Shown here in pieces: positions 1 to 64,000 of a DNA stretch of 64,000 nt. Under the pieces are notes generated by a model. The model had not been told where the DNA came from, ran no database searches, and worked only from the letters and a program-made list of their open reading frames with translations. Each line of letters begins with the position of its first letter. Positions within the stretch are counted from its first letter, which is position 1. Both the position numbers and the translations under genes were made by a program. Source of the DNA: Vulcanimicrobiota bacterium (GTDB taxonomy: Bacteria; Vulcanimicrobiota; Xenobia; Xenobiales; JADMJV01); contig JAFKGI010000018.1 of the NCBI GenBank assembly GCA_017307785.1, positions 62,001-126,000 on the forward strand, read 5' to 3'.

Positions 1-1
1 G

Positions 2-100
2 AGCGGAACCGAGCTGCACTGGAAAACCACGCTCGTCCAAGATCGGCTGCTGCTGAAAGGGCCCCCAGGTTGGGAGTTGCCGCTTTATGCGGAGCATTAA
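2..100 (+). CDS. C-terminal end of an unrecognised protein (truncated by window edge)
   Basis: Frame 2 is open from the window edge to a TAA at 98-100 and reads about 32 residues ending in ...WELPLYAEH. The composition (Trp, Leu, charged residues) looks like real protein, but the fragment is too short to recognise. The other two forward frames look less protein-like. The next gene starts 134 bases later on the same strand with its own Shine-Dalgarno. The 5' part lies outside the window, so no function can be given. Confidence 0.45.
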   Translation, partial: SGTELHWKTTLVQDRLLLKGPPGWELPLYAEH

Positions 101-234
101 GCTTTTTCCTTATGCCCAATCGCTCTGATTTCTAAAAGTACGCTTATACCCGGGCGCGAGTATGGGCGCCGCTGTGCCGTTCCGAGGCCGATGTCTATTC
201 TGAGTCCAGAGAGACAACCCCGGAGGACAAGAAG

Positions 235-507
235 ATGAAGAAGTTGATGCTGACCCTCGCCGCCACCAGTCTGCTGGTCGGCAGCGCTTTCGCGGAGTGG
301 GACTTTGACGTCCACGGGGCGCAGATCGCCAGGCCCAGAATGGCCCTGAGCCAGGCGCAGCGGGCTACCTTCCTGGCCGGGATGGAACTGGATCTGTCGG
401 ATCCGGTGCCGGTGGCGGGCGGTGCTGCCCAGCAAACGGCCCGGGACGTAATGCACTCATTCCAGGCCTCCGCCGAGCTACTTCAGATCGAAGCGGCCGG
501 TCGCTAA
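235..507 (+). CDS. small secreted protein, unknown function (90 aa)
   Basis: The first 20 residues form a clear Sec signal peptide: MKK, then a hydrophobic core, then a cleavage site after SAFA. The mature protein is about 70 residues, with no cysteines and no recognised domain. A strong Shine-Dalgarno (GGAGGA) lies 8 bases before the ATG. It is followed at 529-579 by a hairpin with a T run, so it is probably a single-gene transcript or the end of one. The likely location is the periplasm or outside the cell. I recognise no family. The signal peptide and ribosome site make the gene itself credible. Confidence 0.7.
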   Translation: MKKLMLTLAATSLLVGSAFAEWDFDVHGAQIARPRMALSQAQRATFLAGMELDLSDPVPVAGGAAQQTARDVMHSFQASAELLQIEAAGR

Positions 508-528
508 AGAAGAAAAGATTTTGGTCCG

Positions 529-579
529 AAAAACGCGTCGGCGATTTACACGATGGTGTGTCGCATGAACGCGTTTTTT
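529..579. terminator. bidirectional hairpin terminator
   Basis: Ten-base arms AAAAACGCGT (529-538) and ACGCGTTTTT (569-578) are perfectly complementary. A second short stem (GCGA/TCGC) lies in the loop, a T run follows on the plus strand and an A run precedes on the other side. It sits between the ends of the convergent genes at 507 and 585. It is the only convergent junction in the window that uses a conventional hairpin with neither a repeat array nor a gene overlap. Confidence 0.7.
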
Positions 580-584
580 CATTT

Positions 585-815
585 TCAGGACCTGCCTAGA
601 AACCGTCCCAAAGCCCGCTGGAGGCGAACGGCCGGCGTAGCCGTCGGCTCGTTCTCCTCCAGATACTTGGATTCAGCATTGGCAAAGTCGCCGGCCCGGA
701 CGCGCAGACTGGTGGTTTCTTCCACCTCGCCCCAGAGGCCCCATTCGACCCAGGGCGATTGCTCCAGGTCGTCGGCCAGGGCGGCTACTTCATCCAGCTT
801 CTCGGCTTCTTCCAT
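585..815 (-). CDS. small acidic protein coupled to aspartate aminotransferase (76 aa)
   Basis: The ATG overlaps the TGA of the upstream aminotransferase gene (CATCA on the plus strand, an ATGA junction), the usual sign of translational coupling. The product starts MEEAEKLDEVAALADDLEQ. It is strongly acidic in its N-terminal half, lacks a signal peptide and membrane segments, and ends in a short basic helix (RALGRFLGRS). No family is recognised. The stop is six bases from the terminator hairpin at 529-579, as expected for the last gene of a two-gene transcript. The coupling is the main support. Confidence 0.55.
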   Translation of the reverse strand: MEEAEKLDEVAALADDLEQSPWVEWGLWGEVEETTSLRVRAGDFANAESKYLEENEPTATPAVRLQRALGRFLGRS

Positions 816-2014
816 CAGCGCAGTTGTTCCACGAAGCGGGCGATTTTCTCCAGGCCTTGCTCGATTTTCTCATTGCTGGTGGCAAAGCTGGCGCGCACGT
901 GGTTGGGCCCGGCGAAGTCTTCGCCCGGAACCACCGCCACCTGAGCGTGGGTGAGCAGCGATTCGGCAAAGTCGGCGGCCGTTTCCAGCTTTTTGCCGGC
1001 CGGATCGGTCTTGCCGAAGTGGGCCGAGATGTCGGGAAAGACATAGAAAGCGCCCGTGGGCTTGCAGCACTTCACGCCCGGAATGGCCGAGAAGAGCCGA
1101 TGCATCAGCTGTCCGCGCTCGGCGAAGCTCTGGCGCATCTTTTCCACTTCGTCCTGCGGTCCGCTGAGCGCGGCCACAATGGCCGGGTAGATGAAGCTGG
1201 TGATGTTGCTGGTCATCTGTCCCTGCAGACCGGCCATGGCCTTGATTAGCTTGGGTTCGGCCACGGTAAAACCGACGCGCCAGCCGGTCATGGCGTAGCT
1301 TTTGCTCAGGCAGTTGAAGGTGACGGTGCGTTCAAATAGATCCGGGTGCAGCGACGACCAGCTGACGAAGGGCTCGTCGCCGTAGACCAGGCGTTCGTAA
1401 ATGTCGTCGGCGAAAACGATCAGCTGCGGGTGACGCAAGACTACTTCGGCCAGCGCTTTCAGTTCGGCGGGCGAATACATGGTGCCGTTGGGATTCGAGG
1501 GGCTGTTGATGATCAGCACCTTGGAGCGAGGCGTGATGGCCGCTTCCAGCTGCTCGGGGGTGATTTTGAAATCGTTGTCGACGCTTCCCGGCACTTCCAC
1601 CACGGTGGCTCCGCACAGGCGGGCTTGCTCGGGATAGCTGACCCAGTAGGGAGCCGGGATGATGACTTCGTCGCCCGGCTCGACCAGGGCCATGAAGGCC
1701 AGATACAAGCTGTGCTTACCGCCGCAGGAGATGAGCACGTTCTCGGGGCCGAGAGGGCGTTTTACCTTCGTCTCCATATATTGGGCCACGGCCTTGAGGG
1801 CAGCCGGGGTGCCGCTGACCGGCTCATACTTGGTGAGACCGGCCTTGAGGGCGTCAGCGACCGCGTCTTTGATATGCTGAGGGGTGTCGAAGTCGGGCTC
1901 GCCCGCTCCAAAACCAATCACTTTGTGACCTTCCGACACCATCTTCTTGACCAGTGCCGTCACCGCCAGGGTGCTCGAGGGTTTCATGACTTCAACTCGT
2001 TGAGCCAGCTTCAT
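815..2014 (-). CDS. aspC: aspartate aminotransferase (class I/II PLP enzyme)
   Basis: This 399-residue PLP-dependent transaminase interconverts aspartate/2-oxoglutarate and oxaloacetate/glutamate in the cytosol. The family opening MKLAQRVEVMKPS fixes the start. Further marks are GAGEPDFDTP (36-45), the Asn motif NSPSNPNG (170-177), the PLP-binding lysine in SKSYAMTGWRVG (Lys238) and the substrate-binding arginine just after it (Arg246). The frame is open further upstream, but ATG at 2014 has AAGG about 9 bases before it and matches the family N-terminus. It is divergent from the aspartokinase-homoserine dehydrogenase gene, so the pair links aspartate formation with its use. Related aminotransferases (prephenate, other amino acids) share these motifs, so substrate range is inferred. 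Confidence 0.88.
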   Translation of the reverse strand: MKLAQRVEVMKPSSTLAVTALVKKMVSEGHKVIGFGAGEPDFDTPQHIKDAVADALKAGLTKYEPVSGTPAALKAVAQYMETKVKRPLGPENVLISCGGKHSLYLAFMALVEPGDEVIIPAPYWVSYPEQARLCGATVVEVPGSVDNDFKITPEQLEAAITPRSKVLIINSPSNPNGTMYSPAELKALAEVVLRHPQLIVFADDIYERLVYGDEPFVSWSSLHPDLFERTVTFNCLSKSYAMTGWRVGFTVAEPKLIKAMAGLQGQMTSNITSFIYPAIVAALSGPQDEVEKMRQSFAERGQLMHRLFSAIPGVKCCKPTGAFYVFPDISAHFGKTDPAGKKLETAADFAESLLTHAQVAVVPGEDFAGPNHVRASFATSNEKIEQGLEKIARFVEQLR

Positions 2015-2114
2015 TGCGTGTACCTTTTCCATAACGGGTCGGCATTCTCTCGGGATACATCGGTTCCTGCGAAGACGGAGGCATGGCTGGTCTGCAAATC
2101 GAACGGACCGCCCC

Positions 2115-4700
2115 ATGCGACCGAAAATCGTCCTCAAATTTGGCGGCACCAGCCTGGCCACTCCCGAGTCCTGGGGGAAAGTGCTGGATATTATCGAGTC
2201 CAAGCGAGCCCTGAACCCGGTGGTGGTGGTCTCGGCGGTGGGCTCCACCAAAAACCGCGCCAAGGTCACCGATCTGCTGCAGGCACTGATTTCTGAGCCT
2301 AAATTGGGCCCCTTGCAAGAAATTCACGAAGGCCTGCTCGAGTCTTTGGGTCTGGCCACCGATTTGCTGACCGACCTCTGGGAGCAACTGCTGGCTCATC
2401 TCCAGACCGATCTGCCCCTGGAAGAGAAACTCGACCGCGTCATGGGCTGGGGCGAGCGCCTGTCGGCTCGCATGATGGGAGCGGCCCTACGCTCGCGCGG
2501 CTGGGAGGCCCAGGATCTGGCCCCCGAAGAACTCGGCCTGGTCAGCGACGACCGCTTCCAAGACGCATCGATTCTGGAAAGTTCGCTGGAGCCGATCGCT
2601 CAGAAGATCTTCCAGTTGCGGGGGCTGCCGGTGGTTCCCGGCTATGTGGGCGTGACCGCCGACGGTCGTCCCACCACCCTGGGTCGAGGTGGTTCCGACT
2701 ACACGGCCGCTATCGTAGGTGCCGCCCTCAAGCGCGAAGTCGAGATCTTCACCGACGTGGACGGGGTGGCCACCACCAATCCCAACTTCCTGCCCAAGCC
2801 CTTTCGCGAAGAGGGACATCCCCACACCATTCCCCAGCTTTCTCACGAAGAGGCCTATCAAATGGCTGCTTTCGGTAGCAAGGTGCTCTATCAGAAGTGT
2901 CTGGCCGCCGCCACCATGGCCTCGCGGAAGGGCCGACACCTGCGGCTGACCGTCAAGAACACGTTCAACCCGGATCATCCCGGCACCGTGCTCCAGGGTC
3001 ATCGTTCCCCGGCCGGCGTGCCGAAAGGCATTACCGCTCTGGAAGGTGTGCCCGTGCTCACCGTTTACCTGGACCGCGAAGACGACTACCGTCCACTCTG
3101 GCGCATGGTCGAAGAACTGCCCGGCGTGCGCCTGTTGATGGCCAGCTACTCGAGCGGACGGGCTAGTTTTGTTTTTGACCAATGCACCGCGGAAGTGCAA
3201 CAGTTGGAGAAGCAGTTTCCCGACAGTCACCTTTCCAAAGATCAGGTGCTGCTCAAGGTGGTGGGCGATGCCATCGGTGAGAACCACGAGATTCTGGCCG
3301 CTATTCATCAATCCATCGAGTGGCTGCCGCGCGCCGAAGGCGAAGTGGTGCCGCCGGTGCACAAAAGCCCGCAGCTGTTGACCGACAGCACCTTCGAGAT
3401 CGTGGTGCGTAAGCGCCACTTCCAGGCGCTGCTTTTGCAGTTGTACCGGCAGCTGTTCTGCCGCCACGAGCTCTACTGTGGAATGCTCGGTCTGGGCACC
3501 GTCGGAAGCGGCGTGCTCTACTATCAGAGTCATCTGGCCGATTCGGCCAAAGCCCGCAGCCAATGGCGTTTTCCCATCGCGGCCGTGCGCGACGCCGACA
3601 AGAAGCGCGAACATTTCTCCGGCAAACTGGTCACCGACCCTCAACAGGTGGTGGACGACCCACGCGTGGACGTGGTGCTGGAGCTGATGGGCGGTCTGGA
3701 ACCGGCTCGCAGCCTGATTTTGCAGTCCCTGAGTCGGGGTAAGCACGTCGTTACGGCCAACAAAGCGGTGCTGGCCGAACACGGCCTGGAGTTGTTCGCG
3801 GCCGCCCGCAAGCACAACCGGATTCTGGCCTTCGAAGCCAGCGTCTGCGGCGAAATTCCCGTGCTCGACGTGGTACGCCACATGCCCAGTAACCAGGACG
3901 TGCAGGGCGTGCTGGCCATCGCCAACGGCACCAGCAACTACATCCTGACGCACATGTCAGCCGGGCAACCTTATGAGGAAGTGCTGGCGGCCGCCCAGCA
4001 GGCCGGCTTCGCCGAAGCCGACCCCTATTTTGACGTTTCGGGAGCCGACGCCAGTCAGAAGCTGGCCTTGCTCTCGTCGCTGATTTTCCACTGCTGGGTG
4101 CCCTGGCAAGAAATTCGGCGCCAGGGTCTGGAAGAATTGCTGCCGGTGGACTTCGCCAGCGCCCAACGCTTTCAGTGCGCCATCCGCCCGCTCTCGTGCG
4201 CGCGCCGCACGGCCGACGGTCTGGAGCTCTGGACCAGTCCGGCGCTGGTGCCGCTCGAGCATCCGCTGGCCTCGGTGCGTCAGGAAACCAATGCGGTGGC
4301 GCTACAACTGGCCGGCCGCGACGAGCCGTTCACCATGGTCGGAAAGGGCGCTGGACCGTTGCCCACGGCGCGCTCGGTGGTGCGCGATCTGACCCAGTTG
4401 CGCCAGATGACGGCACTGCCGCCGCTGCAGCCGGCCTCCCTGCGCGACTGGCGCTCGGTGGTGCAGGGCTGGTATCTGCGCTGCAGTGTAACCGACCAAC
4501 CCGGTGTTTTTGCCGCCGTGGCCACCGCCCTGGCCGAGCAGGGACTGTCCATCCGCGAAGCGACCCAGATCGCCGAGGCCGATCGGGCCCACATCGTGCT
4601 GGCCCTGCAACCCTGCAGCTGGGGCCAGGTCGAACAGGTCAAACAAGCCATCTCCGCCCATTCCTGGAGCCGCGAAGTGCTCTGTCTGCCCACCCTATGA
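2115..4700 (+). CDS. thrA: bifunctional aspartate kinase / homoserine dehydrogenase
   Basis: An 861-residue fusion catalysing steps 1 and 3 of threonine/methionine synthesis from aspartate. The kinase domain (about 1-300) has KFGGTS at 8-13, a nucleotide-site GRGGSDYTA near 197 and TDVDGV near 219. Residues about 310-450 are the regulatory ACT-type linker. Homoserine dehydrogenase begins near 455 with the NAD(P) motif GLGTVGSGV, followed by KHVVTANKA, NGTSNYILT and the catalytic-lysine segment DVSGADASQKLALL. A final ACT-like domain (SVTDQPGVFAAVATAL) closes the protein. That C-terminal ACT is typical of stand-alone homoserine dehydrogenases, not of E. coli ThrA. No strong Shine-Dalgarno is visible. 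The stop overlaps the next gene by four bases. Confidence 0.93.
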   Translation: MRPKIVLKFGGTSLATPESWGKVLDIIESKRALNPVVVVSAVGSTKNRAKVTDLLQALISEPKLGPLQEIHEGLLESLGLATDLLTDLWEQLLAHLQTDLPLEEKLDRVMGWGERLSARMMGAALRSRGWEAQDLAPEELGLVSDDRFQDASILESSLEPIAQKIFQLRGLPVVPGYVGVTADGRPTTLGRGGSDYTAAIVGAALKREVEIFTDVDGVATTNPNFLPKPFREEGHPHTIPQLSHEEAYQMAAFGSKVLYQKCLAAATMASRKGRHLRLTVKNTFNPDHPGTVLQGHRSPAGVPKGITALEGVPVLTVYLDREDDYRPLWRMVEELPGVRLLMASYSSGRASFVFDQCTAEVQQLEKQFPDSHLSKDQVLLKVVGDAIGENHEILAAIHQSIEWLPRAEGEVVPPVHKSPQLLTDSTFEIVVRKRHFQALLLQLYRQLFCRHELYCGMLGLGTVGSGVLYYQSHLADSAKARSQWRFPIAAVRDADKKREHFSGKLVTDPQQVVDDPRVDVVLELMGGLEPARSLILQSLSRGKHVVTANKAVLAEHGLELFAAARKHNRILAFEASVCGEIPVLDVVRHMPSNQDVQGVLAIANGTSNYILTHMSAGQPYEEVLAAAQQAGFAEADPYFDVSGADASQKLALLSSLIFHCWVPWQEIRRQGLEELLPVDFASAQRFQCAIRPLSCARRTADGLELWTSPALVPLEHPLASVRQETNAVALQLAGRDEPFTMVGKGAGPLPTARSVVRDLTQLRQMTALPPLQPASLRDWRSVVQGWYLRCSVTDQPGVFAAVATALAEQGLSIREATQIAEADRAHIVLALQPCSWGQVEQVKQAISAHSWSREVLCLPTL

Positions 4701-6994
4701 GCGGCTACCAGATTCCCTCGTCCATGCTGGCCCAGGCGGTGGAAGCCAGCCGCCGCCGTTCCTTCGTGCTGTCTCCCCAGCGCCATCACTGGGTTTTGAC
4801 CGAATACAAGGTGCTGCTCGAGTTGTGCGACTTGTCCGAGCCGGAAATGCGCCTGGCCGGGCTGCGCTTTCATCCCGACTGGCGCCTGTGCAATCGCGAC
4901 CTTTACTACGATGCGCTCTCTTTTCAGGATCTTCAGGGTGGCGTGCGCGCCATCGAGGGAATGCCCGAGAGTCCGCGCATCCGCACGCTGAGCTGGTCGC
5001 CCGACGGCAAGTTTCTGGCCTTTTCCCACAACGACGAGCTGTGGCTGGCCGAAGTAGCCACGGCCAGCGCGCGCAAACTGGTGGGTCGCCTCAACCAGGT
5101 CAACGGCACCGTGAACTTCCGCTGGTTGCGCGACTCCAGCGGAATGCTGGCCCAGGTGGTGCCCTTCAACCAGGGGCCGGCCCCGGCTGCGCCCGGCGTG
5201 CCGGGCTCTCCCGTGGTGCAAGAGCATTTGGGCGGGCGTTCCCCCAGCCGCACCTTCCAGGACCTGCTCAAGAACGAGCACGACGAAGCCCTCTTTACGC
5301 ATTACCTGACCAGCGATCTGGTGCGGGTTGAGCTGTCTGGTCAGTCTCAGGTGGTGCTCTCGGGCAAGCTGTTTTCCGGGTTCACTATTTCGCCGGACAA
5401 TCGCTACATTCTCTACTCCGAGATTTTGCGGCCGTTTTCTTATCAGGTGCCTCTGGGTCGCTTTCCTCTGCGCACCGCCGTTTGCGATTTCTCGGGCCAG
5501 GAGCTGGAGGTGGTCTCGGAACTGCCCCTGCAGGAAAGCACGCCGCCCGACTTCGACGCGGTCCGTCCCGGCCGGCGTTACGCCTGCTGGCGCGAGGATG
5601 TGCCTTGCACGGTGGTCTGGCTGGAAGCCCGCGACGGCGGTGACCCCCGCCAGCCGGCTGAGATCCGCGACGCTCTCATGCAGAAAGCGGTGGGTGAGGA
5701 AGCCCGCGTCTTTTTGGAAGTAGCCGGTCGCATCGAATCTCTGACCTTCGGCGACGAGGATCTGGCCATCGTCCAGGAGGGCTGGTGGAAGACGCGCAAC
5801 CGTCGGGTGTGGCGGGTATTTCCGGGCACGGGCGAGCGTGAGCTGCTCTTCGAGTATTCCAGCGAAGACGACTACGTCAACCCGGGTCGCCCCATCACCC
5901 AACTGGACGACCAGGGTCGCCAGCGTCTGATTCGCAGCGGAGATTCTGTCTATCTGGTGGGACCAGGTGCCTCGGCCGAAGGGGAGCGCCCGTTTCTGGA
6001 CCGCTTCGATTTGAAGAGCAAAACCAGCGAGCGCGTCTTTCAGAGCGCCGCGCCCTTCTATGATTATCCCACGGGACTGCTGGACCCCGAGGCCAAGCAC
6101 ATTCTCATCCAGCGCGAGAGCCAGACCCGCCCGCCCAACCTGGTGTTGTGGCACGACAGCCAGGCCCGCGAGCTGACTCAGATCGAGCCGGCTGTTCCCA
6201 TGTTGACTCGGGTGGGCAAGGAGTTGATTCGCTACAAGCGTAGCGACGGCGTCGAGTTAACCGGCACCCTGTACCTGCCGCCGGATTATGATGGCTCGGC
6301 TCTGCCGGCCCTGCTCTGGGCTTATCCCAGCGAATACAAAAGCGCCGCGCGCGCCGGACAGTTGCGCGACAGTCCTTTCCGCTACATCCACCCTTCCTGG
6401 GGCGGACCGCTGTTCTTTGCCCTGCTGGGCTACGCGGTGCTGGATGATCCCAGCTTCCCGGTGGTCGGGGAGGGTGAGGAAGAGCCCAATGACACCTACG
6501 TCAAGCAGCTGCTCGACGACGCCGGCGCGGCCATCGACGAACTGGTCAGGCGCGGGGTCGGAGACCGCGAGCGCATGGCCATTGGCGGGCACAGCTATGG
6601 GGCCTTTACGGCCGCCAATCTGCTGGCCCACAGCCGGCTGTTCAAGGCCGCCATTTGCCGTAGCGGCGCTTACAATCGTACTCTGACGCCCTTTGGCTTC
6701 CAGTCCGAGGAGCGCGTCTACTGGCAGGCCCGCGAGACCTATCAGGCCATGTCGCCTTTTCACGTGGCCGACCAGATTCAGGACGCGGTCTTGCTCATCC
6801 ATGGAGCCGAGGACTCCAATTCGGGGACCTTTCCACTGCAGAGCGAGCGATTCTATCAGGCCCTCAAAGGCCTGGGCGCCCGTGCTCGCCTGTGCATTCT
6901 GCCTCTCGAGGACCACGGCTACCGCGCCCGCGAGTCGGTATTGCACTGCTTGTGGGAGATGGAACAATGGCTGGAGCGCCACCTCGGGGCCTAA
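4697..6994 (+). CDS. S9-family serine peptidase, glutamyl-endopeptidase-like
   Basis: 765 residues, starting at an ATGA overlap with the preceding stop. The N-terminal two thirds is a beta-propeller (SEPEMRLAGLR, LSWSPDGKFLAFS), as in the plant-chloroplast/bacterial glutamyl endopeptidase branch of the prolyl oligopeptidase family. The C-terminal alpha/beta-hydrolase carries the catalytic serine in GGHSYGAF (about Ser632), aspartate in HGAEDSNSG (about 704) and histidine in LEDHGY (about 739). There is no signal peptide, so it should act in the cytosol on peptides. Coupling to threonine-pathway genes is unexpected; recycling of amino acids is one possible reason. A palindromic repeat array begins directly after its stop codon. 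Confidence 0.9.
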   Translation: MSGYQIPSSMLAQAVEASRRRSFVLSPQRHHWVLTEYKVLLELCDLSEPEMRLAGLRFHPDWRLCNRDLYYDALSFQDLQGGVRAIEGMPESPRIRTLSWSPDGKFLAFSHNDELWLAEVATASARKLVGRLNQVNGTVNFRWLRDSSGMLAQVVPFNQGPAPAAPGVPGSPVVQEHLGGRSPSRTFQDLLKNEHDEALFTHYLTSDLVRVELSGQSQVVLSGKLFSGFTISPDNRYILYSEILRPFSYQVPLGRFPLRTAVCDFSGQELEVVSELPLQESTPPDFDAVRPGRRYACWREDVPCTVVWLEARDGGDPRQPAEIRDALMQKAVGEEARVFLEVAGRIESLTFGDEDLAIVQEGWWKTRNRRVWRVFPGTGERELLFEYSSEDDYVNPGRPITQLDDQGRQRLIRSGDSVYLVGPGASAEGERPFLDRFDLKSKTSERVFQSAAPFYDYPTGLLDPEAKHILIQRESQTRPPNLVLWHDSQARELTQIEPAVPMLTRVGKELIRYKRSDGVELTGTLYLPPDYDGSALPALLWAYPSEYKSAARAGQLRDSPFRYIHPSWGGPLFFALLGYAVLDDPSFPVVGEGEEEPNDTYVKQLLDDAGAAIDELVRRGVGDRERMAIGGHSYGAFTAANLLAHSRLFKAAICRSGAYNRTLTPFGFQSEERVYWQARETYQAMSPFHVADQIQDAVLLIHGAEDSNSGTFPLQSERFYQALKGLGARARLCILPLEDHGYRARESVLHCLWEMEQWLERHLGA

Positions 6995-7550
6995 TTGCCG
7001 GCTTCTGGCAAGTTTCTCTGGGGCGGGGCCTGGTTGTCGGCCTGGCGGTAAGACTTACCGAGAACTGGCAAGTTTCTCTGGGTCGGGCTTACTTGCCGGC
7101 TCGGCGGTAAAACTTACCGGCGGCTGGCAAGTTTCTCTGGGGCGGGGCTTAGTTGCCGGCCTGGCGGTAAGACTTACCGGGGCCTGGCAAGTTTCTCGGG
7201 GGCGGGCTTAGTTGTCGGCCTGGCGGTAAGAATTACCGGCGCCTGGCAAGTTTCTCGGGGGCGGCGTCTGGTTGCCGGCCTGGCGGTAAGTCTTACCGAG
7301 AACTGGCAAGTTTCTCGGGGCCTCGGCCTACTTGTCGGCCTGGCGGTAAGTCTTACCGAGAACTGGCAAGTTTCTCTGGGCCGAGGTTTACTTGCCGGCT
7401 TGGCGGCAAGACTTACCGGCGCCTGGCAAGTTTCTCTGGGACGGGGCCTGGTTGCCGGCCTGGCGGTAAGTCTTACAGGCTCCTGGCAAGTTTCTCTGGG
7501 GCGGAGCTTACTTGCCGGCCTGGCGGTAAAACTTACCGCCGCCTGGCAAG
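6995..7550. repeat. nested-palindrome array A: 9 full units, period about 60 bp
   Basis: Each unit has an outer arm pair CTTGYC...GGCAAG and an inner near-perfect palindrome GGTAAG-A-CTTACC. The arms are separated by GGCCTGGC on one side and a short variable GC stretch on the other. Units repeat every 60 bases in the same orientation, joined by a conserved linker resembling TTTCTCTGGGGCGGGGC. The first copy (6995-7012) lacks the inner palindrome and starts the base after the peptidase stop codon. The last ends 12 bases before the stop of the convergent TPR gene, so the array fills the whole intergenic space. No separate terminator is seen. Confidence 0.97.
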
Positions 7551-7562
7551 TTTTATCCAGGA

Positions 7563-8966
7563 TTATGCCTTGAGGCGCAGCCAGTAGCGGGCTGTGGCGG
7601 CGGCCACCAGGTTGGGTTGTTTGAGGCTGAGCAGGTGCTCCAGAATCTGCTTGCGCACCTCCGGTCTGGCAATCACCTGACTGGCGGCCAACAGAATGCG
7701 GGACTTGAGGTCCTCGTTGCCCGCCAGGGGCAGGGCCGTCTGGTAAGCCTGGCTGGCCTCATTGATCTGGCCGGTCGCCTGCAGCACGCAGCCTTGAGCG
7801 TAAAGCAGCGGAGCGTGCTGGGGATAGTGGCTCACGGCAGCTTGCACCCGCTCCAGCGAGGGAGGCGTTCCGCCCAGGAGTTCCAGTTCCAGCAACCACA
7901 ATTCATGAGGAATGCGGCTGGCCGCCAATTCCTGGGCCAGCCACATGTCGTGACGCACCTGTCCCCAGCCGGGAGCCAGCCGCTCCAGCTGCTTGTAAGA
8001 AGCACTGGCTTCCGAGTAGCGCTTCAGGTGCAACAAAGCCTGACCCGCCAGGTAGCGGGATTTCGGCTCGTAGGCATCGATTTGAGCTGCCTTGGAAAAA
8101 TACTCCAGGGCGGCGTTGTAGTCGCCTCGCTCGACAGCCTGCCGACCCTGGGCATTCTGGGCGGCCGCCAGGGCCAGGGTGGGGCGGTTGCGGGCCAGAG
8201 AAAACGAAACCTGAGCGGGGTCGGCGTCGGCCGGAATCTGGTCGACTTCGCGCTGGGTTCCCTGGACAGAGGCCACCACGCGCACCGACGGAGCCTGCAC
8301 GGTCAGAACCTTTGAGTCGGCTTGACTCGTATCTTTCCCTTGTGAGCGCAGCGCGTTACCGAGGGCGACGGCGTGAGCCTGGGCCACGTCCAACTTTCCC
8401 CGGTAGCGCTCCAGTTCATAAAGCTTGTCCAGATAGGAATAGACGCTGTCCCAGTCTTTCTGGCTTTGGCACAGGGCAGCCGCTTTGCGCAGGTGGGCGT
8501 CGGCCTTGTCGAAATGGCCCAGCTCAAACTCGCACACGCCCAGCTTGCCGACCGTGATCCCTTGGTACTGGTCGGCTCCCTCTTGAGCGCCGTTGTAGCC
8601 GGTCACCAGAAACGGCTCTAGAACCTTAACGGCTTCGGCAAACTGCAGTTCGCTCATCAGCTCGGTGGCCTGCCGCAGGCCCGAACGCCAGCTGGAAGGT
8701 TTGCCTTCATTGAGCATGTCGAGAGGCCGGTCCTCGCCCAACTCAGCCAGCTTTTGGGCCACCGCCAGCAGCCCTTCGGCATATTTCTGCGCCCCTTTGG
8801 ACTTGGGCGGATTGGCCTGCCAGTCGGCAAACTCCTCGACGATCTCGGCCTTCTTCTGGCGGCACAATTCGCCCAACTCGACGTCCAGGCCCCGCTCCGC
8901 CAGGAGCATCAGTTGGTCGCGGGTCTTATCAGACTCTTTGACAGGTCCTTTTAGAAATCCAAACAT
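7563..8966 (-). CDS. tetratricopeptide-repeat (TPR) protein, function unknown
   Basis: 467 residues with no signal peptide. TPR-like helix pairs occur around residues 130-200 (KLGVCEFELGHFDKADAHLRKAA, seen as two segments) and 275-345 (AVERGDYNAALEYFSKAAQID, then KRYSEASASYKQLERLAPG), with another set near 390-420. The N-terminus (MFGFLKGPVKESD) is polar. Such proteins are protein-protein scaffolds in the cytoplasm; nothing identifies a partner. The gene lies between two palindromic arrays: its stop abuts array A and its start is about 45 bases from array B. The family assignment is firm, the role unknown. Confidence 0.8.
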   Translation of the reverse strand: MFGFLKGPVKESDKTRDQLMLLAERGLDVELGELCRQKKAEIVEEFADWQANPPKSKGAQKYAEGLLAVAQKLAELGEDRPLDMLNEGKPSSWRSGLRQATELMSELQFAEAVKVLEPFLVTGYNGAQEGADQYQGITVGKLGVCEFELGHFDKADAHLRKAAALCQSQKDWDSVYSYLDKLYELERYRGKLDVAQAHAVALGNALRSQGKDTSQADSKVLTVQAPSVRVVASVQGTQREVDQIPADADPAQVSFSLARNRPTLALAAAQNAQGRQAVERGDYNAALEYFSKAAQIDAYEPKSRYLAGQALLHLKRYSEASASYKQLERLAPGWGQVRHDMWLAQELAASRIPHELWLLELELLGGTPPSLERVQAAVSHYPQHAPLLYAQGCVLQATGQINEASQAYQTALPLAGNEDLKSRILLAASQVIARPEVRKQILEHLLSLKQPNLVAAATARYWLRLKA

Positions 8967-9011
8967 CCCGCCCCGTTCTACCCTTCCGGTCGGGAACCTG
9001 CGGCGAGCCTG

Positions 9012-9820
9012 GTTGCCGACCGGGCGGTAAGACTTACCGGTTGGGGTCCGGGCTCACTTGCCGGCCTGGCGGTAAAACTTACCGACGCCTGGCAAGTTTC
9101 TCGGGGCGTGGCTCAGTCGCCGGCCTGGCGGTAAGAATTACCGGGAACTGGCAAGTTTCTGCGGTGCGGGGCTTAGTTGCCAGCCTGGCGGTAAGACTTA
9201 CCGGGAAACGGCAAGTTTCTGCAGCGGCGGGGCTCAGTTGTCTGCCTGGCGGTAAAACTTACCGGGGACCGGCAAGTCCAAGCAGCGGCGGGCTCACATG
9301 TCGGCCTGACGGTAAAACTTACCGGCGCCTGGCAAGTTTCTGCGGGGCGGGGTCAGTTGCCGGCCTGGCGGTAAGACTTACCGAGGCCTGGCAAGTCTAA
9401 GCAGAGGCAGGGCTCACTTGCCGGCCAGGCGGTAAGACTTACCGACGCCTGGCAAGTTTCTGTGGTGCGGGGCTTACTCGCCGGCCTGGCGGTAAGACTT
9501 ACCGACGCCTGGCAAGTCGAAGCAGCGGCCGGGCTTAGTTGCCGGCCTGGCGGTAAGACTTACCGGGAACTGGCAAGTCCGGGCAGAGGCGGGGCTCAGT
9601 TGTCGGCCTGACGGTAAAACTTACCTGCGCCTGGCAAGTCGAAGCAGCGGCCGGGCTTAGTTGCCGGCCTGGCGGTAAGACTTACCGGGAACTGGCAGGT
9701 CGAAGCAGCGGCCGGGCTTAGTTGTCGGCCTGGCGGTAAGACTTACCGGGAACTGGCAAGTCCGGGCAGAGGCAGGGCTCACTTGCCGGCCAGCGGTAAG
9801 ACTTACCGCTGGCTGGCAAG
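9012..9820. repeat. nested-palindrome array B: 13 full units plus a half unit
   Basis: Same unit as array A and same orientation. The first copy (about 9013-9040) lacks its right arm. Linkers fall into types: a TTTCTGCGG-GCGGGG type early in the array, then GTCGAAGCAGCGGCCGGGC and GTCCGGGCAGAGGCGGGGC types that recur in the later units (about 9510-9780). This indicates amplification of multi-unit blocks. Unlike the other five arrays, it lies upstream of both neighbours (TPR gene on minus, membrane protein on plus), that is, in a divergent gap. The final unit (9782-9820) runs to about 45 bases before the likely start of the next gene. Confidence 0.97.
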
Positions 9821-9866
9821 CGGAACCGGCAAGGATTCCACGGCCGGCCGGGCAAACGCTGGCCCG

Positions 9867-10532
9867 GTGTTGGCGCGACTGATGTTGGGCAGCTTCCTTC
9901 TGACCGGCGTAACGGGCGCGGCGGCTTTCACCTGGCTGAATCTGGAGCTGCTGCGCCGCATCCAGAGTCATGAAGGCGACCCGCTGGTCTGGGCTGTCTT
10001 TGCCCTGGGCGTTCTCCCCCTCACTCTGGCCTGCTGGGCCGTGCCCCTGGCCGCCCTTTACCGAGTCAGCTACGACCAGAGAGTCCCTGCCGGACTTCCG
10101 ACCTGGCGCCGCGGCCACCAGGTCGGCCTCCAGGCCCACTATCGCTCCGTTTTCTGGCGCGGATACGCCTCGCTCTTCGCCTGGAGCCTGTTGCTGCTGC
10201 TTCCCTACCTCATCACCGTCCAGTGGTGGCTGGTTTATCTGCACCTGGCTTTATTGCTCTACGCCGTCCTCAAAGCCACTCTTCGCCAGGCCCGCCTCAA
10301 CCGGGAAGAGCAGGCTATCCTCGACCGGGACATGAGAACCGCCACCATCCCGCCCTACGGCACGATCCCTTGGTCCGACCTGCAGGTTGCCGTCCAGGAA
10401 GAGCTCACCGTCACTCCCAAGAAAGACCTCACCTGCTGGTGGGTCACGATCCATGGGCAGAAGTGGAAGCGCTGCGAAATCCCCGAACACGCTCAGGCCA
10501 TCGCAGACTGGCTGGTCCGAGAAACGACGTAG
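9867..10532 (+). CDS. polytopic membrane protein, unknown (about 221 aa)
   Basis: Hydrophobic segments are visible at about residues 5-23, 40-65, 95-112 and 118-135. A soluble C-terminal region of about 85 residues follows (…TIPWSDLQVAVQEELTV…), with a WW pair and a basic patch. The reading frame is open further upstream, but there it translates repeat-array DNA. I therefore start at GTG 9867; ATG 9882 is the alternative. Neither has a convincing Shine-Dalgarno. Its last 282 bases are antisense to the minus-strand frame at 10251-10991. No family is recognised. Confidence 0.6.
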   Translation: MLARLMLGSFLLTGVTGAAAFTWLNLELLRRIQSHEGDPLVWAVFALGVLPLTLACWAVPLAALYRVSYDQRVPAGLPTWRRGHQVGLQAHYRSVFWRGYASLFAWSLLLLLPYLITVQWWLVYLHLALLLYAVLKATLRQARLNREEQAILDRDMRTATIPPYGTIPWSDLQVAVQEELTVTPKKDLTCWWVTIHGQKWKRCEIPEHAQAIADWLVRETT

Positions 10533-10991
10533 GCGCACCTCATAGGCAAAATCCCACAGGCCGGTCGCAAAAGCTGCATAGCCGGTGAGCAGCACAGCAA
10601 AGACTGCCGAGGGGATTGCCTCTTCGCCGAAATGAGAGGCCAGTCTTGGTACCGGCGCTAAAATCATGAAAAGCTGGCTTATGACGACCACGGGAGTAAA
10701 ACGTGCGCGACTGCCCAGGTTGTAGGCTGCCAGTATAGCCCCAAGCTGTAACGGGGCCCAGGCCAGATCGGGGCGGGCTGCATCGTGGGATTGGCAGACG
10801 ATCACGACTCCGAGGGCCAGAACAGATATGGATAGGCTCAACCCTCGACTGTAGGTGCCCATCAGGCCGAGGCCTGCGGTCACATAAAAGAGAGCCAGGG
10901 GAATGTCCGGTTCCCCCGCCAAACAGCTGAACAAGCAGGCCACACCCGCTAAAAATATCCAGCCCAGATTCAAATAGATCATCCAGATCAT
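10251..10991 (-). CDS. hydrophobic membrane protein, unknown; 3' part antisense to neighbour
   Basis: The first 155 residues contain four to five likely membrane segments (LNLGWIFLAGVACLFSCL; LALFYVTAGLGLM; LSLSISVLALGVVIV; LFMILAPV; AVFAVLLTGYAAFATGL), and base composition is less GC-rich than around. From about residue 160 the frame lies opposite the C-terminus of the plus-strand membrane gene and reads as polar, low-quality sequence. The real protein may therefore have lost its original end, or the overlap may be genuine. No family is recognised. It precedes the 11024-12717 gene pair on the same strand only as the downstream gene, with a 32-base gap. Confidence 0.5.
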   Translation of the reverse strand: MIWMIYLNLGWIFLAGVACLFSCLAGEPDIPLALFYVTAGLGLMGTYSRGLSLSISVLALGVVIVCQSHDAARPDLAWAPLQLGAILAAYNLGSRARFTPVVVISQLFMILAPVPRLASHFGEEAIPSAVFAVLLTGYAAFATGLWDFAYEVRLRRFSDQPVCDGLSVFGDFAALPLLPMDRDPPAGEVFLGSDGELFLDGNLQVGPRDRAVGRDGGGSHVPVEDSLLFPVEAGLAKSGFEDGVEQ

Positions 10992-11023
10992 CCCCAGGCC
11001 TACGCCACCGGGAAGCCGAGAGT

Positions 11024-11977
11024 TCAGCCTTTCCGCATGTCCCGCAGTAGCCGCCCGATATGGGTCAGCACGCCTTTGAAATCCTGGTCTTGCACAAGCT
11101 GGGTCTGGGACAGGTCCTTGCGCAGGTGGTCCACGTAGGCGATGGCCTTGAAGTCGCGGGTGTCCACGCCCTTGGCCGGCATGCGGTAGTTGACGCCACG
11201 CACCACCAGCACCAGGTAAGGCGGTAGCCGTCCGCCTTCGGCCAGCACCACCGGATACGGTCCGGGCTGGCTGCGCGCCCTTGCGCCGCGAAGAGCCAGG
11301 CAGCGGGCCAGCGGATGTTGCGAATCCAGGTCACGGCAGCCGGAGAAGAGATGATGCTGGCATTCCCCCAGGTCCAGCGGTCGGGCTAGCGGCTGACCGT
11401 TGATGCGAGTGGGCAGGGGAGTCAGGTTGCAGTGGCGCTTGAGGGCATCCTCCTCGGTGTCCAGCCGCACCTCGCCCCAGCGATACGACCAGGCCTTGCG
11501 CAGCGTGCGCAGACCCAGGCGCTCGTGCACATGCAGGCGCAGTCCTTGACCGGCGAAAGGCTCGACCACTTCGCGGCCATCCGGGCTCCAGCGCAAGCGC
11601 TGACTACCGCCCACCACCTCAATGGCTCCCGGATTCAGTCCTTTGGCCGCATGGAAAGCCATGGCCAGCTCGCGCACGGCCGGGGGCGACTTGTCGTCCA
11701 GCAGCCGATGGCTCAGGTCCTTCAGGTAGGGGCCGAAGTCGAAGTCGGTATCCGCGTGCAGAATCGTATCGTCGGCATCACATTCCGCCGCAATCGAACG
11801 CGCGCCCGCCGACTGGGCGGCGGCCAGCGCGTTGAGCACATAGAGTCGCGGTTCGGCCAGCGAGAAGTTCTTCAGTTTCTCCAGGCTTTTTTCGGCGCTC
11901 AGGGTAAACTGGCCGCTGGAATCGAGGCTGGCCTGCTCTACGTAGCCGGCCAGACAGGCGGTTAATTCGTCGGTCAA
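11024..11977 (-). CDS. unrecognised soluble protein coupled to a membrane protein (about 317 aa)
   Basis: The best start is the TTG at 11977, which overlaps the TGA of the upstream membrane-protein gene (TTGA). An in-frame GTG at 11998 is possible. The frame open further upstream is only the shadow of that gene. The sequence is mixed alpha/beta, with LYVLNALAAAQSAGARSI near residue 50 and RELAMAFHAAKGLNPGAIEV near 110, and a basic C-terminus (HIGRLLRDMRKG). The N-terminal part faintly recalls a GHKL/Hsp90-type ATPase helix, but I cannot confirm it. Most likely it works with the coupled membrane protein. A structure prediction would decide the fold. Confidence 0.6.
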   Translation of the reverse strand: MTDELTACLAGYVEQASLDSSGQFTLSAEKSLEKLKNFSLAEPRLYVLNALAAAQSAGARSIAAECDADDTILHADTDFDFGPYLKDLSHRLLDDKSPPAVRELAMAFHAAKGLNPGAIEVVGGSQRLRWSPDGREVVEPFAGQGLRLHVHERLGLRTLRKAWSYRWGEVRLDTEEDALKRHCNLTPLPTRINGQPLARPLDLGECQHHLFSGCRDLDSQHPLARCLALRGARARSQPGPYPVVLAEGGRLPPYLVLVVRGVNYRMPAKGVDTRDFKAIAYVDHLRKDLSQTQLVQDQDFKGVLTHIGRLLRDMRKG

Positions 11978-12717
11978 TTTCCGAACAGCTTCTGCCACAC
12001 CTCGTAGCCGCCGAAAATCAGCAGTCCGCAACTGGGGACGATGAACACACCCCAGAAAAGCAGGGCTACGACATCCAGCTTGCTCACCGGCATCCGCTGA
12101 TGCTGAAAGCGCAGGACGCCTCTCTCCCGAACCAGCCGCAACGTGGCTTCGTCCTGGCCGGGGTAACAGAGCGTGCCCAGCTCGCGAGCCAGGCGCTGGG
12201 CATCGGATTCGGCCGGTCCGGCCAGCTTGTCGGAGCGCAGAGCTCGGAAGCGCTTGCCCGAACGGGTCACGATCAGCGAGACGTAGCGCCACCAGAAGGT
12301 AAAGGGAGCCTGGGGAAGCTCTCCGGCCCAGGTCGTGCCGGCCAGTTCTTCGGCACCGCCCAGCGGCATCAGCGAGGTAAACACAAAAAAGCGTCGGTAG
12401 CGCAGGTAGAGTTCCTGACGCTCGGTATCCAGCACCAGTTGACAGCGCAGCAACGGTTTGAGCGAGTTCACTGCCACCAGCACCAGGCCCATGGCGGCAA
12501 AAAGGGCGCAGGCCAATTGCGACAACGGCGTCAGAATGGTGAACAAAATCAACGGGCAAAAAAGCATCCACAACCCGAAGAACCATTGAAACAGGGTGGT
12601 GGAAAGGAAATCCAGCTCGGCATCTTCCCCGAGTACGACCAGAGGGCTGCGATTCACCATGGTGTTTTTGACACGCTCATTTCCGTCCCTTTTCAGGACT
12701 GTGGGAGATATTAACAT
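11974..12717 (-). CDS. membrane protein, unknown (247 aa), first gene of a coupled pair
   Basis: Two adjacent hydrophobic helices at about residues 42-85 (FQWFFGLWMLFCPLILFTIL, then LACALFAAMGLVLVAV) and one near the C-terminus (VVALLFWGVFIVPSCGLLIF) flank a soluble middle region of about 120 residues. The middle resembles a PH-like or beta-rich domain (CQLVLDTERQELYLRYRRFFVF), though this is only an impression. ATG 12717 has a G-rich stretch a few bases upstream; a second in-frame ATG lies at about residue 20. It is divergent from the giant AAA+ genes, with 73 bases between the starts, so co-regulation is possible. Confidence 0.65.
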   Translation of the reverse strand: MLISPTVLKRDGNERVKNTMVNRSPLVVLGEDAELDFLSTTLFQWFFGLWMLFCPLILFTILTPLSQLACALFAAMGLVLVAVNSLKPLLRCQLVLDTERQELYLRYRRFFVFTSLMPLGGAEELAGTTWAGELPQAPFTFWWRYVSLIVTRSGKRFRALRSDKLAGPAESDAQRLARELGTLCYPGQDEATLRLVRERGVLRFQHQRMPVSKLDVVALLFWGVFIVPSCGLLIFGGYEVWQKLFGN

Positions 12718-12748
12718 CTGGATCCCCCACCACAGGTTCGGGACGGGG

Positions 12749-12780
12749 TATAACGAACGCTTAGTCAGTCATTCTGGGAG
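12749..12780 (+). promoter_or_regulatory. candidate -10 box and ribosome site for the AAA+ gene pair
   Basis: TATAAC at 12749-12754 resembles a sigma-70 -10 element. GGGAG at 12776-12780 is a good Shine-Dalgarno for the ATG at 12791. No convincing -35 box is present at the usual distance, so the promoter call is tentative. The ribosome site is what fixes the start, because the frame is open about 65 codons further upstream. Confidence 0.35.
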
Positions 12781-12790
12781 AGTTCTATCC

Positions 12791-15700
12791 ATGGCGATCT
12801 TTGGGCCGAAAATCGAAAACACGCAGCAGCTCGCAGCCGAGACGCTGAAACGCATGACGAAAGGCTTCTGGGGCGGCGAACCGACCGACCTGGAGCGAGT
12901 CGAGCTGGGTGATAAGTTCGTCTCCGAGCTGCCGGGCGTCAGCAAGAACCCTCTGGAGAAAAGCCTGGCCGAAGTGGCCCAGCGTTCGGCTGGAGACGTG
13001 CGCGCGGTGGCCGGCAAAGTCGCCCTCTACCGCACCGCCATCGAAGCCATGTCTCAGCAATTGACCGGCAGTGCCGGCGGCGTGATGGCCGGTGTGGCCA
13101 CCAAAGTCATGCAGCAGAACGGCCTGCTTCAGCCGGAAGAACGCGCTCGCGTGGGCGAGCGCTTTCTCAGCGGCATTGCTCAGTCCACCCAGAATGACGC
13201 CGAGAAAACGCTCAGCAATCTGACCCTGTCCGCCAACAAGGCGTTGACCCCCGGGGTTCAGGGCGCGCTGGCTCAAGCCAGTTTGCAGACGCTGTCGCAG
13301 GGCCTGACCGGCATCACCGGACCGGTGTTGGCCAAGGTGGGCTCCTCCGCACTGGGCCTGGCTTCCGCGCAGACGCCCGCCGACCAGGCCGCGCTGGGAG
13401 CCTCGGTGTTGGCCGCCATCACCGCCTCGGCCAACGCCAACGAAGCGGAAAGAACCTTGCTCAGCACTCTGGGCGCCGCCGGCAAAGAGCTGGCGGCCAC
13501 TTCCCAGACGGCCCTGGCCCAGGCGGGTCTGGAAGCGGTGGCTCAAGGAGTCACCTCGCTGACCGGTCAAAAGTTGGCCGAGGTCGCCGGAAAAGCCATG
13601 AACCTGACCAGTGCGGGCAAAGCCGCCGATCGCGACGCCCTCTCGGGGGCCCTGTTGGGCCACCTGGTCCATTCTCCGGTGTGTAACGAGGCCGAAAAGT
13701 CGCTGTATCGCACCATCAATCTGATCTGTCACAATGTGCACGAGAGCCGGGTTCCTCTCGGTCAGGCCACCCTGGCCCATATCGCCGGGGGAATTACCAC
13801 CGTGACCGACCGCACCCTGGCGCAAATCGGCAGCCAGGCGTTGGCTCTGGCGGGCAATGCCCCGCCTAACGAGAAAGCCGCTCTGGGCACGGCCGTGCTC
13901 GAGAGTTTTGCCGAATCGGCGGAAGCCACTCCGGCAGCCAAGGAGTTCGTCCAGAGCCTGGTCACGGCCATCGATCCCCTGGCTTATGCTTCGCAGGGGG
14001 CCCTGATTCGAGCCGCCTTCCAGAGCTTGTCGGCCGGCGAGTGCCCCAAGTCCATGACGGAACTGGCCGCCTTCGGCCAGGCCGCCATGGAACAGGCCAA
14101 GGCGGCCCAACCCCAGGAACAGGCGGCCGTGGGCCAGACCGTCCTCAAGCTCATCGGCCAGCTCCCCAGCCTGGATCCCGCGGAAAAAGTCTTTGCGGAA
14201 GCCGTGCTCCAGGCGGGTGAACAGCGGACCCCCGGCACTCAGGTTGCCCTGGTTCAGGCCGGACTCAAGCAGCTCACCACCCGGCTGACCGGACCGGTCG
14301 GCAAAGCTCTGGCCTCGCTGGTGCTGGAAACCAAGGTGGACCCGAAAGACCAGGCTGCGGTCAGCAGCGCCATGCTGGCCGGAATCGCCGAGCACGGCAC
14401 CAGCGAAGACGAGAAGCGCATCAGCCGCATGAGCGCCGAAGCTGCCGCCAAGTTCCCGGCCACCGCCGCCAACGCCATCGCCCAGTCCACCTTGCGCGTG
14501 CTGGCCAAGGGCATGGACAAGCCGCTGGACGCCACCCTGGGCGACTTGGGCAAAGAAACCATGGCGGCTGTCGCCAAAGGCACGCCGGAGGAACGCTCGG
14601 CCGTCGGCAGCTTCTTCCTCAACGCCATCGGCAACCAGTCCAACAACCCCAAGGAACAGGCCCTGTGCCGCGTGGCCACCGAGGTCTGTTCGGTGCAGCA
14701 GTCGGCCCCGGCCCGCGTGCAAGTGGTGGAAGCCACCCTCGACAAACTTTCCAAGGTCAGCGACGAGACGGCCGCGCAGGCGCTGGCGGGACTGGCCGTG
14801 CAACTGCTCCCCCATGTGAAAGGCGAAGCCGAGCAACGCAGCCTGGCGGTTTCCTACCTCTCGGGAATTTCCAAAGAAGGCAACGGGCTGAGCAAGCTGA
14901 TCGCTCCTCTGGCCGGTTATCTTGGGGATATCCCGTCTGGCCTGAAGCTGGCCCAGGCCACCCTGACGGCCATTCAGAACGGCCAGGATGATGTGGCCAA
15001 ACTGGGCCACGAAGTTCTCAGCGGCCTGCCCGCCGAAAAACTGGCCGAGCGCCTGAACATTTCGCGCACCCTGGTGCAGCACCTCAGCGACAAGGACGGC
15101 AACGCCGAAGCTCGCCAGCACCTGGAAAATTCCAGCCTGTTCCGCACCGACGAAGCGGTGGCTACCGTTTTCAGCGGCTTCCTGGCCAAAACCGCCGGAG
15201 CCGAGCCAGACGCCAAGGCCCTGGAAGCGGCCACCAAAGGCGAGCTGGAGAGCCTGCGCAAATCGGTGCTCGACGACGTCAGCGCCAACTGGCAGACGCG
15301 CATTGACCAGGAACTGACCCAGTCCATCGACCGCGGCAATATGCCCAAGCCGGAAGAGTTGGGCAGCACCACGCTGGCCAACTCCTGGGGGGAAATCGAG
15401 GCTCGTTTCAACGACGAAATCGAACAGCATCCGTTGCTGCGCCAGTCCAGCGCCGAAGAACGCCAGCAAGTGTTGGGTCAGGAGTCCTGGAAAGAATGGG
15501 CCGCTCAGTCCCGTTCCAGTCTCTCCTTCGGGGAGACCTTCTCCAAGGCTCAGCCCGAGGTCATCGCCTACTCGGGCAAGGACGACGCCGAAAAGAAGTT
15601 GCGCCAGACCACCATCGAAAAGATGGTCAAGCTGGACGAGCCGGCCGACGAACGGGACATGGCTCTGCTCAAGCGCAGCCTGAACACGTTGCCCACCGCC

Positions 15701-18700
15701 ATGCTGCAGGATCTGGAGAAGTTCAAATACTCCATCACGGTCACGCGCGACCGTGTCTCCAACGCTCACGCCAAACTGGAAGGCAAACTCGAAAAAACCG
15801 GCAGCCTGACCGACATGGACGAGGGGGCCCACATTTCCGAGCAGGGACAGAACCCGCGTATCCTGTTGCGCGCCAGCTGGAAGGGCGGCAAGCTGCACAT
15901 CGCGCCCGACTCGATGATGCGTCAGATCGCCAACGCCTACGACAAGGTGATGAACACCAACAGTTCCAGCCGCAATCTGTCCGAGCCCTTCAAGACGGAA
16001 GCCTCGCTGCTACCCGGGCGTTTTCAGGTGGACGTGGCCGCTTTCGGGGCCGAAATGTTCACCCGTTACCAGCTCGATCCGGATCGCATGTCCCGGCAGT
16101 TTCCGGCCTCTTTCGCGCTCTTGGAAAAAGGCTATTACACCAAGAATAAGGTGGACGCCAAAGCCCTGGCCGAGCTTCAGGTGACCACCCCTCCCATCGT
16201 GAACGTCAATCCCGACCCGTTTGCCGAGTTGCGCACCATCGAGGAACTGAACCGGGTGCAAAAAGCCCAGGGTCTGCCTCCGCTGCCCTACGTCTTCGAA
16301 ATCAAGGGCGAAGCTCAGCACAACGTCAACGAGTTGGTCAATCGACTGGGCGAGGCCCTGCGCGACGCCCGCAATCCGGGAGTGCCGCGCTGGCGCGAAG
16401 GAGAGGACGTGGTCCGCGTTCCGGCTGCGACCTTCAACAGCCCCACCGATATGGAGAAGCTGCTCAGCGAACAGGTGCAGGGCGGCCGCGCCTCCTTGAT
16501 GGTGCTCGACGAGCTGGGCCAGATTGGTCTGAGCAGCCCCGGCTTCGAGATTCTGGGCAAGTACATCGAACGCTTCGGCGGCCAGATGCCGCTGGTTTTG
16601 CAGGGTGGCACCTCCGACCTGGATCGACTCAAGAATGCGCTTCCTACCGTCACTCATCACCGTTTCAACACTCAGCCGTTGAGCGCCGGGATGATCACCA
16701 ACTTGCTGACCCAAAAAGCGCAGGCGGAAGGCTACGACCTCAGCCAGGAATCCATCAGCGCCATCGCTGCCAAAGCCAAGGACGGCGAGCTGAGTCAGGC
16801 CTTCACGCTCTGGCGCGGTGTCAAGTCTGCCCAGACGGAACGGGCCGCCACCCTCATGCCTTTCCTGGAGAAAGACCCCTCGGCGGTTTCCCGGGTGACC
16901 ACCACCGACGTGGCCAACGCCAAGATCATCAAAGAGAAAGATCCCCTGGACGAACTGGAGCGTATGACCGGCCTGGGCGCGGCCAAGCGCGAGCTGCGCA
17001 GCGTGCTGGCTCAGGTCAAGCTGCAGAAGGCTCAGCAAGAGTTCGGCATCACCGGCGATCCGCCACGATTGAACCTGCTCTTCGAAGGCAATCCCGGTAC
17101 CGGCAAAACCACCGTGGCCAAGCTGTTTGCCGATGCCCTGACCAAGGTGGGTTACCTTAAGAACAACAAGTTCAAGGAAATCCGCGTCCAGGATCTGCTC
17201 TCCGGCGGCAAGCCCGAGGAGAACGTCAAGAAGCTCTTCGAAGAAAACAAGGGCGCCGTCATCTTCATCGACGAGATGCACCAGCTCAAGGACACCGCCG
17301 AGGGCCGGCTGGCTTTCCGCTCCATGATTCCGTATCTGGGACATCCGGAGTACGCCGACACCGTCTTCATCGGCGCCGGCTACAAGGGCGAAATGCGCGA
17401 CCTGATCCGCGACGTGGACGACGGCGCCGAACGCCGTTTTACCTCGGTTCCTTTCGAGGATTATACGCGCAGCGAGCTGGGCTCGATTTTGGACAAAATG
17501 GTCGTCGACAAGCAGCGCGTGCTGGATGAGCCCACCCGTGAGGCGGCCCTGATGCGTTTGGAGCGCGAGCGGCGCAAGATGAAGAACTTCGGCAACGCCG
17601 GCAGCGTGATGTCGATGCTCGATATCGCCATCAAAAAGCAGACCACCCGCCTGACCAGTGGCGAAGTGGAGATGACCAAGGAAGCTCTGCAAATGCTGGC
17701 TCCCGACGATTTCGCCGCCGAGAAGGCGGTCACGCCCGACGAAGTCTGGGCCGAAATCAATGCCCTGGAAGGCCTCGACAACCTCAAGGCCGAGTTGCGC
17801 ACCCTCTGCGACTCGATCGAATACGACAAAGAGATGGGCAACGATCCGTTGGCCAGCTTCGAGCCCTACTTCATTCTCGACGGTCCTCCCGGCACCGGTA
17901 AAACCACCATGGCGCGCCTCATCGTCAAGCTGATGGCGGCTTACGACATCATCCCGAGCCACGGCCTGAGCGAAAGCCAGGGCGCGGATCTGCAGGCTGG
18001 TTTCGTGGGCCAGACCACCACCAAGGTGCAGAAACTCTTCGAAAGCATGTGGGGACAGGGCGGCTTCATTGACGAAATCGGCGGCCTGGCCCGCGCTCCC
18101 GAAGCCTTCAAGGCGGACGCGGCCAAGACCATGCTCAAGCAAATGGAGGACCACCGCGGTCGCTTCATCCTGGTGGTGGCCGACTACGCCGATCGCGTCA
18201 ACGACTTCCTCAATATCGATCCCGGTATTTCCCGGCGTTTCGGTCATCGCTTCAGCCTGGAACCGCTGGGCGAGGAAGCGGCCGTGCGCTCGCTGTGCAA
18301 GCAGTTGGCCGGCAAGGATCTGAAAGTGACCGACGAGGTGCGGGCGCTCATCGCCACCCGCATGACCGAGTTGCACGCGGCCCCCGATTGGGCCAGCAGC
18401 GGCGACGTGCGCAAGGTGCTCAACACGGTCGTCACCCAGCAGAAGACCTGTTTCCTGGAAGCGCGCGCCAATGGCCGCACCGTCGACCCCAAGGAACTGC
18501 TGCCCGAAGCCGTCAACAACGGATTTGACACCATCATGCGCGAGAAGAAAGCGCGTGAGGTTCCCATCGAGGAACGCCCCAAGGACGAGGGTCTGGCCTC
18601 GGAAACGGCGGCCGCGACCCAGAAGCCGACCGAGACCCAGGAGGTCGAGGAAGTCAAAATCACGGCGGAAGAGCAGGCGATTTTCGACGCCCAGGCTGAG

Positions 18701-19054
18701 GTGGACAAAGAGTTCGCCTCGCAGTTGGCCAGCGACCCGGCACTGCAGGCCAAGTGGGAAGCCGATCCCAACAGCGCTTACATCAAGCGCCTGGCCGAGA
18801 AGCTCGGGGTGACTCCGGAAGAAGCCATCAAGAGCCTTCAGGCGGTCAAGATCAAGGTCAAGAAGATGGTGACCAACGTCAAGCTGGTCAAACGCTTCGA
18901 ATATCACTGTCCCTATTGCGGCGGCATCAACAGCCCCACTTGCGCCTACATCGGTCAGAGTCTGGATTGGAAGATCCAGCACTCACTCAAGAAACCTTGG
19001 ACCGAAGAAGTCAAAGAGAACCAGGAAGTCGAGGTCGAGGTGAATCGTGATTAA
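12791..19054 (+). CDS. giant AAA+ protein 1: nine helical repeats plus tandem CbxX/CfxQ-type ATPases (2087 aa)
   Basis: Residues about 35-760 hold nine repeats of roughly 80 residues, each with a segment like LGASVLAAI followed by an acidic NEAE-type turn, probably an all-helical solenoid. Residues near 1236 (SLMVLDELGQI) look like a Walker-B strand of a degenerate ATPase module without a Walker A. Two complete AAA+ modules follow: GNPGTGKTT near 1433 with VIFIDEMHQL near 1489 and an ERRF arginine-finger candidate; then GPPGTGKTT near 1697 with GGFIDEIGG near 1756 and SRRF near 1813. The tail has a CPYCGG cluster near 2039. The ATPases resemble the CbxX/CfxQ (rubisco activase, EccA-like) branch, which remodels protein complexes. 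It overlaps its paralogue by eight bases. The substrate is unknown. Confidence 0.9.
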   Translation: MAIFGPKIENTQQLAAETLKRMTKGFWGGEPTDLERVELGDKFVSELPGVSKNPLEKSLAEVAQRSAGDVRAVAGKVALYRTAIEAMSQQLTGSAGGVMAGVATKVMQQNGLLQPEERARVGERFLSGIAQSTQNDAEKTLSNLTLSANKALTPGVQGALAQASLQTLSQGLTGITGPVLAKVGSSALGLASAQTPADQAALGASVLAAITASANANEAERTLLSTLGAAGKELAATSQTALAQAGLEAVAQGVTSLTGQKLAEVAGKAMNLTSAGKAADRDALSGALLGHLVHSPVCNEAEKSLYRTINLICHNVHESRVPLGQATLAHIAGGITTVTDRTLAQIGSQALALAGNAPPNEKAALGTAVLESFAESAEATPAAKEFVQSLVTAIDPLAYASQGALIRAAFQSLSAGECPKSMTELAAFGQAAMEQAKAAQPQEQAAVGQTVLKLIGQLPSLDPAEKVFAEAVLQAGEQRTPGTQVALVQAGLKQLTTRLTGPVGKALASLVLETKVDPKDQAAVSSAMLAGIAEHGTSEDEKRISRMSAEAAAKFPATAANAIAQSTLRVLAKGMDKPLDATLGDLGKETMAAVAKGTPEERSAVGSFFLNAIGNQSNNPKEQALCRVATEVCSVQQSAPARVQVVEATLDKLSKVSDETAAQALAGLAVQLLPHVKGEAEQRSLAVSYLSGISKEGNGLSKLIAPLAGYLGDIPSGLKLAQATLTAIQNGQDDVAKLGHEVLSGLPAEKLAERLNISRTLVQHLSDKDGNAEARQHLENSSLFRTDEAVATVFSGFLAKTAGAEPDAKALEAATKGELESLRKSVLDDVSANWQTRIDQELTQSIDRGNMPKPEELGSTTLANSWGEIEARFNDEIEQHPLLRQSSAEERQQVLGQESWKEWAAQSRSSLSFGETFSKAQPEVIAYSGKDDAEKKLRQTTIEKMVKLDEPADERDMALLKRSLNTLPTAMLQDLEKFKYSITVTRDRVSNAHAKLEGKLEKTGSLTDMDEGAHISEQGQNPRILLRASWKGGKLHIAPDSMMRQIANAYDKVMNTNSSSRNLSEPFKTEASLLPGRFQVDVAAFGAEMFTRYQLDPDRMSRQFPASFALLEKGYYTKNKVDAKALAELQVTTPPIVNVNPDPFAELRTIEELNRVQKAQGLPPLPYVFEIKGEAQHNVNELVNRLGEALRDARNPGVPRWREGEDVVRVPAATFNSPTDMEKLLSEQVQGGRASLMVLDELGQIGLSSPGFEILGKYIERFGGQMPLVLQGGTSDLDRLKNALPTVTHHRFNTQPLSAGMITNLLTQKAQAEGYDLSQESISAIAAKAKDGELSQAFTLWRGVKSAQTERAATLMPFLEKDPSAVSRVTTTDVANAKIIKEKDPLDELERMTGLGAAKRELRSVLAQVKLQKAQQEFGITGDPPRLNLLFEGNPGTGKTTVAKLFADALTKVGYLKNNKFKEIRVQDLLSGGKPEENVKKLFEENKGAVIFIDEMHQLKDTAEGRLAFRSMIPYLGHPEYADTVFIGAGYKGEMRDLIRDVDDGAERRFTSVPFEDYTRSELGSILDKMVVDKQRVLDEPTREAALMRLERERRKMKNFGNAGSVMSMLDIAIKKQTTRLTSGEVEMTKEALQMLAPDDFAAEKAVTPDEVWAEINALEGLDNLKAELRTLCDSIEYDKEMGNDPLASFEPYFILDGPPGTGKTTMARLIVKLMAAYDIIPSHGLSESQGADLQAGFVGQTTTKVQKLFESMWGQGGFIDEIGGLARAPEAFKADAAKTMLKQMEDHRGRFILVVADYADRVNDFLNIDPGISRRFGHRFSLEPLGEEAAVRSLCKQLAGKDLKVTDEVRALIATRMTELHAAPDWASSGDVRKVLNTVVTQQKTCFLEARANGRTVDPKELLPEAVNNGFDTIMREKKAREVPIEERPKDEGLASETAAATQKPTETQEVEEVKITAEEQAIFDAQAEVDKEFASQLASDPALQAKWEADPNSAYIKRLAEKLGVTPEEAIKSLQAVKIKVKKMVTNVKLVKRFEYHCPYCGGINSPTCAYIGQSLDWKIQHSLKKPWTEEVKENQEVEVEVNRD

Positions 19055-22000
19055 TCCCAATCCGACTCCCAGTTCCATCAAAGCGCAAGAAGGTCTGAAG
19101 GCGATGCCGCGCGGCACCGCCGTCAATCAGCAGGCCAAGACCGGCGATAGCTTCGTGGCCACCATCGGCAAGGAAACCACCGAACCGGCCGAGCGTGAGC
19201 TCTGCCGGGTGGTCCAGGAAACCGGTGCCAAAGTGGTTTCCGACGCCGGCAAAGCGGCCCTGACCCGGGCCACCCTGGACGCCCTGGCCGTGGGCGTGAC
19301 CGGCTCTTTGGGCGGAGTGCTGGCCGGAGTCGGCCTGGAAGTGCTGAACAAGGCCAGCAACACCCCTCAGCAAGACCAGGTGGTGGTGGGCCAGAAGCTG
19401 CTGAGCGAGATCGCCGCTGGCAGCGAGAGTGCGGAGGAGAAGACCCTTTCGGGCATGGCTCAGACGACTCTGGTGCGCCTGGATACCAACTATTCGAAAG
19501 TGGCCGTGGCACAGTCGATGCTGCAGGCCATTCACACCGGTCTGGCGGGATCGATCGGAGGCATTCTGTCCGGCGTGGGCGTGCAGGCCATGGCGGGAGT
19601 GGGGGAGGAGCAGCCCAAGAATCAGGCTCTGGCCGGCGCTCAGTTTCTCTTGAATATCGCCGAAAAAGGCTCTCCCGAGGAGCAAGAACTCAGCCGTATC
19701 GCCATCAGCGCCTTCAGTGCCGCCGACAGCCACGGTGCACGGAGCGCCGTGGCCGGTGCCGCTCTGTCCGTGCTGGCTTCGGGCGAAGCCCTTTCGCGTG
19801 GCCAGTCTCTGGCCAAAATCGGTCTGCAAGCCGTTTCCGAAATGGATCCCAAAGAGGTCAAGAATCGCTGCACCATCGGTCAGCGTTTTCTGGACGGAGT
19901 GGCCGCCTCGGTCGCTCCTGAGTCTCCCGAAGCGGTGATCACCCGATTGTCGGCCGCCACCTGCGAAGGCATGGATGACTATGGAGCGCGCGCCGCCGTG
20001 GCCCAGGCCACTTTGGGCGAACTCAATGGAAGTGGGGATCTCGATCTGCGCCTGGCCCGCATCGGCGCCACCGCCTTGACCGGTATCTCCGAGCATCAGC
20101 CGGTTCATCGTGCTGGTGCCGCCGCGGCTTTTGTCAACGCCGTGGTGGAGCACAGCGCCGACCCGGCTCGTCGTGAGGCGGGACAGGCCGCCTTGCAGAA
20201 GGCCGGCGAATCTTCCAGCTACGAAACCAAGGCCCAGGCCCTGGGCGAGTTTCTCCAGCAGTGCGCCCCGGACGTGACGCCGCTGCCCGCTAAAGCGACG
20301 GCCGAAGAAGCCAAGCCGGTGGTGGTGGGTCAGGCTCCGGCTCCGGCCCCTTCCGCCACCGCCGCGGAGAAGCCCAAGATGGACGATGCCAGCGCGGCCG
20401 AACTGAAGAAGGTCAAGGACAAAGTGACCGACAGCTTCAAGGACGACTGGGGCAAGCGCCTCGACGACGCCATCGCCAAGGGCATGACCGAAGGCAAAAT
20501 ACCGGTGCCGGCGGAGTTGGCCGAGCATCTGTTCCACGAGAGCTGGGGCAGCTGGCAGCTGAAGATCAACGATGCGGTCAAAGAGAACGAAAAGGTTGCC
20601 GCCTTGAGTCTCGAGCAGCAGTCGGAGCAGTTGGGCGAAACGGCTCTGCTCAAGTGGTCCGCCACCGTTCCGGCTCCGCTGACCTTTGGAGAAACCTTCC
20701 TGTCACGCACCGTCGAACCCGGCCCGCTCAGCGGAACGGACGATAAGGACCGCGAGACCCGTACCAAAATCATCAACAACATGGTCAAGGCTCAGTTGCC
20801 GGCCGATGGTCGCGATACCGACCTGCTGCGTCGGGTGGTGGACGTGCTGCCCACCAGCGTGCTGACCGAGTTGGAGAAGAACAAATACACCATTACCGTC
20901 ACGCGCGACCGCATCTCCAACGCTGCTTCCAAATTGGAAGGAAAGATGGAGAACGGCGCTCTGACGGACATGAACGAAGGCGCCCACATCGCCGAGCAAG
21001 GCCAGAATCCGCGCATTCTGGTGCGTTCCCACTGGAAACGGGGCGAGCTGGAAATCGATCCGGCCACCCTCATGCGCGAAATCGGTCGCGCTTACGACAA
21101 AATTTCCCAGACCAGCCGCTATTTCGCCGATGCCTTCAAAGCCGAAGTCAACGGCGTTCCCAAGCAGTATCAGGGCAACGTCAACGACTTCTTTGCGGAA
21201 ATGTTCCTGCGCTACAATATGGACCCCGAGCGTTGCGCCCGTCAGTTCCCGGTCTCCACCGCCGCCTTCGAGAAAAGCGGTTGGAATAAGGTCAAGTTCA
21301 ATCTGAAGGCCATGGCCGATCTGCAACAGTCGAAAGACCCGGTCGTCAACGTTTCTTCCGATCCTTACAAGGAACTGCGTACCTTAGAAGAGCTTAACAA
21401 GGTTCAGCAAGCCAAAGGCGTGGCCGTATTGCCCTACCGTTTCGAGATCCAGGGCGAGTCCAGCCACAACACCAATGCTCTGGTGGAGCGTCTGGGTGAG
21501 GTGTTGCGCACTTGCCGCAGCGGCAACATTCCCAAGTACTCTCTGGGAGAAGGCGCGGTCCGCATCCCCGCGGCCACCTTCAACAATCCCCAGGATCTGG
21601 AGAAGCTGCTCAATGACCAGGTGCAGGCCGGTCGCGGCAGCTTCCTGGTGCTCGATGAACTGAGCGGACTCAAGACCGATAGTCCCGGTTTTGGCACCCT
21701 GTCCAAATATGTGGAACGATTCGGCGGTCAGACGCCGCTGCTGCTGCAGGGCAGCAATTCCGATTTGAACCGTCTGCGCGAAGCCTTGCCCACGGCCGTG
21801 CAGAAGCGCTTCAGCACCTCTCCTTTGACGGCTCCCATGATCACGGAGCTGGTCGTGCAGAACGCCTCCGCCGAGGGCTACGACGTCAGCGCCGAGGCCA
21901 AAGCGGCGCTGGGAACCAAAGCCAAGGATGGCGAAGTCAGTCAGATGTTCTCGATGTGGAACGGTGTCAAAACCTACCAGACCGAGCGGGCCACCGACCT

Positions 22001-23762
22001 GCTGCCTTTCTTGAAGATGAATCCCCTGGGCGTGCGCCGCGTGATTACCACCGACGTCAACAACGCCAAGCTCTCGCGTGAGAAAGATCCGCTGGAAGAG
22101 ATGGAGCGTCTGGTCGGTCTGGGCAACGCCAAGAAAGAGCTGCGGGCCGTGCTGGCCCAGGTCAAGCTGCAAAAGCAGCAGGAAGCTTTCGGCATGACGG
22201 CCGAGCGTCCGCGCCTGAACCTGCTGTTCGAAGGCAATCCCGGCACTGGTAAAACCACCGTGGCCAAGCTGTTCTCGGATGCCCTCACCCGCGTCGGCTA
22301 CCTGAAGAACAACAAGTTCAAGGAAGTCCGCGTGCAGGACTTGATCACCGGTGGTAAGCCGGAGGAGAACGTCAAAAAGCTCTTCGAGGGCAACAAAGGC
22401 GGCGTGATCTTCCTGGACGAGATGCACCAGCTCAAGGATACTCCCGAGGGTCGTCTGGCCTTCCGCGCCATGATTCCTTACCTGGGTCATCCCGAGTATG
22501 CCGACACCGTCTTCATCGGCGCCGGCTATAAGGGCGAGATGCGCGACCTGATCCGCGACGTGGACGACGGTGCCGAACGCCGCTTCACCTCGGTTCCTTT
22601 CGATGACTACAGCAAGGACGAGCTGGGCAAGATCCTGGACAAGATGGCCGTGGACAAGCAGCGCGTCATCGACGAGCCGACCCGCGAAGCGGCCCTGATG
22701 CGCCTGGAGCGTGAGCGCCGCAAGATGAAGAACTTCGGCAACGCCGGTAGCGTGGCGTCGATGATCGAGATCGCCATCAAGAAACAGACGGCTCGTCTCT
22801 CTGAGGGCGATGTCGAGTTGAGCAAGGAAGTGCTGATGGGTCTGATCCCGGAAGACTTTGCCGCCGAGAAGGTGCTTTCGCCCGCAGAAGTGTGGAAAGA
22901 GATTGACGCTCTCGAGGGTCTGGATACGCTCAAGAAGGAGCTGCGCACCATTTGCGCCTCCATCGAGTATGACCGCGAGATGGGCAACGATCCGCTGGAC
23001 AGCTTCGAGCCTTATTTCATCCTGGATGGACCTCCCGGCACCGGCAAAACCACTATGGCGCGCTTGATCGTCAAGCTCATGGCCGCCTATGACATCATTC
23101 CCAGCGCCGGTCTGGCCGAGAGCCAGGGTGCGGATCTACAGGCCGGTTTCATCGGTCAGACCACCACCAAGGTGCAGAAGCTGTTCGAGAGCATGTGGGG
23201 CCAGGGCGGCTTCATCGACGAAATCGGCGGTCTGGCGCGCGCCCCGGAAGCTTTCCAGGCCGACGCCGCCAAGACCATGCTCAAGCAGATGGAGGACCAC
23301 CGCGGTCGCTTCATCCTGGTGGTGGCCGACTATGCCGACCGCGTCAACGAGTTCCTCAACGTCGACCCCGGTATCGCCCGTCGCTTTGGCCATCGCTTCA
23401 GCCTCGAGCCTCTCAGTATTGAGGGAGGCGTGCGTTCGCTGTGCAAGCAACTGGGGGCCAAGGACCTGGTGCTGACCGATGAAATCAAGACCCTGATCGA
23501 GGCGCGCATGAAGGATCTGCACGCCGCCCCCGACTGGGCCAGCAGCGGCGACGTGCGCAAGGTGCTCAATTCCATCGTGACCAAGCAGAAGACGGCTTTC
23601 ATGAACGCCCGCAAGGCCGGCCAGAAAGTCGATCCCAAGCAGCTGCTGCCGGAGGCCGTCAACGGCGGTTTCGACAGCTTGATCAAGGAAAAGAACGCCA
23701 AGGGCCCACAGAAGAAGTCGTTCCAGGATGAGATGCGCGAGTTCTTAAACAAGCGCGGCTAA
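19047..23762 (+). CDS. giant AAA+ protein 2: paralogue with five helical repeats and tandem ATPases (1571 aa)
   Basis: The GTG start overlaps the end of protein 1 by eight bases, with GAGGTG four bases upstream, so translation is probably coupled. About five of the same 80-residue helical repeats occupy residues 25-400. A Pro/Ala linker (APAPAPSATAAEKP) follows, then a charged helical segment. The degenerate module and two AAA+ modules come next: Walker A GNPGTGKTT near 1061 with VIFLDEMHQL near 1120, and GPPGTGKTT near 1327 with GGFIDEIGG near 1386. From residue about 440 on it aligns along its whole length with protein 1, often identical for long stretches. It lacks the Cys-rich tail. The two may form a hetero-oligomer. 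Confidence 0.9.
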   Translation: MINPNPTPSSIKAQEGLKAMPRGTAVNQQAKTGDSFVATIGKETTEPAERELCRVVQETGAKVVSDAGKAALTRATLDALAVGVTGSLGGVLAGVGLEVLNKASNTPQQDQVVVGQKLLSEIAAGSESAEEKTLSGMAQTTLVRLDTNYSKVAVAQSMLQAIHTGLAGSIGGILSGVGVQAMAGVGEEQPKNQALAGAQFLLNIAEKGSPEEQELSRIAISAFSAADSHGARSAVAGAALSVLASGEALSRGQSLAKIGLQAVSEMDPKEVKNRCTIGQRFLDGVAASVAPESPEAVITRLSAATCEGMDDYGARAAVAQATLGELNGSGDLDLRLARIGATALTGISEHQPVHRAGAAAAFVNAVVEHSADPARREAGQAALQKAGESSSYETKAQALGEFLQQCAPDVTPLPAKATAEEAKPVVVGQAPAPAPSATAAEKPKMDDASAAELKKVKDKVTDSFKDDWGKRLDDAIAKGMTEGKIPVPAELAEHLFHESWGSWQLKINDAVKENEKVAALSLEQQSEQLGETALLKWSATVPAPLTFGETFLSRTVEPGPLSGTDDKDRETRTKIINNMVKAQLPADGRDTDLLRRVVDVLPTSVLTELEKNKYTITVTRDRISNAASKLEGKMENGALTDMNEGAHIAEQGQNPRILVRSHWKRGELEIDPATLMREIGRAYDKISQTSRYFADAFKAEVNGVPKQYQGNVNDFFAEMFLRYNMDPERCARQFPVSTAAFEKSGWNKVKFNLKAMADLQQSKDPVVNVSSDPYKELRTLEELNKVQQAKGVAVLPYRFEIQGESSHNTNALVERLGEVLRTCRSGNIPKYSLGEGAVRIPAATFNNPQDLEKLLNDQVQAGRGSFLVLDELSGLKTDSPGFGTLSKYVERFGGQTPLLLQGSNSDLNRLREALPTAVQKRFSTSPLTAPMITELVVQNASAEGYDVSAEAKAALGTKAKDGEVSQMFSMWNGVKTYQTERATDLLPFLKMNPLGVRRVITTDVNNAKLSREKDPLEEMERLVGLGNAKKELRAVLAQVKLQKQQEAFGMTAERPRLNLLFEGNPGTGKTTVAKLFSDALTRVGYLKNNKFKEVRVQDLITGGKPEENVKKLFEGNKGGVIFLDEMHQLKDTPEGRLAFRAMIPYLGHPEYADTVFIGAGYKGEMRDLIRDVDDGAERRFTSVPFDDYSKDELGKILDKMAVDKQRVIDEPTREAALMRLERERRKMKNFGNAGSVASMIEIAIKKQTARLSEGDVELSKEVLMGLIPEDFAAEKVLSPAEVWKEIDALEGLDTLKKELRTICASIEYDREMGNDPLDSFEPYFILDGPPGTGKTTMARLIVKLMAAYDIIPSAGLAESQGADLQAGFIGQTTTKVQKLFESMWGQGGFIDEIGGLARAPEAFQADAAKTMLKQMEDHRGRFILVVADYADRVNEFLNVDPGIARRFGHRFSLEPLSIEGGVRSLCKQLGAKDLVLTDEIKTLIEARMKDLHAAPDWASSGDVRKVLNSIVTKQKTAFMNARKAGQKVDPKQLLPEAVNGGFDSLIKEKNAKGPQKKSFQDEMREFLNKRG

Positions 23763-23965
23763 CGCCGTCCTCGAGAGCTGATGTTGTAGGTGGTGGCGGA
23801 ACTCTCTAGCCGAGGCTGAGCGTTGGGCTGGGGCTCGTCTTGCTGGCGGCAGGCGCGGGCGGCGATGCCCGCGCCGACCAGCAGCCATAAGGTGCCTAAC
23901 AGGCCGGAACAGGTTATCGCCACAATCAGGCCCATCAGGCCGCAGATCAGTGCAAATCGTATCAT
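23759..23965 (-). CDS. small membrane protein (68 aa)
   Basis: The N-terminal 40 residues are strongly hydrophobic (MIRFALICGLMGLIVAITC, then LLGTLWLLVGAGIAARAC) and would form one or two membrane helices. The last 30 are polar, with Pro, Gln and Arg. GAGAGGA is present about 14 bases before the ATG, rather far. Its stop overlaps the stop of the second AAA+ gene by four bases, tail to tail. No family is recognised. The strong hydrophobic pattern supports coding, but the short length leaves doubt. Confidence 0.5.
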   Translation of the reverse strand: MIRFALICGLMGLIVAITCSGLLGTLWLLVGAGIAARACRQQDEPQPNAQPRLESSATTYNISSRGRR

Positions 23966-24003
23966 CAGGGTGGTCGTGTCCTCTCTTTGTTGTGGCGTGA
24001 ATA

Positions 24004-24019
24004 ATCTTTATGTAAAGAT
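24004..24019. promoter_or_regulatory. AT-rich inverted repeat, candidate operator/promoter
   Basis: ATCTTTA-TG-TAAAGAT is a perfect 7+2+7 inverted repeat in the 121-base divergent gap between the small membrane protein and the GST-family gene. It is conspicuously AT-rich against the surrounding GC-rich DNA. Its position suits a repressor or activator site serving either gene. Which factor binds is unknown. Confidence 0.35.
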
Positions 24020-24086
24020 ATTGGTTCCCGTGTCGAGATTTTGTTGTTCCGATCGACTACTGGTAGAGACGACTTAGGAGGCGCAT

Positions 24087-24716
24087 ATGCTCAAACTTTA
24101 CGGACAAGCCCCGACCCGTGTGTTGCGGGTGCACTGGCTGCTGAACGCACTGGGACTGGAGTATGAAGAGGTTCCGGTGAACTTCTTCGAGGGGGAACAT
24201 CAGAAGCCCGAGTTCCTTCGGCTGAATCCGGCCGGCAAGGTGCCGGTATTGGTAGACGGGGATACGGTTCTCACCGAGTCTTCGGCGATTCAGCTGTATT
24301 TGGCCGAGAAGTTCCCCCAGGCCGGACTCATTCCTCAGTCTCTGGCCGAAAGAGGCCAGATGTATCAGTGGATTTTCTTTCTGGTCAGCGAGATTGAGCA
24401 GCCCTTGTGGCGCATCGCCCGGAACACCTCGCAGCTCTACCCCGAGCACGAGCACCAACCCCTGGACGTGCAGATCGCCACCCGGGAATGTAGGGCCATG
24501 CTGGCCGTGCTCGAGAAGCACATGGAGGGGCGGGAATATCTGGTGGGCGAGCGAGTCTCGGTAGCCGATATGAACGCTGCCTATACGCTGGACTGGGCGG
24601 GGGAGGCCAAGATGCTGGACGACGCCCCTCATTTGAGGGCTTTCTTGCAGCGCATGTACGCCCGCCCCGAAGCCCCGGTCACTATCGCCGAGGCCTTTGC
24701 CGCTCTGGAATCGTAG
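24087..24716 (+). CDS. glutathione S-transferase family protein
   Basis: 209 residues. The N-terminal thioredoxin-like half (1-77) has the typical MLKLYGQAPTRVLRVHWLL opening, NPAGKVPVL (cis-Pro) and the ESSAIQLYLAEKF glutathione-site helix. The C-terminal half is all helical, with SVADMNAAYTLDW matching the family's N-capping box. Cytosolic; such enzymes conjugate or reduce small electrophiles with glutathione, but the substrate cannot be read from sequence. A strong Shine-Dalgarno (TTAGGAGG) lies just before ATG 24087. The stop is followed within ten bases by repeat array C. Confidence 0.88.
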   Translation: MLKLYGQAPTRVLRVHWLLNALGLEYEEVPVNFFEGEHQKPEFLRLNPAGKVPVLVDGDTVLTESSAIQLYLAEKFPQAGLIPQSLAERGQMYQWIFFLVSEIEQPLWRIARNTSQLYPEHEHQPLDVQIATRECRAMLAVLEKHMEGREYLVGERVSVADMNAAYTLDWAGEAKMLDDAPHLRAFLQRMYARPEAPVTIAEAFAALES

Positions 24717-24724
24717 CTTCGGCG

Positions 24725-25040
24725 ACTTACCGGGCGGGCGGTAAGTTTTGGCGGGGGCGACTTGCCGGCCAGGCGGTAAGACTTACCGGGCGCTGGCAAG
24801 ATTCTGCGGGGCGGGGCCGACTTGTCGGCCAGGCGGTAAGACTTACCGGGCGCTGGCAAGTTTCCGCGAGGTCAGGGCGACTTGTCGGCCAGGCGGTAAG
24901 ACTTACCGGGCCCTGGCAAGTTTCTGCGGGGCCGGGGCGAGTTGTCGGCCAGGCGGTAAAACTTACCGGGCCCTGGCAAGATCCTGCGGGGCCGGGGCTG
25001 GTTGCCGGCCAGGCGGTAAGACTTACCGGGCCCTGGCAAG
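24725..25040. repeat. nested-palindrome array C: 5 full units plus a degenerate one
   Basis: Five forward-oriented units with the same CTTGYCGG / GGTAAG-A-CTTACC / GGCAAG plan and a 60-base period. The linker is specific to this array (TTTCTGCGGGGCCGGGGCGA). A decayed copy occupies about 24725-24746. The array lies between the convergent GST gene (stop 24714-24716) and the minus-strand propeller gene (stop 25050-25052), ending ten bases from the latter. Confidence 0.97.
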
Positions 25041-25049
25041 TTTCCACGC

Positions 25050-25904
25050 CTACTCGAGCGCTGGTCCCACCTTTACAGAGGCGACGGCCGAGCGAGAGAG
25101 CAGGGTGCGGCGCTGGCTGCCGTCCGGAGTGGAGGCTGTCCACTGATAAGACTCTTTCATCGTGTCATCCTCTATGTCGTAGTGCGCGTCCACATAAAAG
25201 AGTCGCTTGCCGTCGGGAGACCAGCTCGGATGTTGGCGGTAGTTGTAGCTATCGCTGCGGGGGCCACTGATGGGGTAGGTGCTCCCGCCGCTGAGATTGT
25301 AGACTTGCTGATCCAGCACGAAGGCCAGGTCTTTGCCATCCGGTGAGAAGACCGGTTTGGAGGTCTCGCCGGCCAGGCCGGAGTTCAGCAAGCAGAAGTT
25401 TTGCAGATCCGGGTTCCAGCAATTCAGCCCGGGTCCGGACCAGACCAGACGGTCGCTTGAGGGGTCAGACGCCAGGTCGAGATTGGTGGATTCGGGATAT
25501 TCGCGAAGAATAGCCGTCTGGCCCGTTTGTCGATCCAACTGCTGCAGGCGAGTGGGCTGGTCGGGGCCTTGGTCCACGCTCCACTGGTAGCGTCCGCTGG
25601 CCGAGCTCAGGCCTGCGGGAAGCTCTTCGGCTTGGGGGAGCGAGCCTGGAGTGACCAGGAACGATTGCCGGTCGCGCCGGATCCAGCAGGCGTGGGCGTC
25701 TTTCCAGGCAATCCCCTGCTCGTCCACGCCGGCATCGGCGCTCAACGGCTTCCAATGAACCACGCGGTCGTCGAGGATTTCTTCGCCTTGCAGGTAGAGA
25801 GCCTTATAGACGTCGCCGGAAGTGCGCTCGTCCTCATAGTGATGGTTCAGGTAATCCTTCTCGACCAGGGTTAGTAGCAGGGGGTATTTACTCTGTATTT
25901 TCAC
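25050..25904 (-). CDS. WD40-like (PD40/TolB-type) beta-propeller protein
   Basis: 284 residues. Several PD40-type strands are visible, notably KPVFSPDGKDLAFV near 180 and HPSWSPDGKRLFYVDAHYD near 225, with weaker copies before. There is no signal peptide or membrane segment, so it is probably cytosolic. The propeller lacks an attached hydrolase domain, unlike S9 peptidases, so it may be a binding protein. Its end abuts array C. The substrate and partners are unknown. Confidence 0.7.
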   Translation of the reverse strand: MKIQSKYPLLLTLVEKDYLNHHYEDERTSGDVYKALYLQGEEILDDRVVHWKPLSADAGVDEQGIAWKDAHACWIRRDRQSFLVTPGSLPQAEELPAGLSSASGRYQWSVDQGPDQPTRLQQLDRQTGQTAILREYPESTNLDLASDPSSDRLVWSGPGLNCWNPDLQNFCLLNSGLAGETSKPVFSPDGKDLAFVLDQQVYNLSGGSTYPISGPRSDSYNYRQHPSWSPDGKRLFYVDAHYDIEDDTMKESYQWTASTPDGSQRRTLLSRSAVASVKVGPALE

Positions 25905-26059
25905 GGTTCTGTGTTCCTCGCTTGTAGTGTGGAACGATCATAACCACCCTCGGCTGCCGAGTGTTTAACTCATGATTTTTCTTCCTTTGCCAAAGTTATT
26001 CGTCGGGCCGTTAACGCTTTGGACACCCCTGGGCGCTCTGGCCCGGAGTAGATTGGGGT

Positions 26060-26458
26060 ATGCAGATTTCACGTTTTCAAGCGCCCAACATGCGCACCCT
26101 CAACAAGCCGAGCGTTCCCCCCAAGTCGGATCCGCCCGAGCCCCCCTCTCGTAAGACCGCTTTCCTGGACGGTGCCCAGATTGGCGCCGCCCACTTCGGC
26201 GCCCCGGCTCTGGCCGGACTGCTGGTCCCCGGTCATGGCTTTCTGGTCGGAGCAGCTGCCGGTGTGGCCGTGAGCGCAGTGCGCGCCGGTGGTTTCAGCC
26301 GCGAGAACGCCGGCGCCATCGTCAGCGCCGGATTGATCGGCGGCCTGGCCGGACACGCCGGAGCCCGCTTCGGGCTGGGCGGAGCCGTGGCTGCCGCCGG
26401 TCTCGGCGCGGTCTACTGCGGTCTGCAGATGGTCCGCAACGACATGGAAGGCCGTTAG
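26060..26458 (+). CDS. small Gly/Ala-rich membrane protein (132 aa)
   Basis: After a polar Pro-rich N-terminus (KPSVPPKSDPPEPPSRK), residues 38-125 form three or four hydrophobic Gly/Ala-rich stretches (GAPALAGLLVPG; FLVGAAAGVAVSAV; IVSAGLIGGLAG; GGAVAAAGLGAVY), consistent with small membrane helices. The opening MQISRFQAPN resembles the opening of the FtsH gene here (MQIQSNNAANFQ), a possible lineage habit. The ribosome site is weak (GGGG close to the ATG). The next gene follows after five bases. Unknown function. Confidence 0.6.
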   Translation: MQISRFQAPNMRTLNKPSVPPKSDPPEPPSRKTAFLDGAQIGAAHFGAPALAGLLVPGHGFLVGAAAGVAVSAVRAGGFSRENAGAIVSAGLIGGLAGHAGARFGLGGAVAAAGLGAVYCGLQMVRNDMEGR

Positions 26459-26463
26459 GCCTT

Positions 26464-27003
26464 TTGGCGCGGCGCCTGGCGGAACTCGCTCTTCTGCTGG
26501 GTCTCTGCGCTCTGGCCGTGCGTTGGCGCTCGGCTCAGATCGTGCCCGAATTAGACTGGAGCCTGGGCCGAGGAACTCTCCGGGTCGAGCAGGCCTACTC
26601 GGCTATGGGGGAGAGCGGCGGCGACCGTATGGAGCTCGTATACTCCTCGGCGGATAAGCGCACTCTCTTTTTGGGCGGCTCCGAGGTCCTGGAAGTCGCG
26701 AGTTTTGATCATCTGGTGCTCCCGGATGGAATGCGAATTCGGGCCGGGGAATCCGTGTCCCGACTGGCTGCGATTTGGCCGCTGCGCTACCGCCCCACCA
26801 AAGATGGTCTGGCGCCGTTCAGTCTGACCGTAAGTCGAGGCGGCAAGTGGTACGAAGGCCCGGGGAATCTTTGGGTTTATGCTTCCCGCGAGGGACGGCT
26901 CGAGTATTTTGATCTCAGTCGTGAAGCGGCGACCGCCCTGGGCGGACCTATGGTCGAATCTCCACCCAAGCCCCCACCGGCAGGAGCTGAAAAAGCTCCT
27001 TAA
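26464..27003 (+). CDS. membrane-anchored or secreted protein, unknown (179 aa)
   Basis: It begins at TTG five bases after the preceding stop; no better start is visible. A hydrophobic helix at residues 5-20 (LAELALLLGLCALAV) looks like a signal anchor. A beta-rich domain of about 130 residues follows (RMELVYSSADKRTLFLGG; LVLPDGMRIRAGESVSRL), then a Pro-rich tail (SPPKPPPAGAEKAP). Its last 56 bases overlap, tail to tail, the L,D-transpeptidase gene. It probably sits at the inner membrane facing the periplasm. No family recognised. Confidence 0.55.
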   Translation: MARRLAELALLLGLCALAVRWRSAQIVPELDWSLGRGTLRVEQAYSAMGESGGDRMELVYSSADKRTLFLGGSEVLEVASFDHLVLPDGMRIRAGESVSRLAAIWPLRYRPTKDGLAPFSLTVSRGGKWYEGPGNLWVYASREGRLEYFDLSREAATALGGPMVESPPKPPPAGAEKAP

Positions 27004-27568
27004 TATCGGTGTCGTCCAGGGCTACGCAGCCCAGCGTCCAGTTGCGGCGACTGCCGCCCCCGTGAATCCCGACCTGGCCTCCCAGCCGCGTCGTCTGCGG
27101 CGGTTCGCTCCGCCAGAACCAGTTCCAGCGGGTGAGTTCCAGCCAGCTGATCTGGTTGTGCAACCGGCCCGCCCAGGCGTCCTGGCGGCTAGGATAATCG
27201 AGGCCGATCCAGAGGCCGAAGTGGGTGCCCTCCTCTTTGCTGCAGACCTGGTAGCTGCCCTCGGGAGTTTTGCCGTCGCCTTCTTCCAGCTTCTGTCCGT
27301 CTGGATGATTGCCCAGACCGATTCGTATCTTCTTGTCACCATACCGCAGTTCTCGGCTCGACTTATAGATGATGACCTCGGGTGGAGAAACATGCCTCGG
27401 TAGAGGTAGCAGCCCCAAAGCCAGGTAGAGGTAGAGGAGTGAGTAAAGCAAGCGCACCTTGCGATTTTTGGCACGACGCCAATCCAGGACTGCTCCGACA
27501 AGCAGGGCGAGCCAGCTGAAGGGAAACGGACAGACGTAGTCCACGACCAGCACGGTCAGGAAAATCAC
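26948..27568 (-). CDS. L,D-transpeptidase (YkuD domain)
   Basis: 206 residues with two hydrophobic segments at the N-terminus (residues 1-25 and 38-57), then a YkuD catalytic domain. The diagnostic site HGGGSRRNWTLGCVAL places the catalytic cysteine near residue 182, with the histidine and Gly-rich loop before it. The strand region KIRIGLGNHPDG...KTPEGSYQV is the usual start of the fold. These enzymes make 3-3 cross-links in peptidoglycan or attach proteins to it, in the periplasm. The C-terminus overlaps the preceding plus-strand gene by 56 bases. Confidence 0.85.
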   Translation of the reverse strand: MIFLTVLVVDYVCPFPFSWLALLVGAVLDWRRAKNRKVRLLYSLLYLYLALGLLPLPRHVSPPEVIIYKSSRELRYGDKKIRIGLGNHPDGQKLEEGDGKTPEGSYQVCSKEEGTHFGLWIGLDYPSRQDAWAGRLHNQISWLELTRWNWFWRSEPPQTTRLGGQVGIHGGGSRRNWTLGCVALDDTDIKELFQLLPVGAWVEIRP

Positions 27569-27700
27569 GCGAACCAGACTACTTGCAACATCTCAGCTAG
27601 AACGCCGGCTGAGGCGGTCCGGTTCAAACGAATAGGAAAATACATCCTATGGACATGCTGAGTTCACCACCCGCTTGGGAAACCGCGGTAGTCTCGGGGC

Positions 27701-28519
27701 ATGATTAAAGAACGCCGTACCGAACTGGACATCCCTCAACAACAACTGGCCGAATGGCTGCGAATACCGCCCGCGACTTTGTCGCGCTACGAATCAGGAC
27801 AGCGGAAGTGGCCTCCGCAACTTTATCAAAGGGCTTGCGAGCTTTTGAGTCTGTCTTGCACTAAGTTTTTGGAATACTACTGGGATTGGGAGAAGCACCG
27901 CACTCAATGGAATTGGGCCTCAAATGTCGTGGAAGTGGATGCCGGCCAGACCTGGGCCACGCTTTCGGGAGGTTATGAGTGGTTCTACGAACAGCGGAGG
28001 TTCAAGAATCAGCCCCCTGAGGAGATTCAGTCGCTGTTGCGAGCGGACACTCGCCTGGATTTGATCCCCTATGCAGAGTTCTACAACGCAGGAGCTTCCA
28101 CGGTTTTTGCAAGTATTACCGCCCTCAATCCGCCGCCCCATTTCCTGGCCAAAGAAAATGGTGAACCTCTCGGGTTGGCGCGGCGGGCCGCCATCTACTT
28201 TGAAGGCTGGCTGTTGTTTCCTCAGGTCAACTTCTTGCTCGGTCATCGGCGGATCCGCGTGGATCTGCTGGCTCACCAGAGAGGAAGCTGGGTTGCGAAT
28301 GAAATGGATGGGGCCCTGCACAAGCAACAGACTGAGTATGATAGACGTCGCGACGGGCAGCTCAAGATTCCGGTTGTGAGATTCAGCGAGGAAGAAATTC
28401 TGAGTGGTCGGTTCATCGAGATCTTTCGGGAGCGAATGGCCCGCTTTCGCCCCAAGCGGGCTCGGGTGATCGGCGCGTCCAGCGTTGCAACCGCAGCGGA
28501 GTTTCTGAAGGGAGCGTGA
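27701..28519 (+). CDS. XRE-type helix-turn-helix protein with a DUF559-like nuclease-fold domain
   Basis: Residues 1-60 are a Cro/C1-type HTH (QQQLAEWLRIPPATLSRYES). The C-terminal part contains RIRVDLLAHQ...VANEMDGALHKQQTEYDRRRDGQLKIPVVRF, read here in pieces. It matches the pattern of DUF559/very-short-patch-repair-like endonuclease folds: acidic residue, E-x-DG, then a D...RD helix and a final V-RF strand. Base composition is lower in GC than the neighbours, suggesting transfer. It stands alone, with no partner toxin, antitoxin or methylase nearby. It could be a regulator with a dead nuclease fold or a defence nuclease. Array D begins two bases after the stop. Confidence 0.7.
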   Translation: MIKERRTELDIPQQQLAEWLRIPPATLSRYESGQRKWPPQLYQRACELLSLSCTKFLEYYWDWEKHRTQWNWASNVVEVDAGQTWATLSGGYEWFYEQRRFKNQPPEEIQSLLRADTRLDLIPYAEFYNAGASTVFASITALNPPPHFLAKENGEPLGLARRAAIYFEGWLLFPQVNFLLGHRRIRVDLLAHQRGSWVANEMDGALHKQQTEYDRRRDGQLKIPVVRFSEEEILSGRFIEIFRERMARFRPKRARVIGASSVATAAEFLKGA

Positions 28520-28520
28520 G

Positions 28521-29090
28521 CTTGCCAGTGCCCGGTAAGTCTTACCGCCTGGCCGACAAGTGGGCCCGGCCCTGCGGGATCTTGCCAGTCGCCGGTAAGT
28601 TTTACCGCCTGGCCGGCAAGTCGCCCCGCCCCCGCGGAATCTTGCCAGTCGCCGGTAAGACTTACCGCCTGGCCGGCAAGTCGCCCCGCCACAAACTTGC
28701 CAGTGCCCGGTAAGTTTTACCGCCTGGCCGGCAAGTCGCCCCGGCCCCGCGGAATCTTGCTAGTGCTCGGTAAGTCTTACCGCCTGACCGGCAAGTCGCC
28801 CCGCCCCTGCGGGATCTTGCCAGTCGCCGGTAAGTTTTACCGCCTGGCCGGCAAGTCGCCCCGGCCCCGCGGAATCTTGCCAGTGCTCGGTAAGTCTTAC
28901 CGCCTGGCCGGCAATTGGGCTTGGCCCCGCGGAATCTTGCCAGTGCTCGGTAAGACTTACCGCCTGGCCGGCAAGTCGCCCCGCCACAAACTTGCCAGGG
29001 CCCGGTAAGTTTTACCGCCTGGCCGACAAGTGGGCCCAGCCCCGCGGAAACTTGCCCCAGCCCCGCGGAAACTTGCCAGTCACCGGCAAG
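28521..29090. repeat. nested-palindrome array D: 9 full units plus remnants, reverse orientation
   Basis: The unit is the reverse complement of that in arrays A-C: CTTGCCAGT..CCGGTAAG-T-CTTACCG..CCTGGCCGGCAAG, read in pieces. Nine units share a linker near TCGCCCCGGCCCCGCGGAAT; two use a different short linker (CCCCGCCACAAA). Two remnants near 29051-29090 retain only CTTGCC...GGCAAG. It sits between the HTH gene (stop 28517-28519) and the convergent ftsH gene, whose own terminator follows at 29129. Confidence 0.97.
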
Positions 29091-29128
29091 TCGCCCAGCC
29101 TGGCCAGAAACCGAAAGGCCCCGAAACG

Positions 29129-29171
29129 AAAAAAGGCCGGCGCCGCAGTTTCTTAGACTGCGAGGCCGGCT
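29129..29171 (-). terminator. rho-independent terminator of ftsH
   Basis: On the minus strand, a GCCGGC stem (29165-29170 with 29136-29141) is stacked on a CGCAGT/ACTGCG inner stem (29144-29149 with 29157-29162). It is followed by six T residues (A run at 29129-29134 on the plus strand). It lies about 85 bases past the ftsH stop. The stretch between also holds a weaker inverted repeat (CGTCAG at 29206, CTGACG at 29231). Confidence 0.9.
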
Positions 29172-29253
29172 ACTAAACCTAGAGACCAACTAACTTTTGG
29201 GACCCCGTCAGCCGCCGCGGTGGGCGACGACTGACGTTCGTCCAGGGGATACC

Positions 29254-31032
<1,779 letters not shown>

Positions 31033-31306
31033 TTTCTTGGTCTCCTAGGTGTTTGTTTTGTTAGCGGTGTTTTGTTGTTGTTTATCTCTGAAAACAGAAA
31101 ACCACGTTTTTCTGAAAAAGTCCTGAAAAAAGTCCCCCTATGGTCCGACCTGTCCATCCGTCAATGTCGGGTCAACATCGGAAACACGGTTGTAACGTAC
31201 CTAACACTTTGGCAGTACTTTTGGCTCGATCTGACCCGTTTTGGGAGGAGTTTAAAGTTGACTGAGGCAACTATATTTCTTGACCAAGACAAGGATAGAG
31301 GATTTC
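31033..31306. promoter_or_regulatory. divergent regulatory region between ftsH and the MarR-GNAT gene
   Basis: This 274-base gap is AT-rich near ftsH and carries repeated CTGAAAA motifs, including the palindrome TCTG-AAAA-CAGA (31087-31098) and two further copies near 31111 and 31123. Close to the MarR gene an inverted repeat AGTTG-(7)-CAACT spans 31256-31272, a size and place that fit an autoregulatory MarR site. The ATG at 31307 is preceded by GAGG five bases away, which selects it over an upstream TTG. Promoter boxes are not clear enough to name. Confidence 0.4.
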
Positions 31307-32308
31307 ATGGATCACATCGCTCGGGTGCGCCGTTTCAACCGCTACTACACGACCAAACTGGGAGTGCTCAAAGAGAACTATCAAGAGGCTCCGTTCACTT
31401 TGACCGAGGCGCGCGTCTTATACGAATTGGCCCAGCGCACCGGCACGCGTAAGCAGGACCGTCGCAGCAACCGATACGCCCCTCTGGAAGGCGAAGATCG
31501 TCGTCAGAACCAGCGTCGCGCCGGCGCCGAGGTGCGCGGCCTGACCGCCAAAGAGCTGGCCGAGTTGCTGGAGCTGGATGCCGGCTACCTGTCGAGGATT
31601 CTCAAGCGCTTCGAAGCGCGCGGCCTGATTACGCGCGAAGCGTCCGAGCAAGACAAGCGCCAATCCAAGCTGCATCTCAGCATGCAGGGCCGCGAGGCCT
31701 TCCGAAACCTGGATAAGGCCTCCCGCGACCAGGTGGCCGACCAGCTCGAACCTCTGAGTTCCGACGACCAGGAGCAGCTGGTCACCGCCATGGCCGCCAT
31801 CGAGACGCTGCTGGAATACGGCCCCAAGGGGCCTATCGTGCTACGCCCGCATGCTCCCGGCGACATGGGTTGGATCGTGGAGAGCCAGGCGCGCATGTAT
31901 AGTGCGAACTACAAGTGGGGGAAGGGCGTGGAGGGGGTCGCGGCACGGATCGTGGCGGATTTTCTGGAGAACTTCAAGCCCGGGCGGGAAGCCTGCTGGG
32001 TGGCCGAGCGCGACGGTAAGCGGCTGGGCACCGTGCTGCTGGTGGAGCGCAGCGAGCAGGTCGCCCAGTTGCGACTGCTGGCCGTGCTGCCGGCGGCCCG
32101 GGGATTCGGGCTGGGCTCCCTACTGGTGAAGCAGTGCGAGAAGTTCGCCCGCCAGGCCGGCTATGAGAAGATCTACCTTTGGACCCAGTCGGAACTGACC
32201 TCAGCGCTCAAAATCTATCAGGCGAACGGTTACCGTAAGGTGGAAGAAAGCGTGCACACTTCCTTTGGTCAGCCGGTGGCCGGCGAGTCCTGGGTTTTGG
32301 ACCTGTAG
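31307..32308 (+). CDS. MarR-family regulator fused to a GNAT acetyltransferase
   Basis: 333 residues. The N-terminal winged-helix part shows the MarR-GNAT family signatures RVRRFNRYYTTKLGVL, FTLTEARVLYEL and LDAGYLSRILKRFEARGLI. The C-terminal part is an acetyltransferase with the acetyl-CoA loop RGFGLGSLLVKQ and the NGYRKVEE end strand. Between helix 2 and the recognition helices there is an extra stretch of about 30 very basic residues (RKQDRRSNRYAPLEGEDRR...), which I do not expect in this family. It may bind DNA through the MarR part and acetylate a small molecule or protein. Start chosen by GAGG five bases before the ATG. Confidence 0.85.
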   Translation: MDHIARVRRFNRYYTTKLGVLKENYQEAPFTLTEARVLYELAQRTGTRKQDRRSNRYAPLEGEDRRQNQRRAGAEVRGLTAKELAELLELDAGYLSRILKRFEARGLITREASEQDKRQSKLHLSMQGREAFRNLDKASRDQVADQLEPLSSDDQEQLVTAMAAIETLLEYGPKGPIVLRPHAPGDMGWIVESQARMYSANYKWGKGVEGVAARIVADFLENFKPGREACWVAERDGKRLGTVLLVERSEQVAQLRLLAVLPAARGFGLGSLLVKQCEKFARQAGYEKIYLWTQSELTSALKIYQANGYRKVEESVHTSFGQPVAGESWVLDL

Positions 32309-32330
32309 GCCGGGTGGTAAACCCCAGCTT

Positions 32331-34736
32331 ATGAGGATTCTGGCCGGCCCCGACAACTGGTCCTATTACACCGAGAACTGGCGCAAAGGACTGGCCGACC
32401 ACGACCTGCTTACCTTCAGCCAGAACAAGGGCGGTATTCAGTATCAGCCCGGCCGCTCCACCTTTCAGGACATCCTGGCCCAGCTGCCCGAGGGTTGGCA
32501 GCCGGAACTGGTGATCTGGTGGTTTCCCGAGTTTCAGGAAGTGCTGCCCGACCTTCATCAGTGTCCTTATCCGACCATGGTGATGATCTCCGACTGGCAT
32601 ACGGTCCGAGATGAACTGAAAGCGGTGGCCCAGCATTTCGATTTGGTGGCCACCGATCGAATGGGCACCGAGATCCTGGCGGACACGAAGGGGCCGGTGG
32701 TTTTTGAGGCTCCGCTCTACGGCTTTGATCCGGAACTGCATCGGCGCCAGGACGAGCGTGAGATGCTTTTTGACGTCTCCCACGTGGGCGATCTCAATCC
32801 TTTCCTTCATCAGAAGCGCTGCCAGACGCTGGCGCTGGCCGCTGAAGGCCTGGGAGATGGGCGCACGCTGCGTTTTTTCAGTGGACTGCAGGCGGAAAAC
32901 TACGTGTGGGTGCTCAACCAGAGCCGCATTACCATCAACTATGCGGTGCGCCGTGAAATGAGCATGCGCTGCTACGAGGCGCCGGCCTGCGGCTCACTCC
33001 TTTTCTGTGAGGAAAGCAACAGCAGTGCCCGTGAGATTTTGCTGGACGGCCAGCACTGTGTGTACTACAACGCCGAGAACCTGGTGGAAAAGCTGCGCTA
33101 TTACCTCGACCACGAGGACGAGCGGGCCGCTCTGGCTCAGGCCGGCTGGGAGCGCATCCAGCAGTTCACCTACCGGGACCAGGGCAACCGTCTGATCGAA
33201 ATGGCCGCGGCCCACCTTCCCAAGGTCGGGAGTCGCCAGGCCCCCAGTTTGTTGAACTACTGGGCGGCTACCTACAATCCGGCTCCGCCGGCGGTGGCCT
33301 ACCAACAAAGCCACGAAGCCCTGGATGGCACACCCGAAACACAAAACCTGCGCGCCTGTGTGGAAGCGCGCATCGGTTACAGCCTGGCCGACATCGACCA
33401 GCGTATGCCGTTTTTCCACGACGCCACCCAGCACTACCTGGGGGCGCTGCCTTTGAGCTGCCTGGTGCCGCTCAGCCTGGCACGGGTGCGTTGGATGGTG
33501 TGCGAGCCCGAGGCCAGTCTGGAGGCCCTGCGCATCGCCCAGCAGACGCCTTTCCGAGAGGTGCCCTTCTTTCCGCGCCAGACCGACGACTTCCACTTTC
33601 TCTGGGAGCGTGAACCGGAGCGTCGCGAAGCCAACACGCGCTGGCAGATCGCCGACCTGCTGGCCCAACTGGAGCCGCAACGCACGGTGCAACACTGTCG
33701 CCAGGCGCTGGAGTATCGACCCGAGGCCGGCGTCACCTGGTTCCGCCTGGGCCTTTCGCTGCCGGCAGGCACTGGCGAGCGTCTGCAGGCCCTGCAAGAG
33801 GCTTGCAGATTGCACCCGGCCTTCGGCCCGGCGCGGCTGGCGGTGGCCCGGGAACTGGCCGATCAGGGGCTGCGCGAGCAACTGCTGAGCTGGATGCAGG
33901 TCGGCACCAATCTGGCCCTGGCCTTTCCTCACCTGAAGGGATTGAAGTCGGGCATCACTCGCCTGCTGCAGCAGCTGGCTCAACCCGTTGAGGCCCAGGT
34001 CGTCGAGACGGTCGAGCACTTCGCGTTGGGCATTACTTTCGACTGGTTGCAGCCGGACGAGCCGATTCCGACCGAGTTGAGCGATCGGGTGGGCACGCTC
34101 TGGGAACGCCAAAACACCCGTTTTCCCTGCGATCAGGAGGCCATTCTAGAGCGCTTTTCACGTCTGGATGGCGTGCCGCGTATGTCCACGCTGGCCATCG
34201 CCGCCCTGTTGCAGCGAGTGGTGGCCCAGATGCCCGAGGATCAGATCTTCGTCAACGTGGGCGTCTGGCATGGCTTCACCTATCTGGCCAGCCTGCTGGA
34301 CAACGAGGCCAAACACTGCGTGGGAGTGGATGACTTCAGCCAGTTCGGAGGGCCGGAGCAGCAGTTCCGGGCTCGCTTCGAACGGCTGCGCGGCCCGCGC
34401 CATTACTTTTATTCGATGGACTACCAGGACTATTTCCGCGACATCCATCAAGGCAAGCTGGGCGCTTACCTGTATGACGGCGACCACAGCTACGAACATC
34501 AGCTGCGCGGGCTGCAGATCGCCGAACCGCATTTCGCGCCCGGCTGCATCGTGTTGGTGGACGACACCAACTGGGACGGGGCTCGCCAGGCCAGCCTCGA
34601 CTTCGTGGCCCAAAGTGCACGCCGCTACGAGCTGATTTTTGACGTGCGCACGGCGCCAAACCTTGCGCCCAGCTACTGGAACGGCTATCATCCTACCTGG
34701 TGGAACGGTTGGATGATGTGGCGATGCTTGGATTAG
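32331..34736 (+). CDS. multidomain protein: CgeB-like glycosyltransferase, TPR-like region, methyltransferase-like C-terminus
   Basis: 801 residues; ATG 32331 matches a GT1-type opening (MRILAGPDNWSYYTENW). Residues about 1-300 resemble CgeB-like glycosyltransferases, with DVSHVGDLNPFLHQKR, RREMSMRCYEAPACGSLL and the nucleotide-sugar site region. Residues about 330-560 are helical and TPR-like (TVQHCRQALEYRPEAG). The last 200 residues look like a Methyltransf_24-type Rossmann domain (FVNVGVWHGFTYLASLL; GAYLYDGDHSYEHQ; IVLVDDTNWDG). It probably modifies a glycan or glycoprotein in the cytosol. It follows the MarR-GNAT gene after 22 bases, so co-transcription is likely. Confidence 0.75.
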   Translation: MRILAGPDNWSYYTENWRKGLADHDLLTFSQNKGGIQYQPGRSTFQDILAQLPEGWQPELVIWWFPEFQEVLPDLHQCPYPTMVMISDWHTVRDELKAVAQHFDLVATDRMGTEILADTKGPVVFEAPLYGFDPELHRRQDEREMLFDVSHVGDLNPFLHQKRCQTLALAAEGLGDGRTLRFFSGLQAENYVWVLNQSRITINYAVRREMSMRCYEAPACGSLLFCEESNSSAREILLDGQHCVYYNAENLVEKLRYYLDHEDERAALAQAGWERIQQFTYRDQGNRLIEMAAAHLPKVGSRQAPSLLNYWAATYNPAPPAVAYQQSHEALDGTPETQNLRACVEARIGYSLADIDQRMPFFHDATQHYLGALPLSCLVPLSLARVRWMVCEPEASLEALRIAQQTPFREVPFFPRQTDDFHFLWEREPERREANTRWQIADLLAQLEPQRTVQHCRQALEYRPEAGVTWFRLGLSLPAGTGERLQALQEACRLHPAFGPARLAVARELADQGLREQLLSWMQVGTNLALAFPHLKGLKSGITRLLQQLAQPVEAQVVETVEHFALGITFDWLQPDEPIPTELSDRVGTLWERQNTRFPCDQEAILERFSRLDGVPRMSTLAIAALLQRVVAQMPEDQIFVNVGVWHGFTYLASLLDNEAKHCVGVDDFSQFGGPEQQFRARFERLRGPRHYFYSMDYQDYFRDIHQGKLGAYLYDGDHSYEHQLRGLQIAEPHFAPGCIVLVDDTNWDGARQASLDFVAQSARRYELIFDVRTAPNLAPSYWNGYHPTWWNGWMMWRCLD

Positions 34737-34775
34737 GTTCATGGTTCTTTCAGACGAAGGTGGTTAACTCTGGCT

Positions 34776-35600
34776 ATGAACCTTAGAGACCGCATCGAGA
34801 ATAAGTTTTTCCCCGAAGCTTACGGTCGCCGTCAGGTTCAAGGAATGCTCACCGAGCTCACCAACCGCCCGCGTCTGGGCGACGGCAGTCTGCATCAGAC
34901 TCTGGATGACCTCAACAAAACCACCGACGCTTTCGAAATCGACAATCTGAACCGCGCCTATCAGCAGGGCCGCAAGCAGATTTTGGGCGGTGGCGAGAAA
35001 TCCGCCGTGCGTGAAGCCATCGAGCGCCGCCAGGCCGGTTTCGGCCTCCAGATCGCTACCCAGGCCTTCGCCGACGGCCAACTGGATGACGAAGAGAAGC
35101 TGGCTATCGGCGACATCGCCTCGCAGCGTTACACCGTCATCGGCGCCTGCGCCGACCTGCCCCGTCTGGGTTACAAAGAAGCCGCCCAGCTCGAATCTTT
35201 CTCCAAGGCTCCCAGCAACACCATCCGCACCTGGATGCTGGAGCAGGCCAAGACCAAGGAAGTCGGTATGGAAGCCGTGCGCGACCTGGCCGAGATGCTC
35301 TTCGCCGACGGCGGCATCAGCCCCGACAAGAAAGCCTTCCTGGTCAACACCGGCAACATCTTTGGCGTGCCGGTCCAGAGCGAAGCGCAGATGTTCCTAC
35401 GCGGTCTGGGCACCACCCAGCTGGCCCCGGGCAACGACCAGACCGGCCCCAGCTTACTCGACGAAGCTCGCAGCAAAGATTACTTCATCCACGACAACTT
35501 CCTGACCGACTGCGGAATGGCCCGCAGCACCCGTCACGTCGACTCGCTGGTCGAAGCCGTCACCTTTACCCTGGCCCACCAGCCTGCCGCTGACAAATAG
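34776..35600 (+). CDS. TerB-like helical protein (274 aa)
   Basis: An all-helical soluble protein with two segments that match the acidic motif of TerB/DjlA-like domains: FADGQLDDEEKLAIGDIA near residue 97 and FADGGISPDKKAFL near 178. In this fold such Asp-rich turns are metal or partner sites. Length is about twice a single TerB domain, so two halves are plausible. It has no signal peptide and starts 39 bases after the previous gene. The last 35 bases overlap the LysR gene tail to tail. The role is unknown; the TerB assignment is moderate. Confidence 0.6.
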   Translation: MNLRDRIENKFFPEAYGRRQVQGMLTELTNRPRLGDGSLHQTLDDLNKTTDAFEIDNLNRAYQQGRKQILGGGEKSAVREAIERRQAGFGLQIATQAFADGQLDDEEKLAIGDIASQRYTVIGACADLPRLGYKEAAQLESFSKAPSNTIRTWMLEQAKTKEVGMEAVRDLAEMLFADGGISPDKKAFLVNTGNIFGVPVQSEAQMFLRGLGTTQLAPGNDQTGPSLLDEARSKDYFIHDNFLTDCGMARSTRHVDSLVEAVTFTLAHQPAADK

Positions 35601-36453
35601 GCGCCGACAGGGTCGCGAAAAAGTCCATGAAGCTGCGCACGCGCGGCGAGAAGTGGCGCCGCCCGTGAGTCACCACGTAGAGCGAAGGACTGGGTAGCGG
35701 AAAATCCAGATCGACCACCTCCAGCTGATCGCGGAAGGCTTCCTCGTCAAAAAGCAACCGCGGTAGCACGGCCAGACCGGCTCCTTCGGCCGCCAGTTGG
35801 GCGATCAGGGTGGTGTTGTTGAGGCGCCAGCCCGGTTTATCCCAGAACGAGCCCTGCAGGGTTTTGGGATAGTAGGAGTAGACCAACAGTTCGTGGTGTT
35901 CCAGGTCTTCGGCGCTGCGCGGACGCCCTTTGCGCTGCAGATACTCGTGTGAGGCCACCAGCGCGAAATCCATGGTGATGACGTAGCGGGTGGTGGGGGA
36001 GACCTCGGCTTTTTGCATGACCCGCAGGGCCACGTCCAGGCCTTCGTCGACCAGGTTCACGAAGGCGTCGTTGAGAGAAATGTCCAGCGTGACCTCGGGA
36101 TAGAGCCGGCGGTATTCGCAAAGGGCCCGGGCAAAGAAGCGATTGGAGAACCAGGTGGGCCCGGTAATGCGCAGGGTGCCGGAGGGTTTTTCCATGACCT
36201 TGCCCACACCGTTTTCGGCTTCTTCCAGCTGGTCCAGAATTTCGCAGCAACGCTCGTAGTAGCGAGCCCCGGGCTCGTTGAGGGCCACCTTGCGACTGGT
36301 GCGATTGAGCAGCCGCAGACCCAGGTGGTTCTCCAGGTGCAGCACGTGTTTGCTGACCATGGCTACCGACATTTCCAGGACCGTCGCCGCGGCGGTGAAG
36401 CCCCCCGACTCCACCACCTGGCGAAAGACCCGCATACTGACCAGGGTGTCCAA
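35566..36453 (-). CDS. LysR-family transcriptional regulator
   Basis: 295 residues. N-terminal winged HTH (MRVFRQVVESGGFTAAATVL...SKHVLHLENHLGLRLLNRT) and a C-terminal substrate-binding fold (SGTLRITGPTWF; LNDAFVNLVDEGLDVALRV; GAGLAVLPRLL). The TTG start immediately after the stop of the M42 peptidase gene gives the standard MDTLVSMRVF opening. Regulators of this CrgA/DmlR-like branch usually act on a neighbouring gene, so the M42 peptidase or flavin dehydrogenase is a candidate target. The effector is unknown. Confidence 0.9.
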   Translation of the reverse strand: MDTLVSMRVFRQVVESGGFTAAATVLEMSVAMVSKHVLHLENHLGLRLLNRTSRKVALNEPGARYYERCCEILDQLEEAENGVGKVMEKPSGTLRITGPTWFSNRFFARALCEYRRLYPEVTLDISLNDAFVNLVDEGLDVALRVMQKAEVSPTTRYVITMDFALVASHEYLQRKGRPRSAEDLEHHELLVYSYYPKTLQGSFWDKPGWRLNNTTLIAQLAAEGAGLAVLPRLLFDEEAFRDQLEVVDLDFPLPSPSLYVVTHGRRHFSPRVRSFMDFFATLSAPICQRQAGGPG

Positions 36454-37515
36454 TTAGGTGCCGGGAGTCCAGTCGTCTTTAGGACTGAACGATTCCAGGA
36501 AGGCGGTCAACAGCTTGACGCAGTTTTCCAGGTCCTCCAGAGCCAGCAGCTCGCAAGGGTTGTGCATGTAGCGCAGAGGAATGCCGATCAACCCGGTGGC
36601 CACACCATCGCGGCTGAGCTGGATGACGTTGGCATCGGTGCCCGTGCCCACGCCGCTGGCGCCGATCTGATAAGGAATCTTCTTTTTCTTGGCCACCTCC
36701 ACCAGACGGCGGAAGACCTTGGGGTTGATGTTGGGGCCGCGCACGATGACCGGACCGGCGCCGATCTTCACGTCGCCATACTTCTTTTTGCTGACGTCAG
36801 GAATGTCCATGGCGTGGGTTACGTCGATGGCGATACCCACCACCGGGTCGACCGCGTGGGTGGCCGCTTTGGCGCCGCGCAGTCCGATTTCTTCCTGGAC
36901 CGCGGCCACGCCGTAAACGGTGCACTTCAGGTTGCTCTTGAGAGCGCGCAGGGTCTCGGAGACGCAGAAGATGGCCGAGCGATTGTCGAAAGATTTGGCC
37001 ACCGCCTTGCCGTTGAGAAGGGGCGTGAAGCAGGCATCCATGGTGACCGAGTCACCGATTTCCACCGTATTCATGGCCTCTTCTTTGTTGTTGGCGCCGA
37101 TGTCCACCCAGAGCTGGTGCAGCTCGGACTTCTTCTTGCGCTCTTCCGGCTCCATCAGGTGGATGGCTTTCTTGCCGAAGACGCCGGGCACGGGACCGTT
37201 GGCGGTGTGCACCAGCACGCGCTGGCCCACCAGCACTTCTTCGTCCCAGCCACCCGAGGCAGCCAGATACAGGTAACCGCTGTCGTCCACAAAGCGCACG
37301 ATGAAAGCGATTTCGTCGCTGTGTCCCTCGATCATCACGCGCGGTCCGCCCTTGTCGTTGCAGACGGCGATCACTGAGCCCAGCAGGTCGGTTTCGATTC
37401 TCTGAGCAGCGTCCTTGACGCGCTCGCGAAAGAGGGCCTGGACGTTCTCTTCGTAGCCCGGGCCCCCGTGGGTTTCAACCAATTTTTTGAGGTAGGAAAG
37501 TCTGTCTTGATTCAT
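36454..37515 (-). CDS. M42-family aminopeptidase (FrvX/cellulase-M type)
   Basis: 353 residues. The dinuclear metal site is visible: EGHSDEIAF (His/Asp near 63-65), FDNRSAI (bridging Asp near 177), VQEEIGLRGA (catalytic and ligand Glu near 209-210), IDVTHA (Asp near 232) and RYMHNP (His near 320). M42 enzymes are cytosolic, often dodecameric aminopeptidases that trim peptides. It is directly followed on the same strand by the LysR gene with no gap, so the two are probably co-transcribed. The flavin dehydrogenase gene ends only 24 bases upstream of its start. Confidence 0.9.
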   Translation of the reverse strand: MNQDRLSYLKKLVETHGGPGYEENVQALFRERVKDAAQRIETDLLGSVIAVCNDKGGPRVMIEGHSDEIAFIVRFVDDSGYLYLAASGGWDEEVLVGQRVLVHTANGPVPGVFGKKAIHLMEPEERKKKSELHQLWVDIGANNKEEAMNTVEIGDSVTMDACFTPLLNGKAVAKSFDNRSAIFCVSETLRALKSNLKCTVYGVAAVQEEIGLRGAKAATHAVDPVVGIAIDVTHAMDIPDVSKKKYGDVKIGAGPVIVRGPNINPKVFRRLVEVAKKKKIPYQIGASGVGTGTDANVIQLSRDGVATGLIGIPLRYMHNPCELLALEDLENCVKLLTAFLESFSPKDDWTPGT

Positions 37516-37539
37516 GCGAAGGCCGTTCGCGCGCCGATT

Positions 37540-39192
37540 TTAGAGCACCTGCGCGGCAGCCGCTCGTCCCGCTGCTCGTCCCGAAAACAGGCAACCGCCC
37601 AGGAAAGAACCTTCCAGAGCCCGATAGCCGTGCACTCCGCCGCCTCCGAAGCCGGCCGCTTCCCCGCAGGCGTAGAGACCCTGGATGGGTTCGCGATTGT
37701 GGCCAAAGACTCGAGACTGCAGGTCGGTTTCCAGTCCTCCCAGGGTCTTGCGCGTCAAGATATTGAGACGCACCGCGATCAGCGGACCCATCTTAGGATC
37801 GAGCAGGCGATGCGGTTTGGCGGTGCGGATCAGGCGGTCGCCCAAATAGTTGCGAGCTCCTCGTAAGGCCGTGATTTGCGCGTCCTTGCAGTAAGGATTG
37901 GCCAGCTGGCGGTCGCGGGCTTCGACCTGAGCACGCAGATGCTCGAAGTCGATCAGACCCTCACCGGTCAGATCGTTCATGCCCTGGACCAGCTCCGGCA
38001 GGGTTTTGCGCACCACGAAGTCGGCTCCGTGCTTCTTGAAGGCTTCCACCGGGGCGGCCGCGCCGGGAAAGATGCGGCCCAGGATTTTCAGCCAGCTTTT
38101 GCCGGTCAGGTCGGGGTTCTGCTCGGAGCCGGAGAGGGCGAATTCCTTTTCAATGATCTTCTGGGTCAGCACGAACCAGCTGTAGTCAAAACCAGTGGCT
38201 ACAATGTGCTCCAGAGTGGCCAGCGAGTCGAAGCCGGGCAGCAGGGGAGGCTGCAGGCGATTGCCGCGCGCGTCCAGCCACATCGAAGAGGGGCCGGGCA
38301 GAATGCGCACTCCATGGTTGCTCCAGATCGGGCTCCAGTTCTGTAAGCCTTCCACGTAGTGCCACATGCGATCGCGGTTGATGAGGCGGGCGCCGGCACG
38401 CTCGCTGCTGACCAGCATGCTGCCGTCCACATAATCGGGAACTCCCTGAATCATGCGGGCCGGCGCTTTGCCCATACGAGCCGGCCAGTTTTTGCGCACC
38501 AGGTCGAGGTTTCCGCCGATTCCTCCCGAGGCCACCACCACCGCCTGGGCCTGGAAAGTGAAGTCGCCGACCACCTCGCGCGAGCTGGGCTGGCCTCGTG
38601 GGGTCGGGTCGTTGCTGAGAACTTTGCCGGTCACTCCGGTGACGGCCCCACCGCTGACCACCAGTTCTTCTACGCGATGTCGGCACTTCAAGGTGAGCGT
38701 TCCGCGCAGGACGGCTTCCTGGACTCGCTTCACAAAGGGCTCGACCACGCCCGGGCCGGTTCCCCAGGTAACGTGAAAGCGCGGCACCGAATTGCCGTGT
38801 CCGGTCGCCAATCCGCCGCCCCGTTCGGCCCAGCCCACCACCGGGAAAAAGCGCAGGCCGCGCGCCGTCACCCAGCTGCGTTTCTCGCCGGCCGCCCAGG
38901 CCACGTAGGCCTCGGCCCACTGGCGGGGCCAGTGATCTTCCTCGGGTCGGTCAAAGCCGGCCGTGCCCAGCCAGTCTTGGAGAGCCAGTTCGTAGGAATC
39001 GCGGATTTTCAGGCGCCGCTGTTCGGGCGAGTCCACCAGAAAGAGACCGCCCAGCGACCAGAACGCCTGACCTCCCAGGTTCTGCTCGCCTTCCTGGTCG
39101 ACCAGAATGACGCTGCGTCCGCCTTCCAGCAGTTCGCAAGTGGCTACCAGACCGGCCAGGCCGGCCCCTACAACAATGACATCTGCCTGCAT
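37540..39192 (-). CDS. FAD-binding dehydrogenase (flavocytochrome c / ketosteroid-dehydrogenase-like)
   Basis: 550 residues. It begins with the dinucleotide motif DVIVVGAGLAGL at residues 4-15, and an internal VVVASGGIGGNLDLV matches the succinate-dehydrogenase/FRD-like flavoprotein family. The C-terminal FAD segment is QGLYACGEAAGFGGGGVHG. The group includes 3-ketosteroid-delta-1-dehydrogenases and uncharacterised FAD-binding dehydrogenases; the substrate cannot be read. The frame is open to 39291, but ATG 39192, preceded by GGAAG, gives the natural N-terminus. The last 24 bases before the M42 gene contain no terminator, suggesting an operon of dehydrogenase, M42 and LysR. Confidence 0.85.
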   Translation of the reverse strand: MQADVIVVGAGLAGLVATCELLEGGRSVILVDQEGEQNLGGQAFWSLGGLFLVDSPEQRRLKIRDSYELALQDWLGTAGFDRPEEDHWPRQWAEAYVAWAAGEKRSWVTARGLRFFPVVGWAERGGGLATGHGNSVPRFHVTWGTGPGVVEPFVKRVQEAVLRGTLTLKCRHRVEELVVSGGAVTGVTGKVLSNDPTPRGQPSSREVVGDFTFQAQAVVVASGGIGGNLDLVRKNWPARMGKAPARMIQGVPDYVDGSMLVSSERAGARLINRDRMWHYVEGLQNWSPIWSNHGVRILPGPSSMWLDARGNRLQPPLLPGFDSLATLEHIVATGFDYSWFVLTQKIIEKEFALSGSEQNPDLTGKSWLKILGRIFPGAAAPVEAFKKHGADFVVRKTLPELVQGMNDLTGEGLIDFEHLRAQVEARDRQLANPYCKDAQITALRGARNYLGDRLIRTAKPHRLLDPKMGPLIAVRLNILTRKTLGGLETDLQSRVFGHNREPIQGLYACGEAAGFGGGGVHGYRALEGSFLGGCLFSGRAAGRAAAAQVL

Positions 39193-39251
39193 TTCCGGGT
39201 CTTCCTGACCATGGGCGGGAACCCTGGCGGGCGCTTGGCGAACGAATCCCG

Positions 39252-40166
39252 ATGCTCGCCGAAATGCCCGGAACCATGCACTCGGGTCCATGGCCCGCGC
39301 TGACCTCGACGCAGGTAGCTCTGGCCGAGCGACTGCGTTGCCACGTGCGCCATCTGACCGAGACGATCGGGCCCCGGAACTTTCAGTTCTACGAAGCCTT
39401 GCAGCGTTCGGCCGACTGGCTGGAAGGCGAACTCCGGGGGCTGGGCTACGAGGTCGAGCGATTGCCCTTCGAAGCGGACGGTCAGCTCTTCGAGAATCTG
39501 CACACGACCCACGATGAGGGCCCCTTTACGGTGATCGGCGCCCACTACGACTCGGTCTACCAGTGTCCCGGTGCCAATGACAACGGCAGCGCCGTGGCTG
39601 CCCTGCTGGAACTGGCCCGCCTCTTGCCCGGGCGCAAAGACCTGCGTTTTGTGCTCTTTGCCAATGAGGAGCCGCCCTTCTACAAAACCGAGGGAATGGG
39701 CAGCCGCGTCTACGTGGAGCGGTTGGTCGGCAAGGCCGAGCCCATCCAGAATATGATTTGTCTGGAGACGATGGGCTACTACACGGAGGCCCCCGATTCG
39801 CAGCGGTCCCCTTGGGGCGACTGGTTCCCTACCGTGGGCAATTTTGTGGCCGTGGCCGCGGATTTGCAGTCTCAGCAAATGGCCCGCGAACTGGTGGGCC
39901 GTTGGCAGTCTTCGATTCCCTTTCCTTGCCTGGGGATCGCGGCCACGCCCGCCAGTGAATTCGACCTGCTCCAGGCCGGACTGGGAATGTCTGACCACGA
40001 CTCGTTCTGGAGGGCCGGTATTCCGGCCGTGATGGTGACCGACACCGTGTTCTATCGCTATGCTCACTATCATACGATGGAAGACACCTGGGAAAAGCTG
40101 AGTTATGAGCCTTTTGCCCGGGTGGTGGACGGGCTGGCTCAAATCCTATCGCAGCCTCTCCTTTGA
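39252..40166 (+). CDS. M28-family zinc peptidase
   Basis: 304 residues with the M28 metal-site series: IGAHYDSV (His), [10 protein letters not shown] (bridging Asp), FANEEPPF (catalytic and ligand Glu), [14 protein letters not shown] (Asp) and HYHTMEDTW (His). Family members are aminopeptidases or carboxypeptidases. There is no evident signal peptide. Three in-frame ATGs (39252, 39264, 39276) are possible; the last has CCGGAACC directly before it. Divergent from the flavin dehydrogenase. The next gene on the same strand, a sensor kinase, may start only 40 bases after it. Confidence 0.87.
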
Positions 40167-40206
40167 TGCGAGGTTTCGGTCCAGGGGCGGGCGAAGCCGA
40201 CTTGGC

Positions 40207-43200
40207 GTGAAGTCTCTGCTGCGTAAACTATCGATTACCCATACCTTGACCTTGCTGATGGTGGCCGTGTCCACTCTGGGCCTGGCTTTGTCCACTTTCA
40301 CTTTCTACTACCTGTGGAGCGCCCAGTCGCTGGAGTTGATTCAGCAGAACATCAAGACCGTGACCGGGGTGATGGCCAGCACGGTGACTCCCGCGCTGGT
40401 GGGGAAGAAGCCCAAGCCGGCAAAGGCCGCCTTGCAACGTCTGGTGGATGGCGGCCAGGTGATCGGGGTCAGCGTCTATCACGCCGACGGTAGCCTGTTT
40501 GCTCAGGCCGGCCAGAGCGTGCCTTCCAAAATGGGCGAGCAGAATATGGAAGTGGAGACCGACTCGGCCGATGCTCATTGCATCGAACCTTGCAAGGTGA
40601 ACGGCGAGACGGTCGGCTACGTGGCCGCCATTTTCGGTCTGGAGTCCTATCACCAGCAGCGCCGCGACTTCGTCAAAGCCGGATTGGCTATCAATGCCTG
40701 CTGCTTTTTTCTGGTTTGGCTGGCCAGTTTCCGCTTTCAGAGCTGGCTGACCCGGCCCATTCTGCGTCTGGCCGGTCTGGCCGGCGCCATTTCCAAAGAT
40801 AACGATTTTTCGCGTCGCGCCAGTACCGAGCGGGTGGATGAACTCGGCTCGCTCTACAGCAGCTTCAATCAGCTGCTGGAGCAAGTCGAGGAACGCGAAG
40901 GCCGCCTGCGCCGCAAGACCCAGGTGTTGCAGCTGATGGAATCGGTGTCGCGCGCCGCCAACGTGGCCCGCAACCCCGACCAGGCCCTCAAGTTGGGCAT
41001 GGACTCGCTGTGCGCCTACACCGGCTGGCCGCTGGCCCACGCCTGGAAAATGTATCCGGAGGGGTCCGGCGAGCTGATCAGCAGCCATCTCTGGGTGCTG
41101 GGCAGCGAGCTCAAATCCGTCTTTCTGCAGCAGACCTTGCCGCTCAAGAGCCAGGCCATCAATCAGCTGCTGGACAGCGATATGGATCGCTTTCAGGACT
41201 TCACCGCCACCATGCGCCTGCGCGCCGGTGAGGAACTGGCCGGCACCGTGCTGCAGACGAAAAAAGCCCTGCTGGTTCCGCAGCTGAATGCCGACACTCG
41301 TTTTCGGCGCCGCGAGTTGGCCGTGAAACTGGGCCTGATGTCGGCTTTCGCGGTGCCCATTCTGGTGGCCGATGAAGTGGTGGCGGTGCTGGAATTCTTC
41401 AGCCTGGAAACGGATGCTCCCGACGAGCAGCTGACTGAGACGCTGGAGCAGATCGGCACCCACCTGGGCCGCGTCTTCGAGCGTTTCCGCTCGGGTCGCG
41501 AGCTGATTCTGGCCAAAGACGAAGCCGAGCTGGCCAACAAGAGCAAAAGCTCGTTCCTGGCTACTATGAGCCACGAGATTCGCACCCCTCTCAACGCCGT
41601 GCTGGGCATGACTGGATTGCTGCTGGAAACCGAACTTTCCACCGAGCAGCGTGACTACGCCCGCACCGTGCGCAGCAGCGGCGAGGGCCTGCTCTCGATC
41701 ATCAACGACATTCTGGATTTTTCCAAGATCGAAGCCGGCCATCTGGAGCTGGAAAGCATTCCCTTCGATCTGCTGGAGTGCATTGAGGGCGCTCTGGAGC
41801 TGGTTTCCACGCTGGCCGCCAACAAGGGCCTGGAACTGGCCTACACGATTGATCGGGACGTGCCCGAAGCGGTGGTGGGGGACACCACACGACTGCGCCA
41901 GATCCTTATCAATCTGTTCAGCAACGCCATCAAGTTCACCCCGGCCGGCGAGGTGGTCTTGCTGGTGACGGCCGTGCGCCAGCAGGGGAAGGCGGTCGAG
42001 GTTCGTTTCGCGGTGCGCGACTCGGGCATCGGCATTCCGGCTGACCGGCTGGAGAGTCTCTTTTCGCCCTTCACCCAGGTGGATTCTTCGGTGACCCGTC
42101 GCTTCGGCGGCACCGGTCTGGGTCTGGCCATCTGTAAGAGCTTTGTGGAAGCCATGGGCGGTCGCATCACCGTCACCAGCGAAGTGGGGGTCGGCACCAC
42201 CTTCTCCTTCACCATCGCCACCGAGTCGAGCGCTCCGCCGCCCCGTCCCTATGATAAAATTCCCGATGCCTTTCAGGGCAAACGTATGCTTCTGGTGGAC
42301 GATAACGCCACCAATCGGCAATTGCTGGCCACTCGTGCCCAGGGCTGGGGATTTGTGGTGGTGCCCTACGAGTTTCCCGTTCAGGCGCTGGAAGCGGTGC
42401 GCGGGGGCGAGAAATTCGACCTGGCCGTGCTCGACATCCAGATGCCGGAAATGGACGGGTTGCAGCTGGCCAAGGAGCTGCGCAAGGCCAGCGACATGCC
42501 GCTGATCGCCTGGACTTCGCTGGGCCGGCGCGAAGCGGATGCGGCCAACGTTTTCCACGCTTACCTGCACAAGCCGTTGCGCCCGACCACGCTCTACGAG
42601 GTGCTTCATCAGCTGTTGGTGCAGCACACCACTCAGGTGCTTAGCCCGACCAGTCAGTACGACGCCAATCAGGGCGCCAGTCATCCGCTGCGCATTCTGG
42701 TGGCCGACGATCTGCACGTGAACGTCAAGATGATGCTGATCATCTTGCAGAAGATGGGCTACGAGGCCGAGTCCGCCGCCAACGGTCTGGAGGTGCTGCA
42801 GGCCATCCAGCTGAGCACCTTCGACGTGATTTTGATGGACGTCAACATGCCCGAGATGGACGGCCTGGAAGCGACCCGACGCATCGTGACCGAGTATGAA
42901 AAGCGGCCGCGCATTATCGCCCTGACCGCCAACGTGACGGTGTCGGAGCGCGAGGCCTGCCACGAGGCCGGCATGGACGACTTTCTGGCCAAGCCTATCC
43001 AGGCTCAGGCCCTGCGCGAAGCGCTGCTGCGCTGCCCGCGCCGCGAGGAGACCGGGGGCCTGGGTGCGGCTCCCGTGGCTCCGGTGGTTCAGGCGCCGGC
43101 AGTTCAGCCGCCGGTGGTTCAGGCGCCGCCACCCAAGCTGGTGGCTCCCGCGGCCGTGTTGATCAGCTCCTGGAAGGATCAGCCGCTGCTGGACCAGGGC

Positions 43201-43530
43201 TCGCTGAGCAATCTGCGCGACGTGCACGAGTTCGGCGGTCCGGAAGCGGTGCTGGACCTGATCGAGACGCTGGAAACCGAGTTCGTCGGCCTGGTGGCCG
43301 GGATCGAGGAAGCCCAGCGCGGCGGAGATATGGCCACGCTTGGCCTGAACGCCCACACCATCAAGGGCTCGTCGGCCAATTTCGGGGCTATGCGCCTGTC
43401 CAAGCTGGCCGCGGCCCTGGAGCGCTGGGCCAAAGAAGGCGATGACGCCTCCATTGCCGAGACGGTGCCGCATCTGCAGGGCGAGTGCGCCGCCGCGGTG
43501 GCCGCCTTCCGCAGCGAGTTCTCGCTCTAG
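40207..43530 (+). CDS. hybrid sensor histidine kinase (HAMP-GAF-HisKA-HATPase-REC-REC-HPt)
   Basis: 1107 residues from GTG 40207; the frame is also open to an ATG at 40105 inside the previous gene. Order: membrane helix about 15-35, periplasmic sensor to about 150, second helix ([13 protein letters not shown]), HAMP, GAF-like (about 250-430), HisKA with MSHEIRTP (His456), HATPase ([26 protein letters not shown]), receiver 1 (Asp743), receiver 2 (Asp878) and HPt (His1050 in AHTIKGSS). All phosphotransfer residues are present, so a full internal relay His-Asp-Asp-His is possible. Output probably goes to the convergent receiver proteins at 44131-46721. Array E follows the stop. Confidence 0.92.
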
Positions 43531-43545
43531 GGGCTCTGCCGGGCA

Positions 43546-44114
43546 CTTGCCAGGGGCCGGGGGATCTTGCCAGGGCCGGGCGGAACTTGCCAGTGGCCGG
43601 TAAGTTTTACCGCCAGGCCGACAAGTGAGGCCGGCCTGGGGGATCTTGCCAGGGGCCGGTAAGTTTTACCGCCAGGCCGGCAAGTAGGCCCGGGCCCGGG
43701 GGATTTTGCCAGGGGCCGGTAAGTTTTACCGCCTGGCCGACAAGTCGGCACTGGCCCCGGGGATTTTGCCAGGGGCCGGTAAGTTTTACCGCCAGGGCCG
43801 GCAAGTAGGCCCGGCCCTGGGCCGGCCCCTGGGGATCTTGCCAGGGCCCGGTAAGTTTTACCGCCTGGCCGACAAGTCGGCCCGGGCCCTGGGGATCTTG
43901 CCAGGGGCCGGTAAGTTTACCGCCTGGCCGACAAGTGAGGCCGGCCTGGGGGATCTTGCCAGGGCCCCGTAAGTTTTACCGCCTGGCCGACAAGTCGGCC
44001 CTGGCCCTGGGGATCTTGCCAGGGGCCGGTAAGTTTTACCGCCTGGCCGACAAATGGCTCCCGGCCCTGGGGATTTTGCCAGGGGCCGGTAAGTTTTACC
44101 GCCTGGCCGACAAG
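43546..44114. repeat. nested-palindrome array E: 9 full units plus remnants, reverse orientation
   Basis: Units have the same plan as array D: CTTGCCAGGGGCCGGTAAG then TTTTACCGCCTGGCCGACAAG. The inner palindrome is usually GGTAAGTTTTACC and the linker resembles CGGCCCTGGCCCTGGGGAT. Two or three remnants (43546-43586) keep only the first arm. One unit has an enlarged linker near 43810-43835. It fills the gap between the convergent hybrid kinase (stop 43528-43530) and the multi-receiver gene (stop 44131-44133). Confidence 0.97.
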
Positions 44115-44130
44115 TCGGCCCGGCCGGGGC

Positions 44131-45972
44131 CTAGGTGGCGGCGCGGGCCAGGCGGCGGCCGATGATTTCGGCGGGGAGGGACTGGGGGAGGTAGCCGGCC
44201 AGGCCCCATTCGTAGACCCAGCCGATTTCTTCCTCGGTCAAGTCACCGCGCACCCAGACTTCACAATAGTTATTGACCCCCAGCCCTTCGAAGGCCTGGA
44301 GCACATCGTTGGTGGCCAGCACGTCCAGCAGCACCACCCGGGGGCGGGTTTCGACCGGGCCGGTCAGGCGCTCGATCAGGGGGGCGCCGGACTGGGTGAG
44401 TTTTTCCACCACCAGGCCCTGGCCTGACCACTGCTTGAACAACTCGCGCGAGAGGTCGTCGTCCTGCACGAAGATGCTCACGTCGGGGCGCTTGTCGTTG
44501 CGTTTGGCGGCGTCGGGAAGGCTGGGCTGGGCCAGGCGGGCGCGGCGCAGACGGTTGCGCGTGCGGGTGATCAGCTCGGGGCCGATGATGGGCTTGAAGA
44601 CGTAGTCGTCGGCGCCGGCCGTAAAGACTCGGTGCACCGTCTCGGTGTCGTTGTAGGCGCTCAAGAAGATCACCGGGATGTCGAAGTATTTGGGCTCCGA
44701 GCGCATGGCCCGGCACAGTTCCACGCCACCCACGTAGGGCAGGTCCACGTCCAGCATGACCAGTTCGGGATCGACAGCGGCCAGTTGTTCCCAGAAGGTG
44801 AGCGGGTCCTGCAGGCAATGGACCTCGATGTTGAGAGCCTGCAACAGGGCCGTCAAAGTTTCCAGCACGATGGGGTCGTCGTCCACCGCCAGGATGCGGC
44901 GCGGCGCCGTTTTCTCGGCTGCCTCGCTGTGCTCCAGGGCGGCCAGGATGTCGGCGTTGGCGGCCGGTTTGGTCAAGGTCTTGCAAGCGATCAGGCTGTT
45001 GTTGCCGGGCGGATCGAGCAGGGCCACCAGACCCTGGCCCTGACCGCTGAGGTCATGCACCAGCACCATGCCCTCCTGGCCGAGGTCGCCCAGGTCCAGC
45101 ACCACTTTGTCGGGATGCTCCAGGCCAAAGACGCGGCGGGCGCCCGCCGGGTCATCCGTCAGCAACGGCTGGAAGCCGGCTTCTTTGGAGGCCTGGGCAA
45201 ACTGCGCGGCCCATTCGGAGTCGATGCTGAAGATGAGCATGCTGCCCTTGGGTGCTTCGTTTTCCAGGTCCGGCAGCTTCAGCTGAGGATCGGCCAGCTG
45301 CAGTTGCAACGCGTGCACGACTTTCTCCAGACGTAGGCGCTGCTCGTCGGTCAGCTGGGCAAATTGAGTGACCAGGCGTTCGGCGTCGCGGGCCAGCAGC
45401 GAGGCGGTGGCCAGACCGAAGGTGCCCAGGGAGCCGGCCAGTTGGTGAGCGGCGCGGCGACCGGCGTCGATCCACTCCTCGCTGGGGTTTTCTTCCTGGC
45501 AGACGGTGATCAAGGTGTCGACGCGCTCGCGGTTGGTTTCCTGGTGCTTGAGCCAGACCGGCAGCAGCGCCTTGGGAATGGCCGAGCTGGCTTCAACTCG
45601 GGTTTCCAGCGTGGGAACCTTGGTGTCCAGCTCGATGGAGGCGCGACGCACCAGCTCGTCCGGGTCGACCGGGGCGTGCAGGATGGCGGTGACGCGCAGA
45701 CGAGAAACCAGCTGCTTTTGAAAGTCGGCGTTGTGGCCTTCCTTGGCGCAAAAGAGCACGCGACTCTTGGCGTTGTGGGGCAGCAGGCTGGCCAGCGCCA
45801 CCAGCGGGTCTTCCTCGGTTTCAAAATAGACGATCAGGGCGGCCGTGTTGCCGGCCTTGAGCCATTCCACCGCTTCCTTGCCGTTCGCGACCGGCACCAC
45901 GGTGTGTTCCTTGAGGCGTCCGATCAAACGGGCGCGTTGGCGAATGGGCAGGGCTACGGTCAGGATGTTCAA
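44131..45972 (-). CDS. multi-receiver phosphorelay protein with HPt domain (613 aa)
   Basis: The TTG start at 45972 overlaps the TGA of the upstream REC-HPt gene (TTGA), implying coupling. Order: receiver-like fold without a phospho-Asp (1-110); an HPt-like four-helix region with His176 in AAHQLAGSLGTFG; a second receiver-like fold (about 244-345, VVLDLGDLG, Lys335); a canonical receiver (358-475, DDD at 364-366, Asp408, Lys460); and a C-terminal receiver-like fold (about 490-605) with VVLLDVLATND but no obvious Lys. There is no DNA-binding or enzymatic output domain, so it is probably a signal-integrating hub working with the hybrid kinase and REC-HPt neighbours. Confidence 0.85.
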   Translation of the reverse strand: MNILTVALPIRQRARLIGRLKEHTVVPVANGKEAVEWLKAGNTAALIVYFETEEDPLVALASLLPHNAKSRVLFCAKEGHNADFQKQLVSRLRVTAILHAPVDPDELVRRASIELDTKVPTLETRVEASSAIPKALLPVWLKHQETNRERVDTLITVCQEENPSEEWIDAGRRAAHQLAGSLGTFGLATASLLARDAERLVTQFAQLTDEQRLRLEKVVHALQLQLADPQLKLPDLENEAPKGSMLIFSIDSEWAAQFAQASKEAGFQPLLTDDPAGARRVFGLEHPDKVVLDLGDLGQEGMVLVHDLSGQGQGLVALLDPPGNNSLIACKTLTKPAANADILAALEHSEAAEKTAPRRILAVDDDPIVLETLTALLQALNIEVHCLQDPLTFWEQLAAVDPELVMLDVDLPYVGGVELCRAMRSEPKYFDIPVIFLSAYNDTETVHRVFTAGADDYVFKPIIGPELITRTRNRLRRARLAQPSLPDAAKRNDKRPDVSIFVQDDDLSRELFKQWSGQGLVVEKLTQSGAPLIERLTGPVETRPRVVLLDVLATNDVLQAFEGLGVNNYCEVWVRGDLTEEEIGWVYEWGLAGYLPQSLPAEIIGRRLARAAT

Positions 45973-46721
45973 GGGTTGGTTCCTCCACTGTTGTTGACCA
46001 GCAGCTCGCGCAGAGGCGGCCACAGGTTGCGCACACTGGCGATCAAGGGCTGGCATTGCTCCAGGTTCTGCGACTGTAAAGCGTCTTCGAGTTTGCCGGC
46101 GGCTTCTGAAAGGCTGGTGGCTCCGAAAGAGCCGGACGATCCGCGCAGACGATGAGCGGCGGCGGCCACGGCCGGAGCGTCCTGAGACTGGAGAGCCGCT
46201 TCCAGCATGCCCACCGTTTCGTCGGCCGATTTTAGAAACGAGCCGACCAGTCGGGCCAAAATGGCCGGGCTGCGGGCGGCGTCGGCGATTTTGCGAGCGC
46301 GCGCCAGCGGATCCTCGACCGCTACCGGCTCCGCGGCCACCGGAGCGGGAGCGCCAGCCAGCGTCAGGTGGGGTAGGGCTTCTTCGATGCGGGTGCGCAG
46401 CAGGGCCGCATCCACCGGTTTGCTCATGTGGCCGTTCATGCCGCACTCGCTGCAGCGGCGCAGAGTTTCTTCATCGGAATTGCCGGTCAAGGCCAGAATC
46501 ACCCCGGCGTAGGCGGAAGCCCTTAGACGCCGCGTGGTCTCGAAACCGTCCATCTCGGGCATCTGGCAATCCATCAAGATCAGGTCCGGAGTCTGGGCCG
46601 CCACGCGTTCCAAACACTCCATTCCGCCCGCCAGCAACTCCACCTCGACGCCCATGGGCTTGAGGTAAAAACTCATCAATTTGCGACTGAAAGCGTCATC
46701 ATCCACCAGTAGTATGCGCAC
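45969..46721 (-). CDS. response regulator with HPt domain (250 aa)
   Basis: GTG 46721 gives the standard opening VRILLVDDD, with GAAGG about ten bases upstream. The receiver spans 1-118, with acidic pocket residues at 7-9, phospho-Asp51 in LMDCQMPEMDG and Lys101. The HPt domain (about 145-240) has His190 in AAAHRLRGSSGSFGAT. No other output domain is present, so it shuttles phosphate. First gene of a coupled pair with the multi-receiver protein, divergent from the lectin-like gene. The kinase donor is likely the hybrid kinase 2.4 kb away. Confidence 0.88.
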   Translation of the reverse strand: MRILLVDDDAFSRKLMSFYLKPMGVEVELLAGGMECLERVAAQTPDLILMDCQMPEMDGFETTRRLRASAYAGVILALTGNSDEETLRRCSECGMNGHMSKPVDAALLRTRIEEALPHLTLAGAPAPVAAEPVAVEDPLARARKIADAARSPAILARLVGSFLKSADETVGMLEAALQSQDAPAVAAAAHRLRGSSGSFGATSLSEAAGKLEDALQSQNLEQCQPLIASVRNLWPPLRELLVNNSGGTNP

Positions 46722-46775
46722 GGGGCAGCGCCTTCGCGGCAGGATGGGGAGGTCCCTCGGAAAATGAATTGAGCA

Positions 46776-47546
46776 GTGTTTCGTGTTTGGATACTTCTTC
46801 TGCTGACCACTCAGCTGGTGTGGGCGCAAAATTTGCGGCCCGAGCAAATGATGATTTTGCTGATCGGAGCCAGCGCCAACAATCCCACCGCGGACCAGGC
46901 GGCGGCCCTGGCGCGTCTCAAAGGTTTGCGCCAGCAGCAAGCTTTTCGGCAATTGAAAATTGGGACCATGCATTTTGACCGACCGGCCGAGGCTCGCTTT
47001 GCCTCCCAGGTGTTGGGCGTGGACCGAGCTCAGCTGCCCTGCCTTTGCCTGGTGCAGCTCGATAGTCAGCTGCAGCGCCCCGTGCGCAAGCTTTACGCGA
47101 TGCCGAGGATTACGCGCCAACAGCTGGAGCAGGTCGAGTCGATGGGAAAAATGTGGGCTCAATCGGCCGGCGGTCTGACACTTCCGCAGACGGCTCGCAA
47201 TCGGCTGGTGCCGGGACAGACTTTGCAGTCGGGAGGGAGCGTCACTTCGACCAACGGGCAGTACACCTTCGCCCTGCAGGGGGATGGAAATCTGGTGCTT
47301 TCCCGCTACGGAAACCCGCTCTGGGGAAGCCAGACCAACGGCCAGGGCGGAGTGCTGCTCAGCATGGCGCCCGACGGAATCTTGCGTTTGACCGCCGCCA
47401 ATGGACAGGTCGTCTGGCAATCGCGCAGCGCCGGCAGTCCCGGCAACTACTTCTTCGAGATGCAAGACGACGGCAATGCGGTGATTTATCTCCAGGAGCC
47501 GGGTCGGACGGTTTTCGTCTGGTCGACGGAAACGCCGGGGCGCTGA
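46776..47546 (+). CDS. secreted protein: thioredoxin-like N-terminal part and bulb-type (D-mannose) lectin domain
   Basis: 256 residues with a signal peptide (MFRVWILLLLTTQLVWA). Residues about 20-125 read like the DUF4174-type thioredoxin fold (MMILLIGASANNPTADQ; KIGTMHFDRP) but lack a CxxC. Residues 140-250 are a B-lectin domain with three repeats of the Q-D-N-V-Y type: FALQGDGNLVLSRYG, LSMAPDGILRLTAANG and FEMQDDGNAVIYLQ; the middle one is degenerate. It probably binds mannose-type glycans outside the cytoplasm. The start is GTG 46776. Its 3' end overlaps the convergent small gene by 61 bases. Confidence 0.8.
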   Translation: MFRVWILLLLTTQLVWAQNLRPEQMMILLIGASANNPTADQAAALARLKGLRQQQAFRQLKIGTMHFDRPAEARFASQVLGVDRAQLPCLCLVQLDSQLQRPVRKLYAMPRITRQQLEQVESMGKMWAQSAGGLTLPQTARNRLVPGQTLQSGGSVTSTNGQYTFALQGDGNLVLSRYGNPLWGSQTNGQGGVLLSMAPDGILRLTAANGQVVWQSRSAGSPGNYFFEMQDDGNAVIYLQEPGRTVFVWSTETPGR

Positions 47547-47776
47547 ACTTCCGCCACCTGAATCGAGGAAGTCGGCACCGTGCCGAACTTGGCGCTGGGA
47601 GTGTAGACCGGCCGCATTTTCACAGCGCCCATCATCGGGTCCTGAAAAATGACCGACGGTTGGACCTGGGGGGTCGCGGGGGGAGCAGCCGGGCCACGTT
47701 GGATTCGGCTGGGGGATTCGGACCAGGCGCTCAGACTGAGCAGCGAGGCCACGAGGACGGCGGAGAATTTGCTCAT
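47486..47776 (-). CDS. small secreted protein, unknown (96 aa)
   Basis: A signal peptide (MSKFSAVLVASLLSLSAWS) precedes a Pro/Val/Gln-rich mature part with no recognised domain or cysteines. The last 61 bases lie opposite the end of the lectin-like gene, so part of its frame could be fortuitous. The signal peptide lies outside that overlap and supports coding. The likely location is the periplasm. Confidence 0.55.
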   Translation of the reverse strand: MSKFSAVLVASLLSLSAWSESPSRIQRGPAAPPATPQVQPSVIFQDPMMGAVKMRPVYTPSAKFGTVPTSSIQVAEVQRPGVSVDQTKTVRPGSWR

Positions 47777-47809
47777 ATCTTTAAGATACCCACTGCGACG
47801 AAAGTCGCA
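47777..47809. promoter_or_regulatory. palindrome and GAAA-loop hairpin between divergent small gene and tspO
   Basis: ATCTT-T-AAGAT (47777-47787) abuts the minus-strand ATG. TGCGAC-GAAA-GTCGCA (47794-47809) forms a perfect 6-bp stem with a GAAA tetraloop, 40 bases before tspO. Either could be a protein-binding site or an RNA hairpin in one of the 5' leaders. The first resembles the ATCTTTA/TAAAGAT palindrome at 24004. Confidence 0.35.
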
Positions 47810-47850
47810 CAGGCAACTAGTAGGTCTGTTGGAGTATTGGAGTACTGAAC

Positions 47851-48291
47851 ATGCGAAAGTTTTTGTATATCGCGGTCTGCCAGCTGGTCGGGGCGGCCGG
47901 AGGCTGGGCCACCCAGACCCACGTGAAAGACTGGTATCCCACCCTTAAGAAGCCCTGGTTCAATCCTCCCAACTGGTTGTTCGGGCCGGTCTGGGTCTTG
48001 CTCTACCTGTTGATGGGTCTGGCCGGCGCGCGCACTGGCCACGACCCGTTGTGCTTTTTGTTGTTCAGCGCTCAACTGATTTTGAACGGACTGTGGTCTT
48101 TCTGCTTCTTCGCCTGGAGACGACCGGCGCTGGCCCTGCTGGACATCGCCTCCCTGTGGATTCTCATCGCCGCCTGCGTCCATTGTTTTGCGGCGGTGGA
48201 CCCCGTGGCCGCCCGTCTTTTCTGGCCCTATTGGGCCTGGGTAAGCTTTGCCACCCTGCTCAACTTCGAGATCTGGCGCCTCAATCGTTGA
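47851..48291 (+). CDS. tspO: TspO/MBR family membrane protein
   Basis: 146 residues with five predicted membrane helices and the family hallmarks WYPTLKKPWFNPPNWLFGPVW (read in two parts) and LLYLLMGLAGA near residues 30-60, plus NGLWSFCFF and the Trp-rich end. TspO proteins bind porphyrins and other hydrophobic ligands and are linked to stress signalling. GGAG lies eight bases before the ATG. Its stop overlaps the TTG of the GNAT gene, making a tspO-GNAT-crcB operon. Confidence 0.9.
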   Translation: MRKFLYIAVCQLVGAAGGWATQTHVKDWYPTLKKPWFNPPNWLFGPVWVLLYLLMGLAGARTGHDPLCFLLFSAQLILNGLWSFCFFAWRRPALALLDIASLWILIAACVHCFAAVDPVAARLFWPYWAWVSFATLLNFEIWRLNR

Positions 48292-48761
48292 AGGTCCGCC
48301 CGCTGGTGCAGGCGGACGCGCCAGCGGTGGCTGCCCTGGCCGACCGGGCCTATCCAGGCGCCTTTCATCTCTCGCAAGAGGATGTGGCCGATAGTTTGGA
48401 CGGGCCCCATCTGTGCTTTGGGGTCTTCGCCGCCCAGGATTTGCAAGCGTACCTGATGTGCTGGGTGGACACGACCCAGGTGGAAGAGCTGGGGGAGGAG
48501 CGGGTCTTGCTGCTCGACGACATCGTGGTCGAAGACGGGCGACACCTGATTTTGCTGCTGCGAGCCCTGCGTCGTGCGATCGTGGCGGCCGGCCTTGGCG
48601 GTCTGGCCATGGAGGGAACCCACAGAGCTCGGGCCGAGGCCCTGTTTGACGCTCACCCTCAGGTGGTGGCCCGGCTGGGCTATCGAAGGGCCGCCGGTCA
48701 CCACTACTTTGGGGAGCGCGAACAGGAAAATCTGTGCTGGGCGCGCTATGAGCCGGTATGA
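48288..48761 (+). CDS. GNAT-like acetyltransferase (157 aa)
   Basis: The start TTG 48288 overlaps the tspO TGA. The frame is open further upstream only as a shadow of tspO. The N-terminus VRPLVQADAPAVAALADRAYPGAFH is typical of GNAT beta1-alpha1, followed by the VLLLDDIVVEDGRH beta4 region. The acetyl-CoA loop is poorly matched, so activity is uncertain. C-terminal RLGYRRAAGHHYFG fits the family's closing strand. The stop overlaps the crcB start by four bases (ATGA). The substrate is unknown. Confidence 0.7.
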   Translation: MKVRPLVQADAPAVAALADRAYPGAFHLSQEDVADSLDGPHLCFGVFAAQDLQAYLMCWVDTTQVEELGEERVLLLDDIVVEDGRHLILLLRALRRAIVAAGLGGLAMEGTHRARAEALFDAHPQVVARLGYRRAAGHHYFGEREQENLCWARYEPV

Positions 48762-49132
48762 GCTATTGGATCGTTTTCCTGGGAGCCGGATTGGGCGGTT
48801 GCCTGCGTCATTTCATCAACACTCTGAGCAAATCGTTGACGCTGCCCTGGGCCACCTTTTTCATCAACGTGACCGGCTCGATGGTGATGGGAATGACGGT
48901 GGCCTATCTGGCTCATCGCGGCAATCTCTCCCAGAACTGGCGGCTGTTTTTCGCCACCGGTGTGCTGGGAGGTTACACGACTTTTTCCACCTTTTCCTTG
49001 GATGCCGCCGTTTTGATCGAGAAAGGCAAACCGGGAGCCGCCTGCGCCTACATCGCCGGCTCGGTATTGCTGGGTTTGCTCGGTCTGTTTGGCGGCATGC
49101 GGGCGGTGGGCTTTTTATTGAAAACGCCTTAG
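48758..49132 (+). CDS. crcB: CrcB/Fluc fluoride channel
   Basis: 124 residues and four membrane helices. Family signatures are [12 protein letters not shown] near residue 9, [13 protein letters not shown] near 33 (pore Asn) and [11 protein letters not shown] near 73 (Phe box and central Na+ site). It exports fluoride across the inner membrane as an antiparallel dimer. ATG 48758 overlaps the GNAT stop. No fluoride riboswitch is visible upstream of this operon. The 3' end overlaps copA by 18 bases. Confidence 0.93.
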
Positions 49133-51160
49133 TCGCAGAGCGTTGAGCACCACGCTCAGGCTGCTCAGGGCCATGGCTGCGGCGGCCAGCGCCGGGGAGA
49201 GCAGGCGAGGATAGAGCAGCCCGGCGGCCACCGGAATGAGCAGTAGATTGTAAAGGAAGGCCCAGACCAGCCCCTGGCGCACGGTGCGGCGAATGGCCTG
49301 AGCCAGGCGAAACGTCTGGGGCAGTCGGGTCAGGTCGTCATGAAGCAGGGTGATGTCTGCGGTCTTGCGAGCCAGGTCGCTGCCCCAGCCCAGGGCCACG
49401 CTGACGTCCGCCTGGGCCAACGCGGGAGCGTCGTTCATGCCGTCGCCCACCATCGCCACCGCCTGGCCGGCTTTTTGCATCGCCTCGATGGCCGACTTCT
49501 TGTCCTGAGGCAACAGGCCGCCCCGACCTGCTATCTCCAATTGAGAGGCGACCGCTTGCACCACTTCCTGGCGGTCACCGCTTAAAATTTCGATCTTGTA
49601 GTGCCGTGCGAGCTGTTGCACGGCCTCGGCGGCATCGGGGCGCAGGGGATCGCTGAGGGCCAGCCAGCCCTGCATCTCGCCGTCCACTTCCAGATAGATG
49701 CGCGTGCGCGGGTCGCCTTCGGGATCGACGCCGAAAAGAGCGGGACTGCCCAGGCGTACCGAGTGTCCTTCGATGCGACCGCTGACTCCCTGACCCGGCA
49801 GCGCCTGGAAGTCTTGAACCTCCGGTAGCGTCTGCTGATAGTGGCGGGTGACGGCGCGCGCCAGCGGATGTTCCGAGCGACTTTCCAGGGCGGCCGCCAG
49901 TCGGGTCACTTCGCCCCGGGTTTCCACCACCTCGGGTTGGCCCCGGGTGACGGTGCCGGTTTTGTCGAGCACCACCGTGTCCAGCGCGGCGGCTCTTTCC
50001 AGGGCAGCTGGATTGCGCACCAGGATGCCCAATTGGGCGGCGCGCCCCAAGCCGACCGCGTAAGCCACCGGTAGGGCCAGGCCCAGAGCGCAGGGGCAGG
50101 CGATCAGCAATATGCTCATGCTGGTCTGCAGCCCGACTTGGGGATGGCCGAGGGCCGTCCAGATCAGGCCGGTGAGCAGAGCCAGCACCAGGATGACCGG
50201 GATGAAGACCGAGGCCACGCGATCGGCCGCCTTCTGCACGGGTGGCTTCTCCAGTTGGGCTCGCTCGACCGAGGCGGAAATTTGGGCCAGCACGGTCTCG
50301 CGGCCGATGGCTTCGGCCCGCATCAGGAAACTTCCGTTGCCGTTGAGAGTGCCGCCGATGACCGGATCGCCCGGATGTTTCTCCACGGGCATGCTTTCCC
50401 CGGTGAGCAGGCTCTCGTCCAGACTGCTGCTGCCTTCCTGGATGGAGCCGTCGACCGGGACTTTTTCTCCGGGTTTGAGGCGCAGTACATCGCCCTTTTG
50501 GATCTGATCCAGGCTGATTTCTTCTTCCTGGCCGTTTTTCAAGCGCCGAGCCTTCTGGGGAGCGGACTCCAGCAGGTTTTTGAGCGAGGCACGGGCTTTG
50601 TGGCGGGCGCCCTCTTCCAGCCAGCGGCCCAGCAGGACGAAAGTGATGATGAAAATCGAGGATTCGAAGTAGGTGGCCTGGTGATGGCCGCCCCGCAGTA
50701 GCAGATGGGTGCTGTAGCCGTAGGCCAGGGTGGACCCGAGAACCACCAGGGTATCCATGGTGGTGGAGCCGGAACGAGCCGCTTTCCAGGCATTCTGATA
50801 GAGCGGAGCCGCGCCCCAGAGTTGGATGACGGTGGCGGCCGCCCACTCGAAGTAGGGATTGAGATGTTGACCCAGGGTCATACTGCCCATGAGGAGCGCG
50901 CCCAGAATCAGGCCGACCACCCAGCGGGCAGTCAGGTTGGGAGCTTTCAGGGGCTGACTGGAGGAGGCTTGAAAGCCGGCTTTTTCCACGGCCTGGACCA
51001 GAAGATGGGGGGTCAGGCCTTCGCGGCCGTGGACGCTGGCTTTTTCTCCCAGCAGGCTGACCACCGCCAGTTCCACCCCGGGCACTCGAGCCAGAGCGCG
51101 CTCCACCCGGCCTACGCAACTGGCGCAGTGCATGCCCTTGACTTCTAAGGTGTAGTTCAC
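49115..51160 (-). CDS. copA: copper-translocating P1B-type ATPase
   Basis: 681 residues. An N-terminal heavy-metal domain has GMHCASC (9-15). Further marks are eight membrane helices, the ion-site CPC in [11 protein letters not shown] near 353, phosphorylation DKTGT near 399 and the hinge [10 protein letters not shown] near 570. The CPC with a single HMA domain fits Cu(I) export (CopA), though silver or related ions are possible. No copper chaperone or CsoR/CueR regulator is adjacent. Its end overlaps crcB tail to tail, giving two ion-export genes side by side. Confidence 0.93.
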
Positions 51161-51217
51161 AACCTCATTTTACTTCCCAGGAAGGGGACGCATCCATCCG
51201 CGAAAAGCCTGATCTTT

Positions 51218-51589
51218 ATGCGACTATTCCAGAGTGTCTTCGCCCTGTTGTTGGCCGGATGCGCCGCTCCTCCCGCTCCGCCCGTGGCTTCCAGCACGCC
51301 GACCCGAACCGTGCCGGCTACGCTGCTGCGTCAACTGGACAACGCCGATGAGGAGATCAAGAAACACGACTACCGGAGCGCTGCCCGCCATTCCGAAGAC
51401 CTGCTCAAGCAACTGAAGCTCTTCGAACAGTCTCAGGACGCCCAGATTCGGGCTCATCAATTGGCAGCCGAAGCCTACATCGGCTCAAAACGCAAGAACA
51501 AAGCCGTTCCCCACTACCGCGCCCTGGTCCACCTCGAGCCTGCTCGCGCGGCCGAATACAAAGCCGTGCTTTGGAAGCTGGGCCACTAG
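51218..51589 (+). CDS. small lipoprotein with TPR-like helices (123 aa)
   Basis: Signal peptide MRLFQSVFALLLAGCAAP has a lipobox (LLAGC) with Cys15 as the lipidation site. A Pro/Thr linker leads to a helical region (LLRQLDNADEEIKKHDYRSAARHSEDLLKQL, in pieces) resembling one or two TPR helices. It is anchored in the inner or outer membrane facing the periplasm; residues after Cys are Ala-Ala, compatible with outer-membrane sorting. It is divergent from copA and overlaps the next gene's stop by four bases. Confidence 0.75.
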   Translation: MRLFQSVFALLLAGCAAPPAPPVASSTPTRTVPATLLRQLDNADEEIKKHDYRSAARHSEDLLKQLKLFEQSQDAQIRAHQLAAEAYIGSKRKNKAVPHYRALVHLEPARAAEYKAVLWKLGH

Positions 51590-52398
51590 ATCTGGTCGGC
51601 TAGTTGGGAGGCCCAGGGACTTGTACGCAGTTTCGCCTTAAAGTCGTTGAGAAAGTCCGCCTGTTGCTTTGGGCTGAGTCTGCTCGCGCGGAGCGCCCGC
51701 AGACAAAGGGCCGGATGACCGGTGTAGAGAGCCCTGGTCATAGAATTTGTGAGCGCCGCAACAACTCGCGGTTGCTCGACGGGGCCGAGATCCAAGTTGG
51801 GCTCGCCGGTCATACAGTCGGGCGCCAACTTCAAGGTTCCATCGACCAGGCGCAGCACCACCATTGGGTAGGGGGAGTCAGCATGACAGTAACGCCAGCC
51901 CGAGAAAGTCGAATCTCGAACCGTTACCAGTAACTCGCCGCTCCGTCCACGGCTAAAATGGGGGGGGAAAACGCTTTGGAACTTAAGGATAGGGCGAAAC
52001 CTGGCGCCAAGCTCGACGATATGAGTCTCGGTCCGCCAAGTTCCTTGCTCTTGGCAAATGATCAGGTCTGGTACGCCGTTTAGGTCCACGTCCCCAGCGG
52101 TCGGATTGAAATTGCGAAACTTCTCGCCGAGAAACAGGCCGTAACCCCGATAGTCTACCTGATAGACCAGCTTGTGGTCCTGACGAATCACCAGCCGATA
52201 AGAATCCCCAAGTTCTCGCGGCTGCAAGGTCTGTGCCGTGTATCCTGGTGCCGGAGCAAACCTGCTTGAGATGGGCGGTCGATAGACTCGATCCTTTTCC
52301 CAGTCGGCGCTACGTTTAGATGCCTCAACGGACTGGACACGAGCAGCGACCGCGACCGCGGCCAAGAGCAGAGCAGGAGAATAGCGCGAAAGTCTCAC
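51586..52398 (-). CDS. secreted protein with FG-GAP/VCBS-like segment, unknown
   Basis: 270 residues beginning with a signal peptide (MRLSRYSPALLLAAVAVAA). The middle contains AGDVDLNGVPDLIICQEQG near residue 95, a Ca-binding-type D-x-D-x-N-G loop as in FG-GAP/VCBS repeats, but only one copy. The rest is beta-rich, with two cysteines (CHADS, DCMTGE) and a helical end. Probably periplasmic or extracellular. It lies downstream of rsfS on the same strand, with a 43-base gap holding a GCGGGCCCGC palindrome. Confidence 0.6.
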   Translation of the reverse strand: MRLSRYSPALLLAAVAVAARVQSVEASKRSADWEKDRVYRPPISSRFAPAPGYTAQTLQPRELGDSYRLVIRQDHKLVYQVDYRGYGLFLGEKFRNFNPTAGDVDLNGVPDLIICQEQGTWRTETHIVELGARFRPILKFQSVFPPHFSRGRSGELLVTVRDSTFSGWRYCHADSPYPMVVLRLVDGTLKLAPDCMTGEPNLDLGPVEQPRVVAALTNSMTRALYTGHPALCLRALRASRLSPKQQADFLNDFKAKLRTSPWASQLADQI

Positions 52399-52441
52399 CT
52401 GAAGGAGATTCTTTCGCGGGCCCGCTCAACGAACCTATCGG

Positions 52442-52807
52442 TTATTTGCGCGCGGGAGGTTCCGAAACCGGGGTTTCAATGCGCGGGGCGTTGCGCCACA
52501 GGCCTTCCAGGTCGTAGAAGTCGCGCTCGGACTGGAGGAAGATGTGCACCACCACCACGCCGTAGTCCATCAGGATCCACGATCCTTCGCGCTGTCCCTG
52601 GATGCGCTTGTTCTGCAGCCCCAGCTGGCTCAGCCGATCTTCCACGGCGCGCGCGATGTCGCGGGTTTGGAGTCGGGTGGGAGCGCTGGTGATGACGAAA
52701 TAGTCGCACACGATGGTGAGTGCGCTCAGGTCCTTGATGACAGTGTCCTTTCCGAGTTTGTCCTCAATGACCTTAGCTACCTCTTGTGCGATCTCCAGAC
52801 TCTCCAA
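52442..52807 (-). CDS. rsfS: ribosomal silencing factor RsfS (Iojap)
   Basis: 121 residues. The motifs VCDYFVITSAPTRLQTRDIA and GSWILMDYGVVVVHIFL, with ERDFYDLEGLW near the end, are diagnostic. RsfS binds L14 on the large subunit and blocks subunit joining under starvation. I choose TTG 52807 over a TTG eight codons upstream because AGGAG lies exactly eight bases before it and the N-terminus (MESLEIAQEVAKVIEDK) matches the family. It follows nadD after 20 bases, the usual nadD-rsfS order. Confidence 0.93.
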   Translation of the reverse strand: MESLEIAQEVAKVIEDKLGKDTVIKDLSALTIVCDYFVITSAPTRLQTRDIARAVEDRLSQLGLQNKRIQGQREGSWILMDYGVVVVHIFLQSERDFYDLEGLWRNAPRIETPVSEPPARK

Positions 52808-52827
52808 AATGCCGACTCCTTCTGTAC

Positions 52828-53430
52828 TCAAAGTGATGAACTGTATATTCCCTGATTCTCGATATACACACGTACTGGCTCAGGAACCCAATAGTGGATG
52901 GAACGTCCTTGCTGCAGTCGCTCGCGAATCAGACTCGAAGAGACCTGATGGAGCGGCACGCGCAACTCAGAGAGCTTAGTCAGATGTCGCGTTCCCGTCA
53001 ACTTTTCCAGCAATTGGGGGAACTCGTAGCCGGGGCGGGAGGCGACCAGGAAGTGCTCCAGAGTTTCCAGCAATTCCTCGAAGTTGCGCCATTTGTAGTC
53101 GTAAACCACGTCCAGACCGGTGAGGAAAGAAAACCGGTGGTCGGGGTGGAGGCGGGTGAGCTGGTGGACGGTGGCATAGGTGTAGTTGACCTCGCTGCTT
53201 TCCAGTTCGTAGCGGCAAACTTCCAGACGGGGATGATCGGCTACGGCCAACTCCAGCATGCGGGCCCGGTGCTCCGGCTCCTGGGCGTAGGCCTGGCGGT
53301 GGGGTGGGGTGCCGCTGGGAAGCAGCCAGACCTTGTCGAAGTCGTGCTGCTCGAGCGCTTCCACGGCCAGACGCAAGTGGCCGTGGTGCACGGGATTGAA
53401 GCTGCCGCCAAAGAGCAGGACGCGAGACAT
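52828..53430 (-). CDS. nadD: nicotinate-nucleotide adenylyltransferase
   Basis: 200 residues. The nucleotidyltransferase motif GGSFNPVHHGHL (8-19), LLPSGTPPHR (substrate loop) and the C-terminal VSSSLIRERL (ISSTxIR family motif) identify NadD, which makes deamido-NAD from NaMN and ATP. AAGGGGG lies five bases before the ATG. It is directly upstream of rsfS, and a repeat-encoded ORF lies upstream on the same strand. Confidence 0.93.
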   Translation of the reverse strand: MSRVLLFGGSFNPVHHGHLRLAVEALEQHDFDKVWLLPSGTPPHRQAYAQEPEHRARMLELAVADHPRLEVCRYELESSEVNYTYATVHQLTRLHPDHRFSFLTGLDVVYDYKWRNFEELLETLEHFLVASRPGYEFPQLLEKLTGTRHLTKLSELRVPLHQVSSSLIRERLQQGRSIHYWVPEPVRVYIENQGIYSSSL

Positions 53431-53492
53431 CCGGCCCCCTTCTGGGAGAGCCGCAGGCCGCCTGCTCGGGTTTTCGGGTCGACCTGGCGGGC

Positions 53493-54173
53493 CTAGGAGG
53501 GCGGAATTGCGCCCACCGGTGTCGGCGCGCCCACCGGTGTCGGAATTGCGCCTACGGGTGTCGGCGCACCCACGGGTGCCGGAATTGCGCCTACCGGTAT
53601 TGGCGCACCCACCGGTATCGGCATTGCGCCCGCGGGTGTCGGCGCGCCCACCGGTCTCGGCGCACCTACGGGTGTCGGCATTGCGCCCACCGGTGTCGGC
53701 GCACCCACGGGTGTCGGCGCGCCTACCGGTGTCGGCGCACCTACGGGTGTCGGAATTGCGCCTACCGGTGCCGGCGCGCCTACCGGTATCGGCGCACTCA
53801 CCGGTATCGGAATTGCGCCCACCGGTCTCGGCGCACTCACCGGTATCGGCATTGCGCCCACGGATGTCGGCGCACCCACCGGTGTCGGCGCGCCTACCGG
53901 TCTCGGCGCACCCACGGGTGTCGGAATTGCGCCCACCGGTGCCGGCGCACCCACCGGTGCCGGCGCGCCCACGGGTATCGGCATTGCGCCCACTGATGTC
54001 GGCGCGCCTACCGGTCTCGGCGCACCCACGGGTGTCGGAATTGCGCCCACCGGTGTCGGCGCACCCACCGGTGCCGGCGCGCCTACCGGTCTCGGCGCAC
54101 TCACCGGTATCGGCATTGCGCCCACGGATCTCGGCGCACCCACCGGTGTCGGCGCGCCCACCGGTCTCGGCAT
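53493..54173 (-). CDS. possible PVGA-repeat low-complexity protein (226 aa)
   Basis: The frame reads as about 35 tandem copies of P-V-G-A-P-x or P-V-G-A-(I/M)-P-x. It begins ATG with GGGAG six bases upstream and ends in a stop just after the last repeat. Because the DNA units are multiples of three, an open frame is expected by chance, so the frame alone is weak evidence. The Shine-Dalgarno, and the same strand and position upstream of nadD, favour coding. Such Pro/Gly/Ala/Val repeats would be disordered and elastin-like. There is no signal peptide. The plus strand is also open but has no credible start. Confidence 0.4.
   Translation of the reverse strand: MPRPVGAPTPVGAPRSVGAMPIPVSAPRPVGAPAPVGAPTPVGAIPTPVGAPRPVGAPTSVGAMPIPVGAPAPVGAPAPVGAIPTPVGAPRPVGAPTPVGAPTSVGAMPIPVSAPRPVGAIPIPVSAPIPVGAPAPVGAIPTPVGAPTPVGAPTPVGAPTPVGAMPTPVGAPRPVGAPTPAGAMPIPVGAPIPVGAIPAPVGAPTPVGAIPTPVGAPTPVGAIPPS
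53500..54172. repeat. 18/21-bp tandem repeat block containing ACCGGT/ACGGGT cores
   Basis: Roughly 35 units of 18 bp (like CCACCGGTGTCGGCGCAC) interspersed with 21-bp units that add AATTG or CATTG. Many units contain the palindrome ACCGGT and the GGCGCGCC or GGCGCAC junction. Units differ by single substitutions in a mosaic, as expected for slippage and unequal exchange. The block occupies the space between nadD and lptD and is not related in sequence to the 60-bp palindrome arrays. Confidence 0.95.
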
Positions 54174-54211
54174 AAAACGCTCCCGGCAGGGGGTTGAACG
54201 GATTTCAATAG

Positions 54212-54241
54212 TTGACAGGAACCCCTAGCATCCAATAGAAG
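54212..54241 (+). promoter_or_regulatory. sigma-70-like promoter of the lptD-like gene
   Basis: TTGACA (54212-54217) matches the -35 consensus and TAGAAG (54236-54241) lies 18 bases later as the -10. Transcription would start about 54248, only one or two bases before the GTG at 54250. The mRNA would therefore be leaderless or nearly so, which agrees with the absence of a Shine-Dalgarno. Confidence 0.6.
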
Positions 54242-54249
54242 CCTGGTTA

Positions 54250-56346
54250 GTGAATTTCTCATGGGCCCGCCGTCTTTGCGTCGGCTTCTGCCTGGCCGGG
54301 GGATGGTTCTGGGGCGCGCCCGCCGTGTGGGCTCAGGAAATCCCCCCTCTGCAAGAGACGTCGACCCAGGTGTTGGGCGACAAGCTGCTGCTTTTGCGCG
54401 CCGAGCAGATCACCCGTGAGGGCGAGGTTATCACCTGCGTCGGTAAAGTTCGCATCGAGTACGAGGGCCTGCAGCTGGATTGCCAGTGGCTGCAATACAA
54501 CCGGGCCACCGGTCAGGTGATGGCCCGCAAAGAATGCCTTTTCACCTTCGGGGAAAGCTACGCGGCGGCGGATGAAATCGACTTTTCGATGCTCACCAAT
54601 GAAGCCGTCCTGCGCAACGTCACGGGACGTGGCAACGATCTGGGCAGCAACGACAACTACGTAGAGCAGCCGCTTTTTTTCTGGGCCAAGTCGATGAGCT
54701 GGAAGCCGGACTTCATCCAGCTCAATGAAGCTACCGTCACCACCTGCGACAAGCTTCCCGGGCAGTGGGACTACCGCATTCTGGCCGAGCGCATCGACAT
54801 CTACCCGCGTGATCGCCTGGAGGCTTACAATACCTCGGTCGACCTGGGGGGATTTCGTCCGGCCACGCTGCCGAACCTGACTTTCTCGCTGGATCCCACC
54901 AAACCGCTGATTCAGGAATACCTGCCCACGGTCGGTTACTCGACCATCTTTGGCGCTTTCATCCGCACCACTTTGCCCTACAACTTTGACCGCAAGAATG
55001 CCGGTAAAGTCCACCTGGATTACTACACGCGAACGGGTATTTCCGGCGGCATCGAGCATCGCTTCAACTGGGACGATCGGGCCATTGGCGACATTTACTA
55101 TTACCAGCAGGGCGGGGTCAACGGGCAGTCCGGTCGTCTGGACTTTCACACCAACTCCAGCTACAAACTGGACCCCAACACCTTCGCCAACTTCAGTTAC
55201 TCGCAGAACAAATTCGAGCTGCCCAACTTCACCTCGCCGCTGACGGTCTCGACCAACGTCGGCATCACGCGCCAGACCGGAGACTTGCTGCTGATGCTGC
55301 AGGCCGGCTATTCGCGCAGCGGCGACAACACCAACACCACCTACGTGGGAACGGCTCAGAAAGACTTCGGCGATCGCACCCGGTTACTGCTGACGGCCGA
55401 CTACAACTTCGCCTCGACGCTCGATCAGCGGACCCGCCGCTTTCACTACCTGGGCAATCTGCAGCATCGGGCTGACTTCGGCTATTTTGAAGCGGCTCTC
55501 GAGTCCTCGACCGGTCTGCGCACTTACTACTTGAATCGCACCCCGGAACTGCGCTTTGTCAGTTCGCCTATTCGCCTGGGTGAGTTGCCGCTGCTGGCCT
55601 CGGCCAGCTACGCCCGCATCTTTGAGTCCCCCAGCGACGTGCAGGCGGCTCGTTGGGATTTGCGCCTGACTCTGCCCGACCAGATGTACTCGGTGGGGGA
55701 CAGTCGCTTCGTGGTGGGTGGCGGTCTGCGCCAGTTTTTCTACGACACCGGTCAGAAGCAGCGGGTCTGGCTGGCCCGCGCCAGCTGGTTTCAGCCGATC
55801 GGCGATTCGATGACGGCACGCGTGGACTACAATCTGCAGGGACAACACGGCGCGACGCCCTTTCTGCACGACATTCACCGCTCGTTCAACGTCATCACCG
55901 GCGGCCTGGAATATTACAACAGCGGCACCGTTCGACTGGGCGCTTATGGTGGCTACGACTTCCTGAACAAACGCCCCAACGATTTGATTGCCCGCATGGA
56001 CATCAATCCGGGCCCGGAGTTCGGATTGTCCTCGGGAGCCAACTTCGACCCGGTCGACCGCCATTTCCGCAGCATGGACAACATGCTCTCGGTGCGCCTG
56101 GGGGACAGCGTCAGCGTCTCCCACTGGAGCGTCTACGATTTTCAGCAGCACAAGCTGACTTACCAGGACGTGATGCTCAACTTCGAAAGCCACGACTGGG
56201 TGGCTTCCGTGGCTTACCGCGGCCTGCAGCAGGAAGTCTTCTTCCAGCTGAACCTGCGCGGCTTCCCCTCCGCACCGCTGCACATCGGCCCCGAAGCCGG
56301 GCTGCCCACTCTGCCCAATAACCTGAGCAACCCCTTCGTCCGCTAG
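54250..56346 (+). CDS. lptD: LptD/OstA-like outer-membrane protein
   Basis: 698 residues from GTG. A signal peptide (MNFSWARRLCVGFCLAGG... to VWAQ) precedes an OstA/LptA-type beta-jellyroll (ITREGEVITCVGKVRIEYEG; ADEIDFSMLTNEAVLRNVTG, in pieces). A long region of alternating aromatic/polar strands follows, typical of an outer-membrane barrel. LptD inserts lipopolysaccharide in the outer leaflet. The protein is somewhat shorter than E. coli LptD, and cysteine pairs typical of proteobacterial LptD are not obvious. The barrel could serve another lipid in this lineage. Array F follows 24 bases after the stop. Confidence 0.75.
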   Translation: MNFSWARRLCVGFCLAGGWFWGAPAVWAQEIPPLQETSTQVLGDKLLLLRAEQITREGEVITCVGKVRIEYEGLQLDCQWLQYNRATGQVMARKECLFTFGESYAAADEIDFSMLTNEAVLRNVTGRGNDLGSNDNYVEQPLFFWAKSMSWKPDFIQLNEATVTTCDKLPGQWDYRILAERIDIYPRDRLEAYNTSVDLGGFRPATLPNLTFSLDPTKPLIQEYLPTVGYSTIFGAFIRTTLPYNFDRKNAGKVHLDYYTRTGISGGIEHRFNWDDRAIGDIYYYQQGGVNGQSGRLDFHTNSSYKLDPNTFANFSYSQNKFELPNFTSPLTVSTNVGITRQTGDLLLMLQAGYSRSGDNTNTTYVGTAQKDFGDRTRLLLTADYNFASTLDQRTRRFHYLGNLQHRADFGYFEAALESSTGLRTYYLNRTPELRFVSSPIRLGELPLLASASYARIFESPSDVQAARWDLRLTLPDQMYSVGDSRFVVGGGLRQFFYDTGQKQRVWLARASWFQPIGDSMTARVDYNLQGQHGATPFLHDIHRSFNVITGGLEYYNSGTVRLGAYGGYDFLNKRPNDLIARMDINPGPEFGLSSGANFDPVDRHFRSMDNMLSVRLGDSVSVSHWSVYDFQQHKLTYQDVMLNFESHDWVASVAYRGLQQEVFFQLNLRGFPSAPLHIGPEAGLPTLPNNLSNPFVR

Positions 56347-56369
56347 TTCTGCTGGGGGGCCGGGGGCCA

Positions 56370-57106
56370 CTTGTCGGCCTGGCGGTAAGACTTACCGGGG
56401 ACTGGCAAGATCTGTGGGGTCGGGCCGACTTACCGGGGCCTGGCAAGATCCGCAGGGCGGGCGTTACTTGTCGGCCAGGCGGTAAGACTTACCGGGGACT
56501 GGCAAGATCTGCCGGGCCTGGCGTTACTTGTCGGCCTGGCGGTAAGACTTACCGGGGACTGGCAAGATCTGCGGGGTCGGGCCGACTTACCGGGGACTGG
56601 CAAGTTCCGCCGGGGCCTGGGCCACTTGTCGGGCTGGCGGTAAAACTTACCGGGGGACTGGCAAGTTCCGCCGGGGCCTGGCAAGTTCCGTCGGGGCCTG
56701 GGCAACTTGTCGGCCTGGCGGTAAAACTTACCGGGGACTGGCAAGATCCGCGGGGCCGGGCCGACTTGTCGGGCTGGCGGTAAGACTTACCGAGGACTGG
56801 CAAGATCCGCTGGGCCGGGCGTTACTTGTCGGCCTGGCGGTAAGATTTACCGGGAACTGGCAAGATCTGCCGGGGCGGGCGTTAGTTGTCGGCCTGGCGG
56901 TAAGACTTGCCGGGGACTGGCAAGATCTGCCGGGGCGGGCGTTACTTGTCGGCCTTGCGGTAAGATTTACCGGGCACTGGCAAGTTTCCGCAGGGACGGG
57001 GGCCACTTGTCGGTCAGGCGGTAAGATTTACCGGGGACTGGCAAGGTCCGCCGGGGCCGGGGGCCACTTGTCGGCCTGGCGGTAAGACTTACCGGGCACT
57101 GGCAAG
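56370..57106. repeat. nested-palindrome array F: 11 full units plus three partial units, forward orientation
   Basis: Forward units with CTTGTCGGCCTGGCGGTAAG then ACTTACCGGGGACTGGCAAG and a linker near ATCTGCCGGGGCGGGCGTTA. Three truncated copies (near 56428, 56584 and 56672) keep only the right half (ACTTACCGGGG..TGGCAAG) or just the GGCAAG end. The array fills the gap between the convergent lptD-like gene and the minus-strand secreted protein gene. Confidence 0.97.
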
Positions 57107-57155
57107 ATCTGCCGGGGCGCGAAGCGAGCGAACAAAGTTTTGCACCCGCGAAGCG

Positions 57156-57845
57156 TCAGCGCAGCGTCACCTCGACGCGGCTGAGGTCGAAGTTCTGGTA
57201 GGGGAAGTCTGAGGGGAGGTCGGCGTGGTGGCGGACGTCGTCGAGGGGGTCGCTGGGGTAGAACTGGGGGACGGGCGGGACGATGCCCTGGCCTTTGTTG
57301 ACGCGGATGGTCTGCAGGGAGTTCTTGATCAGGTCGGGACCTTGACCTAGCGTGTCCAATGGGCGGCCGATCAGCCCTTGTCGGTAGCTGTCGCAGGTTA
57401 AGGCGTGGACGGTGAAAGTGGGCGGCAGGATGAACTGATTGAGCAAGTTGGTCGATTCGGCCACGTCGAAGATGACTTCGAGGCTGCGCAGGTCCGGCTG
57501 AATGCGGCCGGCCGAGTTGAGGTTACCGGATTGGAAGAACTGGAAGCCGGGCCGTGGCGCGCGAGCCTGGCGGTGATACCAGGCCCAGGTCAGGCCGTCG
57601 AAGCGCACGAAGTCGGAGAAGGTATCCAGGTCGGTGCATTCAATGGGCTGGTTGAATGAGTTGAAGAGGATGACGTAGTATCCTCGGCCGCTGGTGTCGA
57701 TGACGCCGTTGGGGTTGACCGTCAATGTGATGGCCAACAGACGATTGGCGAACGGCGAACCTGGGAACGGGAACGGCTGAGCCTGCGCGGCCTGTGCCAG
57801 CAGCATTGCGAGACCGACTTGTTTGAGAATTTTTCGAGGTGACAC
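57156..57845 (-). CDS. secreted protein, unknown (229 aa)
   Basis: Signal peptide MSPRKILKQVGLAMLLAQAA ends near AQAQ. The mature part is beta-rich, with LAITLTVNPNGVIDTSGRG, a single free Cys-Thr (IECTDLD) and aromatic patches; no family recognised. Its GTG start at 57845 overlaps the upstream region of lnt head to head, and no Shine-Dalgarno is visible, so it may be leaderless. The sequence reads like a periplasmic or surface protein. Confidence 0.65.
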   Translation of the reverse strand: MSPRKILKQVGLAMLLAQAAQAQPFPFPGSPFANRLLAITLTVNPNGVIDTSGRGYYVILFNSFNQPIECTDLDTFSDFVRFDGLTWAWYHRQARAPRPGFQFFQSGNLNSAGRIQPDLRSLEVIFDVAESTNLLNQFILPPTFTVHALTCDSYRQGLIGRPLDTLGQGPDLIKNSLQTIRVNKGQGIVPPVPQFYPSDPLDDVRHHADLPSDFPYQNFDLSRVEVTLR

Positions 57846-57847
57846 GC

Positions 57848-59356
57848 TTGAGTAAACCCTTGCCCTTTCGGTGGGCGCTGCTTTTCAGCTCAGGTGCGGC
57901 CCTCCTTTTGATGCTCGCCTTCCCGTTCACGCGACTATTTCCCCTCACGCTCGGCTGTCTGGTTCCTTTGATGTTGGCCCTGCGCGGTCAGGGCTGGCTG
58001 CGCGGCTTGCTGTTTGGCCTGCTTTTCGGATTTATTTTCCAGAGCTACATCATGTTCTGGGCCAATTTCTTCGGCCCGCCGGCCTATCTGTTCTTGGCCG
58101 GCTACAAGACCGTACTGCCCGCTTTCTTTGGCCTGCTCTGGGGATGGATTGGACGGAAGCGGCCGGAGCTTTATCCGCTGGCTTTCGTGGCCGGATTTGT
58201 GGGCCTGGAGTACTTGCAGACCTTTGGCCCCTTCGGCGTCACCTGGGGCATGCTCTCGCACGCCTGGGCCCGCTATCCGCTCTTTCTCCAGGTGTGCTCC
58301 CTGTTCGGTCCCTGGGCCTTAAGCTTCTTGCTGCTGCTGGCCAACGCCAGTTTGTTCGTAGCCCTGGTCCCTGAATATCGTAGTCAGCGCTTGCGCTGGT
58401 GGCTGACCAGCGCCCTTTTGTGGCTGGCGGCGCTGGGATTTGGCGGCTGGCGTCTGCAGCAGGACTGGGGGCCCGGCACCACCTTCAAGGCCGGAGTGGC
58501 CCAGAATTCGATGGGCCGAGACGTGCGTTGGGATCCCAATTTCGCGCAGACGGCCGTGCAGAATCTGGAGCGTCTGACCCTTTCGGCGGGAGCCAAAGGC
58601 GCCCAACTGATCGTCTGGCCGGAAACGGCCATTCCTTATCGGGGTTTTCTGAAACTGCCTCAGCTCACTTTCGAGATCGGCATGCTGGGTCTGCAGAGCA
58701 AGGCCTATATCATCGTCGGATCGATCGAAAAATTGGACGACGAATACAAGCATACGGTCAACTGCGCCAGTCTGGTTACGCCTCAGGGTGCTTTTGAGGG
58801 ACGCTACGACAAGCAGCGGTTGGTTCCGGGCGGGGAATATCTACCGCTGGAAAGCGTGCTGCGGCCCTACAAGATTTTCGATCGGGTCATGCGCTATATT
58901 CCCGGAGAACATTCTGGCGGCGTTTTCGATTGCCCAGACCTGAAAGTGCGACCGGGAATGCTGATTTGTTTCGAGTCGATGGTACCTTATCTGGCCGCAC
59001 AACGGGTGCGCGACGGCAGCGATGTGCTGGTGGTAGCCACCAACGACGGCTGGTTCGGCACCAATCCGGCTATTATGCACCACTTTGAGATGGCCATCTT
59101 TCGCGCCGTCGAGCAGGGGAGACCGGTGATCCAGTGCGGCAATACCGGGGTGTCCGGAATGATCGACGAGCGCGGCCGGGTCATGGAAGAAACGCCCATC
59201 AATCAAGCCGTGCTGGCCGTTCACGAAGTTACCGCCCGCCAACAACGGACGGTTTACGCGCGGGTGGGAGACGTGCTGCCCTGGCTGGCCTTGCTGGTTT
59301 TTCTCTTGTGTCCGATGCTTCCGAAAGGGAGAGAAGCCTCGGCAGGGAACCTTTAG
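57848..59356 (+). CDS. lnt: apolipoprotein N-acyltransferase
   Basis: 502 residues. Six N-terminal membrane helices precede a nitrilase-type periplasmic domain with the catalytic triad in VWPETAIPY (Glu near 260), YDKQRLVPGGEYLPLE (Lys near 320) and LICFESMVP (Cys near 372), and a final membrane helix. Lnt adds the third acyl chain to lipoproteins, a step of diderm bacteria. TTG 57848 is preferred because GAGGTG lies six bases before it; a GTG at 57839 is in frame. First gene of lnt-cvpA-secreted coiled-coil protein. Confidence 0.93.
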   Translation: MSKPLPFRWALLFSSGAALLLMLAFPFTRLFPLTLGCLVPLMLALRGQGWLRGLLFGLLFGFIFQSYIMFWANFFGPPAYLFLAGYKTVLPAFFGLLWGWIGRKRPELYPLAFVAGFVGLEYLQTFGPFGVTWGMLSHAWARYPLFLQVCSLFGPWALSFLLLLANASLFVALVPEYRSQRLRWWLTSALLWLAALGFGGWRLQQDWGPGTTFKAGVAQNSMGRDVRWDPNFAQTAVQNLERLTLSAGAKGAQLIVWPETAIPYRGFLKLPQLTFEIGMLGLQSKAYIIVGSIEKLDDEYKHTVNCASLVTPQGAFEGRYDKQRLVPGGEYLPLESVLRPYKIFDRVMRYIPGEHSGGVFDCPDLKVRPGMLICFESMVPYLAAQRVRDGSDVLVVATNDGWFGTNPAIMHHFEMAIFRAVEQGRPVIQCGNTGVSGMIDERGRVMEETPINQAVLAVHEVTARQQRTVYARVGDVLPWLALLVFLLCPMLPKGREASAGNL

Positions 59357-59359
59357 GCC

Positions 59360-59890
59360 GTGCACTGGATAGACATTATCTGCCTGATGGTTATTGGTTT
59401 CGGCACCGCCGCCGGCTACAAGCGAGGTTTGGTCCTCGAAGTCACCGACTGGTGCATTGGTCTCATCGCGGGACTCATCGCTTTCCGAGGCTTCCGCCCC
59501 TTTGGCAGCTTCATTCACCGAATGATTCCCGGTTGGCCGGAGCCGACCGCCCAGAGCATTGGCTTCTGGTTCCTCTTGCTCTTCTTCGGCGTCATGATTT
59601 TGTCGCTGGGCCTGCACATCGACCGCGCTGCGCGTGAGGATGACCGTCTTCCCGTAGAAATTCGGGATTATGGCGGAACCTTTGTGGCCCTGGTGAAATG
59701 TCTGATCATCGCCAGTCTGCTGTGCGCTTATCTGCCTTACTCCGACGGCCTCACCAATTCCGAGCGCCAGGGTGTGCGCCGCGCTGCTTCTTCGGGCATT
59801 CTGCGCGGCCTGAGCGCCCCCATCAGCGTGCTGGTCTCCATCGTGGCTCCGGCCGATATCTCCCAGAAATACCGCGAAGCCGTCAAGTGA
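59360..59890 (+). CDS. cvpA: CvpA-family membrane protein
   Basis: 176 residues with four membrane helices and the family opening WIDIICLMVIGFGTAAGYKRGLVLEVTDW (in pieces), then GLIAGLIAFRGF. CvpA proteins are small inner-membrane proteins linked to colicin V production and, in some bacteria, envelope stress. It starts at GTG three bases after lnt, and its TGA overlaps the GTG of the next gene (GTGA), so the three are translationally linked. Confidence 0.85.
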   Translation: MHWIDIICLMVIGFGTAAGYKRGLVLEVTDWCIGLIAGLIAFRGFRPFGSFIHRMIPGWPEPTAQSIGFWFLLLFFGVMILSLGLHIDRAAREDDRLPVEIRDYGGTFVALVKCLIIASLLCAYLPYSDGLTNSERQGVRRAASSGILRGLSAPISVLVSIVAPADISQKYREAVK

Positions 59891-60732
59891 AGCCGCGCCA
59901 GTTGCTGGCGGGGATTCTGGGAGGTCTGCTCGGTTCGGCTCTGGCTGCCGGCCCCGATCCGCGGGTTCAGGATCTGCGTTTGGAAGAACAGATTTCCCAG
60001 GCTCAGAAGCTCTCGGTAGAGGCGGGGCAGGCCTATCAGGAATGGTTGAACGGTCGGATCAAGCCGAAGGCGGCCGAAACGCTGGTGGAAAGCCGACTGC
60101 AGGGAATGGCGGCTTTTCAGGGACAGGCTGCCACTCTGGCCGCTCCCGTCAGTCAGACCAGCGTGCGCCACTGGGCGCGGATGCAGAAACAAGAGCTACA
60201 ATACTACCTGACGGATATTCGCCAGAAGCCGCCGCAACCGCGCACTCAGGCGCTTTTGCAGCAACGCTGGCAGAATGCGGTCGAGATTCAGAGCGATCTG
60301 CTGGAGACTCGGCGCCGACAGCTGCAGGTGGTGGAAAAGCAGTCGGGCAATCCGCGGGCCGTAGCCTACTACCGCTGGCGTGCCCAGATGCTGCCGGTCT
60401 TGCAGGCCGAATTGAATCTGGCGCGCGATGTGGCGCAGGCTTTTCAGCAGCAGAATCAGACGGCCAGGCTCACCGGTAAGGCGCTGGCGCTCCACGACCT
60501 GGCGGCCGCCATCCAGCCTCCGGCTTTTTGCAAGCAGGCTCACCAACTCTACGTGGAGCGTTTCGTAACCCTGGGCCGACTGTGTGCTTCGGCCCAGCAG
60601 GCCATTTCCGCGCCCGACCAGGACTCGGTGTCCAATCTTCAGGATGACGAAGAAGTCTACCGCAAGAAAGCGCTGGCCAGCGACGACGCCAGCCTGGCCG
60701 TGCTCAGCTCTTTGCTTTCAAAGCCTCGTTAA
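59887..60732 (+). CDS. secreted coiled-coil protein, unknown (281 aa)
   Basis: GTG 59887 overlaps the cvpA stop. A signal peptide (VKPRQLLAGILGGLLGSALA) is followed by long Gln/Leu/Ala-rich heptads (LEEQISQAQKLSVEAGQAYQ; LLETRRRQLQVVEKQSG), indicating a periplasmic coiled coil. One cysteine pair (FCKQ, RLCAS) may form a disulfide. No family recognised. Its last 29 bases overlap the convergent zinc-ribbon gene. Confidence 0.7.
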   Translation: MKPRQLLAGILGGLLGSALAAGPDPRVQDLRLEEQISQAQKLSVEAGQAYQEWLNGRIKPKAAETLVESRLQGMAAFQGQAATLAAPVSQTSVRHWARMQKQELQYYLTDIRQKPPQPRTQALLQQRWQNAVEIQSDLLETRRRQLQVVEKQSGNPRAVAYYRWRAQMLPVLQAELNLARDVAQAFQQQNQTARLTGKALALHDLAAAIQPPAFCKQAHQLYVERFVTLGRLCASAQQAISAPDQDSVSNLQDDEEVYRKKALASDDASLAVLSSLLSKPR

Positions 60733-61954
60733 CAGCGGCAAAGCGCAGCATGTGGCCGTGTCCGGCCAGACAGCTCTCCAGCCCGGTTTCCAGATCAATG
60801 GGATCCTTGCGGTCGGCATAATCGCGTAGCTTGCGAACCCCGGTTGCCAACGACTGCAGAGATTGCTCCATGGCTTCGACGGCCTCGTCATAGGGTTCGA
60901 GCTGCTCTTCGGGGGCGCCCGAGGGCGGCGGCGCCAGTTCCGCCATACCCTTCTCGGCCTGGGCGGTCAGGCCGCTGTACCAATCCAGCACTTCCAGAAA
61001 AGCCTCACGATCCAGGGCTCCGTCGCGAAAGCCTTCGCCGGCGGCCATCAGCTTGCGCAAATTGGCGGGCAGGGAGGCGTCGTTGTAGCTGCTGCCCTCG
61101 CCCGGGGTCTGCATGTCGATCAGGCGGGCCTGGCAGTTGGTACAACTCTTTTCCCCGTGTTCATTGGCGTGGCCACAGCGAAAGCAGAGGAGCCCGTTGT
61201 CCACTTCGGCTTCTTTCTGGAACTCTTGCTGCAGTTCCAGCAGGAAGGCGCTGCTCAGACACAGGCGACCCAGGGCTCCATCCAGTCCGGATTTGTCGCC
61301 GCTTTCAAAGAAACGAGCGATTTCGTCGAGCACCACATTTTGCTCTTCCAGGGCGTCCAGCAGTTGCTGCTGGCGCGGATCGCCTTCGACTTCGGCCAGT
61401 AGCGGCTGGAGACTCTCGACGAAGCCGTCGTGGAATTCGCAGAAGGCGTCAAACCGTTCCTGAAAGAGTTCGGCCGGCAACTGGCCGCCGACATGGGCTT
61501 TGCCCACGCGCACCAGTTCCTGGATGTAGGGGGCGTCGGAAAAATGCTGCTCGGCCAGATGTTCGCGCAGATCTTGAAAGGCCCAGAAAAGCTGGTTGAC
61601 GGTGGCGTTGCAGGTTTCCAGTTGGCGGGCCAGATCGTAGGGGCGGCGAGTTTCCAGAGCCCGACTGACCTTGGGAAATTGCTCGGCCAGATTGCGGAAG
61701 GCGTTGTAGGCCAGAGCCACTCCGGTTTCGATTTCCGGAGTGCGTACCTGAAAGCGCAGGCCGTTCTCGAATTGGAGGCGCAAATGGCCCAGGTCCTGGT
61801 CGACCACGGCCAGCTGGGCTTCTACCTCGGCGGCCTCCGAGTGTCCGTCGAGATGGTCGGCGGCCGTATCCACCAGCTGATTGAAAGAATCCATGTCGCT
61901 GCGGTTGGGACGGATGCGTGCGAAGATGGTGGATGGATCGGCGAGCTCGGACAT
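60704..61954 (-). CDS. helical protein with a zinc ribbon (416 aa), unknown function
   Basis: Long amphipathic helices flank a CxxC-(n)-CxxC zinc ribbon near residue 260 (CFRCGHANEHGEKSCTNC). It is cytosolic, with no membrane segments, and acidic overall. AAGG lies about seven bases before the ATG. A terminator for the gene upstream on the same strand (61971-62004) separates them, so it has its own promoter. Proteins of this kind are often scaffolds in lineage-specific systems; no function is claimed. Confidence 0.75.
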   Translation of the reverse strand: MSELADPSTIFARIRPNRSDMDSFNQLVDTAADHLDGHSEAAEVEAQLAVVDQDLGHLRLQFENGLRFQVRTPEIETGVALAYNAFRNLAEQFPKVSRALETRRPYDLARQLETCNATVNQLFWAFQDLREHLAEQHFSDAPYIQELVRVGKAHVGGQLPAELFQERFDAFCEFHDGFVESLQPLLAEVEGDPRQQQLLDALEEQNVVLDEIARFFESGDKSGLDGALGRLCLSSAFLLELQQEFQKEAEVDNGLLCFRCGHANEHGEKSCTNCQARLIDMQTPGEGSSYNDASLPANLRKLMAAGEGFRDGALDREAFLEVLDWYSGLTAQAEKGMAELAPPPSGAPEEQLEPYDEAVEAMEQSLQSLATGVRKLRDYADRKDPIDLETGLESCLAGHGHMLRFAAVNEALKAKS

Positions 61955-61970
61955 AACGGACCTTTCCGAT

Positions 61971-62004
61971 AAAAAGTAAGGCCCCGACTTGAGGTCGGGG
62001 CCTT
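61971..62004 (-). terminator. rho-independent terminator of the Met-rich NlpC/P60-like gene
   Basis: An 11-bp stem, AAGGCCCCGAC (61978-61988) pairing with GTCGGGGCCTT (61994-62004), has a 5-base loop. On the minus strand it is followed by TACTTTTT (A run at 61971-61975 on plus). It lies about 25 bases past the stop at 62029. Confidence 0.92.
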
Positions 62005-62028
62005 GTCTTTCGCCAGGGGCGTGGAAGT

Positions 62029-62838
62029 TTACTGTCGGCTGTAGTAGATGCCGCCCTGTGGGTTGCGGTTGTTGTGCTGGGAAATGCGCTGATGACCCGG
62101 GCGGTCGTTGTTGGAGCCGATCAACTGGGTGGCGCCGGGGGTGGCCACCATTTCGGTGTGGCCGCGGCTGGGGTTCATCCAGACGTCACCCGGTTTGGCC
62201 TGTTCGGCCGGAATTCGGCGGTAGCCCTGGCGCAGCAGAGCCTGTTCCAGACCGCGCACGTTGACGAAGTGCCCTTGAATGCCGCCCGTGCTCTGCAGCA
62301 GCGAGGAGACGAAGTCAGCGCAGTTGTTGGTCTGACCGCCGGCGGCGGTGAAGTTGGGCAGGCGACCTTTGATGTCGATGGCGTTCTGGCCCAGGAAGCG
62401 CTGGCCTAGAGCCACCGCCGCCGAACCGCCGCTGCCGACCTGGCCGGGCAGCATCGGCTGAGCGCCGTTGGCGTAGCCGGGGCCGTAAGGCATGCCGCCA
62501 CCGGGATAGCCGCTGGGGCCGAAGGGCATCGGAGAGAAAGGCTGACCTCCACCCATGTAGCCGCCCATACCGTTGCCGATACCGGGGAAGCCGCCGCCCA
62601 TTCCGGGGATGCCCTGCTGCATGCCGGGCATTCCGCCCATCATAGCGGGGTTGAAGCCACCCCCGCCCATCATGCCCATCATCATTTGCATCATGCCCAT
62701 CATCATCTGCATCATTTGCTGCATCTGGGCCATCTGTTGTCCCATTTGGAAGCCCTGCTGGTAGGGATTCTGCTGTTGCATCCCACCGAAGCCGAAGGGG
62801 GACATTTGGTTGAAACCAACGTTACCGACAAAAGCCAT
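62029..62838 (-). CDS. Met/Gly/Gln-rich protein with a C-terminal NlpC/P60- or CHAP-like peptidase domain
   Basis: 269 residues. The first 130 are low complexity, with a run of QMMQMMMGMMQMMM type and GGMPGM/PGGG repeats. The last 125 resemble a papain-like peptidoglycan hydrolase: NNCADFVSSLL (catalytic Cys), AKPGDVWMNPSRGHTEMV (Gly-Asp turn and catalytic His) and a polar end. There is no classical signal peptide, so secretion, if any, is by another route. The Met-rich part could bind copper or form a hydrophobic aggregate. GGGAG lies ten bases before the ATG. The domain call is moderate. Confidence 0.7.
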   Translation of the reverse strand: MAFVGNVGFNQMSPFGFGGMQQQNPYQQGFQMGQQMAQMQQMMQMMMGMMQMMMGMMGGGGFNPAMMGGMPGMQQGIPGMGGGFPGIGNGMGGYMGGGQPFSPMPFGPSGYPGGGMPYGPGYANGAQPMLPGQVGSGGSAAVALGQRFLGQNAIDIKGRLPNFTAAGGQTNNCADFVSSLLQSTGGIQGHFVNVRGLEQALLRQGYRRIPAEQAKPGDVWMNPSRGHTEMVATPGATQLIGSNNDRPGHQRISQHNNRNPQGGIYYSRQ

Positions 62839-62941
62839 GTCTAACGATCTCCCGATTCATCTATTTGGGGTATTTTCCCACCATGCTTTGGGGCTGTAAA
62901 GTGGCGCGCAAAAGTTTAACAAACCTGATGTCCTGAGGGTT

Positions 62942-63202
62942 TTAGCGGATCTCGAAAGTGCCCAGGGGAGGCCCGTCGGGCCAGTCTTCGCGCACGGAGG
63001 TGACTCGCGAGCCTTCCGGTCCGCGCCGCACATGTTGCAGAAATTCTTCCAGTCGCTCGCCCTGGGCCTGCAGCTCGACTCGACCGTCCTCAAGGTTGCG
63101 CACCCAGCCGGCGATGCCCAGCTGATGGGCCCATTTGCGCACGTGCCAGCGAAAGCTGACGCCCTGGACGTGGCCGGAGACGAAGGCATGCACGGTTTTC
63201 AT
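62942..63202 (-). CDS. acyP: acylphosphatase
   Basis: 86 residues. VSGHVQGVSFRWH supplies the phosphate loop with the catalytic arginine (Arg18), and GWVRNLEDGRVEL the catalytic asparagine (near 36). It hydrolyses acyl phosphates such as carbamoyl phosphate or 1,3-bisphosphoglycerate in the cytosol. The start overlaps the stop of the alpha-2-macroglobulin gene (ATGA). The roughly 100 bases after it, up to the next gene, show no clear terminator. Confidence 0.95.
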   Translation of the reverse strand: MKTVHAFVSGHVQGVSFRWHVRKWAHQLGIAGWVRNLEDGRVELQAQGERLEEFLQHVRRGPEGSRVTSVREDWPDGPPLGTFEIR

Positions 63203-64000
63203 TCGATGATCACCTTATCGCTGTGGGCGCGTCCGAAGGTTTCGGGATGATACATCTCTTCGGCCTTGGTGGGCGGCGCCACGAATTCTCCGGGGGTGGT
63301 GGCCCGGGCCACGTAGTCGTATTGATAGACGCCTTCCCAGAGCAGCTGGGTGAAGGCCTCGACCCGCTCGTCGCGCAGGTTCTGATGGTCGAACCAGTGA
63401 CTGGTCCACCAGCCGTCCAGTCGGCTCTGGGGCGGGTTGACTGTTTCCGTCCCCAGCAAATCGGGGTTGAGCGCTTCCAGTCCGGCCGGCAGCGGATCGA
63501 CCAGGGCTACCTGATAGCGACGGGCCGGCGTCTGCATGCTCAGGCGCACGCGCACCAGGGCGCCGGCTTTGATGTGCCAGACGCCGCTGTCGTCGCGCCG
63601 CACGTCCCGGTTGTCTTGCACCGCTTCATAGGTGCGCTCCACCGCGAAGCCGTTGTCCAGGGCTTCCTGCTGCAGGTTCTTGGGGGCGTAGGTCATGCCC
63701 AGTCGGTAGTAGAGCCGGCCTTTGCCCTGTTTGGCCAGCACCAGGTCGGCCTTTTCGGGCACCTGGGCCATGGGAATCTCCAACGAGCGGTCGCCCTTCT
63801 GGCGGCCCTGGAAGCGTTGTTCGCCAGCCAGTTGCTGGCCCAGCCAGACTTTGGCCACGAAGCTGGGGGCTGTTTTTTCGAACTTCTGGAAGTAGGCATC
63901 CATGGCCAGCAGCACCCAGCAGTTTTCCTGGGTGTTTTCCCAGCGACCCTGGCGGCGGTGATCGAGCAGGCCGCGCACCAGTTTGGGGACCAATGGATGA
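63199..64000 (-). CDS. C-terminal part of a bacterial alpha-2-macroglobulin-like protein (truncated by window edge)
   Basis: About 267 residues continuing past the window edge. HPLVPKLVRGLLDHRRQGRW..TQENCWVLLAM is the end of the helical thioester-type domain. GRLYYRLGMTYAP, ERTYEAV and VRVRLSMQTPARRYQVALVDPLPAGLE are the receptor-binding/C-terminal strands of the YfhM-type family. Such proteins trap proteases in the periplasm. The thioester motif itself lies outside the window. The start is not in the window; the frame stays open to base 64000. Its stop overlaps acyP. Confidence 0.85.
   Translation of the reverse strand, partial: HPLVPKLVRGLLDHRRQGRWENTQENCWVLLAMDAYFQKFEKTAPSFVAKVWLGQQLAGEQRFQGRQKGDRSLEIPMAQVPEKADLVLAKQGKGRLYYRLGMTYAPKNLQQEALDNGFAVERTYEAVQDNRDVRRDDSGVWHIKAGALVRVRLSMQTPARRYQVALVDPLPAGLEALNPDLLGTETVNPPQSRLDGWWTSHWFDHQNLRDERVEAFTQLLWEGVYQYDYVARATTPGEFVAPPTKAEEMYHPETFGRAHSDKVIIE

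What the first reader, a model, noticed from the sequence alone, without database searches (positions are those of the whole stretch)
12791..23762. Tandem giant AAA+ paralogues with helical-repeat arms: a candidate undescribed remodelling system
Two overlapping genes encode proteins of 2087 and 1571 residues that share a degenerate ATPase-like module and two complete CbxX/CfxQ-type AAA+ modules. They differ in the number of about 80-residue N-terminal helical repeats (nine versus five) and in the C-terminal tail. Coupled translation suggests a hetero-oligomer. CbxX-like ATPases are known from rubisco activation and type VII secretion, but this architecture with long solenoid arms is unfamiliar to me, and no rubisco or ESX genes are present here.
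Basis: partly seen in the sequence, partly recalled or inferred. Interest (0 to 1): 0.85.

Follow-up and report, generated by a model that had tools for sequence, protein, structure and literature searches.

The report
Paired AAA+ motors with dead-protease domain
Two neighbouring genes in an uncultured bacterium (phylum Eremiobacterota) encode giant protein-remodelling motors built from a helical arm, an inactivated protease domain and three motor modules, a combination I could not find described before; what they act on is unknown.

Summary
Genes A (12791-19054, 2087 aa) and B (19047-23762, 1571 aa) overlap by 8 bp. They carry nine and five ~82-residue helical repeats, one degenerate and two intact AAA+ modules of the CbbX/SpoVK/EccA clade; A alone has a conserved CPYC..C tail. 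Between arm and motors lies a domain whose predicted fold matches only ATLF/M34 metallopeptidases (Pro-Pro endopeptidases and relatives; all 50 listed PDB matches), with the zinc-binding HExxH changed to R-[EQ]-I-x-x in all ten homologues: a pseudo-peptidase. All domains, dead ones included, are under purifying selection. The pair is an old duplication (A, B, C, D are separate clades) in 4 of 5 genomes of one Eremiobacterota genus and nowhere else in the phylum sampled. Repeat number is fixed per paralogue. The repeats alone occur more widely. No rubisco or WXG100 gene is in the genome. Most likely a cytoplasmic, target-specific remodelling ATPase that uses a dead peptidase fold to hold its client; the client is unknown and hetero-oligomerisation untested. 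A new variant of a known AAA+ clade.

The parts
12791..19054 (+). Gene A, 2087 aa giant AAA+ protein
   Evidence: orthologues in G001, G002, G003 68-80% identical
12893..15022 (+). A: nine ~82-residue helical repeats (aa 35-744), alpha-solenoid arm
   Evidence: nine HMM units; fold by homology to the B arm model
15221..16210 (+). A: helical linker plus degenerate ATLF/M34 (PPEP-like) domain (aa 811-1140)
15920..15934 (+). A: RQIAN in place of the HExxH zinc motif
   Evidence: alignment to intact ATLF proteins of the phylum
16208..16933 (+). A: degenerate AAA+ module 1 (no Walker A lysine)
16934..17731 (+). A: AAA+ module 2, CbxX type, intact Walker A/B, AAA_lid_6; sensor-2 arginine missing (GNAG)
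17732..18556 (+). A: AAA+ module 3, intact Walker A/B and sensor-2 arginine
18563..19051 (+). A: C-terminal tail with conserved CPYCGGINSPTC (18908-18943), candidate zinc knuckle; shared with paralogue D
19047..19054 (+). 8-bp overlap of A and B; same in G003
19047..23762 (+). Gene B, 1571 aa giant AAA+ paralogue
   Evidence: orthologues about 80% identical in G001, G002, G003
19131..20306 (+). B: five ~82-residue helical repeats, alpha-solenoid
   Evidence: AlphaFold2 model pLDDT 91.7, pTM 0.85, 20 helices
20379..21356 (+). B: helical linker plus degenerate ATLF/M34 (PPEP-like) domain (aa 445-770)
   Evidence: model pLDDT 77.5; Foldseek PDB hits all PPEP-1/2/3 and lethal factor, best E 1.6e-4
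21075..21089 (+). B: REIGR in place of the HExxH zinc motif
21354..22076 (+). B: degenerate AAA+ module 1
   Evidence: (hhalign to AAA3 probability 84)
22077..22871 (+). B: AAA+ module 2, CbxX type, intact Walker A/B
   Evidence: (CbbX 3syk E 2e-25)
22878..23702 (+). B: AAA+ module 3, intact Walker A/B
   Evidence: (EccA1 9lur E 2.9e-19)

Best explanation
A and B are subunits of a cytoplasmic, ATP-driven protein-remodelling machine of the CbbX/SpoVK/EccA clade of AAA+ ATPases. Modules 2 and 3 hydrolyse ATP in stacked rings, and the degenerate module 1 is a structural ring layer. Just before the rings sits a catalytically dead ATLF/PPEP-like metallopeptidase fold. It has lost its zinc site and most likely serves as a peptide-binding or client-recruiting domain that hands a tail or loop to the motor. 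The N-terminal alpha-solenoid, of fixed length in each paralogue (nine or five units), is a docking arm that sets reach or partner choice. Because A and B are translationally coupled and both kept, they probably act together on one dedicated target, refolding or disassembling it rather than degrading it. Shown or strongly predicted: domain order, dead zinc site, dead module 1, intact motifs in modules 2 and 3, purifying selection, paralogue-specific repeat number. Inferred: ring assembly, A-B co-assembly, client recruitment by the pseudo-peptidase, identity of the client (unknown).
For: AAA modules: best NCBIfam matches are SpoVK (1e-64), EccA (1.9e-61) and CbbX (9e-49) for B, all below the equivalog cut-offs; PDB best hits CbbX and EccA1; Walker motifs conserved in ten homologues. 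Pseudo-peptidase: all 50 listed Foldseek PDB hits are ATLF/M34. Sequence support independent of the model: Pfam ATLF hits the G002 B orthologue; hhalign to nine intact ATLF proteins of the phylum gives probability 76.6, E 2.2e-5, against 0.3 or less for the AAA modules as controls; the top PDB sequence hit is also ATLF, at E 0.19, not significant alone. HExxH lost in all ten. Solenoid model pLDDT 91.7. dN/dS 0.03-0.25 in every domain. Fixed repeat numbers. Clade members are dedicated chaperones with variable N-terminal recruiting domains, and that study found no peptidase-domain association in the clade (PMC10659427).
Against: No client, no conserved functional neighbour, no experimental data. 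The core is found in only four genomes of one genus, and G004 of the same genus lacks it. AAA2 lacks the sensor-2 arginine, and both modules have Asp where the clade has Asn four residues before the arginine finger, so the ATPase cycle may be atypical. The mid-domain model has poorly modelled loops (residues 100-113 and 179-199) and TM-scores are moderate (target-normalised about 0.6). The hetero-oligomer rests only on gene overlap and co-conservation.
Confidence: 0.6

Rival explanations
1. EccA-like or SpoVK-like chaperone for the cell envelope or a secretion apparatus specific to this genus (a narrower version of the main model with a named kind of client).
For: Best equivalog-level similarity is to SpoVK and EccA; EccA also combines a helical N-terminal arm with a CbxX AAA module; known clade functions cluster in envelope and secretion (PMC10659427).
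Against: No WXG100 substrate in the genome; neighbours are not secretion genes; no sporulation link tested.
Confidence: 0.2
2. The proteins are part of an anti-phage or other mobile defence system: patchy, large AAA+ proteins with sensor-like repeats.
For: Patchy presence within the genus; in G004 the whole stretch between the S9 peptidase gene and the FtsH-like gene is about 2.2 kb instead of about 22 kb. PADLOC AAA+ hits (IetA, TRIP13).
Against: PADLOC hits cover only the generic AAA fold at low scores; no nuclease, toxin or other effector beside the genes; conserved synteny and A/B orthology across three other genomes argue for vertical inheritance; no viral relatives.
Confidence: 0.12
3. 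A and B are an ATP-dependent protease that keeps some peptidase activity through a rearranged metal site, like FtsH with a different peptidase.
For: The middle domain has a peptidase fold; the HExxH glutamate is kept in nine of ten and the second Glu of ExxAE in all ten.
Against: Both metal histidines are missing in all ten homologues and the first Glu of ExxAE (the expected third ligand) is not conserved; intact ATLF proteins of the same phylum keep all of them.
Confidence: 0.06
4. Selfish or decaying duplicated genes without a present function.
For: Narrow distribution; two degenerate domains in each protein.
Against: dN/dS well below 1 in all domains including the degenerate ones (0.06-0.18 for the pseudo-peptidase and AAA1), open frames and constant repeat counts.
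Confidence: 0.02

Closest known systems
EccA (ESX type VII secretion AAA-ATPase, NCBIfam TIGR03922)
   Same: N-terminal helical arm followed by a CbxX-type AAA module; AAA3 of B best matches EccA1 in the PDB
   Different: A and B have three AAA modules, an 82-residue repeat without a Pfam family, and a pseudo-ATLF domain; no WXG100 in the genome; score far below the equivalog cut-off
CbbX / CfxQ (rubisco activase)
   Same: AAA module 2 aligns over its full length, PDB 3syk E 2e-25; AAA_lid_6 present
   Different: CbbX is a single-module protein of about 300 aa; no rubisco large subunit in this genome
SpoVK
   Same: Highest-scoring NCBIfam family (E 1e-64 for B)
   Different: SpoVK is a single-module protein of sporulating Firmicutes (PMC10659427); score well below its cut-off
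Actinobacterial right-handed beta-helix plus tandem CbxX proteins (e.g. WP_331728106.1)
   Same: Tandem CbxX modules behind a large N-terminal recognition domain; 31% identity over both active modules
   Different: Beta-helix instead of alpha-solenoid, no match to the pseudo-ATLF region, 1113 aa
Pro-Pro endopeptidases (PPEP-1/2/3) and the ATLF/M34 family
   Same: Predicted fold of the middle domain
   Different: Zinc histidines absent, embedded in a AAA+ protein without signal peptide; PPEPs are extracellular active enzymes (PMC12828418)

Membership tests
CbbX/SpoVK/EccA clade of AAA+ | AAA+ core with Walker A/B and CbxX-type lid (AAA_lid_6) | tested here: met
   two stretches for SpoVK, EccA and CbbX models in each protein; AAA_lid_6 found once per protein
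CbbX/SpoVK/EccA clade of AAA+ | Conserved Tyr (GY) at sensor 1 (PMC10659427) | tested here: met
   AAA2 GAGY in all ten; AAA3 has ADY, Tyr kept but Gly replaced
CbbX/SpoVK/EccA clade of AAA+ | Asn four residues before the first arginine finger (PMC10659427) | tested here: not met
   Asp at the corresponding place by my reading in both modules: DGAERRF and DPGIARRF. Overall score still places the modules nearest this clade, so I call them clade-like with a diverged signature
CbbX/SpoVK/EccA clade of AAA+ | Sensor-2 arginine | tested here: inconclusive
   present in AAA3 (GDVRK), absent in AAA2 (GNAGSV)
EccA (TIGR03922) | score over the curated equivalog cut-off and occurrence with ESX genes | tested here: not met
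   194.6 and 208.3 bits against 466.65; no WXG100 in genome
CbbX (TIGR02880) | score over cut-off and presence of rubisco | tested here: not met
   163.2 and 166.2 bits against 459.25; no RuBisCO_large
ATLF/M34 peptidases (as a fold) | ATLF/PPEP fold with active-site helix | tested here: met
   Foldseek probability 1.00 to PPEP-1 and relatives only; hhalign to intact phylum members. Rests on a predicted model
ATLF/M34 peptidases (as active enzymes) | HExxH plus third ligand Glu | tested here: not met
   R-[EQ]-I-[GA]-[RKNE] in all ten
Hetero-oligomeric A-B complex | physical association of A and B | not testable with these tools
   only gene overlap and co-conservation

The most novel reading that the evidence does not exclude
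A-B(-C) form a hetero-oligomeric AAA+ machine in which a dead Pro-Pro-endopeptidase fold reads a (perhaps proline-rich) client segment and feeds it to CbxX-type rings, with solenoid arms of calibrated length placing the machine on a partner. This would be the first peptidase-derived recruiting domain in the CbbX/SpoVK/EccA clade.
Probability: 0.3. Interest if true: 0.75.

Novelty: new variant of a known kind. Interest (0 to 1): 0.58.

Why it matters
The clade of CbbX, SpoVK and EccA consists of dedicated chaperones whose N-terminal domains are thought to choose the client, and the published survey found no peptidase-domain association in it (PMC10659427). A dead peptidase fold joined to three AAA modules in one chain would extend that rule, show how a protease can be turned into a client reader for a motor, and give a clear entry point (pull-down with the pseudo-peptidase domain) to a large uncharacterised machine of an uncultured lineage. 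The 82-residue repeat is also a protein family without a Pfam entry or clear PDB match that recurs across the phylum.

Tried and rejected
Rubisco and ESX context: none in the genome. Defence system: only generic AAA hits. Functional neighbours: nothing linked; GST, PD40 protein, YkuD, XRE gene, FtsH-like protease and others. Viral origin: no relatives in viral contigs. Solenoid fold match: none at E below 0.001 in the PDB, so I call it a regular alpha-solenoid and do not name a family. A conserved C-terminal VxIGGxR motif of the stand-alone repeat proteins was followed as a possible common tag, but it is at chance level in this genome and absent from A and B. The other CbxX protein of this genome (contig C18) has three N-terminal repeats that look to me like degenerate metzincins, but no database search supports it, so it is left as a lead.

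Full report
Where it is. The window is part of a 7.65 Mb genome in 82 contigs. Its relatives among named records are Candidatus Eremiobacterota genomes. Gene A (12791-19054) and gene B (19047-23762) overlap by 8 bp.

An iterated repeat HMM finds nine units in A and five in B. The same numbers recur in every complete orthologue tested (A 9/9/9, B 5/5/5), while paralogue C has seven or eight and paralogue D only one partial unit. Arm length is therefore a fixed property of A and of B. AlphaFold2 models the five-unit arm of B as a regular alpha-solenoid with mean pLDDT 91.7. No solved structure matches it at E below 0.001 and Pfam has no family for it.

The motors. Modules 2 and 3 have intact Walker A and B motifs in all ten homologues, and CbxX-type features. 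The best NCBIfam models are SpoVK, EccA and CbbX, all below their curated cut-offs; the best PDB sequences are CbbX and EccA1. Module 1 has no Walker A lysine and aligns with module 3 over most of its length (hhalign probability 84, E 7.6e-6), but only weakly with module 2. Details that differ from the clade: AAA2 lacks the sensor-2 arginine, and both modules have Asp where the clade has Asn before the arginine finger (signatures from PMC10659427).

The missed domain. Between arm and motors lies a stretch (B 445-770) with the sequence LMREIGRAYD...DFFAEMF, which reminded me of the HExxH...EYFAE pattern of ATLF peptidases. I tested this. A model built from ten homologues (pLDDT 77.5) matched, in Foldseek against the PDB, only ATLF/M34 structures in all 50 listed places: Pro-Pro endopeptidases PPEP-1, -2 and -3 and lethal factor, best E 1.6e-4, probability 1.00. 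Sequence evidence that does not depend on the model agrees: Pfam ATLF hits the G002 B orthologue (E 3.6e-4 in its genome; best 2.3e-4 for one member of the alignment), and hhalign against nine intact ATLF proteins from the same phylum gives probability 76.6, E 2.2e-5, with the motifs in register, against 0.3 or less for the three AAA modules used as controls. The top PDB sequence hit was also ATLF but at E 0.19, not significant alone. In all ten homologues both zinc histidines are replaced. In PPEP-3 the zinc is held by the two histidines of HExxH and a glutamate on a later helix (PMC12828418); that the first Glu of ExxAE is the equivalent here is my inference from the motif. This is a pseudo-peptidase.

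Conservation. The core (middle domain plus module 1) is found in 4 of 149 genomes of the phylum, all in one genus that has five members in the set. Gene order around the pair is kept in the other genomes that have it, as far as the contigs reach. In G004, same genus, the S9 peptidase gene and the FtsH-like gene flank about 2.2 kb instead of about 22 kb. A tree of the core separates A, B and C with full support, D being a long branch, so the duplications are older than these species. dN/dS (Nei-Gojobori) is 0.03-0.05 for modules 2+3, 0.06-0.18 for the pseudo-peptidase and module 1, and 0.15-0.25 for the arms. The dead domains are thus maintained.

Relatives of the parts. The repeats occur without the AAA core in seven further genomes of the phylum; one such protein is fused to an M13-like peptidase with intact HEVAH, my reading of the sequence. 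Tandem CbxX modules behind a different N-terminal domain (beta-helix) exist in Streptomyces.

How it probably works. From the clade (dedicated chaperones with variable N-terminal recruiting domains, PMC10659427) and the anatomy, I infer a cytoplasmic remodelling ATPase: the solenoid arm docks, the dead peptidase holds a client segment, modules 2 and 3 pull, module 1 is a structural layer. The highest hydropathy peaks of A and B lie inside modelled solenoid helices, not in an N-terminal signal. The client, the ring and the A-B complex are all inferred. I give 0.6 for the overall model, about 0.9 for the domain architecture, and about 0.4 for a true A-B hetero-oligomer.

Literature. Searches for CbxX with Eremiobacterota, CbxX with metalloprotease, and related terms found no description of this architecture; the library holds only open-licence papers. 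A PPEP-like protein of unknown function without detected activity, CD1597, is known from Clostridioides difficile (PMC11460543), but it keeps HExxH, and no AAA module is reported for it.

Novelty. The AAA modules lie nearest a known clade, so I file this as a new variant of a known kind, not as a new category.

Noticed in passing
L090, L091, L092, L093, L096, L098, L047 and pattern hits L108-L135: Stand-alone 82-residue-repeat proteins and other proteins of several Eremiobacterota genomes end in a conserved motif close to V-[VT]-I-G-G-[VL]-[RK]-[IVL], usually 5-30 residues before the stop; 12 hits in G026 and 8 in G017 against 2 and 0 for the reversed control pattern. Possible C-terminal tag; not enriched in the window's own genome.
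   Followed up: partly
L095:3493-5883 (-), genome G006: 82-residue helical repeat fused to what looks like an M13/neprilysin-like peptidase with intact HEVAH, a second link between these repeats and zinc peptidase folds.
   Followed up: no
L040:6992-10777 (+), own genome contig C18: Another CbxX protein (1261 aa, two AAA modules) with three N-terminal ~180-residue repeats that resemble degenerate metzincins to the eye; no Pfam or PDB sequence support. Lies beside a 1733 aa filamentous-haemagglutinin-like protein.
   Followed up: partly
L010:9209-13831 (+), genome G002: Fourth paralogue D: no long arm, a hydrophobic stretch and proline-rich N-terminus, same core and the same CPYCGG tail as A; could be a membrane-linked form.
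   Followed up: partly
L043:5182-10323 (+), L045:6851-12220 (-): Third tandem paralogue C directly after B in G001 and G002, with seven or eight repeats; not present in the window or in G003.
   Followed up: yes
window 29254-31032 (-) and L148: FtsH-like protease in the window and an intact ATLF-like protein of G026 share a short N-terminal DSVQL motif.
   Followed up: no
L136, L137, L138, L141, L144, L146, L148, L149, L150: ATLF/M34-like metallopeptidases with intact HExxH and of unknown role are common in Eremiobacterota genomes.
   Followed up: partly
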